Below, in pieces: positions 1 through 39,749 of a stretch of 39,749 bases of DNA. The stretch lies in the NCBI GenBank assembly GCA_036275915.1, contig DASUCV010000016.1:1-39749 (forward strand), written 5' to 3'. The translations under genes were made by a program, and so were the position numbers. The notes below the pieces were generated by a model that worked only from the letters and a program-made list of their open reading frames with translations, made no database searches and was not told where the DNA came from. How positions within the stretch are numbered: the stretch's first letter is position 1; each line of letters starts with the position of its first letter. The DNA comes from Candidatus Polarisedimenticolaceae bacterium (GTDB lineage Bacteria; Acidobacteriota; Polarisedimenticolia; Polarisedimenticolales; DASRJG01).

Positions 1-625
1 CGGCCTTGAACTTCGCCATGTCGCAGCCGATCTCCTGCGCGTGCTTCTCGTACGTCGCGCGATCGAGCGACTGCTGGTTGGCGAAGAGCTTGTCGTGCAT
101 CTCCCAGAACTTACCCTGCTCGTTCGCCGCCATGGCGGCGATCGCCGACGGCATCGCATTCTGGTGGAACGGGAGCGGATGGTTCTTCCAGACGACCTTG
201 ACCTTGTCGCCGTAGACGTCTTCGATCTGCTTGAGGGTCGGACCGACCCTCGAACAGAACGGTCACTGGTAGTCGGAGAATTCCGCGATGACGATCGGCG
301 CCGTCGCGTTCCCCTTGACCGGCGACCCTTCGGTCTTGACCGTGTAGACCTTGTTCGGATCCGGCCCCTGCTGCTGCGCGGGCGGCGGAGCCTTTGCCGC
401 CTTGGCGACATCGTTCTGGAGCCCGAGGACGCGCGCGTCCATGGCGGCGACCTTGTCCCCGAGCTCTTTCTTCAGGTTCCTCGCCTCGGTCCAGGCGAAA
501 ACACCGATCACGAGCGCCGCCGCAGACAGCACGACCGGCAGCCACTGGGCTGCCCCCGCTCCTCCGCTTCCTGTCTCGACCGGCCCCGTCTCATTCGGCC
601 GTTCGCGGCCGCTTCTCTTTCCCAT
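1..625 (-). CDS. Membrane-anchored DsbA-like thiol oxidoreductase, candidate selenoprotein (C-terminus off window)
   Basis: Probable periplasm-facing disulfide oxidoreductase. The ATG at 625 has a GGAGG ribosome site 6 nt upstream and follows mdh by 22 nt, so the two are likely cotranscribed. Residues 27-45 form one membrane anchor, 48-75 a charged, probably coiled-coil linker, and the thioredoxin/DsbA fold begins near residue 90. The frame meets TGA at 263-265, exactly where the family has the first cysteine of its CxxC site: it reads FSDYQ-(TGA)-PFCSRVGPT. It then stays open to the window edge with convincing family sequence, including WKNHPLPFHQNA and a Trp/Met-rich region. If UGA is selenocysteine, the site is U121-P-F-C124. 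A hairpin follows at once (see 226-258). Alternatives are a sequencing error or a nonsense mutation; intact family sequence downstream argues against an old pseudogene. The C-terminal end is not in the window. Confidence 0.8.
226..258 (-). promoter_or_regulatory. SECIS-like hairpin downstream of in-frame UGA
   Basis: On the minus strand, an 8-bp perfect stem (GAGGGTCG / CGACCCTC, 233-251) closes a GTC loop. A lower stem of six pairs, one of them G-U (TCTGTT with AGCAGA, 253-258 and 226-231), continues it after a single C-A mismatch. The apical loop starts 19 nt after the UGA and its first base is G. Both features match the known geometry of bacterial SECIS elements, where the loop lies roughly 16-37 nt from UGA and has a G in its first two positions. 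SelB recognition is inferred. Confidence 0.65.
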
Positions 626-647
626 TGAAACCTCCGGACCGAAGAAT

Positions 648-2482
<1,835 letters not shown>

Positions 2483-3260
2483 CCTTGAACCCGAGGGTCT
2501 CCGAGCGCGTCATCGCCGCCTGCGCCTCCTGCAGCCGCCCGGACATCCAGTAGGCGACCGCGAGGTTGTTCTCCGCGAGCGGCTGCTTCGGGTCGCGCTT
2601 GAGCGCGGTCTCCCACGCGGCGATCGCCTCGTCCGTGCGCTTCAGGTCGAAGAGCGCGTTCCCCTGGAAGAAGAGGACCTCCGCGGGCGCTTCGTGAACG
2701 TTGAGCGTCGTCGGCGGGTTCATCGTCTCGAGGGACTGGATGCGCTGCTCGACGATGTTGCGCTCGCGATTGATCGCGGCCTCCTGGGACGCGGAGGTTC
2801 CCATCTCCCCGGCGGTCGCGGCTCGGCTCGCCGCCGCCTCGAGCTGCGCGAGGTTCATGCGGAGCTGTTGCAGCTCGTCCCGCGATTTCGCGTAACGCTC
2901 CGTCTCGAGCTCGACGATCGCCGAGGACATCGAGCGATAGGCGCTCTCGGCATCTCGGAACTCGCGGAGCGCGTCCTCGAAGCGGCGCTCGCGCATCGCC
3001 AGGTGCCCGAGACCGAGATGCGCCTGGGGGAAATCCGGGACCGCTTTCATCGAGGCGCCGAAGGCCTCACGTGCCTTGCCGAGATTGCCCTTCGTGAGCG
3101 CGGACATGCCGCGTTCGGACTCGGCGATCGCCCTCCGGAGGGCTCGCTCTTGCGGCTCAGAAAGGGACCAGGCGGCGGATGTCGCCACGAACAACGCGGC
3201 AGCGATGACCGGCCACCTGCGCATCGCCTCCTCCTGGTGCTTTCGAAGATACGCCGAGGT

Positions 3261-4064
3261 TCAGTACTGGACCAGGGATCCTTCACGCTTGGCCCGGCGG
3301 ATGGCGATCCGGGCGCCGAAAAGCCCCAGCGGGACGAGGATCGCGGTCAGGACCGCGAGGCGGCCCAGCTCGCCGGAGACCTCGGAGAAGCTCGCCCCTT
3401 TGAGGAGCGCCCCGCGGACGACCTTGAGCGACCAGCTCATCGGCAGCCAGGCGGAGATGGCCCGGACCGAATCGGGCAAGAGCTTCGAAGGGAAGAACAC
3501 GTTGCCGAAGAACATCGTCCCCATCGAGAGGATGAAGTTCACGGGGTCGCCACGCTTGAAATAGAGGATGAACGACGCCGAGAGCATGCCGATACCCGCG
3601 GAGGAGAGCAGCGTCAGGACGATCCCGCAGGCGAGCGCGAGCGGGCTCTTCACGTCGAGGTGGACACCGAAGATGAAGACCGCGGAGAGCAGATAGATGA
3701 CGAGGCGGAGCGCGCCCCAGGTGAATTCGTACGCGGTCGACGAGAAGATGACGACCGAGGTCGGCGTCGGCGAGACGAGCATCGCCTCCAGCGTGCCGAG
3801 CACCTGCTCGCTCCTCACCTTGTCGGAGAACGCCGAGAGCGCGGTCGAGAAGTAGATCTGGAACGCCACGCCGACCAGAAGCCAGGGGAACGGCTCGATC
3901 CCGTCGAGCCCTTCGGTCGCGGGATTGACCATCTTGCTGAAGAAGTAGAAGCCGCACACGGCGAAGAGCATCCCGCCGAGCTGGAGCACGAACGCGAAGC
4001 GGTACGAGACGTCCGAGAGGAAGTCGCGGACGAGGAACGCCCAGAGCTTCTTGAGAAGACGCAT
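3261..4064 (-). CDS. ABC-2 type transporter permease
   Basis: Inner-membrane permease of an ABC-2 exporter, 267 aa with about six hydrophobic segments. The first follows the amphipathic start MRLLKKLWAFLVRDFLSD, typical of DrrB/NatB-like permeases. The start at 4064 lies 4 nt after the stop of the ATPase gene; the longer reading frame back to 4157 lies inside the ATPase gene and encodes an implausible arginine-rich leader. The preceding gene supplies the ATPase. The substrate cannot be deduced; drugs, lipids, polysaccharides and ions are all known for this family. Confidence 0.88.
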   Translation of the reverse strand: MRLLKKLWAFLVRDFLSDVSYRFAFVLQLGGMLFAVCGFYFFSKMVNPATEGLDGIEPFPWLLVGVAFQIYFSTALSAFSDKVRSEQVLGTLEAMLVSPTPTSVVIFSSTAYEFTWGALRLVIYLLSAVFIFGVHLDVKSPLALACGIVLTLLSSAGIGMLSASFILYFKRGDPVNFILSMGTMFFGNVFFPSKLLPDSVRAISAWLPMSWSLKVVRGALLKGASFSEVSGELGRLAVLTAILVPLGLFGARIAIRRAKREGSLVQY

Positions 4065-4068
4065 CGCC

Positions 4069-5061
4069 CTAACCCTTCGCCTTCTCGGATTCGAGGAGCC
4101 GCGCGAACGCCTCCTCGAGATCGGGCTCGATGCGGTCGCAGGAGTGAACGACCGCACCCGCCGCCATGAGCGCGTGGAGGACGTCGCTCAGGCGCCCGTC
4201 GCCGTCGAGTGCGACGACGAGACGCACGCTCCCGTTGACGCGCTCGTCGGAGACGATCTTGAACGGCCCGCGGACGCTCTCGAGCGGCACCGCCGAGATG
4301 TCGATCTTGAAGCGGCGCTCGTCGATCCCCCAGCGCCGCACCTCGGCGATCGTCCCGGTCTGCCGGACCGTCCCCTGGACGAGGATCGCGATCCGGTCGC
4401 AGAGCGCCTCGGCCTCCCTCAGGTTGTGGGTCGCGAGGAGGATCGTCTTCCGGTCGCGGCCCTTGAGCTCGTCCTTGATGAACGCACGCAGCGAGAGCGA
4501 CGACGCGGGATCGAGGCTGCGCGTCGGCTCGTCCATCAAGAGGATCGGCGGGTCGTGGAGGAGCGCCCGCGCGATCGCGAGCCGCTGCTTCATCCCCGAC
4601 GAGTATCCCGAGAAGCGACGGTCGGCCGCCTCGACGAGGTCGACCTTCCGGAGCAGCTCGTCGATCCGCGCCTCCATCGCCTTTCCCGGGACGTCGTAGA
4701 GACGCGCGAAGAAGCGCATGTTCTCGCGGCCAGAGAGGCGCCAGTAGAACGAGCGCTCGTCGGAGTGCACGAACCCGAGCTTCGGCTTGACCTTGTTCTC
4801 CTGGCGGACGTCGGTGCCCGCGATGACCGCGCGGCCGCGATCCGGAAGGATCAGGCAGGACAGGATCTTGACGAGCGTCGTCTTCCCCGCGCCATTCGGC
4901 CCGAGGAGGCCGAAGATCTCTCCTTCCTTGACGTGGAGATCGACGCCGCGGAGCGCCGCGACCTGCTCTGCCGCGCCGAACGGTCGGCGGAGGATCTCGG
5001 CGAGCGCGCGCTTCTTCGCGAACGACTTCTCGAGCTGGAACCCCTCGATCGCGTAGTCCAC
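4069..5061 (-). CDS. ABC transporter ATP-binding protein (DrrA/NatA type)
   Basis: Cytoplasmic ATPase partner of the ABC-2 permease, 330 aa. Walker A is GPNGAGKT (54-61), the signature SSGMKQRL (154-161), Walker B ILLMDEPT (173-180), and the H-loop lies in LLATHNLREAE. About 90 extra C-terminal residues after the nucleotide-binding domain are typical of ABC-2 exporters of this type. The region normally holding the Q-loop glutamine reads FVHSDERSFYWRLSG (97-111), with no glutamine; this variant occurs in some exporter ATPases. The gene lies 14 nt after tpx and 4 nt before the permease, so the three are probably cotranscribed. Confidence 0.93.
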   Translation of the reverse strand: MDYAIEGFQLEKSFAKKRALAEILRRPFGAAEQVAALRGVDLHVKEGEIFGLLGPNGAGKTTLVKILSCLILPDRGRAVIAGTDVRQENKVKPKLGFVHSDERSFYWRLSGRENMRFFARLYDVPGKAMEARIDELLRKVDLVEAADRRFSGYSSGMKQRLAIARALLHDPPILLMDEPTRSLDPASSLSLRAFIKDELKGRDRKTILLATHNLREAEALCDRIAILVQGTVRQTGTIAEVRRWGIDERRFKIDISAVPLESVRGPFKIVSDERVNGSVRLVVALDGDGRLSDVLHALMAAGAVVHSCDRIEPDLEEAFARLLESEKAKG

Positions 5062-5075
5062 GCCGGAACCGCGCC

Positions 5076-5576
5076 TCAGAGGGCGGCGGCGAGCGCCGCG
5101 TCGTAGTCCGGCTCGTCGCCGATCTCGCGCACGAGCTGCGCGTGGACGACGCGGTCGTCACGGTCGATGACGACCACGGCGCGCGCCGTGAGCCCCTCGA
5201 ACGGACCGTCGACGATGAGCATCCCGTAGTCCTTCGCGAAGGCGCGGCCCCGCATCATCGAGAGCGGGACCGCGTTCGCGAGCTTCTCGCCGCTGCAGAA
5301 GCGCTTCATCGCGAACGGCAGGTCGGCGGAGACGACGAGGAGGACGGCATCGTCGCGCCCGCTCAGCCGCTCGCTGAACTTTCGCGTCGAGGCGGCGCAC
5401 ACTGATGTGTCGAGGCTCGGGACGATGCTCACGATCTTGGTCTTCCCGGCGAACGTGCTCAGGGTCGCGTCGGCGAGTTTGCCGTCAACGAGGCGGAAAT
5501 CCGGTGCCTTGTCGCCGACGCGCGGCAACTCGCCCGACGTGCGGCAGGGTGTGCCATCCAGCGAGATATCGGCCAC
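5076..5576 (-). CDS. tpx: Thiol peroxidase (Tpx-type peroxiredoxin)
   Basis: Reduces hydrogen peroxide and organic hydroperoxides using thioredoxin. It is 166 aa, the normal family length. The peroxidatic cysteine is C60 in PSLDTSVCAAS and the resolving cysteine C94 in LPFAMKRFC, the spacing of the atypical 2-Cys Tpx group. The C-terminal FEGLTARAVVVIDRDDRVVHAQLV...EPDYDAAL is diagnostic. It starts at GTG with no strong ribosome site visible. It is first in the cluster with the ABC exporter and TPR protein, and divergent from the repeat protein. Both catalytic positions are ordinary cysteines, unlike the candidate selenoprotein upstream. Confidence 0.95.
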   Translation of the reverse strand: MADISLDGTPCRTSGELPRVGDKAPDFRLVDGKLADATLSTFAGKTKIVSIVPSLDTSVCAASTRKFSERLSGRDDAVLLVVSADLPFAMKRFCSGEKLANAVPLSMMRGRAFAKDYGMLIVDGPFEGLTARAVVVIDRDDRVVHAQLVREIGDEPDYDAALAAAL

Positions 5577-5612
5577 AGGGGCGGCAGGTTAACACGCACC
5601 GAACGGGCCCTC

Positions 5613-5642
5613 TCGACCTTTCGGCCGCAACGGGCGTATTAA
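5613..5642 (+). promoter_or_regulatory. Possible promoter for the repeat protein
   Basis: TCGACC (5613-5618) and TATTAA (5637-5642) are separated by 18 nt, in the divergent region 31 nt upstream of the chosen ATG. Neither box is a strong match to the sigma-70 consensus. Confidence 0.3.
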
Positions 5643-5672
5643 GGGTCGACGTCCTCAAGCGTGGAGTTCACC

Positions 5673-8600
5673 ATGAACCTCCGTTCCGCCGCCGCCGTCC
5701 TGGCGCTGTCCCTCATCGCCGTCCGTGCCGTCGCCGCCGACGCGAAGCCCGCCGCTCCGCCGAAGCCGGCCGAGAAGCCGGCGCCTGCGGCCGCGAAGGC
5801 CGCCGCGACGGTCTCGATCTCCGGCAAGGTCGCCGGCCCCGGAGGGAAGCCGGTCGCGAGCGCCGTCGTGCGTGCGATCCCCGTGGCGTCGCGCACGACG
5901 ACCTTTTCGCTGCGCGGAGGCGGGCCGCCGGACGTTCCGAAGGCGGTCGTCGCGAAAACCGACGAGAAGGGAGCGTTCAAGCTCGACGGGCTCACCGGCG
6001 GGCCGTTCTCCCTGCGCGTCGAGGCCCCGGGGCTCGCTCCGGCGTTCGCGGCGAGCGTCCCGGCGGGCGCTTCGCTCAACCTGAGTCTCAAAGCCGGCCT
6101 TCCGGTCTACGGCCGCGTCCTCGACCTGACGACACAGAAGCCGATCGCCGGCGCCACCGTCACCGCGCTCGAGCAAGACGCCGCGCGGTTCGGACGCGAC
6201 GCCGCGCACACGGTGACGTCCGCGGAGAACGGCACGTTCAAGATCGCGGATTGCGCCTCGGGCGTCGTCACGGTCGCGGCGATCGCACCGGCGAAGGCAC
6301 GCGCCGAGCTGGAACGCGTCGCCGTCCGCGCGCTCCCCGACGGCGAGGAGCCGAAGTACGAGGCGAACACGCTCTTCCTCCGCCCGGGCGGCCGCCTCGC
6401 GGGCCGCGTCCTCGGCGCCGACGGGAAGCCGGTCGCCGACGCGATCGTCGCCGCGAGCGCGACCGACGGCAGCCTCATGGCGATGATCAAGGAAGGGCGG
6501 CTCGCGCGGCGCACCGACGAGAAGGGCGCGTTCGCCTTCGACGGCGTGCCGGCCGGGAACAAGTACACGCTCCGCGCGACGAAGCAGGGATTCGCCGCCG
6601 ACGAGGCCGGCCCGTTCCAGGTCGACCCCGGAACCGATCGCGGCGACGTCGACCTCAAGCTCGAGACCGGCGCGTCGCTCGCCTTCCGCCTCGTCACCGC
6701 CGACGACACCGGGGTGAAGGACGTCGACGTGCGCCTCCAGGCGCAGAACGCGCGGCGCGGGCGCGGCTTCGGCTTCGGCGGCGGCAACGACGTCGACCGC
6801 GACAAGATCGTGCCGCAGGGCGACGGAAAGTTCCTCGTCAAGGCGCTCGAGGCGGGCACGTTCGACCTCACGCTGGCACCCGTCGACTTCGCCGACGTCA
6901 CGAAGGAAGGGCTCAAGCTCAAGAGCGGCGAGACGCTCGATCTCGGAACGCTCCGCGTGAAGGAGTCGAAGAGCGTCTCCGGAAAATTGACCGACGTGAA
7001 CGGCCAGCCGGTCGCCGGCGCCGGGGTGTCGGGGCTCTGGTTCGACGGCACGACCCCGCACTCGCGCGAGACGAAGTCCGCGGCCGACGGCAAGTTCAAG
7101 CTCTCGGGGCTCGGCGACGATCCGATGCGCAACCTCTGGGTCCGCGCGGACGGGTTCGCCCAGGCGTCCCGTGAAGGCGTGGCCCCCGGCGACACCGCGG
7201 TCGACTTCGTCCTCGAGAAGACGGGAAGCGTGATCGGCAAGGTCGTGCTCGCGAACGGCGCCCCGCCGCCCGCGTTCCGCGTGCAGGCGTTCCCGGAAGC
7301 GAAGGAGAACGAGGAACGGCCGGGTCTCAGGCTCGTGATCCGCAATCGCGCCGACGAGGACAAGGTCTTCGCCGACGCCTCGGGCAACTTCCGGCTCGAC
7401 AACGTCGACCCGGGGATGATGACGATCGCGGTCCTCGCCGACGGCAAGGCGCCCTCGAAGAAAGCCGGCGTCAAGATCACCTCCGACGAGGTCACCGACA
7501 TCGGCACCGTGCGTCTCGAGGACGGGCGCACGCTGCGCGGCCGCGTCATCGCGGCGAAGGACGACGCGCCGATCCCGGGTGCTACGGTCACCGTCACGCA
7601 GCCGCAGGGGTTCGGCCGGATCATGAGCGGCGATCCGCCGGCCGGGTCCGCGATCACGAGCCTCGACGGGCACTTCGAGATCGCCGGCCTCGAGGCGCGC
7701 ACCTACGCGGTCGATGCCGGTCAGCCCGACTACTCCCCCAGCTCGGGGCGCGTCGAGATCGTCGCCGATCAGGACCCGGACGACTTCATCATCCATCTCT
7801 CGAAGGGCGGAACGATCACCGGCATGGTGCGCGACGCGAACCGCCAGCCGATCCCGCAGGCGGGCGTGCTCCTCGTCAGCCCGAGCCGCGGCGACGGCGG
7901 GCCGCAGTCCGCTTCCACCGGCCCGGACGGACGCTACACGTTCGACAAGATCGCGCCGGGCGACTACATGGTCATCCGCGCGCCGTCGGGCGGCGGACCG
8001 CTCATGCTCTTCGGCGGGATGAAGAGCGTCGCCGTCCGCGAAGGCGAGGTGACGACCTACGACATCGACGAGGCGGCAAAGGTCAACGCGAGCGGCCGCG
8101 TGCTCAAGGCCGGGCAGCCGGTGCCGAACGCCATGGTCTTCTTCACGACCCCCGACCCGAACGGCGAGGCGGGCGACCTCCGCCAGACGCGCACCGACGA
8201 GAACGGCCACTACCAGATCGGGCTCGACAAGGGCGGCACCTACATGGTCATGGTCACGACGATGTCCGGGATGTTCGGCGGCGCGAGGAGCGCCGTCTCG
8301 GTCGAGGTTCCGGACGGGCCGAACCCGGTCGTCGACGTCACGCTCAAGGGCGCGTCGATCACGGGGCACGTGACGAGCAACCAGGACGGGAAGCCGGTCT
8401 CGGGCGCCGTCGTCACCGCGTCCGCCACCGGGAGCGCCGCGAGCGGCACGACCGGCGGCGGCCACGGCGGCCTGCAGGGCGCCAGCCAGCCGGACGGCAG
8501 CTTCTCGGTCGACGGCGTCGACGCGGGCACGTACAAGCTCACGGTCGCCGCGTCGGGCTACCGCAATGCCGAGATCCCGAGCGTCGCCGTCTCGGGCGAC

Positions 8601-9170
8601 GCCGACACGCCGTCGGTCGAGGTCCACATGGACAAGGGAGGCACCTTGCACGGCCGCGTCGTCGACGCGGGCGGGGCCGGCATCGCGGGCGCGATGGTCA
8701 TGGCGGCGCCGTCGGGCACCGTGCCGGCGAACCGCGAGGCGCTCCCGGCGACCTCCGACATCAACGGCGGATTCGTCCTCACCGTTCCCGCCGACGGGCC
8801 GATCGACGTCACCGCGGTCGCGGCCGGGTTCCCGGCGGCGCGCGTGAACGGCGTCGTTCCCGACGCCGACTCGGACCTGGCGATCACGGCGCCGCGCGGC
8901 GCGCCGCTCCGCCTCACGGTGCTCACCGCGGACGGCCACCCGGCGGTCGGCGCGAGGGTCGTCTGCCGCGCCGTCCCCGCGTTCCTCGGCAGCGACTTCG
9001 CCAGCTTCCTGAACCCGATCCCGCCGACCGGAGCCGACGGCGTCGCGGTCGCGACCTCGCTCGCGCCAGGCTCGTACGAGCTGACGGTCTCGCTCAACCA
9101 GCAGCGCGCGACCAAGGCGTTCAACGTCGTCGAGGGCGGCCAGAGCGTGCAGGTCGTGACGCTGCCCTGA
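5673..9170 (+). CDS. Large exported protein with tandem carboxypeptidase-regulatory-like domains
   Basis: A 1165-aa exported protein: signal peptide (residues 1-22, ending AVAADA), an Ala/Pro/Lys spacer to about residue 45, then about ten to eleven beta-sandwich repeats of the CarboxypepD_reg/Big type. Each repeat opens with a variant of GxV-x-G-KPVxGAxV and carries a G-x-F-x-l-dGvxxG turn (for example ISGKVAGPGGKPVASAVV, SGKLTDVNGQPVAGAGV, TGHVTSNQDGKPVSGAVV). No peptidase domain is present. Such repeats usually serve in surface adhesion or carbohydrate binding. ATG 5673 is preferred over GTG 5661 because GGAG sits at 5663-5666. No outer-membrane anchor or sorting tail is evident, and the function is unknown. 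Confidence 0.85.
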   Translation: MNLRSAAAVLALSLIAVRAVAADAKPAAPPKPAEKPAPAAAKAAATVSISGKVAGPGGKPVASAVVRAIPVASRTTTFSLRGGGPPDVPKAVVAKTDEKGAFKLDGLTGGPFSLRVEAPGLAPAFAASVPAGASLNLSLKAGLPVYGRVLDLTTQKPIAGATVTALEQDAARFGRDAAHTVTSAENGTFKIADCASGVVTVAAIAPAKARAELERVAVRALPDGEEPKYEANTLFLRPGGRLAGRVLGADGKPVADAIVAASATDGSLMAMIKEGRLARRTDEKGAFAFDGVPAGNKYTLRATKQGFAADEAGPFQVDPGTDRGDVDLKLETGASLAFRLVTADDTGVKDVDVRLQAQNARRGRGFGFGGGNDVDRDKIVPQGDGKFLVKALEAGTFDLTLAPVDFADVTKEGLKLKSGETLDLGTLRVKESKSVSGKLTDVNGQPVAGAGVSGLWFDGTTPHSRETKSAADGKFKLSGLGDDPMRNLWVRADGFAQASREGVAPGDTAVDFVLEKTGSVIGKVVLANGAPPPAFRVQAFPEAKENEERPGLRLVIRNRADEDKVFADASGNFRLDNVDPGMMTIAVLADGKAPSKKAGVKITSDEVTDIGTVRLEDGRTLRGRVIAAKDDAPIPGATVTVTQPQGFGRIMSGDPPAGSAITSLDGHFEIAGLEARTYAVDAGQPDYSPSSGRVEIVADQDPDDFIIHLSKGGTITGMVRDANRQPIPQAGVLLVSPSRGDGGPQSASTGPDGRYTFDKIAPGDYMVIRAPSGGGPLMLFGGMKSVAVREGEVTTYDIDEAAKVNASGRVLKAGQPVPNAMVFFTTPDPNGEAGDLRQTRTDENGHYQIGLDKGGTYMVMVTTMSGMFGGARSAVSVEVPDGPNPVVDVTLKGASITGHVTSNQDGKPVSGAVVTASATGSAASGTTGGGHGGLQGASQPDGSFSVDGVDAGTYKLTVAASGYRNAEIPSVAVSGDADTPSVEVHMDKGGTLHGRVVDAGGAGIAGAMVMAAPSGTVPANREALPATSDINGGFVLTVPADGPIDVTAVAAGFPAARVNGVVPDADSDLAITAPRGAPLRLTVLTADGHPAVGARVVCRAVPAFLGSDFASFLNPIPPTGADGVAVATSLAPGSYELTVSLNQQRATKAFNVVEGGQSVQVVTLP

Positions 9171-9195
9171 CAGCCCGCGGCCCCGTCGCTACAAT
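9167..9195 (+). promoter_or_regulatory. Sigma-70-like promoter of the acyl-CoA dehydrogenase / hemE pair
   Basis: CTGACA (9167-9172), 17-nt spacer, TACAAT (9190-9195). The -35 box overlaps the stop codon of the preceding gene. A ribosome site AAGGAG (9209-9214) precedes the ATG at 9220, leaving a leader of about 18-20 nt. Confidence 0.6.
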
Positions 9196-9219
9196 GCGCG
9201 GCTGTCCCAAGGAGCCGCC

Positions 9220-10380
9220 ATGTCCACGACCACGCCCGGATCGCCGCTGACCGTTCTCTCCGAGGACGAGACGCTCTTCCGCGACTCGGTGCGCGCCTTT
9301 GCCGAAGCGGAGATCGTGCCGATCGCCCGTTCGATGGACCAGGCGGGGCGTTACGACGCGGGCCTCCTCCCGAAGCTCTTCGAGATGGGGCTCATGGGGA
9401 TCGACGTCCCCGAGTCGTACGGCGGCTCCGGAGGCACCTTCTTCCAGGCGTGCCTCGCCGTCGAGGAGCTCTCCTACGCCGATGCCGCGGTGGGCGTGCT
9501 CGTCGACGTGCAGAACACGCTCGTCAACAACGCGGTCGAGCGCCACGGGACGGCGGCGCAGAAGCAGCGCACGCTCGCGCGCACGGCGAAGGACACCGTC
9601 GCCTCGTACTGCCTCTCCGAGGCCGGTTCGGGCTCCGACGCCTTCGCGCTCCAGTGCAAGGCGACGAAGGACGGGAACGCCTACCGGCTCGACGGGCACA
9701 AGCTCTGGATCACGAACGCGGCCGAGGCGGAGATCTTCCTCGTCTTCGCGACCCTCGATCCGAAGGCGGGCTACAAGGGGATCACCGCGTTCCTCGTCGA
9801 GAAGTCCGATCCGGGCTTCTCGCTCGGCAAGCGCGAAGACAAGCTCGGCATCCGTGCCTCGTCGACGTGCGAGATCCTCTTCGACGGCTGCCGCATCCCG
9901 GCGGACCGGCTCCTCGGCGAAGAGGGCAAGGGCTACAAGCTCGCGATCGAGACCTTGAACGAGGGCCGGATCGGCATCGGCGCGCAGATGCTCGGCGTCG
10001 GCCAGGCCGCGCTCGACGCGTCGGTCCGCTACGCGAAGGAGCGAGTGCAGTTCGGCAAGCTACTCTCCGACTTCCAGGCGATGCGCTTCCAGCTCGCCGA
10101 CTCGGCCTGCCGCCTCGAGGCGGCGCGCCTCCTCGTCTACAACGCCGCGCGCCTCCGCGACGCGGGGCTGCCGTTCGTCCGCGAAGCCGCGATGGCGAAG
10201 CTCTTCGCGAGCGAGGCGGCGGAGATGATCTGCGCGCGCGCCGTCGAGGTCCTCGGCGGGAACGGCTACACGAGCGAGTACCCGGTCGAGAAGTACTATC
10301 GCGACGTCAAGATTGGAAAGATCTACGAGGGCACGACCTTCATGCAGCTCTCGACGATCGCGAAGGCGCTCCTCGATTGA
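9220..10380 (+). CDS. Acyl-CoA dehydrogenase (short/branched-chain type)
   Basis: FAD-dependent alpha,beta-desaturation of acyl-CoA thioesters, passing electrons to ETF; 386 aa, normal length. It has an N-terminal helical domain, the FAD-contacting YCLSEAGSGSDAF (around 130-142) and LDGHKLWITNA, then the C-terminal helical domain. The catalytic base is E370 in KIYEGTTFMQL, the position used by short-chain and branched-chain enzymes. The glycine pair before VEVLGGNGYTSEYPVEKYYRD is also typical. It has its own promoter and is coupled to hemE by a TTGA overlap, although the two products have no obvious metabolic link. Chain-length preference cannot be read from sequence. Confidence 0.94.
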   Translation: MSTTTPGSPLTVLSEDETLFRDSVRAFAEAEIVPIARSMDQAGRYDAGLLPKLFEMGLMGIDVPESYGGSGGTFFQACLAVEELSYADAAVGVLVDVQNTLVNNAVERHGTAAQKQRTLARTAKDTVASYCLSEAGSGSDAFALQCKATKDGNAYRLDGHKLWITNAAEAEIFLVFATLDPKAGYKGITAFLVEKSDPGFSLGKREDKLGIRASSTCEILFDGCRIPADRLLGEEGKGYKLAIETLNEGRIGIGAQMLGVGQAALDASVRYAKERVQFGKLLSDFQAMRFQLADSACRLEAARLLVYNAARLRDAGLPFVREAAMAKLFASEAAEMICARAVEVLGGNGYTSEYPVEKYYRDVKIGKIYEGTTFMQLSTIAKALLD

Positions 10381-11399
10381 GCGACCTCTTCCTCCGCGCC
10401 TGCCGCGGCGAGCGTGTCGAGCGGCCCCCCGTGTGGCTCATGCGCCAGGCGGGCCGCTACCTCCCGGAGTACCGCGAGGTCCGATCTCGACACGACTTCT
10501 GGGCGGTCTGCTCGACCCCCGAGCTCGCGGTCCAGGTCACGCTCCAGCCGATCGAGCGGCTCGGCGTCGACGCCGCGATCCTCTTCTCCGACATCCTCAC
10601 GCCCGCGCCGGGCATGGGCCTGTCCGTCGGCTTCCATCCCGGCCCGGTGATCGACCCTCCGGTCCGTACCAAGGCCGACGTCGATCGCCTCCGCATCCCC
10701 GAGATCGAGAGCGCCGTGCCGTTCGTCTTCGAGTCGATCCGCATCCTGCGGCGCGAGCTTACGGGCAAGGTCCCGCTCATCGGCTTCGGCGCCTCGCCGT
10801 TCACCCTCTGCGCGTACCTCTGCGAAGGCGAGGGCTCGCGCTCGTTCGAGCACTGGAAGGGGATGCTCTACAGCGCTCCCGACGTCGCGCACGCCCTCCT
10901 CGAGAAGGTCACCACGACGACGATCGCCTACCTCGTCGCGCAGGTGAGGGCCGGCGCGCAGGTCATCCAGGTGTTCGACACGTGGGCCGGCCTCGTCTCG
11001 CGCGCCGACTACGAGACGTTCGCCCTCCCCTACGTGAAGCGCGTGATCGCGGCCGTGAAGCAAGCCGGCGTCCCCGTCATCTACTTCGCGCTCGACGCGG
11101 CGCACCTCGCCCCCGCCGTGAAGACGAGCGGCGCCGACGTCCTCGGCTGCGATTGGCGGACGAGCCTGACCGACGCTGCGCGCGCGTTCGACGGCAAGCA
11201 CCCGATCCAGGGGAACCTCGACCCGTGCGCCCTTCTCGGCGACGTCGCGACCGTCAAGCGGAGGACCGAGGCGATGCTGACGGAAGGCGCTTCGCTCGCG
11301 GGCCACCTCGCGAACCTCGGCCACGGCATCTTGCCGAATACACCGGTCGCGAACGCCGTCGCGTTCGTGGAGACGGTGAAAGCGTTCAGGGGACAGTAA
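10377..11399 (+). CDS. hemE: Uroporphyrinogen decarboxylase
   Basis: Decarboxylates the four acetate side chains of uroporphyrinogen III to give coproporphyrinogen III; cytoplasmic heme biosynthesis. It is 340 aa. The N-terminal signature PPVWLMRQAGRYLPEY (17-32) supplies R23 and R27 for substrate carboxylates, and the catalytic D72 lies in FSDILTP. The TIM-barrel signature GFGASPFTLCAYL and the C-terminal GHGILPNTPVANA are present. The start is TTG at 10377, overlapping the acyl-CoA dehydrogenase stop (TTGA); it gives the expected N-terminus SDLFLRAC, and no ATG or GTG fits better. The final codons read GGGGACAG before TAA, resembling the repeat cores elsewhere in the window. Confidence 0.95.
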   Translation: MSDLFLRACRGERVERPPVWLMRQAGRYLPEYREVRSRHDFWAVCSTPELAVQVTLQPIERLGVDAAILFSDILTPAPGMGLSVGFHPGPVIDPPVRTKADVDRLRIPEIESAVPFVFESIRILRRELTGKVPLIGFGASPFTLCAYLCEGEGSRSFEHWKGMLYSAPDVAHALLEKVTTTTIAYLVAQVRAGAQVIQVFDTWAGLVSRADYETFALPYVKRVIAAVKQAGVPVIYFALDAAHLAPAVKTSGADVLGCDWRTSLTDAARAFDGKHPIQGNLDPCALLGDVATVKRRTEAMLTEGASLAGHLANLGHGILPNTPVANAVAFVETVKAFRGQ

Positions 11400-11430
11400 C
11401 CAGGTTTTTCCTACACAGGCTGGGTTTTCC

Positions 11431-11473
11431 CGCGTACCACCCACGGTACGTTTTGTACCATCGTTGGTACGCG
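11431..11473. repeat. Nested GGTAC palindromes between convergent hemE and mbfA-like genes
   Basis: Four GGTAC/GTACC half-sites occur in 43 nt. CGTACC-6-GGTACG (11433-11450) and GTACCA-4-TGGTAC (11455-11470) are two adjacent hairpins. Alternatively the outermost nonamers CGCGTACCA (11431-11439) and TGGTACGCG (11465-11473) pair perfectly. It could be a bidirectional terminator, an operator or a repeat remnant; there is no T-run on either strand of the length seen in intrinsic terminators. Confidence 0.55.
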
Positions 11474-11499
11474 GCGAAATGGACCCCTCTCAACCCGGT

Positions 11500-12462
11500 C
11501 TACGAGCTTCCGATGAGGATCCCGCTGAGGAAAACGAGCACGCCGCCGACGACGACCTGGAACGCCGCCTGGAGGAACGGCGTGTCCATGTAACGATTCC
11601 TGATCCACGCGATGACGAACAGCTCGACCGCGACGACGCACGACGCCACCGCCGTCGCGACCATGAACTTCTCGATGAGAAACGGCAGCGCATGGAACAC
11701 GCCGCCGACGAACGTCATCGCGCCGCACACGACGCCGCGCAGGAGCGGCTTCCCCCGCCCCGTGAGGCTGCCGTCGTCCGAGAGCGCCTCGGCGAACCCC
11801 ATGCTGATCCCGGCGCCGACCGACGCCGCGATCCCGACGCGGAACGCGTCCCACGAATTGTGCGTCGCGAACGCCGACGCGAAGAGAGGCGCCAGCGTCG
11901 ACACCGACCCGTCCATCAACCCCGCGAGCCCCGGCTGGACGACCTGGAGAACGAAGAGCTGCCGCGCCGTCCTCGCCTCCGCCGCGCGCTCCGACGCCGG
12001 CTGATGATCCGGGTCGAACGTCATCGACGTGTCCTCGTGCTTCCGCTCTTCGGCCGCGAGGTCGCCGAGCAGCTGCCTCAACTCGGCATCCTTGGCGTGC
12101 GCGGCGGCCTTCTCGTAGAAGCGCGCCGTCTCGAGCTCCATGAGCGCGACTTGCCGCCGGATGCTCTCGGCCGACGGGATGCGCAGGGCCTGCACCGGAT
12201 CGCGCCGCACGAAACCCCGAACGTCGTGCCGCCTGACAAGCGGAATCTCCTCGCCGAACTTCCTGCGGAACATGTCGATGAGGCGGTGCCGGTGCGTGTC
12301 TTCTTGGACGGACATCTCGTCGAGCGACGCCGCCGCGCCCGGATAGTTCGCACGAAGCAGCCGCGCGAACTCCCGGAGGATCCGCGCGTCCTCTTCTTCC
12401 AAGGAGATGGCCAGCGCCAGGACCTCTTGCGGCTTCAGGTCCCTGTACCGTCGACGTCGCAT
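11500..12462 (-). CDS. Membrane-bound ferritin / VIT1-family iron exporter (MbfA-like)
   Basis: A 320-aa fusion. Residues 10-150 are a ferritin-like four-helix domain with candidate di-iron ligands E22/E23, E54 and H57 (EDTH), E109/E111 (ELETARFYEKAA) and E138/E139 plus H142 (EERKHE). Residues 165-320 are a CCC1/VIT1-type membrane domain with five hydrophobic helices (PGLAGLMDGSVSTLAPLFASAF, then GMFAEAL-like GAGISMGFAEALSD). This matches MbfA proteins, which export iron across the inner membrane and protect against iron and peroxide stress. It is convergent with hemE. Manganese cannot be excluded as a substrate. The ATG at 12462 has a purine-rich GGGGGA 8-9 nt upstream. Confidence 0.88.
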   Translation of the reverse strand: MRRRRYRDLKPQEVLALAISLEEEDARILREFARLLRANYPGAAASLDEMSVQEDTHRHRLIDMFRRKFGEEIPLVRRHDVRGFVRRDPVQALRIPSAESIRRQVALMELETARFYEKAAAHAKDAELRQLLGDLAAEERKHEDTSMTFDPDHQPASERAAEARTARQLFVLQVVQPGLAGLMDGSVSTLAPLFASAFATHNSWDAFRVGIAASVGAGISMGFAEALSDDGSLTGRGKPLLRGVVCGAMTFVGGVFHALPFLIEKFMVATAVASCVVAVELFVIAWIRNRYMDTPFLQAAFQVVVGGVLVFLSGILIGSS

Positions 12463-12688
12463 CGGTGTCCCCCGGTGCCGTGGTGGCCGGGGAGATTAGC
12501 ACTTCGGGCAGCGACGGACCGCGACCGTTCCCGGTGCGTTGGATCCACCGCATCGGAGCGTATCTCTCGGATATCACGCCTCCGTTTCGCGGTATAACTG
12601 CGGCATCGGACCCGTCGTCGGCCCCGAATTGTCGCTGTGAGCGCGTGATGCGGATAGCTCAAAGACTGATCGTCTTCAATCCCACCAG
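12463..12688. other. Intergenic region with no supported gene
   Basis: 226 nt between the divergent MbfA-like gene and a small lipoprotein gene. It holds GGTATAAC (12591-12598), a possible -10 for the plus strand without a good -35, and the palindrome GATATC nearby. A small reading frame here has no family features. No iron-responsive operator could be identified with confidence. Confidence 0.4.
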
Positions 12689-13147
12689 ATGAGCGTTCCT
12701 CGGTGCGTAGTCGCACATTCCATGGTGTTGGCGACTGCTTTAGCAGGCTGCAACCAAGGCGCAAGATTCACGCGCACAGGCCAAGCCGACTTCGTGGAAG
12801 TGCGCAACGAGTACACGCTTGTGCTTCTGCGCCCCTCGTTCTTGCAGGCAGCTCTTGGATCCAACTGGGAATCGCAGACGCTGTACTTGAATCCGCCAAC
12901 GTTCTCGCCCGAGTGCGAGCTCATCACGGGCCTTCGACCCTTTCGGCCCCTCGCGAAGGGCGATCCCGTGCTGACTCTGGGTTGCACCGGATGGGAAACC
13001 GGGACGGCGTTACTGTATTCCGTCGAAAACGGCAGTACTGTCGCCCTTCGCATCAATCTTCGAGCTCATCGTATTCAAGCCGATCCTCCGGTGAAGCCTA
13101 ACGGTCCACCGAGATTCCTTGCAGATGGAGGATTGGTGTTCAATTGA
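12689..13147 (+). CDS. Hypothetical lipoprotein
   Basis: A 152-aa protein with a lipoprotein signal peptide; the lipobox LAGC places the lipidated cysteine at C21. The mature part is rich in beta-strand-forming residues, with two further cysteines (in PECELITG and TLGCTGWE) that might form a disulfide. No family is recognised. Base composition and third-position use are visibly less GC-rich than in neighbouring housekeeping genes, suggesting later acquisition or weak selection. It is the first of three plus-strand orphans before 14.4 kb. Confidence 0.65.
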   Translation: MSVPRCVVAHSMVLATALAGCNQGARFTRTGQADFVEVRNEYTLVLLRPSFLQAALGSNWESQTLYLNPPTFSPECELITGLRPFRPLAKGDPVLTLGCTGWETGTALLYSVENGSTVALRINLRAHRIQADPPVKPNGPPRFLADGGLVFN

Positions 13148-13238
13148 GGCGCCTGCGATGACCCGTCCGCCCAGCTACGGCGTCAACCGGCCCGTCCGTC
13201 GCGCGCGTTACGCGTTGCGATAGGCGTTCGGATTACGG

Positions 13239-13781
13239 ATGCGAACCGCAATACGCATGGCGTTGCTCGTGGTGGCTGCGGCAGGGATAGCCAACGCCGC
13301 TCTTGCCGTTATTTGGCGCGGTACGGTCGAACATCAACTCACTGCCCTGTTCGCACCGCTCTGGGTCGGTGTTCCCGTTGGGCTGTGCGCTCTTGTCACC
13401 TTCCTTCTTTTCATGGCAAGCAAACAGCGAGGTCTGCGCCTGATGTCGCAAGCGCTCCTTGTTCTCGCCTTCTTCGCCGTATCGCTACCACTCTCCGCGC
13501 GGTTGGGTGGCTACTTGCAGTACCGCGACATCGTAGCTGCCAAGAACTATTGCGAACGTCTCGTGCCATTGCTTGAAGAGCATCGAAGAAGGCGTGGCAG
13601 CTATCCGATGCGAATCGAGGAGCTGCAGCCGGCGCCGCCACCTCCTCCTCGTCACCTGAGGCACGGCGACTACTACAGGAGCAATGGTCAGCAGTTCGAC
13701 TTCTTCGTGGTCAACAACGGCAGCTTCTTGGAGTACTACACATTCGACAGCACGAGGCGAGAGTGGAAAACCTGGACCTAA
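13239..13781 (+). CDS. Hypothetical membrane protein with pilin-like C-terminal segment
   Basis: 180 aa. Three hydrophobic segments (about 7-25, 38-58 and 68-85) are followed by a soluble tail containing AKNYCERLVPLLEEHRRRRGSYP. That pattern, a helix then RGSYP, resembles the GspG/pseudopilin region before a short beta-sheet, as seen in many small proteins of unknown role. A Pro run (PAPPPPP) separates the helix from the C-terminal beta region. The ATG at 13239 gives the full first segment; a second ATG at 13257 is also possible. Composition is less GC-rich than its surroundings. Function unknown. Confidence 0.6.
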   Translation: MRTAIRMALLVVAAAGIANAALAVIWRGTVEHQLTALFAPLWVGVPVGLCALVTFLLFMASKQRGLRLMSQALLVLAFFAVSLPLSARLGGYLQYRDIVAAKNYCERLVPLLEEHRRRRGSYPMRIEELQPAPPPPPRHLRHGDYYRSNGQQFDFFVVNNGSFLEYYTFDSTRREWKTWT

Positions 13782-13832
13782 GCTCGTCCAACCTTCGCGA
13801 CAGGCGTCGCTCGAGACGCATCTAGGACGACG

Positions 13833-14342
13833 GTGAGCGTTGACACCTGCTGGTCGATGTTCGAGCAAGTGCTCGCAGGCTCGGTTTCCATCTCGGAATT
13901 CGAGCGATGGTTGTACTCGTCGGCCGACCTAGAAGAAAAAGTGGGTGCAGAGGATTATCAGTCTCTCCTTTCGCTCGAGTTCTCTGCTCCGCGCGCTCGC
14001 CATGATCTTAGTCGGCTCCTCCTCGACATTTATGACCGACATCGTCCTGGCGGTTTGGCGCGCGACCGAGCGGAGCGACTAGCCAAGGGGCTGCTCGATG
14101 GTACGGTCGAATTGTTTGCCGCCGTCAGAGGCCTGGCCGAGCTTCACAGCGAGGGTCACGTGTGGGTTCCGGTCGTTTTCGTGGGCATTGATTCCGAGCT
14201 CGGTGAAATTCCTCGGCCAGGGCAATATGCGTTGTGGGACGATAAGGCGCTCGCCGCACGACTCGAGGCAGCGCGACCGATGATCGAGCACTGGCGACGC
14301 GTGGCAGTCAAAGCCGCGAAGGAGATCACCGGTGATCGCTGA
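13833..14342 (+). CDS. Hypothetical cytoplasmic protein, resembles small immunity-type proteins
   Basis: 169 aa, no signal peptide, acidic and largely helical. The N-terminus, FEQVLAGSVSISEFERWLYSSADLEEKVG followed by YQSLLSLEFSAPRARHDLSRLL, has the look of small orphan proteins often found as stand-alone immunity genes for contact-dependent toxins. That is only a resemblance: no toxin gene is in the window. It starts at GTG 13833. It lies in the compositionally distinct patch with two other orphans. Confidence 0.55.
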   Translation: MSVDTCWSMFEQVLAGSVSISEFERWLYSSADLEEKVGAEDYQSLLSLEFSAPRARHDLSRLLLDIYDRHRPGGLARDRAERLAKGLLDGTVELFAAVRGLAELHSEGHVWVPVVFVGIDSELGEIPRPGQYALWDDKALAARLEAARPMIEHWRRVAVKAAKEITGDR

Positions 14343-14468
14343 GTGCCTCGCGCGAGGGGCTAGGCTCTCATGAGCACGAACCTCGATACGTCGCTGGCGT
14401 ATCTTCGCGCTCTTGAGAGTCGAGCGCCGCACATGACGAAGACCGGCCCCAACTCGGGAGGACTCACC

Positions 14469-14945
14469 ATGCGCCGATTCGCGATCTCGCTCGCACTAGC
14501 TGTCGCCGTCGCAATGATCGTCACGGCTTCGATGCCGGCGCGCGCCCAGATGCAGGATCAACATCCCTACGGGACCGGCCCCGAAGCGAAGGCGATGCTC
14601 GAGAAAGCGGTGGCCGCGCTGAAGCAGAACAAGGAGAAGGCCCTGGAGATGTTCAACAAGGGCGAGGGCGGCTTCAGGGACCGCGACCTCTACGTCTTCT
14701 GCGCCGACGCGACGGATGGGAAGCTCACCGCGCACCCCTACCTCAAGGGCGAGCCTCTTCAGGACATTGTCGGGAAGAAGGGTTTCCCCCTCGGCAAGGC
14801 GATCATGGACACCGCCGTCGAGGGGAAGATCCAAGAGGTGACGTACTGGTGGCCTCGCCCCGGCGGCGACAAACCCCTCGAGAAGCACACCTACTTCACG
14901 AAGGTCGTCGGTCAGAACTGCGGCGTCGGGTTCTACAAGGACTAA
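14469..14945 (+). CDS. Exported single-Cache-domain protein
   Basis: 158 aa: signal peptide (residues 1-24, ending MPARAQ), a short helix (EKAVAALKQNKEKALEMFNKGEGG), then one extracytoplasmic Cache fold. The fold motifs are FRDRDLYVFCADATDGKLTAHP, KGFPLGKAIMDTAVEG, and VTYWWPRPGGDKPLEKHTYF ending in CGVGFYK. Cache domains bind small ligands such as carboxylates or amino acids in sensors; this one has no attached signalling domain, so it may be a free periplasmic binding module. ATG 14469 is preceded by GGGAGGA and begins the signal peptide, which is why the longer frame from 14370 was not used. Confidence 0.82.
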   Translation: MRRFAISLALAVAVAMIVTASMPARAQMQDQHPYGTGPEAKAMLEKAVAALKQNKEKALEMFNKGEGGFRDRDLYVFCADATDGKLTAHPYLKGEPLQDIVGKKGFPLGKAIMDTAVEGKIQEVTYWWPRPGGDKPLEKHTYFTKVVGQNCGVGFYKD

Positions 14946-14992
14946 ACCCACGGGTCGTCCAACTCGAAGCTCGTTCGTACGTAGACAGACAT

Positions 14993-16168
14993 ATGGTCGG
15001 CTCGATTCGCCCCGGTTGGATGGCCGCATTCCTGCTGCTCTCGCTCGTCGCCTGCGCGCCTTCGGGCGACGCGACGTCCGCGAAGCACTCCGCCGAGCTT
15101 CACGTCCACACCGATCCGGATCTCGCGCGGCGCCTCGACTCTTGGCGCGCGGAAGCCGGGGTGCCGGGCCTCGGGGCGGCGATCCTGCGCGGCGACGACC
15201 TCGCGGTGGCGGTGGCGGGTGCGCGGCGGATCGATCAACAGGAGCCACTCGTCACGACCGACGCGTTCCACCTCGGGTCGGACACGAAGGCGATCACCGC
15301 GTCGGTGGTCGCGCGCCTCGTCGATCGCGGCGTCCTGCGATGGAACGAGACGCTGAGCGAAGCGATGCCGGACATCGCCGACATGGATGCGGCGTACAAG
15401 CCGGTCACGCTGGACATGCTCATGCGCCACGTCGCCGGGCTCCCGCAGAACGGAGCGTTCACGCCCGAGTTCACGGCGGGGTTCGACGACGAGCACTGGC
15501 CCCTCGCCAAGCAGCGGGCGTGGATGGCGCAACGCTTCCTCTCGCGGCCGCCCGCATTTCCGCCGGGGACGAAGTTCGCGTACTCCAACTACGGCTACCT
15601 GATCCTCGGACACGTCGTCGAGCGCGCCACGGGCGCCGAGTGGGAAGAGCTGGTGCGCCGCGAGGTCTTCGATCCGCTCGGGATGGCGGGGTGCGGGTTC
15701 GGCCCGACGGCGACCGACGTCGCGCCCGCGAACAGCTGGGCGCACGACATGAAGGATGGACGTTACGTCCCCACGGGAGAGGACAACCCGCCGCTGATCG
15801 GGCCGGCGGGCACGGTGCACTGCACGCTGGAATCGTGGGCGCGCTTCGCTCGCGCGCACGCGTTTCCCGACGACGGCGGCTGGATCAGCGCCGCATCGAT
15901 GGCGCACCTGCACGAAGGGCACCCATTCGAGGGTGTCAGCTCGGGGAAGAACATCGCGCTCGGTTGGGGCGTGACGCGCACCGATCCGCCGCGGCTCACG
16001 CACACGGGGAGCAACGGCTACAACGCGGCCGACATCGTCGTGATCCCGGCGCGCCACGCGGCGGTGCTGGTCGTCGTCAACGCCGGAGACGATCGCGCCC
16101 TGGCTCTCTCGGGCAAGGTGCGTGACGCGCTCGTTCAAGAACTCTTGGCCGAGAACAAGCACGGCTGA
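14993..16168 (+). CDS. Serine hydrolase lipoprotein, class C beta-lactamase / PBP fold
   Basis: 391 aa with a lipoprotein signal (LVAC, lipidated C21). The active-site triad motifs are SDTK (S96, K99), YSN (Y197-N199) and HTG (337-339), so all catalytic elements are present. This fold includes beta-lactamases, DD-peptidases and esterases; the HTG in place of KTG and the EstB-like spacing make an esterase or D-aminopeptidase as likely as a beta-lactamase. It is probably attached to a membrane facing the periplasm. It is not obviously coregulated with the Cache protein 47 nt upstream. Confidence 0.88.
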   Translation: MVGSIRPGWMAAFLLLSLVACAPSGDATSAKHSAELHVHTDPDLARRLDSWRAEAGVPGLGAAILRGDDLAVAVAGARRIDQQEPLVTTDAFHLGSDTKAITASVVARLVDRGVLRWNETLSEAMPDIADMDAAYKPVTLDMLMRHVAGLPQNGAFTPEFTAGFDDEHWPLAKQRAWMAQRFLSRPPAFPPGTKFAYSNYGYLILGHVVERATGAEWEELVRREVFDPLGMAGCGFGPTATDVAPANSWAHDMKDGRYVPTGEDNPPLIGPAGTVHCTLESWARFARAHAFPDDGGWISAASMAHLHEGHPFEGVSSGKNIALGWGVTRTDPPRLTHTGSNGYNAADIVVIPARHAAVLVVVNAGDDRALALSGKVRDALVQELLAENKHG

Positions 16169-16184
16169 GTCGTTCGATCGGCGT

Positions 16185-16190
16185 TACAGT
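16185..16190 (+). promoter_or_regulatory. Possible -10 element of the GNAT/methyltransferase pair
   Basis: TACAGT lies 11 nt before the ATG at 16202, the same spacing and context seen before several other genes here. The -35 region is weak. If real, the transcript would have almost no leader. Confidence 0.3.
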
Positions 16191-16201
16191 ACGCGCCGAT
16201 C

Positions 16202-16705
16202 ATGACGAACAGGGCATCGCGCATCGGAAGAGTGATGGACCACCCCGACCTTCAATTGCGCGAAGCGGCCCCGGCCGATGTCGCCGGGCTCGCGACGATC
16301 CGCGCGCGCGAGTGGGGCAGCGAGCCTTACTGGATCGATCGGATCGGCGGCTACATGCGAGGCGAGAAGAATCCCCAGCAGTCTCTCGCGCCGAGAATCG
16401 TCCTCCTCGCCACCGAGGGCGAGCAGCTCGTCGGGTTCATCGCCGGGCATCTCACCGAGCGCCACGCGTGCGAAGGCGAGCTCGAGTGGCTGAACGTGAT
16501 CGAGGAACGCCGCGGCGGAGGGATCGCCGGCGTTCTTCTCGACGCCCTCGCCGCATGGTTCGCGAAGCACGGGGCGAAACGGATCTGCGTCGATGCCGGT
16601 CCGGCGAACGCCCGGGCGCGAACGTTCTACTCCAAGCACGGCGCGCGCGAGCTGAGCCCGCACTGGATGGTATGGGACGACATCGCGGCACACGGTGATC
16701 GATGA
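16202..16705 (+). CDS. GNAT-family N-acetyltransferase
   Basis: 167 aa. It has the GNAT order: substrate helices (APADVAGLATIRAREWG), beta-4 VLLATEGEQLVGFIAGHL, a motif-A-like VIEERRGGGIAGVLLDALAAWF (acetyl-CoA pyrophosphate loop, with the R/Q-x-x-G-x-G/A pattern as ERRGGGIA), and the terminal strand AGPANARARTFYSKHGAREL. It transfers acetyl from acetyl-CoA to an unknown amine. A second in-frame ATG at 16235 is an alternative start. It is coupled to the downstream methyltransferase by an ATGA overlap, suggesting the two modify a common or related substrate. Confidence 0.88.
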   Translation: MTNRASRIGRVMDHPDLQLREAAPADVAGLATIRAREWGSEPYWIDRIGGYMRGEKNPQQSLAPRIVLLATEGEQLVGFIAGHLTERHACEGELEWLNVIEERRGGGIAGVLLDALAAWFAKHGAKRICVDAGPANARARTFYSKHGARELSPHWMVWDDIAAHGDR

Positions 16706-17496
16706 GTCCCTTCGTCTTCGACGAGCTCGCGCTCCAGCAGCTCGAGGTCATGTACCGGTCGCGCGACGCGGGCCGCCGGCGCAGCCTGGCCCGTGAGGCG
16801 CTCGGCGCTCGCGCCGGCGATCGCGTCCTCGACGTCGGGTGCGGGCCCGGTTTCCTCTCGGCGGAGCTCCTCGCGGAGGTCGGTCCGTCGGGTGCGGTCG
16901 TCGGGATCGATGCCAGCGCACCGATGCTCGCGGCGGCGGCTCGACGCTGCGAGGCGCTCGGCCACGCGTCCTTCCATGCGGGCGATGCGACGCGGCTTCC
17001 CGTGGACGATGCGAGCTTCGATCGCGTGATCTGCGTTCAGGTGCTCGAGTTCGTCCCCGACGTCCCCGCGGCGCTTCGAGAGTTCCACCGTGCTCTACGT
17101 CCCGGCGGTCGCGTGCTCGTCTGGGACATCGACTGGTCGACGCTGTCGTGGCATTCGGCGGAGCCGGAGCGGATGCGGCGCATGCTCCAGGCGTGGGACC
17201 GGCATCTCGCCCACCCGGCGCTACCGCGCACGCTCACCACGGCACTTCGCGACGCGGGCTTCACCGACGTCCGGGCCGAAGGGCACGCCTTCACGACGAA
17301 CGTCCTCGATTCCGAGACCTACGGCGGCCTTTCGCTCGGAATCGTCGAGCGCTACCTCATGGGTCTCGACGATCTCGACCGCGAGGAGACCAAGTCGTGG
17401 GCCGACGAGCAGCGCGATCTCGGTCGGCGCGGCGAGTACTACTACTCCGTCACGCAGGTGTGCTTCACCGCGACCCGTCCCGCGACTTCCGAGTGA
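16702..17496 (+). CDS. Class I SAM-dependent methyltransferase
   Basis: 264 aa. Motif I is VLDVGCGPG (42-50), followed by VVGIDASAPML (acidic residue binding the ribose), HAGDATRLPVDDASFD and VLEFVPDVPAALREFHRALRPGGRVLV. This is the UbiE/Methyltransf_11 layout. The C-terminal third (RMLQAWDRHLAHP... YYYSVTQVCFTA) is typical of small-molecule methyltransferases. The substrate cannot be assigned. It overlaps the GNAT gene by ATGA. Confidence 0.9.
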   Translation: MSPFVFDELALQQLEVMYRSRDAGRRRSLAREALGARAGDRVLDVGCGPGFLSAELLAEVGPSGAVVGIDASAPMLAAAARRCEALGHASFHAGDATRLPVDDASFDRVICVQVLEFVPDVPAALREFHRALRPGGRVLVWDIDWSTLSWHSAEPERMRRMLQAWDRHLAHPALPRTLTTALRDAGFTDVRAEGHAFTTNVLDSETYGGLSLGIVERYLMGLDDLDREETKSWADEQRDLGRRGEYYYSVTQVCFTATRPATSE

Positions 17497-17652
17497 ACTC
17501 ACCCGCGGTCGCTGCATCCGCAGAAGACGCCGCTGATCGTGCCATGGGAGCTACCTTTCCGCTCGCTCACGGGTATTTATCAGGGAGTCGCCCGTCGCGT
17601 ACGGATGCCGAACCGAGACCCCTCGTCGCATCGGGGAGGGAAGGAGGCACTC

Positions 17653-17973
17653 GTGAACAACAAGGTCCTCGTGACTCTCTTCTGTCTCGCGCTTGTCTCT
17701 GTTGGAACCTCGGGATGCGGTCAGAAAGACGTGCTGACAGACGGGCCGGACACCCTCTTCCTCACGGGAACGGTCTCATCGTTCGCACGAGAAGGCAGGT
17801 GCTGGTCGATCACCACGGTGGGTGGCAAGGTCTACGAGCTGATGAACCTGCCGGGCGCGTTCAAGGTTGAAGGGATACCCGTGAAGGCAGTGGTCAACCT
17901 CCGGGTCGACATGCCCAGCATGTGCATGCTCGGCCCAATCGCCGAGGTGCTTCAGATAGCCAAAGGTCCTTGA
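17653..17973 (+). CDS. Small hypothetical lipoprotein
   Basis: 106 aa. Start at GTG 17653 with a strong AAGGAGG (17641-17647) five nt upstream; the longer frame from 17539 has no signal peptide at its N-terminus. The lipobox TSGC gives lipidated C22. The mature domain of about 80 residues is beta-rich (LTGTVSSF, CWSITTVGGKVYEL, VKAVVNLRVDM, GPIAEVLQI), with two Cys that could pair. It looks like a small beta-barrel but no family name can be given. Composition is less GC-rich than its neighbours. It is convergent with the AIM24-like gene. Confidence 0.7.
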   Translation: MNNKVLVTLFCLALVSVGTSGCGQKDVLTDGPDTLFLTGTVSSFAREGRCWSITTVGGKVYELMNLPGAFKVEGIPVKAVVNLRVDMPSMCMLGPIAEVLQIAKGP

Positions 17974-17997
17974 TCCGCCGCGGCCCTTGAGGATCGA

Positions 17998-18798
17998 CTA
18001 GCTGTTGTCCCCGTCGAGCAGTCTTCCCAGACCGCCGAGGAGCGAACCCTCTTCGCGTCCGCCCCTTCCCGTCTGCGGCGCCGCGGCGTAGATTCGGCCC
18101 GCGAGACGCGAGAGCGGGAGCGACTGGATCCACACCTTGCCGGGCCCGCGCAGCGTCGCGAAGAAGAGACCCTCGCCGCCGAAGAGCGCCGTCTTGACGC
18201 CGCCGATCATCTGGATGTCGTAATCGACGGTCGGGACGAAGCCGACGATGCAACCGGTGTCGATGCGCAGCAGCTCGCCGGGGCCGAGCACGCGCTCCTT
18301 GATCGCTCCGCCCGCGTTCAAGAAGCACCAGCCGTCGCCTTGCAGGCGCTCCATGATGAAGCCTTCTCCGCCGAAGAAGCCGACGCCGAGGCGCTTCTGG
18401 AAGGCGATGCCGAGGCTGACGCCCTTCGCGGCGCAGAGGAACGAGTCCTTCTGGCAGATCAGCTCGCCGCCGATCTCACCGAGGTTCACCGGGATGATCT
18501 TGCCGGGGTAAGGGGCGGCGAAGGCGAGACGCTTCTTCCCCTGCCCTTGGTTCATGAAGGCGGTCATGAACATCGACTCGCCGATGAGGATGCGCTTGCC
18601 CGCGCCGAGGAGGGCGTCCATGAAGCCGCCCGAGGGCTTCGAGCCGTCGCCGAAGATCGTCTGCATCGCGATCCCGTCTTCCATGTACATGAGCCCGCCG
18701 GCTTCGGCGAGCGCCGCTTCCTGCGGGTCGAGCTCGACTTCGACGTACTGCATGTCGTCGCCGAAGATCTCGTAGTCCACCTCGTGCATGTGGGGCAT
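17998..18798 (-). CDS. AIM24 / TIGR00266-family protein
   Basis: 266 aa, glycine-rich beta-solenoid-like family (AIM24) with unknown biochemical role. Characteristic features are an N-terminal strand (YEIFGDDMQYVEVELDPQEAALAEAGGLMYM), the internal GGEGFIMERLQGDGWCFLNAGGAI and the C-terminal GGVKTALFGGEGLFFATLRGPGKVWIQSLPLSRLAGRI, which is diagnostic. ATG 18798 is chosen over 18849 because AAAGGA lies upstream and the conserved domain begins immediately. There is no signal peptide. In this family a Gly/acidic tail after the domain (here GRGGREEGSLLGGLGRLLDGDNS) is common. Confidence 0.88.
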   Translation of the reverse strand: MPHMHEVDYEIFGDDMQYVEVELDPQEAALAEAGGLMYMEDGIAMQTIFGDGSKPSGGFMDALLGAGKRILIGESMFMTAFMNQGQGKKRLAFAAPYPGKIIPVNLGEIGGELICQKDSFLCAAKGVSLGIAFQKRLGVGFFGGEGFIMERLQGDGWCFLNAGGAIKERVLGPGELLRIDTGCIVGFVPTVDYDIQMIGGVKTALFGGEGLFFATLRGPGKVWIQSLPLSRLAGRIYAAAPQTGRGGREEGSLLGGLGRLLDGDNS

Positions 18799-18860
18799 GG
18801 GCGTCCTTTCGCGGCGCTCTCGTGGGCGCCGTCGGCGGATTGTACGCAAGCGGCTTCAGG

Positions 18861-18878
18861 CGGTTCCCGAGAGAACCG
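18861..18878. terminator. Hairpin between the SGNH hydrolase and AIM24-like genes
   Basis: CGGTTC-6-GAACCG forms a 6-bp stem with a 6-nt loop, 32 nt after the stop of the SGNH gene (minus strand). There is no U-tract, so termination is only a possibility. Confidence 0.3.
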
Positions 18879-18883
18879 TAGCG

Positions 18884-18907
18884 GAGTTTCGGAAGCTGTC
18901 CCTCTTC
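18884..18907. repeat. Family B palindromic repeat, single-arm remnant
   Basis: GAGTTTCGGAAGCTGTCC-CTCTTC matches one arm of the copies at 32071-32095 and 34612-34636 except for one missing C. The other arm is absent. It abuts the stop codon of the SGNH hydrolase gene (18910-18912). Confidence 0.8.
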
Positions 18908-18909
18908 TC

Positions 18910-21036
18910 TTAGTTACACACGCTCTGGCTGCGATCGATCTCGGTGAGATCGGAGCGGGTGCCGGCGGGCGATTCGACGTTGTCGACATGGGCGGTGACG
19001 AGGATGTAGGCGTCGACGCCGGGCTGCTGCCCGGGCCCGAAGGCGACCTCGAGGCGGCCGCCGCCGGCATCTTGCGTCGTCGCCGCGCACGACGGGGCGA
19101 CCGGCCCATTCGTGCCGTGGTCGTACGCGCCGCTCCTGAGCGTGTCGAGGCGTCCCCAGTAGACGTTGTAGCGCTGCGCCGAGGCGAGCGGGTTGAACGC
19201 GACGTCGATCGTGCCGTCGGGGAGCTTGGCCTCGGTGAGGTTCGTCACCTCTCCCGGGCGCGGCTTCTGCCAGCCGTAGAGATCGAGCCACGCCGCGTCC
19301 AGCTCGACCTGATACGCATCGCCTGCGGTGCTCGCCACGGGGGCGGACACGACGCGGATCGCGGTCGTCGCGATGTCGGAGCGCGTGATCGCCGGCCAGT
19401 CGTACTCCCCCGCGCCGGGCGGGAGCGCCGGGTTCTTCGTCAGCGTCGCGGAGACCTCGCGGAGCGTGGGGACGTTGGGCAGCGCCAGGAGCTTCTCCGT
19501 CGGATAGTCGGCGTTCGAGGCAGGCTGGTTCGGGCCGCCGCCGCCGACGATCGGCGTGTAGAAGTTCCAGTTCGTCGTCGTGTAGCTGTAGCCGGCCGGC
19601 GCGCGAAACGTGCCGGTCGGCGACGCCTCGATGCGGTAGAAATCGTCGGTGACGGTGCCGGAGGTGCGATAGCGCACGCCGGCGACGACCTTCACGATCT
19701 GGTCCTCGTCGTAGTAGTCGGGGAAGCCGGTGACGCGAACCTCCTCCTGGCCGATGCCGAGCTGGATCGACGCGGTCGCGCCGCCGTCGGCGTCGTCGAA
19801 GGCGGCCGACGGGTTCGCCACGGTGCCGCCGTTCGCCGCCTGCGACTTCGTCGGCAGGAGGCGGCGGATGCGCTTGAGGTAGCCGTAGTTGGCGTTCGTG
19901 ATCGAGGTGCGCTGGGTCCCGGTGTCCTTCGGCCCGAGGTTGGCACCGCCCCCCGCTTCCCACACCTTCTCGCGGATGATCGTGTAGCCGGTCATCGTGG
20001 GATGGATGTCGTCGAGGTTGAAGGCGTCGCGGCAGATCATCCCGTCGAAGCCGGTGCACTGGACGTTCTGGTCTTCGTGCGCGAACTCGGCGGCGACCTC
20101 GTTGACCGACGCGCGGCGCGCCTGGCCCCACGCGAGATCGCGGAGGATGCGGTTGACGATCGGCAGCCACGCCCGGTGGAAGGCGGTCGAGTCTCCCGAG
20201 TAGCAGTTGTAGGCGAGGTTGTCGTAAAGGGTGTTGAGCGAGATGTCGGCACCGGGGATCTGCGAGGTGAAGGCCGAGAGGACCTCTTGCAGGTTCTCGC
20301 GCGAGTCGAGAATCTCGTCGACCGCCTTGTTGATCTGGGCCTGCGTCGGCGTCCCCGAAGGGTCCACGTCCCGCAGATCGTTCCCGATCATCGAGATCGT
20401 GATCAGGGATGGCGGCGGGACCATCGCCATCACGCGGAAGACGTTGTTGTTGTCCGCCGTGTCGTCGACGAGGAGGTCGTCGGTCTTCTGTCCGCTCACC
20501 GCCGCCTGGTCGAGGGCCACCGTGATTCCACCCGTACAGCCGAGCCGGCTCTGCTCCTGCTTCGCGTAGTAGAACGACGACGTGTCGAAGCAGACGTTGA
20601 AGTTCGCGGCGATGCTGTCCCCCATCGCGGTGTAGCGGTAACTCCCCGTCTTGAGGGCCCCAATCGCATGGTCGAACTTCGCGAACCGCGAGAAGCCGAC
20701 CGGTACCACGTAGCCGGGCGTCGGAACGCTGACCGAGTCGAAGCGGGAGAACGAGCCGCGCCAGCCCGCGGGATCGGCGGCCAGGATGAGGTAGCAGCCG
20801 TTCCCCGGCGAAAACGCGAACTTGCCGTCGGCCCCGGTCGTGACCGCCTGATCGAACGCGCCCCCGACGTCGCGCGTCCCGTAGACCTCGACCTGGACGG
20901 ACGGGAGCGAGGGCTCGCCGGCGTCCTGGATCCCGTTCCCGTTCCGGTCGTCGAACGCCGTCCCCGAAACCGATTGTCCCCAGGCGGGAACCGACGCGGC
21001 GAGGACGAGCCCCAGCACGACCACCTTCGACGTCAT
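18910..21036 (-). CDS. Secreted SGNH/GDSL-type hydrolase with SdrD-B-like and C-terminal beta domains
   Basis: 708 aa with a signal peptide (residues 1-20). Residues 22-125 are an SdrD-B/collagen-binding-B-like domain opening with the acidic, probably calcium-binding loop DDRNGNGIQDAGEP (29-42). The SGNH esterase/lipase domain carries block I MGDSIAANFN (S141), block III GND (N219) and block V DDIHP (D342, H345), with G182 a possible block II oxyanion residue; all catalytic positions are present. Residues of about 430-708 form beta-rich C-terminal domains, including a fibronectin-like segment near the end. It probably acts on extracellular esters. The ribosome site GGGGGAG precedes the ATG. 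Confidence 0.85.
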   Translation of the reverse strand: MTSKVVVLGLVLAASVPAWGQSVSGTAFDDRNGNGIQDAGEPSLPSVQVEVYGTRDVGGAFDQAVTTGADGKFAFSPGNGCYLILAADPAGWRGSFSRFDSVSVPTPGYVVPVGFSRFAKFDHAIGALKTGSYRYTAMGDSIAANFNVCFDTSSFYYAKQEQSRLGCTGGITVALDQAAVSGQKTDDLLVDDTADNNNVFRVMAMVPPPSLITISMIGNDLRDVDPSGTPTQAQINKAVDEILDSRENLQEVLSAFTSQIPGADISLNTLYDNLAYNCYSGDSTAFHRAWLPIVNRILRDLAWGQARRASVNEVAAEFAHEDQNVQCTGFDGMICRDAFNLDDIHPTMTGYTIIREKVWEAGGGANLGPKDTGTQRTSITNANYGYLKRIRRLLPTKSQAANGGTVANPSAAFDDADGGATASIQLGIGQEEVRVTGFPDYYDEDQIVKVVAGVRYRTSGTVTDDFYRIEASPTGTFRAPAGYSYTTTNWNFYTPIVGGGGPNQPASNADYPTEKLLALPNVPTLREVSATLTKNPALPPGAGEYDWPAITRSDIATTAIRVVSAPVASTAGDAYQVELDAAWLDLYGWQKPRPGEVTNLTEAKLPDGTIDVAFNPLASAQRYNVYWGRLDTLRSGAYDHGTNGPVAPSCAATTQDAGGGRLEVAFGPGQQPGVDAYILVTAHVDNVESPAGTRSDLTEIDRSQSVCN

Positions 21037-21103
21037 GGAATCTCCCCCGATGCCCCCTTCACTTATACGCTAATCTGGCGAGCGGTTCGGGAGGATTGCT
21101 TCG
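21037..21103. promoter_or_regulatory. Divergent promoter region, SGNH hydrolase / SDR
   Basis: 67 nt between divergent genes. The minus strand has TATAAG (21067-21062), about 25 nt before the SGNH ATG. The plus strand has TAATCT (21071-21076), and GGGAGGA (21089-21095) serves as ribosome site before ATG 21104. The -35 boxes are unclear for both. Confidence 0.35.
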
Positions 21104-21877
21104 ATGCCATCGCGATTGGCCGGCCAGGTCGTCCTCGTCACCGGAGCGTCGAGCGGAATCGGCGCCGCCACCGCCCGCGGGTTCGCCGCGGAAGGGGCCA
21201 AAGTCGCGATCCTGGCGCGGCGCTGCGACCGGCTCCTAGCGATGGAGCGCGAGCTCCGGACGGCCGGGGCCGCCGCCATCCTGACCCTCGAGGTCGACGT
21301 CCGCGACGCCGACGCCGTCGCGAGGGCGATCGACGGCCTCCCCCCGGGATGGAAGGAGATCGAGGTCCTCGTCAACAACGCCGGGCTCTCACGCGGCCTC
21401 GACAAGCTCCAGGAGGGCTCGCTCGCCGACTGGAACGAGATGATCGATACCAACGTCAAAGGGTTGCTGCACGTGGACCGCGCCGTCGTGCCGCACATGG
21501 TCGCGCGTAAGCGCGGTCTCGTGATTCACTTGGGCTCGATCGCGGGGCGCCAGGTGTATCCGATGGGCAACGTCTACTGCGCGAGCAAGCACGCCGTCCG
21601 CGCCCTCACCGAGGGTCTGCGGATGGACGTGCTCGGCACCGGGGTGCGGGTCGCCAGCGTCGACCCCGGCCTCGTCGTCACCGAGTTCTCGAACGTCCGC
21701 TTCCACGGCGACGACGCGCGCGCCGCGGCGGTCTACAAGGGGATGACCCCCCTCACGCCGGAGGACGTCGCCGAGATCATCCTCTTCATCGCGACGCGCC
21801 CCGCTCACGTCACGCTCGCCGAGGCGGTCGTGCTCCCCACCGACCAGGCGTCGGCGATCCACGTGCACCGCTCGTGA
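21104..21877 (+). CDS. Short-chain dehydrogenase, YdfG-like
   Basis: 257 aa classical SDR, NAD(P)-dependent. It has the cofactor loop TGASSGIG (13-20), NNAG (91-94) and the catalytic S145, Y158 and K162 (YCASK). The ARR after beta-2 (residues 38-40) suggests NADP. The C-terminal block [26 protein letters not shown]...LTPEDVAE, with TRPAHV, is that of YdfG-type 3-hydroxy acid / serine dehydrogenases, which reduce malonic or methylglyoxal-like semialdehydes. It is coupled to the next gene by a GTGA overlap although the products seem unrelated. Confidence 0.92.
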
Positions 21878-23964
21878 GGCCGGGCCGCGCGGCCGCGATC
21901 GTCCTTGCCGCGGCCCTCGCCGGCGGCGTACCCGCGGCCGACGACGCCGAGAAGCCGAAGGAGGTCGGCCTCATGGAGCGGGCGTCGACGCGCCTCGCGC
22001 AGCTCGACGTCACCGTGAGCGGGTCCAAGGAGGCGATCCGCAACCTCTCGATCGCCGACTTCGAGGTCCGCCTCAACGACAAGCTCGTCTCGGGCCTGAT
22101 CGTCGACGACCTGTGCCTCCCGGCTGGGACCGCGGCCACGGCGCCTGCTCCGGCACCCGCGCCGGCGCCGGGCGACAAGGCGGCGGCTCCTCCGCCCGCG
22201 CCGCGCGGGCCCGGCGCGAGCTACCTGTTCTACTTCGACATGCCGCATCTCACGCAGGGCGGGCGCCGCGGCGCCATCGACGCCGCGCGGTCGATGCTGC
22301 CGAAGCTCCTCACCGGCGGCAACCGCGCGATGCTCGTCGTGAACGCCGGCGAGCTCAAGACGCTCGTCCTCTTGACGGACGATCTCAAGTCTCTCGAGGA
22401 TGCGCTCGAGAAGATGATCAACGACCCGAAGCTCTTCGATGCCTACGCGGCCACCGAGGACAAGCGGCTCGCCGACATCAACCACGAGATGTCGATCAGC
22501 ATCGACGCCGCGGTCACGCTCGCGACCCGCTACGCCTCCGAGGAGCGCTTCCAGCAAGAGCGCGACCTTCGCCGCTTGAGCATGGTGCTCGGCCGGTTCG
22601 CCGACGTCGATCCACCGAAGGCGGCGCTCTACTTCGCCGACACGATGCGGCAGAACCCCGGCGAGCACTACCTCTCCTACTTCAGCGGATCGGTGATGCA
22701 GAACTCGAACGGCGTCCCGCAGCCGGGGCCGGCGAAGATCCTGAACGACGCGGCGACCGGCTCCCTTCCGCTCGATCGCGTCATGAACGAGGCGTCTTCG
22801 TACGGCGTGCGGTTCTACACCGTCGAAGGACAGGGCATCACGGGGCCCGACTCGTCGATCCTCTCGATGAGCTCCCCGTCCCGCCCGGGCAGCAACGGCA
22901 TGGCGAACCAGGCGATGCCCACCGCATCCACGCAGCGGACGCGCGACGCGCAGGAGACGCTGAGCTCGCTCGCCGCCGAGACTGGCGGACGCTCGTTCCT
23001 GAACGGTGTCGCGCCCGCGAAGATGGCATCCCAGATCACCGACGACATGTCGTGCGTCTACCTGCTCAGCTTCGATCCCAGGGGGTTCCCGCAGGACAAG
23101 CCGCTCGCGGTCGCCGTCACGGTCAAGAGGCCCAAGGTCAAGGTCGCGGTGCGTGGCCGCCTCGTCATCCAGAGCGAGGAATCGCGTCTCACCGCGCGCG
23201 TCCTCTCGGCGTTCGCGACCGGCCACGAGACCGCCGGGACCACGGTCCTCCGTGCCGGGATCGTGCCGGTGTCCTACACCGACGGGCACTTCAAGGCGCG
23301 CGTCCAGGTCGCCGTCCCGGGCTCCGTGGTGCCCGACGCGACGTGGGACCTCGGTGCCTCCCTCGTGACGAAGGGGGCCGTGTGGGAGGACGGCTCGGGG
23401 CGGGTCGAGGTGAAGCAGCCCGGCGTTCCCGTCGCCTTCGAGCGCGACATGGAGTTCGCCCCGGGCGAGTTCGAGCTGGTCGCGGTCGCCCACGAGGTGA
23501 CGACCGACACCTTGCTCTCCCACCAGACCTCCGGGAAGTTCCCCGACGTCGACGTCGATCGCGCCTCGGTCGCGCCGATCGCGGTGAGCCAGCAAGCGCG
23601 CGGCGGCTTCCTCAGGAACGGCACCTCGCTCACGCAGGGGGCGCTCATCGTCCCCGACGGCGAGCCGTTGCAGCCCGGCGTCCCGACGGCGATCATCGCG
23701 CTCGTCTGCCGTGCGAAGGATCAGAAGAGCCGCCTCACCGTGTCGCGGACCCTGATCGGCGAGAAGGAGACTCCGGTCGGCACCACCGACCTCGAGCTGG
23801 GGAAGGACGAACGTTGCGGCCAGATCGTCGACCTGATTCCGGCGAAGTTCCTGGGCCCCGGGGCCTATCGCTTCACGATCGCGGTCTCGTCCCAGGGGAC
23901 CGAGCTGGCGCGGAGCGAGCGCGCGCTCGTCGTGCCGGAGAAGCCGCCGGCCGCCGGCTCCTGA
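21874..23964 (+). CDS. Exported VWFA-related acidobacterial-type protein
   Basis: 696 aa. Signal peptide (residues 1-21), then an Ig-like strand region ([31 protein letters not shown]), a Pro/Ala linker (85-110), and a degenerate von Willebrand A-like domain. That domain runs from [14 protein letters not shown] (here FDMPH in place of DxSxS, so the MIDAS site looks incomplete), through [20 protein letters not shown], to the late [14 protein letters not shown] and CVYLLSFDP. The C-terminal 250 residues are beta-rich. This layout is that of the VWFA-related family expanded in Acidobacteriota. Function unknown, probably extracytoplasmic. The start is GTG, overlapping the SDR stop. Confidence 0.85.
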
Positions 23965-24017
23965 TCGCGGCGGCCCTCTCGCTCGGCGTGCTAGCCTCGC
24001 GGGGCGAGGCCGAGACG

Positions 24018-26045
24018 ATGTCCCATCCACCAGCGAAGACGGCGAACCACCTCGCCGGCCAGACGAGCCCGTACCTCCTCCAGCACCAGTACAACCCGGT
24101 CGACTGGTACCCGTGGGGCGAGGAGGCGCTCGCGAAGGCGAAGCGCGAGAACAAGCCCATCTTCCTCTCGATCGGCTACGCGGCGTGCCACTGGTGCCAC
24201 GTCATGGAGCACGAGTCGTTCGAGAACGCGGAGATCGCGGCGCTCCTGAACGCATCGTTCGTCGCGATCAAGGTCGACCGCGAGGAGCGGCCCGACCTCG
24301 ACGACGTCTACATGACGGCGGTCCAGATGATGACCGGCCAGGGCGGCTGGCCCTTGAACGTGTTCCTGACGCCGGACGGGCGCCCGTTCTTCGGCGGCAC
24401 CTACTTTCCGCCGGACGATCGCGGCGGGATGCGCGGCTTCCCGGCCGTCCTCGGCCTCATCAAGGATGCGTGGACGACGCGCCACGACGAGGTCGTGGCG
24501 TCCGCGGGCGGGATCGCGAAGCAGCTCGCCTCGGCGCTGACGCCGGCGCCGGTCGCGGCGGACGCGGCGCGCGCGGGCACCGCCGATCAGGCGCGCGCGG
24601 CGGCCGATCTCGCTTCACGCTTCGACGCGAAGTGGGGCGGCTTCGGCGGCGCACCGAAGTTCCCTCCGCACGCGTCGCTCGCCTTGCTCCTGCGCGAGCA
24701 CGCGCTCCGGCACGACGCGTTCCCCCTGAAGATGGTCGAGACGACCCTCGACCGGATGGCCCGCGGCGGGATGTACGACCAGATCGGCGGCGGCTTCGCG
24801 CGTTACTCCACCGACGGCCGCTGGCTCGTTCCCCACTTCGAGAAGATGCTCTACGACCAGGCGCTCCTCGTGCCGGTCTACGTCGACGCCTGGCTCGTCA
24901 CGCGGAACCCGCTCTACCGCCGCGTCGTCCTCGAGACGCTGGACTTCGTGCGCCGCGAGATGACAGCCCCCGAAGGCGGCTTCTACGCCTCGCTCGACGC
25001 CGACAGCGAGGGCCACGAGGGCAAGTTCTACGTGTGGACGCCGGCGGAGATCGTGGCTGTCCTCGGCCCCACGGACGGTCCCTTCTTCTGCGCCACTTAC
25101 GGGATCACGCCGGCGGGCAACTTCGAGGGGAAGAACATCCCCAACCTTCTGGACAAGCCGCTCGACGAGACCCTCGAGGGCCGCGTCGCGCCGATGAAGG
25201 CGAAGCTCCTCGAGGCGCGGTCGCGGCGCGTGCGCCCCGCGACCGACGACAAGGTGCTCACCTCGTGGAACGCGCTCATGATCACGGCCTACGCGCGGGC
25301 CTACCAGGCGTTCGGGCGCGCGGAGGACCTCCGCTCGGCCGAGCGCGCCACCGAATTCTTGAAGACGCGCCTCACGAAGAACGGCCGCCTCCTCGTCTCG
25401 TGGCGCGCGGGTGAGGCGCATCTGAACGCCTACCTCGACGACTACGCCTTCGCGGCGCGCGCCGCGATCGACCTCTACGAATCGTCGTTCGACCCCGCCG
25501 AGCTGACGCGCGCCCGCGCGCTCGCCGCGACGATCCTCGCGCGCTTCGGCGACGGCCACGGCGGCTTCCATTTCACCTCCGACGACCACGAGGCGCTCCT
25601 CGCCCGCTCTCCCAGCGCGTACGACGGCGCGATCCCCGCCGGCTCGGGCGTCGCCGCCGAGGTCTTCGCGCGCCTGGCCGAGCACTTGGGCGGCGAGGAG
25701 ATGAGCAAGGCGCGGGACGGTGTCCTCCGGGCGCTGGCCGCGAGCTGCAAGCGTGCCCCGTCCGCCTTTGCGACGCTCCTCGTCGCCGCGACCTACGCCG
25801 ACGGCCCGGTCATCGAGGTCGCGATCGTCGGCGCCAAGGACGACCCGCGCACCGCGGCGCTCATCGCCGCCTCGCGCAACGCCTACTTCCCCGCGCGCGC
25901 GGTCGCGTGGACCGCAGCGCCGGTCGAGCAGGGCCTTCCGCTCCTCGAGCACAAGACGCTCCTCGCCGGCGCTCCCGCCGCCTACGTCTGCAAGAACCGC
26001 GTGTGCGCGGCGCCGGTCGGCACTCCCGACGCTCTGAAGTGGTGA
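24018..26045 (+). CDS. DUF255 / YyaL-type thioredoxin-fold and glycan-epimerase-fold protein
   Basis: 675 aa from ATG 24018. The N-terminal thioredoxin-like domain (about 5-165) opens with the highly conserved [24 protein letters not shown] region and has the active-site-like C57-H-W-C60-HVMEHESF. The C-terminal alpha/alpha-barrel (about 190-640) resembles N-acylglucosamine 2-epimerase / six-hairpin enzymes, with [41 protein letters not shown] and [13 protein letters not shown]. The family (human SPATA20 homologue) has no firmly established reaction. An upstream in-frame stretch, [20 protein letters not shown], looks like a signal peptide and could be used from a CTG at 23961 that overlaps the previous stop. 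No family member's localisation can be verified here. Confidence 0.92.
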
Positions 26046-26052
26046 TGGAGAT

Positions 26053-26141
26053 AGAAATAAGGGGACAGGTACCGATTTCTCGACTTCAGGAAATCCGTAC
26101 CTGTCCCCTTATTTCTGGAAGAAAAAGCAGAATGTCCCCAT
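26053..26141. repeat. Family A palindromic repeat, left-truncated copy
   Basis: Inner inverted repeat: 27-nt arms 26053-26079 and 26090-26116, one mismatch, 10-nt loop. The right side continues into GGAAGAAAAAGCAGAATGTCCCCAT (26117-26141), identical to the right outer arm of the 29185-29304 copy. The matching left outer arm is missing. It starts 7 nt after the stop of the YyaL-type gene and ends 27 nt before the metallopeptidase start. Confidence 0.9.
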
Positions 26142-26156
26142 AATCCACGTTCGCCT

Positions 26157-26164
26157 AAGGAGGG
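26157..26164 (+). promoter_or_regulatory. Strong ribosome-binding site deciding a CTG start
   Basis: AAGGAGGG is the best Shine-Dalgarno match in this stretch. Five to seven nt further on, the only in-frame candidate start codon is CTG 26169. The nearest canonical start in that frame is GTG 26283, 119 nt away. Confidence 0.5.
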
Positions 26165-26168
26165 CTCT

Positions 26169-27203
26169 CTGGCCGTTCGCAGCCGCCGGGTCGCGTGGGA
26201 GAAGCTCTCCGACGACGACCTGCTCCACGTCCGCATCTGCGATCTCGGCGTCCGCATCCGCGGATCGGATCTCGAGAAGCGGGTGCGCCAGCTCTATCGC
26301 GAGATGGACTCGGTCGGCCTCAAGCTCCGGCCGCTCTGCTTCCTCTCGGATGAGTGGCTGTCGCCGGGCGATCAGGCGGCGATCGGCATCCCGTTCTTCC
26401 TCGCGCACCCGCGCCTCCGTGCGCTCGAGAACCGGATGATGTTCGAGGTCGAGGGCGGCACCAAGGGGTGGTGCCTCAGACTCCTGCGCCACGAAGCCGG
26501 CCACGCGCTCGATCACGCCTACCGCCTCTCGCGCCGCGACGACTGGCGGGAGATGTTCGGCTCGCCGCGCACCAAGTACGCGCCGTACTACTACGAGATC
26601 GATCCCAAGAGCCGCGACTTCGTCCACAACGTCCCCGACCACTACGCCCAGGCTCACCCCGTCGAGGACTTCGCCGAAACCTTCGCCGTGTGGCTCAACC
26701 CCGCCTCGCGCTGGCAAGACCGCTACGCCGACTGGCCGGCGCGGAAGAAGATCCGCTACGTCGACCGCCTCATGAAGGACGTCCGCCGCCGCGCGCTTCC
26801 GAAGAAGAAGCCGGTCGTCGACCGCGACGCCAAGACGATCCAGTCGACCCTCGCGACCTATTACGAGCGCAAGCTTCGCCTCTTCCCGCTCGGCGACCCG
26901 TCGTCGACCGCGCGCGCCCTCAAGCGCATCTTCCGGCCGTCGCGCGCCGCCGAGCCCGATGGCGCCGCCGTCGATTTCATCCGCACCCACAAACGCCCGC
27001 TCGTCGACTCGATCGCGCGCTTCTCGGGCGAGCGCCGGAACCAGGTCGCCCGCGTCGTCGCCGGGCTCGCCCAGATCTGCGACAACCATCGCCTCGTGCT
27101 GCGAGACGCGGAGGAGAAGACGCTCGTCACGATGTCGACCTTCGCGACCACGCTCATCGTCAACCGCCTGCGGCGCCACAGCTACCGGGTGACCGGCCCA
27201 TGA
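26169..27203 (+). CDS. Putative zinc-binding metallopeptidase
   Basis: A cytoplasmic protein with the zinc-protease motif HEAGH (LLRHEAGHALDHAYRL), then a downstream acidic motif HPVEDFAETFAVW whose glutamate is the likely third ligand. It resembles the family named putative zinc-binding metallopeptidase. It is 344 aa from CTG 26169, where HEAGH is residues 108-112, or 306 aa from GTG 26283. CTG is preferred because AAGGAGGG lies just upstream and the extra 38 residues (SDDDLLHVRICDLGVRIRGSDL...) look like conserved protein. It is coupled to the ATP-grasp gene by ATGA and is probably cotranscribed with terC. The substrate is unknown. Confidence 0.8.
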   Translation: MAVRSRRVAWEKLSDDDLLHVRICDLGVRIRGSDLEKRVRQLYREMDSVGLKLRPLCFLSDEWLSPGDQAAIGIPFFLAHPRLRALENRMMFEVEGGTKGWCLRLLRHEAGHALDHAYRLSRRDDWREMFGSPRTKYAPYYYEIDPKSRDFVHNVPDHYAQAHPVEDFAETFAVWLNPASRWQDRYADWPARKKIRYVDRLMKDVRRRALPKKKPVVDRDAKTIQSTLATYYERKLRLFPLGDPSSTARALKRIFRPSRAAEPDGAAVDFIRTHKRPLVDSIARFSGERRNQVARVVAGLAQICDNHRLVLRDAEEKTLVTMSTFATTLIVNRLRRHSYRVTGP

Positions 27204-28252
27204 AGAACGGGAACAAGAAGCACAAGGAGCGCCTCAGGATCCTCGTCCTCTTCGAAATCCTGGAGGCCCCCGCCCCCGACGAGGAGTACGAGCGCCGGAT
27301 GCGGGAAGAACCCGACTGGCGCACGGAGGGGCACGTCGTCGCCGCGCTCAAGGCGCTCGGCCACGAGGTCCACCTGGGCGCGATCTACAAGAACCCGCGC
27401 GACGTCATCGACATCGTCGAGCGCATCCAGCCCGACCTCGTGTGGAACTTCGTCCAGACCTTCCACGGCACGCGCTACTACGAGAGCCACATCGCCGGCG
27501 TCCTCGAGCTGTGCAAGGTCCCCTACACCGGCTGCGACCACCGCGCGCTCATGCTCTGCCAGGACAAGGCGCTCTCGAAGGAGATCCTGAAGCACCACCG
27601 CGTCCCGGTTCCCGCGTTCGTGGTGTCGCGCCGCTCGCAGCCCTTGAAGAAGCTCGGCAAGGCGATCTTCCCCGTCATGGTGAAGCCCCTCGCCGAGGAA
27701 GGCTCGGTCGGCATCTCGCGCGACTCGTTCGCCGAGACGGAAGAGCAGGCGATCGCGCGCGCGAGCTTCTTGCACGACCGCCTCAAGCAAGACGTCATCA
27801 TCGAGCAGTATGTCTCGGGGCGCGAGATCTACGTCGGCGTCCTCGGCAACGACCGCCTCAAGGTTCTCCCGCCGCGCGAGCTGAAGTTCTCGAAGGTCCC
27901 CGAGGGCGAGCCCAAGTTCGCCAGCTTCAAGGCGAAGTGGGACGAGGGCTACCGCGAGCGCTGGGGCATCCACTCCACGTTTCCCGACGATCTCTCCGAG
28001 ACGCTCCAGCGCTCGATTGCCACGGTCGCCAAGCGCGTCTTCCGCGCCCTCCAGATGCACGGCTTCGGCCGTATCGACCTGCGCGTCACCGAGGAAGGAA
28101 AGCTCGTGGTGGTGGAAGCCAACCCCAACCCTGAAATCGCCTCCGGCGAAGACCTCGCAGAAGCCGCCGCGAAGACCGGGATGCCCTACAACGAGCTGAT
28201 CGAGCGCATCGTCGCACTCGGCCTCGAGCGCTCGAACCCCAAGGGCGCCTGA
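27200..28252 (+). CDS. ATP-grasp ligase, D-alanine-D-alanine-ligase-like
   Basis: 350 aa. An N-terminal preATP-grasp domain (ILVLFEILE..., DLVWNFVQTFHG) is followed by the ATP-binding core: VMVKPLAEEGSVGIS (phosphate and lysine loop), IIEQYVSGREIYVGVLG and FGRIDLRVTEEG. The metal-binding end is VVVEANPNPEIASGED, in which E and N replace the Ddl-type E-x-N. The architecture is that of Ddl, but the Ddl serine loop and substrate signature are not seen, so the product is probably another amide or peptide bond. The start overlaps the metallopeptidase stop, and the stop overlaps the TerC start (TGATG). A dedicated peptide ligase paired with a peptidase is an inference from gene order. Confidence 0.88.
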   Translation: MKNGNKKHKERLRILVLFEILEAPAPDEEYERRMREEPDWRTEGHVVAALKALGHEVHLGAIYKNPRDVIDIVERIQPDLVWNFVQTFHGTRYYESHIAGVLELCKVPYTGCDHRALMLCQDKALSKEILKHHRVPVPAFVVSRRSQPLKKLGKAIFPVMVKPLAEEGSVGISRDSFAETEEQAIARASFLHDRLKQDVIIEQYVSGREIYVGVLGNDRLKVLPPRELKFSKVPEGEPKFASFKAKWDEGYRERWGIHSTFPDDLSETLQRSIATVAKRVFRALQMHGFGRIDLRVTEEGKLVVVEANPNPEIASGEDLAEAAAKTGMPYNELIERIVALGLERSNPKGA

Positions 28253-29187
28253 TGACCGAGCTCCTCGGCGGTCACAGCGCGATGCCCTGGATCCTCTTCA
28301 ACGTCTTCCTCGCGGTCTGCCTCGCGATCGACTTCACCTTCGCGGCCGGCAAGCACCGCGCGATCGGATTCAAGGAGGCGATCGGCTGGAACGTCTTCTG
28401 GATCGTCATCGCCCTCGCCTTCACCGGCGTCGTCATCTACGAGTACGGACGCGCCGCGGGCGCCGCGTATCTCACCGGCTACGTCGTCGAGCGCGCACTC
28501 TCGATCGACAACCTCTTCGTCTTCCTCATCATCTTCCAGTACTTCCACGTCAAGGACGACCGCCAGGCGCGCGTCCTCTTCTGGGGAATCATCGGCGCGC
28601 TCCTGATGCGCGGCGTGTTCATCCTGCTCGGCGCTGCTCTCGTCGCGAAGTTCCACTTCCTCCTCTACTTCTTCGGCGCGTTCCTCCTCTATACAGGCGT
28701 CGCGCTCATCGTGAAGAAGGACGAGAAGTCGCCGCATCCCGAGAAGAACCTCGTCGTGCGCCTGGCGTCGAAGATCATCCCGATGGACGCGCACGCCGAC
28801 GAGGACCAGTTCTTCGTGAAGCGGTCGGGGAAGTGGCACGGGACGCCGCTCTTCGTCGTCCTTCTGCTCGTCGCAACGACCGACTTCGTCTTCGCGCTCG
28901 ACTCGCTTCCCGCGATCCTCGGCATCACGCGCGACCCGTGGATCCTCTACACGTCGAACGCCTTCGCGATCCTCGGGATGCGCGTCCTCTACTTCCTGCT
29001 CGCCGCGCTCCTGCCCAAGTTCCGCTTCCTCAACTACGGCCTGTCGATCATCCTCGTCTTCATCGGGCTGCGGATGCTCCTCGAGAAGTGGGTTCATCTC
29101 GGGACGGAGCTCACGCTCGGGATCGTCGTGCTCGTGCTGGCGGGGTCGATGGTCGCGTCGATGGTGATACCGGAGCGGAAGTCCTAA
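28252..29187 (+). CDS. TerC-family integral membrane protein
   Basis: 311 aa with about nine membrane helices. Family marks are the acidic residues inside helices: LAIDFTF (D27), VERALSIDNLFVFLIIF and TTDFVFALDSLPAILGIT. A mid-protein cytoplasmic loop (KKDEKSPHPEKN...HADEDQFFVKRSGKWHG) is typical. TerC/Alx-type proteins are linked to metal-ion (Mn) export and to tellurium resistance. It is the third gene of a coupled cassette with the peptidase and ATP-grasp ligase. Its stop codon TAA begins the large palindrome at 29185. Confidence 0.92.
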   Translation: MTELLGGHSAMPWILFNVFLAVCLAIDFTFAAGKHRAIGFKEAIGWNVFWIVIALAFTGVVIYEYGRAAGAAYLTGYVVERALSIDNLFVFLIIFQYFHVKDDRQARVLFWGIIGALLMRGVFILLGAALVAKFHFLLYFFGAFLLYTGVALIVKKDEKSPHPEKNLVVRLASKIIPMDAHADEDQFFVKRSGKWHGTPLFVVLLLVATTDFVFALDSLPAILGITRDPWILYTSNAFAILGMRVLYFLLAALLPKFRFLNYGLSIILVFIGLRMLLEKWVHLGTELTLGIVVLVLAGSMVASMVIPERKS

Positions 29188-29304
29188 ATGGGGACATTCT
29201 GCTTTTTCTTCCAGAAATAAGGAGACAGGTACCGATTTCGCGACTCCAGGAAATCGGTACCTGTCTCCTTATTTCTGGAAGAAAAAGCAGAATGTCCCCA
29301 TTTA
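29185..29304. repeat. Family A palindromic repeat, full copy: perfect 55-bp inverted repeat
   Basis: Left arm 29185-29239, loop GCGACTCCAG (29240-29249), right arm 29250-29304; the arms are exact reverse complements. Inside are two motif tiers: outer (A)TGGGGACATTCTGC...TTCC and inner AGAAATAAGGAGACAGGTACCGATTTC. The inner tier repeats in the 26053 copy. The left end is the stop codon of TerC and the right end the stop codon of the convergent HD-GYP gene. It could also act as a two-way terminator. Confidence 0.95.
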
Positions 29305-30333
29305 CGAGAGCGGCACCGTGAACGGCTTCGGCTTGAGCGCCTGCGTCAGCGCGTCGACGCTCGCCGCGTCCCACTGCGCGCCGCGGCGCTCCTTCATGAG
29401 ACCGAGCGCGCCGTCGCGCGTCAGAGGCTTCCGCACCAGGGACGTCGTCATCGCGTCGAACGCTTCCGCGACCGCGAGGATCCGCGACGCGCGCGGGATG
29501 TCGTCGCCCTTCCTGCCGTAGTAGCCGCTGCCGTCGACGTACTCGTGGTGGTTGAGGATCGCATCGGCGACGGCTTCGTCGCGGTCGAGGGCGCGCAGGA
29601 TGGCGGCGCCGCGCTCGGGGTGCGTGCGGAGGAGACGGAGCTGGCCGTCGCCGAGCGGCGTCTTCTGGCGGAGCATCTCGATCGGGAGCGCGACCTTGCC
29701 GATGTCGTGGAGCATCGCGGCCCTGAGGAGCGGCATCGCCTCGCCGTCGGTGAGGTCGAGCTCGTCGGCGATCATGGCGGCGAAGTTGGTCACCCGTTCG
29801 GCGTGGCCGGGCTCGAAGCCGTCGCGGCGGTCGGCCCAGTCGGCGACGCGGGCGGCGACCTCGAGGTAGGGGCCGGCCGGCTTCGAGGGGCGCGGCACGC
29901 GGCTGCGGAGGAGCGAGCTCAGCGCTTCGCTCCAGCGCGCCTTCTTGGTCTCGGGCTCGGCCTCGTGGTGGAGGACGACGCGACGGACGCGCACCAGGGC
30001 GTCGACGCGGCCCAGGAGCTCTTCCGACGGGAAGGGGCTCGTGATGCGATCGATGAGGCGCTCCTCGACGAACGGGTCCTGCGCCTCGTCGGTGTCGCGA
30101 TGGATGAAGAGGATCGGCGGTGCCATGCCGCGACGGGTGCCGAGGGGCAGACGGAGGACCGCGTCGGTGTCGGCGACCGCCGCGACGACGACTTCCGGCG
30201 CTTCGGTGCGCTCGGCCTCGAGCAGCTTGTGGAGATCCTTGACCGTCGCGACGCGGTGGCCGTCGTGGCCGAGGATCTCGCGGATCCCTCCGGTGCGCTC
30301 CCGATCGTCCCCGACGAGCAGCAGATTCGCCAC
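29302..30333 (-). CDS. HD-GYP domain protein with degenerate receiver-like N-terminus
   Basis: 343 aa. Residues 1-120 have receiver-like length and start (LLLVGDDRERTGGIREIL), but the usual phospho-acceptor position reads VVVAAVADTD with no Asp following the beta-3 strand; phosphotransfer is doubtful. The HD-GYP domain (about 155-325) has H177, HDIGK (209-213), H262-H263-E264 with DGSGY (267-271) and D293 (AFDAMT). The eponymous GYP is GYY here. Such domains degrade cyclic di-GMP (some act on cGAMP). It is a stand-alone gene convergent with terC and separated from it only by the palindrome. Confidence 0.88.
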   Translation of the reverse strand: MANLLLVGDDRERTGGIREILGHDGHRVATVKDLHKLLEAERTEAPEVVVAAVADTDAVLRLPLGTRRGMAPPILFIHRDTDEAQDPFVEERLIDRITSPFPSEELLGRVDALVRVRRVVLHHEAEPETKKARWSEALSSLLRSRVPRPSKPAGPYLEVAARVADWADRRDGFEPGHAERVTNFAAMIADELDLTDGEAMPLLRAAMLHDIGKVALPIEMLRQKTPLGDGQLRLLRTHPERGAAILRALDRDEAVADAILNHHEYVDGSGYYGRKGDDIPRASRILAVAEAFDAMTTSLVRKPLTRDGALGLMKERRGAQWDAASVDALTQALKPKPFTVPLS

Positions 30334-30450
30334 GGCCTTCCCTCCCCCAGGGAAATCTAGGGTCCGGTTCCGGGAATGTCACCCCAAGATGGGGTGGGGC
30401 GCAGGGGCCCGATTTGGTAACCTCGATGACAATCCGATCGGAGGTGGACC

Positions 30451-30888
30451 GTGCCTTCAGTTGCCGTATGGATCTTGGTCGCGCTCGCCGCGGTCGTGGT
30501 GGCGGCGGTCGTTCCGGCGCTCATCCAGTTGCGCCGGACGCTCATGACCGCCGAGCGAACCCTCGAGTCGACCGGCAAGCGCGTGGACGAGACCCTCGTC
30601 CAGCTCGCGGCGACCCTGGAGCGGGTCAACCGCGCCTCGGCCGAGCTGGAGAAAGGGGTCCACCGCGTCTCGGGGCTCCTCGAGAGCCTCGGCACCGCGG
30701 GGGATGCCCTCATGAACATTCGCGCCTCGATCGGCCGCGTCGCCGCGGTCGGCGCGGTGGTCGCCGAAGCCGTCTCCGGACCGTTCCGGTCGCTCTTCGG
30801 GAAGCGCCGGGAGCACCGCCACGGTCACGACGGCGAGCCGCGTCCCGATGACGCTTCACGTCCGAAGACCGAGGAGATCATCCGATGA
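30451..30888 (+). CDS. DUF948-like membrane-anchored protein
   Basis: 145 aa. One N-terminal membrane segment (about 5-25) is followed by an extended helical, coiled-coil-like region (QLRRTLMTAERTLESTGKRVDETLVQLAATLERVNRASAELE) and a charged, disordered tail. This is the layout of DUF948 small envelope proteins, which commonly sit beside YtxH genes. It starts at GTG 30451 with GGAGGTG at 30440-30446. It is coupled by ATGA to the YtxH gene. Function unknown; general-stress or envelope roles are described for relatives in Firmicutes. Confidence 0.8.
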   Translation: MPSVAVWILVALAAVVVAAVVPALIQLRRTLMTAERTLESTGKRVDETLVQLAATLERVNRASAELEKGVHRVSGLLESLGTAGDALMNIRASIGRVAAVGAVVAEAVSGPFRSLFGKRREHRHGHDGEPRPDDASRPKTEEIIR

Positions 30889-31094
30889 GCGATTCATTGA
30901 ACGAGCGGGTGTATGCGACCTCCGGGATGTCGGGAGCGACGGTGCTCTTGGCGTTCCTCGCCGGCGCCGCGGTCGGAGCGGTCGCGGTACTCCTGACGAC
31001 GCCGAAGACCGGATCCGAGATGCGCGCGACGCTTCGGGACTGGGCGAAGAGCTTCGGCGACGGCGAAGAGCGCGACGTCGAAGCCCGCAGCTAG
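30885..31094 (+). CDS. YtxH-domain small membrane protein
   Basis: 69 aa. A single glycine/alanine-rich transmembrane segment (about 17-37: GATVLLAFLAGAAVGAVAVLL) is followed by TTPKTGSEMR, the YtxH hallmark, and a short charged tail. It starts inside the DUF948 gene end (ATGA). Its stop shares the CTAG palindrome with the stop of the convergent YheT gene. Confidence 0.82.
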   Translation: MSDSLNERVYATSGMSGATVLLAFLAGAAVGAVAVLLTTPKTGSEMRATLRDWAKSFGDGEERDVEARS

Positions 31095-32107
31095 GCGCCG
31101 CGCGTCAGCACGTCGTCCATGAACGACAGAGCGGCCTCGCCGGCCCAGTAGCGGGGCCGCGCGGCACGCCAGTAGCCGCAGTGCCCGCCGCCCCGCGGGT
31201 GAGCGAAGACGACGCGCCGCGCGCCGGCGCGGAACGGCTCGAACGCGCCGACGGGAACGAACGGATCGTCGTCCGAGGACAGCACGAGCGCCGGTCGTGC
31301 GACGGCGGCGAGCCGCGGCCCGGCGCTCGCCCCGGCGTAGTAATCGGCGGCCGACGCGTAGCCTGCGTCCGGGGCGGTGAAGGCGTCGTCGAACCCGCGG
31401 ACGCCGCGCGGGATCCGGCGAGGGCCGGGGACGTCGCGCACGCGCCGCAAGCGCTTCAGCTGCGTCCACAGCTTGCGGGTGAAGTAGGCGTGGTAGAGGC
31501 GGTTCGACGGCCGCTCGAGCGCCGCGATGCAGGCCGCGAGATCGACCGGGGGGTTGACGCCGACGATCGCGTCCGCGAGGCAGCTCCCGCCCGCCATGCC
31601 CGCGTACTTGAGGGCGATGTTCCCTCCCAGCGAGAAGCCGACGAGGCCGTACGGGCGGGGTAGGCCGCGACGGTCGAGCGCCGCGAGCACCGCCCCGGCG
31701 TCGTCCGACTGCCCGGCGTTGTACAGGGTCGACGCGAGCGCTTCGGTTCCCCCGCAGGTCCGGAGGTTGACGCGCGCCACGGCCCAGCCGCGGGCGAGCG
31801 CCAACGCTCCCGTCCGCCGCATGTAGCCCGACTCCGCGGAGCCGCCGAGTCCGTGGAGGAGCACGAGCGTCCCGATCGGGTGCGCCGGCTTGTGGAGGAG
31901 GACGCGCACGGCACTCCCCGGCGCCACCGGCACGTCGAGCGTCTCGGCCCTCCCGCGGATCGGGCGCGCGGGGAGGAGCGAGGGAAGGATCGTCTGGCCG
32001 TGGCGGCCGCGCAGCCAGAAGGCAGGCCGGAACTCGGGAAGAGGGGACAGCTTCCGAAACTCGGCGTTCGGAGTTTCGGAAGCTGTCCCCTCTTCGCTCC
32101 CCGTCAC
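31091..32107 (-). CDS. YheT-family alpha/beta hydrolase
   Basis: 338 aa. After a repeat-encoded N-terminus, the family sequence starts at EFRPAFWLRGRHGQTILPSL, close to the usual family start. The nucleophile elbow is GFSLGGN and the catalytic histidine lies in GGGHCGYW. The start is GTG 32107, overlapping the phosphatase stop (GTGA), since there is no other canonical start before the conserved region. Consequently residues 4-24 or so (SEEGTASETP...KLSPLPE) are encoded by the 58-nt family B palindrome at 32038-32095. This N-terminal oddity is seen directly; whether it is tolerated or the true start is elsewhere is uncertain. YheT relatives are poorly characterised esterases. Confidence 0.85.
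   Translation of the reverse strand: MTGSEEGTASETPNAEFRKLSPLPEFRPAFWLRGRHGQTILPSLLPARPIRGRAETLDVPVAPGSAVRVLLHKPAHPIGTLVLLHGLGGSAESGYMRRTGALALARGWAVARVNLRTCGGTEALASTLYNAGQSDDAGAVLAALDRRGLPRPYGLVGFSLGGNIALKYAGMAGGSCLADAIVGVNPPVDLAACIAALERPSNRLYHAYFTRKLWTQLKRLRRVRDVPGPRRIPRGVRGFDDAFTAPDAGYASAADYYAGASAGPRLAAVARPALVLSSDDDPFVPVGAFEPFRAGARRVVFAHPRGGGHCGYWRAARPRYWAGEAALSFMDDVLTRGA
32038..32095. repeat. Family B palindromic repeat, perfect copy within coding sequence
   Basis: Perfect 25-bp inverted repeat: arms 32038-32062 and 32071-32095, loop 32063-32070 (GGCGTTCG). The arm is GAAGAGGGGACAGCTTCCGAAACTC. It lies entirely within the N-terminal codons of the YheT gene and ends 9 nt before the phosphatase stop. 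Confidence 0.95.
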
Positions 32108-33774
32108 GGGCAGCGGCGCGCGATCAGAACCGTCACGTCGTCGGCGGCGGGGGCGCCAGCGGCCCACGCGAGGATGCGCGCCTTGATCTCGGCGACGAGC
32201 CGCGCCGCGCCGTCGCCGGCGTGCGAGACGACGAGCTTCGCCAGGCGGTCCTCGCCGAACTCCTCGCCCGACGGGTCCTGCTCTTCGGTGACGCCGTCGG
32301 AGAAGAGCGTGAGCACGTCGCCCGGCTCGAGACGGACCTTCTTCACGTCGTAGCCGAGGTCGGGGAAGATCCCGAGGATCGTCCCGCAGCTCGGCAGGCG
32401 CTCGATCGTGCCGCCGTTCCGTATCAGGAGCGGCGGGTTGTGCCCGGCGTTGCAGTAGGTCATCTCGCCGGTCTTCGAGTCGAGCAGGCCGAAGAAGAGG
32501 CTGACGAACCGGTTCTTCGGGAAGTTCGCGGCGACGACTCGATCGAGCCGCGACATCAGGAGCGGGATGTCTTCCGGCGGATCGGTGAGAAGGACCTGGA
32601 CGCCTCCCTTGAGCGCGGTCATCAGAAGCGCCGCCGGCATCCCCTTGCCGCTGACGTCGCCGAGGACGAGGCCGATCCGGCCGTCCAGGTACGGAAAGTA
32701 GTCGAAGTAGTCGCCACCGACGGTGCGGCACGGCAGATTGTGACCGGCCAGCTCGAACCCCGGGACCACCGGCGCTTCGAGCGGCAGCAGGCGCTGCTGG
32801 ATGACCGCCGCCTGCTCGAGGTCTCGCGATTGGATCCGCTCCTGCGCTTCAACCAAGGCAAGCCGCTGCTGCTCGATGCGGATCGCGGCGACGTTCGCGA
32901 GCACGGTGAGCAAGTCGAGATCGTCCGGGGTGAACGGACGCGCGAACGAACGCGAGTCGACGTTGATGAGCCCGATCACGCGGTCGTTCGTCTGGAGCGG
33001 CACCGCCATGACGCTCTGGATCTGCTGGCCGACGATGCTGTCCCGCGCCTTGAACGCCTCGTCGAGCGCCGTGTCGCGAACGAGGAGCGACGCCCGGTCG
33101 CGGAGCACGCGGTCCCGGACGGTGGAGCTGATGCGGAACCCCTCGCCGCGGACCGAGCGCGCGACGAGATCTTCGCCTTCGAGGGTCATGAGAACGCCGC
33201 GCTCGGCGCCGACCGCCTGGATCGAGAGGTCGAGGATCAGCTCGAACAGCTCGTCGAGAGGACGGTGCCCGGCCAGCTCGCGCCCCGCGCGGATGAGCGC
33301 GGCGACACCCGGGTGGTCGAGCGGGAGGCCCTTGCGCTCGCGGTCCATCGGCGTCGGCGTCTTCGCCGTCCCGGGCATCGTGTTCTCGCGCGAGAGCACG
33401 CCACGGAGGCTCGTCATGACCGTGGCGCGCAGCGGGCCCTCGTCGCCGCCGGGAACGAACTCGACCGGCCCCGTCGACGACTTCGTTCCCCCGAAGACGA
33501 GGACGAGCTGGCCGGCGCCGATCCGGTCGCCGGCGGAGAGACGGGTCTTTCCCTCGACGCGGCGGCCGTTGATCGTCGTCCGGTTCTTGGCTCCCAGGTC
33601 CTCGACGTACCAGCCGTCCCCCGCCTGCTCGAGGACGAGGTGGTGGCGCGATAGGCTCATGTCGCTCGGGAACGACAGGTCGTTGTCGCTCGACCGCCCG
33701 ATCCGCAATTTGTCGCGGTCGAGGACCACTTGCCGGGTCGCACCACCCGGCTCGAGCACCGAGATCTCTTGCAT
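32104..33774 (-). CDS. FHA-GAF-PP2C (SpoIIE-type) serine phosphatase
   Basis: 556 aa, three domains. The FHA phosphothreonine-binding domain is at about 20-95 (RIGRSSDNDLSFPSDMSLSRHHLVLE, with RSS and SRHH). The GAF sensor spans about 160-310 (DLSIQAVGAERGVLMTLEG, VMAVPLQTNDRVIGLINVD). A helical linker (EAQERIQSRDLEQAAVIQQRLLP) leads to the PP2C/SpoIIE domain at about 330-555. Its metal sites are GGDYFDYF, LGDVSGKGMPAALLM, NAGHNPP and LFSDGVTE, with DDVTVL at the end. It probably dephosphorylates serine/threonine on a regulator such as an anti-sigma antagonist; no partner is in the window. ATG 33774 directly starts the FHA fold. Confidence 0.93.
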   Translation of the reverse strand: MQEISVLEPGGATRQVVLDRDKLRIGRSSDNDLSFPSDMSLSRHHLVLEQAGDGWYVEDLGAKNRTTINGRRVEGKTRLSAGDRIGAGQLVLVFGGTKSSTGPVEFVPGGDEGPLRATVMTSLRGVLSRENTMPGTAKTPTPMDRERKGLPLDHPGVAALIRAGRELAGHRPLDELFELILDLSIQAVGAERGVLMTLEGEDLVARSVRGEGFRISSTVRDRVLRDRASLLVRDTALDEAFKARDSIVGQQIQSVMAVPLQTNDRVIGLINVDSRSFARPFTPDDLDLLTVLANVAAIRIEQQRLALVEAQERIQSRDLEQAAVIQQRLLPLEAPVVPGFELAGHNLPCRTVGGDYFDYFPYLDGRIGLVLGDVSGKGMPAALLMTALKGGVQVLLTDPPEDIPLLMSRLDRVVAANFPKNRFVSLFFGLLDSKTGEMTYCNAGHNPPLLIRNGGTIERLPSCGTILGIFPDLGYDVKKVRLEPGDVLTLFSDGVTEEQDPSGEEFGEDRLAKLVVSHAGDGAARLVAEIKARILAWAAGAPAADDVTVLIARRCP

Positions 33775-33798
33775 ACGAGGGCTCCGTCGATGGCTCGC

Positions 33799-33804
33799 TA
33801 GAAT
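33799..33804 (+). promoter_or_regulatory. Possible -10 element of the plsC-like gene
   Basis: TAGAAT lies 6 nt before the GTG start at 33811, in a 36-nt divergent gap. A transcript from it would be essentially leaderless. No good -35 is seen. Confidence 0.3.
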
Positions 33805-33810
33805 ACACCC

Positions 33811-34611
33811 GTGCGTTGGTTGCGCCTTGCGTACAAGGTCCCCGGGGCCATCGCCGCCACGGCCCTCTTCGCGGTCATGACCCCGACCGTGCGCTTTCTG
33901 ACGCGCCGCGATAGCGGTGCCGTGCTCCGCGTCGGAGCCCGCGTCTGCCACGGCTGGGGCCGCTCGATGTGCGCGATTCTGAGCGTGAGGCGGGAGGTGC
34001 GGGGCACCGTCCCCGACGGCGGCGTCTACCTCGTGGCGTCGAACCACCTGTCCTACCTGGACATCTTCGTGCTCGGCTCGCTCTACCCGAGCACCTTCCT
34101 GGCGAAGCGCGAGATCGCCCGCTGGCCGTTCTTCGGCTGGGTCGCGCGCGGCGCGGGGACCCTGTTCGTCGACCGCGACCAGCCCAAGGACGTCGTCCGC
34201 GCGGGCCGCGAGATAGCGGAGCGGTTGTCGGCCGGGATTCCGATGACGATCTTCCCCGAGGGACGCAGCTCCCCCGGCAAGGACGTCCTCCCCTTCCAGC
34301 CGGCGCTGTTCGAGCCCGCCGCGCGCGCTGCCATCCCGTGCTGGGCCGTGTCGATCACCTACGAGACGCCCGGCACCGACGCGTCACCCGCGCGCACCGT
34401 CTGCTGGTACGACAGCGAGAACTTCGTCGTCCACTTCAAGCGGCTCGTCGCGCTCAGGGAGATCGTCGCGACCGTGACGTTCACCGGGCCGCCGATCATC
34501 TCGGACGATCGCAAAGTACTGGCGCGCGAGCTGTGGCAGAAGACGTCGGCGAGCTTCGAGCCTGTGAGGCAGGCGGAGGAAGAGGGCACAGCTTCCGAAA
34601 CCCTCGTCTGA
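33811..34611 (+). CDS. 1-acyl-sn-glycerol-3-phosphate acyltransferase (PlsC-like)
   Basis: 266 aa inner-membrane acyltransferase of phospholipid synthesis. The N-terminal hydrophobic segment (11-30) is followed by the acyltransferase blocks: NHLSYLD (H79, D84; the HX4D catalytic pair), GTLFVDRD, and FPEGRSS (E150, G151; phosphate binding). The C-terminus PVRQ-AEEEGTASETLV is supplied by a family B repeat and its stop lies in that repeat's loop, so the natural C-terminal tail may have been replaced. It is divergent from the phosphatase gene. Related ornithine-lipid acyltransferases share these motifs, so lipid specificity is not fixed. Confidence 0.9.
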   Translation: MRWLRLAYKVPGAIAATALFAVMTPTVRFLTRRDSGAVLRVGARVCHGWGRSMCAILSVRREVRGTVPDGGVYLVASNHLSYLDIFVLGSLYPSTFLAKREIARWPFFGWVARGAGTLFVDRDQPKDVVRAGREIAERLSAGIPMTIFPEGRSSPGKDVLPFQPALFEPAARAAIPCWAVSITYETPGTDASPARTVCWYDSENFVVHFKRLVALREIVATVTFTGPPIISDDRKVLARELWQKTSASFEPVRQAEEEGTASETLV

Positions 34612-34636
34612 GAGTTTCGGAAGCTGTCCCCTCTTC
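34579..34636. repeat. Family B palindromic repeat at a convergent gene junction
   Basis: Arms 34579-34605 and 34610-34636 are 27 nt with two mismatches and loop GTCT (34606-34609). It matches the 32038 copy over the 25-nt arm. The plsC-like stop falls in the loop and the cupin gene stop (34635-34637) at the right end. Confidence 0.92.
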
Positions 34637-35171
34637 AATCCTTAGCGGGCTCCCAGATTTCCGCGCCCGCCATGTCCCAGGGAAGGCGGTGCTCGTCGGT
34701 CTTCCCTTTCTCCGGAGAGAAGTGGACGTCGGTCATGTAGAGAAGATGGGCGGTCCCGTCGCCGATGTTCTTGCAGCCATGCGCGACACCCGGCGGGATC
34801 GCGACCAGGACCGAGCGGCCGCCGCCGAGGACGATCTTGAGCGCGCGCTTCGCCGTCTTCGATCCGTCGCGAACGTCGACGAGGACGAGCAGCACGCGAT
34901 CCTCGGGAGGCACGAACCAGACGTCGCGCTGCGTCATGTGCACGTGAAACGCTTTGACGATCCCGGGATCGAGGGTGCTGAAATTGACCTGGCGCACCTT
35001 GAAGGCGTCGAGCCCCTTCTGGAACGTGCCGTCCTCCGCGAGGCGGGTCAGCTCGGTCATCGAGCCGCCGTGATCGACGAAGCGCTGGAGCGGCACGACC
35101 TGGACGCCCTCGATCGCGCGCGCGTAGTCCTGCTCGGTGACGGCGGGTACGACTTCCGGGATGAGCTTCAT
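34635..35171 (-). CDS. RmlC-like cupin (dTDP-4-dehydrorhamnose 3,5-epimerase type)
   Basis: 178 aa cupin. The jelly-roll motifs are HHGG-like VDHGGSMTEL, QVNFSTLDPGIVKAFHVHMTQRDVWFVPPEDRVLLVLVD, and the C-terminal VAIPPGVAHGCKNIG...YMTDVHFSPEKGKTDEHRLPWD. The last stretch, with DEHRLPWD, resembles sugar-nucleotide 3,5-epimerases and WxcM-like isomerases. The usual catalytic His/Asp pair cannot be fully confirmed by eye, so enzyme versus non-catalytic cupin remains open. No other rhamnose genes are nearby. ATG 35171 is preferred over GTG 35180. Its last codons run into the family B repeat. Confidence 0.75.
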   Translation of the reverse strand: MKLIPEVVPAVTEQDYARAIEGVQVVPLQRFVDHGGSMTELTRLAEDGTFQKGLDAFKVRQVNFSTLDPGIVKAFHVHMTQRDVWFVPPEDRVLLVLVDVRDGSKTAKRALKIVLGGGRSVLVAIPPGVAHGCKNIGDGTAHLLYMTDVHFSPEKGKTDEHRLPWDMAGAEIWEPAKD

Positions 35172-35227
35172 GGGCCGCACACTCTACCGCAATGGCCGTT
35201 CGGCGCGTTGGCCTCTATGATCGCGGT

Positions 35228-36373
35228 GTGAGCGACGTCCCGCAGATCCCGGAAACGAGCGCGCCGCCGGCCTCCGTCCGCGGGTCGCGCTGGGCGATCC
35301 AGATCGCCACCGTCGCCGGGATCCCGATCCGCATCCACCTGACGTTCCTGCTGCTCCTCGTCTACTTCGGCATGTCCGCCGCCGCGATGAGCCGCAACGT
35401 CCCGCGCGAGATCGTCTTCCTCATCGTGCTCTTCGCGTGCGTGCTCCTCCACGAGCTCGGGCACGCGCTCGCGGCGCTGCGCTTCGGTGTCAAGACGAGC
35501 GAGATCGTGCTCTACCCTTTCGGCGGGATCGCACGCCTCCAGCACATCCCCGGCGGCCTGGCGGAGCTCCTGATCGCGATCGCCGGACCGCTCGTCAACG
35601 TCGCGATCGCCGCGGCGTGCGTGGCCGGGCTCTTCGCGCTCCACGTTCCCCACCCGCTCCGGCAAGCGATGCCGTGGGAGAACACCGGGCTCGTGCAGAA
35701 GCTCCTCTGGGCGAATGCGTGGCTCGTCGTCTTCAATTTGATTCCGGCGTTCCCGATGGACGGCGGCCGCGTGCTGCGCGCGCTCCTCGCGATCGGGCTC
35801 GGGCAGACGACGGCGACGCGGATCGCGGCGCTCGTGGGGCAGCTCATCGCGGGGGTCTTCGTCGTCGCCGGGCTCTTTACCGCGAACTACCTCCTCGCGT
35901 TCATCGGGCTCTTCGTCTTCCTCGGCGCGAGCCAGGAGGTCGCGTTCCAGACGAGCCGCAGCGCGGTCGAGGGCCGGACGGCCCGCGAAGCGATGATCAC
36001 CCGGTTCGAGACCTTGGCGCCGCAGGACACGCTCGGGCGCGCGGCCGACCTGCTCCTGGCGACGCACCAGCACGACTTCCCGGTGCTCGACGCGTGGAAC
36101 CGGATCGCCGGGATGATGCCGCGCGCGAAGCTCCTCGAGGGGCTCGCGCGCTCCGGACGCGACGCGGCGGTCCTCGAGGTCATGCAGCGCGACCCGGTGA
36201 CGGTGGCGCCCGAGACCGATCTCGAGTCGGTGCTCCAGGCGCTTCAGGGCGATCCGGGGCGGCCCCTCCTCGTGGTCGAGAACGGCGCGCTCCGCGGGAT
36301 GATCACGTTCGAGAACCTCGCCGAGTTCATCGTGCTGTCGCGCCAGATCCCGCGGCGGCCTCAGCAGGCCTGA
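35228..36373 (+). CDS. Site-2 protease family (M50) zinc metalloprotease with CBS domains
   Basis: 381 aa intramembrane protease. The zinc-binding HELGH is at residues 75-79 in a membrane helix, and the third ligand D178 is in FNLIPAFPMDGGRVLRALL (variant of NPDG). About six membrane helices lie between 30 and 230, followed by two CBS motifs (about 240-375: AREAMITRFETLAPQDTLGRAADLLL; VMQRDPVTVAPETDLESVLQAL) that may bind adenine nucleotides to regulate cleavage. It is close to SpoIVFB/S2P group III enzymes. The GTG start is preferred because TATGAT (35216-35221), a probable -10, would make a leaderless message; ATG 35192 is possible. It overlaps the convergent permease gene by 47 nt. Confidence 0.9.
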   Translation: MSDVPQIPETSAPPASVRGSRWAIQIATVAGIPIRIHLTFLLLLVYFGMSAAAMSRNVPREIVFLIVLFACVLLHELGHALAALRFGVKTSEIVLYPFGGIARLQHIPGGLAELLIAIAGPLVNVAIAAACVAGLFALHVPHPLRQAMPWENTGLVQKLLWANAWLVVFNLIPAFPMDGGRVLRALLAIGLGQTTATRIAALVGQLIAGVFVVAGLFTANYLLAFIGLFVFLGASQEVAFQTSRSAVEGRTAREAMITRFETLAPQDTLGRAADLLLATHQHDFPVLDAWNRIAGMMPRAKLLEGLARSGRDAAVLEVMQRDPVTVAPETDLESVLQALQGDPGRPLLVVENGALRGMITFENLAEFIVLSRQIPRRPQQA

Positions 36374-37595
36374 TCGCGTAGGCGACGAAGCCCGCCGCCA
36401 GCATCGCCGCCCCCGCGAGCGCCTGGACCGGGCGCTCCTGCACCACGCGCACCGTGACGACCGCCGCCGTGACGAGGACGACCGCCGGTGCGGTGAGCCC
36501 GAGGGGCGCGCGCCAGGCTTCGGCCTCCCCCACAGCGCGGCGCCGGAGACGGACGAGCGCGACCGCGGCGAGCGCGTAGAAAATCCAGACGCTGAACGCG
36601 AAGTACGCGAGCAGGCCGCGGAACGACGCGACCGCGACGTAGAGCGCCGAGACCGCGGCGACCGCGAGCGTCGCGCGGAGCGGTGTCCCCCGGCGCGCGT
36701 CGGACGGCGCCAAGGCGGGCAAGATCGCGCCGCTCTGCGCCATCGCCTGCGCGAGACGCGACACCACGAGGAGGACGCCGAGCATCGAGCCGAACGTGCT
36801 CACGACGACGAGCGTGGAGACAAGGCGGCCCGCCCCACCCGCGGCCGCCTCGAGAGGCCGCGCGGATGCCGCCGCCGCTCCGCCGAGGGAACGCATGACC
36901 GCCGCCTGCACCAGGGCGTAGACGAGGACGAGAAGACCGGTGCCGATGAGGACCGCGCGCCCGATCGTGCGCTTCGGGTTCTCGATCTCGCCGGCGACGA
37001 GCGTGATGTCGGACCAGCCTTCATAGGTCCAGAGGAGGAGGATGAGCGCGGAGAGCGTCCCGGTGGGAAGGGAGGCCGATGGGGCGGCGGGAGGCGCGCT
37101 CCATGCGATGACCGCAACGATCGCCAGCGCCGACACTTTGATCGCCGTCAGCCACCGCTGCGCCAGAGGGCCCGCGCGGAGGCCGGCTGCGTTGACCGCG
37201 GCGGCCACGGCGATCGCGGCGAGCGCGATCGCCTTCCCTCCTCCGCAGTACGAGGCGAACACCAGCGCGATCGCGGCGATCGAGGCGGGATAGGTCACGA
37301 AGATCGCCGCCCAGCCGCCCACGAACGCGATGCCGGGGCCGAACGCCTCGCGCTGGAAGGCGAAGAAGCCGCCGTTCGCCGGGACGCGCGACGCGCACTC
37401 GGCGTAGCAGCAGGCGCCGCACGCGGCGACGAGACCGCCCGCGGCCCACAGGAGCACGGCGCGCGGGATCGTCGGCGCCGCGGCGGCGACCGCCGCCGGC
37501 GCGGCGAAGATTCCCGAGCCGAGGATGATCCCGGCGTAGAGAGCGATGGCGTCCGTCAGGCCGAGGTGGCGGGGCGGCGGCGCGCCCCCGCTCAA
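36327..37595 (-). CDS. APC-family amino acid/polyamine permease
   Basis: 422 aa with about twelve membrane helices; opening GLTDAIALYAGIILGSGIFAAPAAVA holds the APC unwound-helix motif (GSGIF). A second APC motif, ALILLLWTYEGWSDITLVAGEIENPKRTIGRAVLIG, is also clear. It starts at TTG 37595, overlapping the speA stop (TTGA). Linkage to arginine decarboxylase suggests arginine uptake or arginine/agmatine or polyamine exchange, but specificity is an inference. Its 3' end overlaps the site-2 protease gene. Confidence 0.87.
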   Translation of the reverse strand: MSGGAPPPRHLGLTDAIALYAGIILGSGIFAAPAAVAAAAPTIPRAVLLWAAGGLVAACGACCYAECASRVPANGGFFAFQREAFGPGIAFVGGWAAIFVTYPASIAAIALVFASYCGGGKAIALAAIAVAAAVNAAGLRAGPLAQRWLTAIKVSALAIVAVIAWSAPPAAPSASLPTGTLSALILLLWTYEGWSDITLVAGEIENPKRTIGRAVLIGTGLLVLVYALVQAAVMRSLGGAAAASARPLEAAAGGAGRLVSTLVVVSTFGSMLGVLLVVSRLAQAMAQSGAILPALAPSDARRGTPLRATLAVAAVSALYVAVASFRGLLAYFAFSVWIFYALAAVALVRLRRRAVGEAEAWRAPLGLTAPAVVLVTAAVVTVRVVQERPVQALAGAAMLAAGFVAYAIRPAEAAAGSGATAR

Positions 37596-39499
37596 TCGAG
37601 GTAGGTGTACTGGGAGAGCCGCGAGGCGTAGGCGTCGAGGAAGGCGGAGGCCTCTTCGCCGGACATCTCGCCGCGCCGCGTGCGCTCGCCGAGCTGCGCC
37701 TTGACCGACTCCGTCAGCTCGGCCACGTCGTAGCCGAAGCAGGCGAGCGTCTCGCCCGCCGCCTCGCCGCGATGGACGTCGGTGACGACCGGCGCGCCCT
37801 TGGGGCCGAGGATGACCTGCGCCTCGTGGACGCGGCCGAAGAGGTTGTGCATGTCGCCCATCGTGTCCTGGTAGGCGCCGACGAGGACGAAGGCGAGGTA
37901 GTACGGCTCGCCGGAGCGCAGGGCGTGGACCTCGAGCGCGTCCTTGATGTCCTTCAGGTCGACGAACTTCTCGACCTCGCCGTCGGAGTCGCAGGTGATG
38001 TCGGCGAGGGTCGCCTTGTGCGTCGGCAGCTCGTTCAGGCGGTGGATCGGGATGATCGGGAAGAGCTGATCGAGCGCCCAGTGATCGGGGACCGACTGGA
38101 AGACGGAGAAGTTGCAGATGTACTTGTCGTGGAGCCGGTTCTCGAGCTCCTGGAACTCGTCGGCGACGAACTTCGCCGACTTCGAGTAGCGGACGGCCTT
38201 CGTGGCGACCTCGCGGAAGAGCATCTCGCCCTTGGCGCGCTCCTCGAGGCCGAGCATGCCGAGGTTGAAGAGCGAGTACATCTGATCGCGGTACTCGATC
38301 GCGTCGTGGTAGAACTCGCGGTAGTTCTTGACCGAGATCTTCTTCGCCGCGTCGGCGAGATCCTGGACGATCTGGGCCTCGCGCCCGGAAAGCGGCGGCG
38401 GATCGGGCTCCTGGCCCGAGATCGCGGCCCGGACGTCGGTGATCATCATCGCGTGGTAGGCGACGAGCATGCGCCCGGACTCCGAGACGATCCGCGGCGG
38501 CGGGACGTGCTCCTCGTCGCAGACCTCCTGGATGCCGAACACGACGTCGTTCGCGTACTCCTGCACCGTGTAGTTGACCGAGGCGTCGGACGACGTCTTC
38601 GAGCCGTCGTAGTCGATGCCGAGCCCGCCGCCGACGTCGAGGTAGGAGATGTCGGCGCCGAGCTTCCTGACCTTCGCGTAGATGCGCGCCGCCTCACGGA
38701 CGGCGTTCTTGACGCGGCGGATCTCGGTGATCTGGCTGCCGATGTGGAAGTGGAGGAGGGCGAGCTGCGGGCGCAGGCCGCTCGCCGTGAGCTTCTCGAG
38801 CGCGCGCAGGAGCTGCAAGGTCGTCAGGCCGAACTTCGACGTGAACCCTCCCGACTTCTCCCACATCCCCGAGCCCTTGGCCTGGAGGCGGATGCGGAAG
38901 CCGATCTTGAAGAGCACCGGCTCGCGTGACGCCATCTCGAGGATCTGCTCGACCTCGAACGGCTTCTCGATGACCACGATGACGTTCTTCCCGAGGCGCG
39001 TCGCCTGGCTCGCCATCGAGAGGTAGTCGGGATCCTTGAAGCCGTTGCAGACAACGACCGCGTCGGGCGAGAGCTCCATCCCGATCGCGGCGAGGAGCTC
39101 CGGCCGGCTCCCGACCTCGAGACCGAGCCCCGCGCCCCATCCCGACTTCACGAGCCCTTGCACGACCGAGCGCTGCTGGTTGACCTTGATGGGGAAGACC
39201 GGATGGAAGCGCTCGCGGTAGTTGTACTCGCGGATCGCATTCGCGAAGCTCGACGCGAGCTCGTTGACCTGCCCCTCGAGGAGCTGCGGGAAGCGGAGGA
39301 GGAGCGGCGTCTTCACGCCGCGCTTCGCCAGGTCCTCGACGACGCGGAAGACGTCGATCGCCTTCGCCGGCTCGCGCGTCGGCGTCACGAGGAGGTGGCC
39401 GTCCTCGCCGATCGCGAGGTAGCCGTTCCCCCAGCCGTCGATCCCGTAGAGGTTGACGGCGTCGTCGGTGGTGAAGCGGTCGGTGAAGGAGACGTTCAT
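37592..39499 (-). CDS. speA: Biosynthetic arginine decarboxylase
   Basis: Converts arginine to agmatine, the first step of the arginine route to putrescine and spermidine; cytoplasmic, PLP- and Mg-dependent. 635 aa, normal for the family. The PLP lysine is K105 in FPIKVNQQRSVVQ, the barrel continues with HIGSQ and YLDVGGGLGIDYDG, and the C-terminal domain has SESGRMLVAYHA, the TCDSDGEV active-site cysteine region and YYLAFVLVGAYQDTMGDMHNLFG. ATG 39499 is chosen because TATAAT lies 10 nt upstream; the longer frame to 39637 would run through the promoter. It is followed by the coupled permease gene. Confidence 0.96.
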   Translation of the reverse strand: MNVSFTDRFTTDDAVNLYGIDGWGNGYLAIGEDGHLLVTPTREPAKAIDVFRVVEDLAKRGVKTPLLLRFPQLLEGQVNELASSFANAIREYNYRERFHPVFPIKVNQQRSVVQGLVKSGWGAGLGLEVGSRPELLAAIGMELSPDAVVVCNGFKDPDYLSMASQATRLGKNVIVVIEKPFEVEQILEMASREPVLFKIGFRIRLQAKGSGMWEKSGGFTSKFGLTTLQLLRALEKLTASGLRPQLALLHFHIGSQITEIRRVKNAVREAARIYAKVRKLGADISYLDVGGGLGIDYDGSKTSSDASVNYTVQEYANDVVFGIQEVCDEEHVPPPRIVSESGRMLVAYHAMMITDVRAAISGQEPDPPPLSGREAQIVQDLADAAKKISVKNYREFYHDAIEYRDQMYSLFNLGMLGLEERAKGEMLFREVATKAVRYSKSAKFVADEFQELENRLHDKYICNFSVFQSVPDHWALDQLFPIIPIHRLNELPTHKATLADITCDSDGEVEKFVDLKDIKDALEVHALRSGEPYYLAFVLVGAYQDTMGDMHNLFGRVHEAQVILGPKGAPVVTDVHRGEAAGETLACFGYDVAELTESVKAQLGERTRRGEMSGEEASAFLDAYASRLSQYTYLD

Positions 39500-39509
39500 C
39501 GAGTTTGGG

Positions 39510-39537
39510 ATTATAGGACCCTCATTGGGGCGGGCAA
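39510..39537 (-). promoter_or_regulatory. Promoter of speA
   Basis: Minus strand: -35 TTGCCC (39537-39532), 16-nt spacer, -10 TATAAT (39515-39510), a perfect -10. The ATG follows 10 nt later, leaving a very short leader. Its -35 lies next to that of the divergent trmK-like promoter. Confidence 0.65.
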
Positions 39538-39553
39538 GGCCTCGCGCTACAGT
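39525..39553 (+). promoter_or_regulatory. Promoter of the trmK-like gene
   Basis: Plus strand: TTGGGG (39525-39530), 17-nt spacer, TACAGT (39548-39553). The start ATG at 39560 follows 6 nt after the -10, so the transcript would be close to leaderless. Confidence 0.55.
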
Positions 39554-39559
39554 TTCGTG

Positions 39560-39749
39560 ATGCTCTCTCCCCGTCTGGCCGCCCTCGCGGCGGCGATCGC
39601 CCCCGGCAGCCGCGTCGCCGACGTCGGGAGCGACCACGGCCTCCTCCCCCTCTGGCTCGCGCGCACCGGGCGGGCGGCGTTCTGCCTCGTGACCGAGAAG
39701 ACCGAGGCGCTCCTCGAGCGCGTGGAGCGGCCGCCGGCGCAGGCGCCGT
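39560..39749 (+). CDS. tRNA (adenine22-N1)-methyltransferase, TrmK-like (partial, C-terminus off window)
   Basis: First 63 residues only. MLSPRLAALAAAIAPGSRVADVGSDHGLLPLWLA carries motif I of SAM methyltransferases in the form VADVGSDHGLLPLWL, which is the TrmK signature (GSDHxxLP). It would methylate A22 of certain tRNAs. The remainder lies outside the window. A GTG at 39557 directly before the ATG is an alternative start. Confidence 0.75.
   Translation, partial: MLSPRLAALAAAIAPGSRVADVGSDHGLLPLWLARTGRAAFCLVTEKTEALLERVERPPAQAP

Follow-up and report, generated by a model that had tools for sequence, protein, structure and literature searches.

The window, a 39,749-nucleotide stretch of contig DASUCV010000016.1 from a Candidatus Polarisedimenticolaceae bacterium, carries a terC-like gene and a convergent HD-GYP gene which meet at a long palindrome (Table 1). 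Its two 55-nt arms are exact reverse complements separated by a 10-nt loop, giving a hairpin of 120 bases in total. Rechecking of the coordinates returned precisely the perfect arms and loop that an earlier, sequence-only reading had described. That reading had also assigned the outermost TAA on either side as the stop codon of the adjoining gene, and both the coordinates and the C-termini agree with this assignment. Both ends of the palindrome read TAAAT. When folded as RNA, the palindrome reached -107.2 kcal/mol (z = -18.7 relative to dinucleotide shuffles). As 0 of 200 shuffles folded as well, a chance origin of the hairpin can be excluded. In Rfam, the palindrome matched only hairpin models of microRNAs and a single Brucella sRNA; every match was below its gathering cut-off and was judged to reflect a chance hairpin.

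Table 1. Features of the terC/HD-GYP junction and related palindromes in the window.
Feature	Position	Strand	Description
terC-like gene	28252..29187	+	Protein ends ...VIPERKS; stop TAA 29185-29187 opens the palindrome
Left 55-nt arm	29185..29239	+	Outer A-type part, then inner E-type part
Outer A-type arm	29185-29212		First 28 nt of left arm, TAAATGGGGACATTCTGCTTTTTCTTCC
Inner E-type arm	29213-29239		Following 27 nt of left arm, AGAAATAAGGAGACAGGTACCGATTTC
10-nt loop	29240..29249	.	GCGACTCCAG
Right 55-nt arm	29250..29304	-	Exact reverse complement of the left arm
HD-GYP gene	29302..30333	-	Protein ends ...PFTVPLS; stop TAA 29302-29304 forms the outer end of the right arm; C-terminal shortening of 2-5 aa relative to genomes with no palindrome here
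Sibling copy, 3 kb from target	26053..26141	+	Shares the target's inner E-type hairpin and has the right outer A-type arm
C-type palindrome	32038..32095 (dimer 32043-32090)	.	Same superfamily; GGGGACAGCTTCCGAAACTC arms, 8-nt loop
Degenerate C-type palindrome	34579..34636 (dimer 34584-34631)	.	

Copies were sought throughout the genome of origin (G000; 4.53 Mb in 24 contigs, labeled C1, C4, C9, C10 etc.), which revealed further copies of the target palindrome at graded similarity within a large palindrome family with heads of the form GGGGACA[T/G].... The collected ends were classed by arm head into subtypes A (TGGGGACATTCTGCTTTTT), B (GGGGACAGCTACCGAATT), C (GGGGACAGCTTCCGAAAC), D (GGGGACAGTAACCGAGTT), and E (GGGGACAGGTACCGATTT). 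The A-type head was present at 37 sites genome-wide when up to 3 mismatches were allowed, compared to 0 in a reversed control, while the head GGGGACAGNTNCCGA had 166 matches. These palindromes match the terminal inverted repeats (TIRs; consensus GGGGWSAS) of REP-like tyrosine transposases. This TIR family is dispersed through the genome, dimers included, and many perfect palindromes with 20-37-bp arms occur elsewhere. The target itself is a composite, with an A-type arm outside and an E-type hairpin enclosed. Other composites paired A with C (C10:87495) and D with C (C4:730070 and C4:793339). At C1:48576-48688 (L049), 57-bp perfect arms combine a B-type head outside with a different hairpin, GGGTGACAGGAACCAGGTTTTTCTTACGCGCG, within. 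The target is one among several nested palindromes and is not the longest. Its sibling within the window has a missing or deleted left outer arm and one arm mismatch.

Perfect symmetry might instead have been made by an assembler at a repeat. The assembly is a draft, and contigs C9, C14, C15, and C21 end inside or beside such palindromes. Still, unique genes lie on both flanks of the target, and the convergent terC/HD-GYP order is kept in two relatives (G002 and G003). The half-copy 3 kb away shares the inner hairpin but has its own mutations, and many independent palindromes are equally symmetric. An artefact is thereby highly improbable. As contigs end at palindromes, copy numbers derived from short reads are probably underestimates.

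The C-type dimers numbered 37 in G000, each with 20-nt arms and a loop of exactly 8 nt. Their arms contained 14 mismatches in 1480 positions and were perfect in 27 of the 37 copies, a conservation which was somewhat selected for by accepting at most 3 arm mismatches in the search. The loops, with a consensus near TGCACTTC, comprised 33 types among the 37 copies, with a mean pairwise difference of 3.9 out of 8 positions (5.4 for random loops). This pattern could reflect recent spread with loop rewriting, or maintenance of the arms by conversion or selection. Arm deviations were mostly one-sided, with one symmetric case (C11:83507). Symmetric arm mutations were considered as proof of quasipalindrome correction and rejected, as most deviations are one-sided and differences between subtypes can be inherited by copying. 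The initial proposal that so long a palindrome is unstable, and must be very recent or actively corrected, was not demonstrated: long palindromes are common in this genome, and the C-type arms are conserved.

We identified two Y1_Tnp genes in G000, one on C1 and one on C10, both scoring above the cut-off for PF01797. Each protein contains the HuH motif and Tyr (HFH...Y and HVH...Y, with spacings of 58 and 57 residues). Against the NCBIfam model REP_Tyr_transpos (NF047646, cut-off 80), the C10 protein scored 82.4 bits, while the C1 protein fell below the cut-off at 67 bits. The C1 transposase (L018) is bounded by perfect 29-bp D-type TIRs, GGGGACAG. For the C10 transposase, an A-type head was located 0.1 kb upstream. 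No TIR directly follows the 3' end of this gene, the nearest downstream A-type end being 1.4 kb away on the far side of an HtrA-like gene. Within L017 (C10:46432-49779), the HtrA-like protease ORF occupies positions 2161-3198, just past the transposase gene and before the A-type end. This arrangement is at most suggestive of a passenger gene in a full-length A-type transposon. E-type TIRs were absent from both G000 transposases.

Y1_Tnp genes of other genomes from the same order are flanked by similar inverted repeats. In G007, the transposase L176 carries TIRs, GTAAATGGGGACATTCCGCTTTTT, that are virtually the A-type arm, including TAAAT. The C10 transposase shares 52% identity with L176, whose head GGGGACAT fits GGGGWSAS except at the last base. 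Transposases of relatives with GGGGWSAS TIRs included L171 (GGGGTCAG), L170, L173, L166, and L163. The target palindrome is thus one copy of a mobile family linked with tyrosine transposases of the REP type (TIRYT).

TIRYTs and TIRtrons were defined by Di Nocera et al. 2013 (PMC3733652), along with their GGGGWSAS motif and the dimers of TIRs; Acidobacteria are among the examples given. As in TIRtrons (PMC3733652; PMC6006769), Y1/HUH transposases are accompanied by TIRs sharing GGGGWSAS, and the TIRs recur across the genome singly, in dimers, and in clusters. The present genome differs in that several TIR subtypes occur as long perfect palindromes, some of them nested. Most TIRYTs belong to subclass 2.1, which typically has a C-terminal HTH (Quentin et al. 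2018, PMC6006769). Here, Pfam gave no hit to such a domain (Bac_DnaA_C, HTH_23, HTH_28) at E<=1 in either protein, so we make no claim of subclass 2.1.

Resemblance extends to the REPINs and BIMEs that RAYTs mobilize (Bertels and Rainey 2011, PMC3116915; Nunvar et al. 2010, PMC2817692). These likewise consist of two inverted units forming a long hairpin, are present in many copies alongside few transposase genes, lie mainly at ORF 3' ends (<20 bp), and have ends able to provide stop codons (PMC3733652). However, the heads here are GGGGACA, no GTAG/GGAG-tagged unit with its own small stem-loop lies in the arm, and the two units pair end to end with each other. Bacterial MITEs with TIRs are also short, non-autonomous TIR-loop-TIR elements. 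In contrast to these, the palindromes described here are linked to a Y1 tyrosine transposase rather than DDE, with no target duplication established.

REPs between convergent genes mostly lie less than 20 bp away from either ORF end, and their GTAG termini often give TAG stops (PMC3733652). With ORF-end location and stop donation already known, the fit of the target to both stop codons is an instance of this published pattern.

Comparison of the terC/HD-GYP junction in related genomes revealed two lineages without a palindrome and one with a different palindrome. In G002 and G003, the stops of the two convergent genes are TGA or TAG and lie 16 and 10 bp apart, respectively. Relative to these palindrome-free genomes, TerC of G000 is about 5-8 residues shorter at its C-terminus and HD-GYP is shorter by up to 5. 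As these relatives are only about 55-60% identical to G000 at the protein level, and no near-isogenic empty site was available, the difference in C-termini might have another origin. The G002 junction (L121) is identical to that of acidobacterial record L079. It also holds GGGGTCAGAC, the first 10 nt of the TIR of G002's own Y1 transposase (L166); this is perhaps an element remnant, and the junction may not be pristine.

The different palindrome (AAATAGGGGTCAGGCCCCTTTT... / AAATAGGGGTCAGGCCCCTTTTACTTACAAAGCACGGGCG...) was found in G001, which belongs to a different genus of the same family, and contains the stops of both genes (TAG). It spans an assembly break (end of L122 and start of L118, C108/C148), such that the join was inferred from both contig ends. 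In its head and subterminal region, this palindrome corresponds to the TIR AAAGGGGTCAGGCCCCTTTTTCTTTCA of G001's own transposase, L171. The proposal of a mobile insertion is supported by these palindrome-free junctions, together with the many genomic copies and the transposases with matching TIRs. A second, weaker case is kdpC, where the protein ends ...LALDALK with a stop from a B-type AAATAA end, compared to ...LDLDRTLDR in G001. Further junction tests were limited to one relative for kdpC, and no relative was found for the flanking protein at C9:145639.

Two accounts of the stop codons had been offered: target choice at TAAA/TTTA, or new stops supplied by the element. We classed 117 outermost ends by codon-position GC, using heuristic gene calls on a large but incomplete sample of loci. 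Among the 81 gene-facing ends, the first in-frame stop lay 1-18 nt before the GGGG head in 71, within the element in 7, and was absent from the stretch read in 3. The sequence ATAA was also present where no gene reads in, at 5/5 B-type and 2/2 E-type ends, indicating that this TAA belongs to the element. A-type end sequence is less fixed than that of B and E ends: the 31 sampled A-type ends had T at -1 in 30, A at -2 in 26, and A at -3 in 21.

Were insertion directed specifically to TAA(A) stops, both stops would be the original target. Both target ends do read TAAAT, and at many ends a TAA precedes GGGG by 3-5 nt. However, target choice at TAAA/TTTA is not supported: among the 31 sampled A-type ends, just 9 carry T at the corresponding position (-5), and some ends lack a stop altogether. 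Moreover, B and E ends carry ATAA irrespective of an incoming gene, many ends lie 6-16 nt past another, presumably original, stop, and the orthologous palindrome-free sites end in TGA or TAG. We therefore consider target choice quite unlikely. Donation of stops by the element is favored instead, as TerC and HD-GYP are both longer in palindrome-free relatives and G001 has a different palindrome holding both stops. The palindrome probably trimmed terC and HD-GYP slightly and now gives both stops.

Alternatively, the palindrome may have been selected mainly to terminate transcription in both directions or to protect mRNA 3' ends, and not be a mobile repeat. Its convergent location, its -107 kcal/mol hairpin, the family preference for ORF 3' ends, and such roles for REPs in the literature are consistent with this. 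Yet a search at the palindrome for an intrinsic terminator with a U-tract after the long stem found none. The junction also holds a different sequence in G001 and none in G002 and G003, as expected of mobile elements. A primary role of this kind is unlikely, while exaptation as a terminator or protector is compatible with a mobile origin.

Target choice, a primary terminator role, and an assembly artefact are all less likely than an element mobilized in trans. The palindrome is probably a TIR-TIR miniature element that a Y1 transposase mobilized in trans, with insertion at gene ends being tolerated since the element's own ends supply stops. It would be a non-autonomous, REPIN-like miniature in which two TIRs of a TIRYT-type Y1/HUH transposon face one another as one hairpin. 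The mobilized element would have inserted into the short terC/HD-GYP junction. In doing so it would have taken the place of a few terminal codons in each gene and given both a new in-frame stop at once. As family ends are A+T-rich and often contain TAA, both genes would have gained stops, making the insertion tolerable. The composite may have formed when the tip of an A-type hairpin was replaced by an E-type hairpin, through loop insertion or template switching. The resulting RNA hairpin at both 3' ends would be very strong, and may have the secondary effect of shielding mRNA ends or preventing read-through.

The nested subtypes, and the invariant arms with hypervariable 8-nt loops, were less expected features. 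With low confidence, we suggest that hairpin tips are rewritten while arms stay fixed, each round of mobilization, or tip opening and repair, regenerating or swapping the loop. This is based on the symmetric composites with swapped tips and the 33 loop types in near-invariant arms. Such a tip-exchange cycle of Y1-transposase hairpins was not found in the cited TIRYT/REP literature and is itself a tentative reading. If true, it would bear on the formation and upkeep of long perfect palindromes. At a single gene junction, two lineages carry different transposase-linked palindromes which give both stops, while other lineages carry none. The junction illustrates a way in which REP-like elements can be tolerated, by the capping of ORFs.
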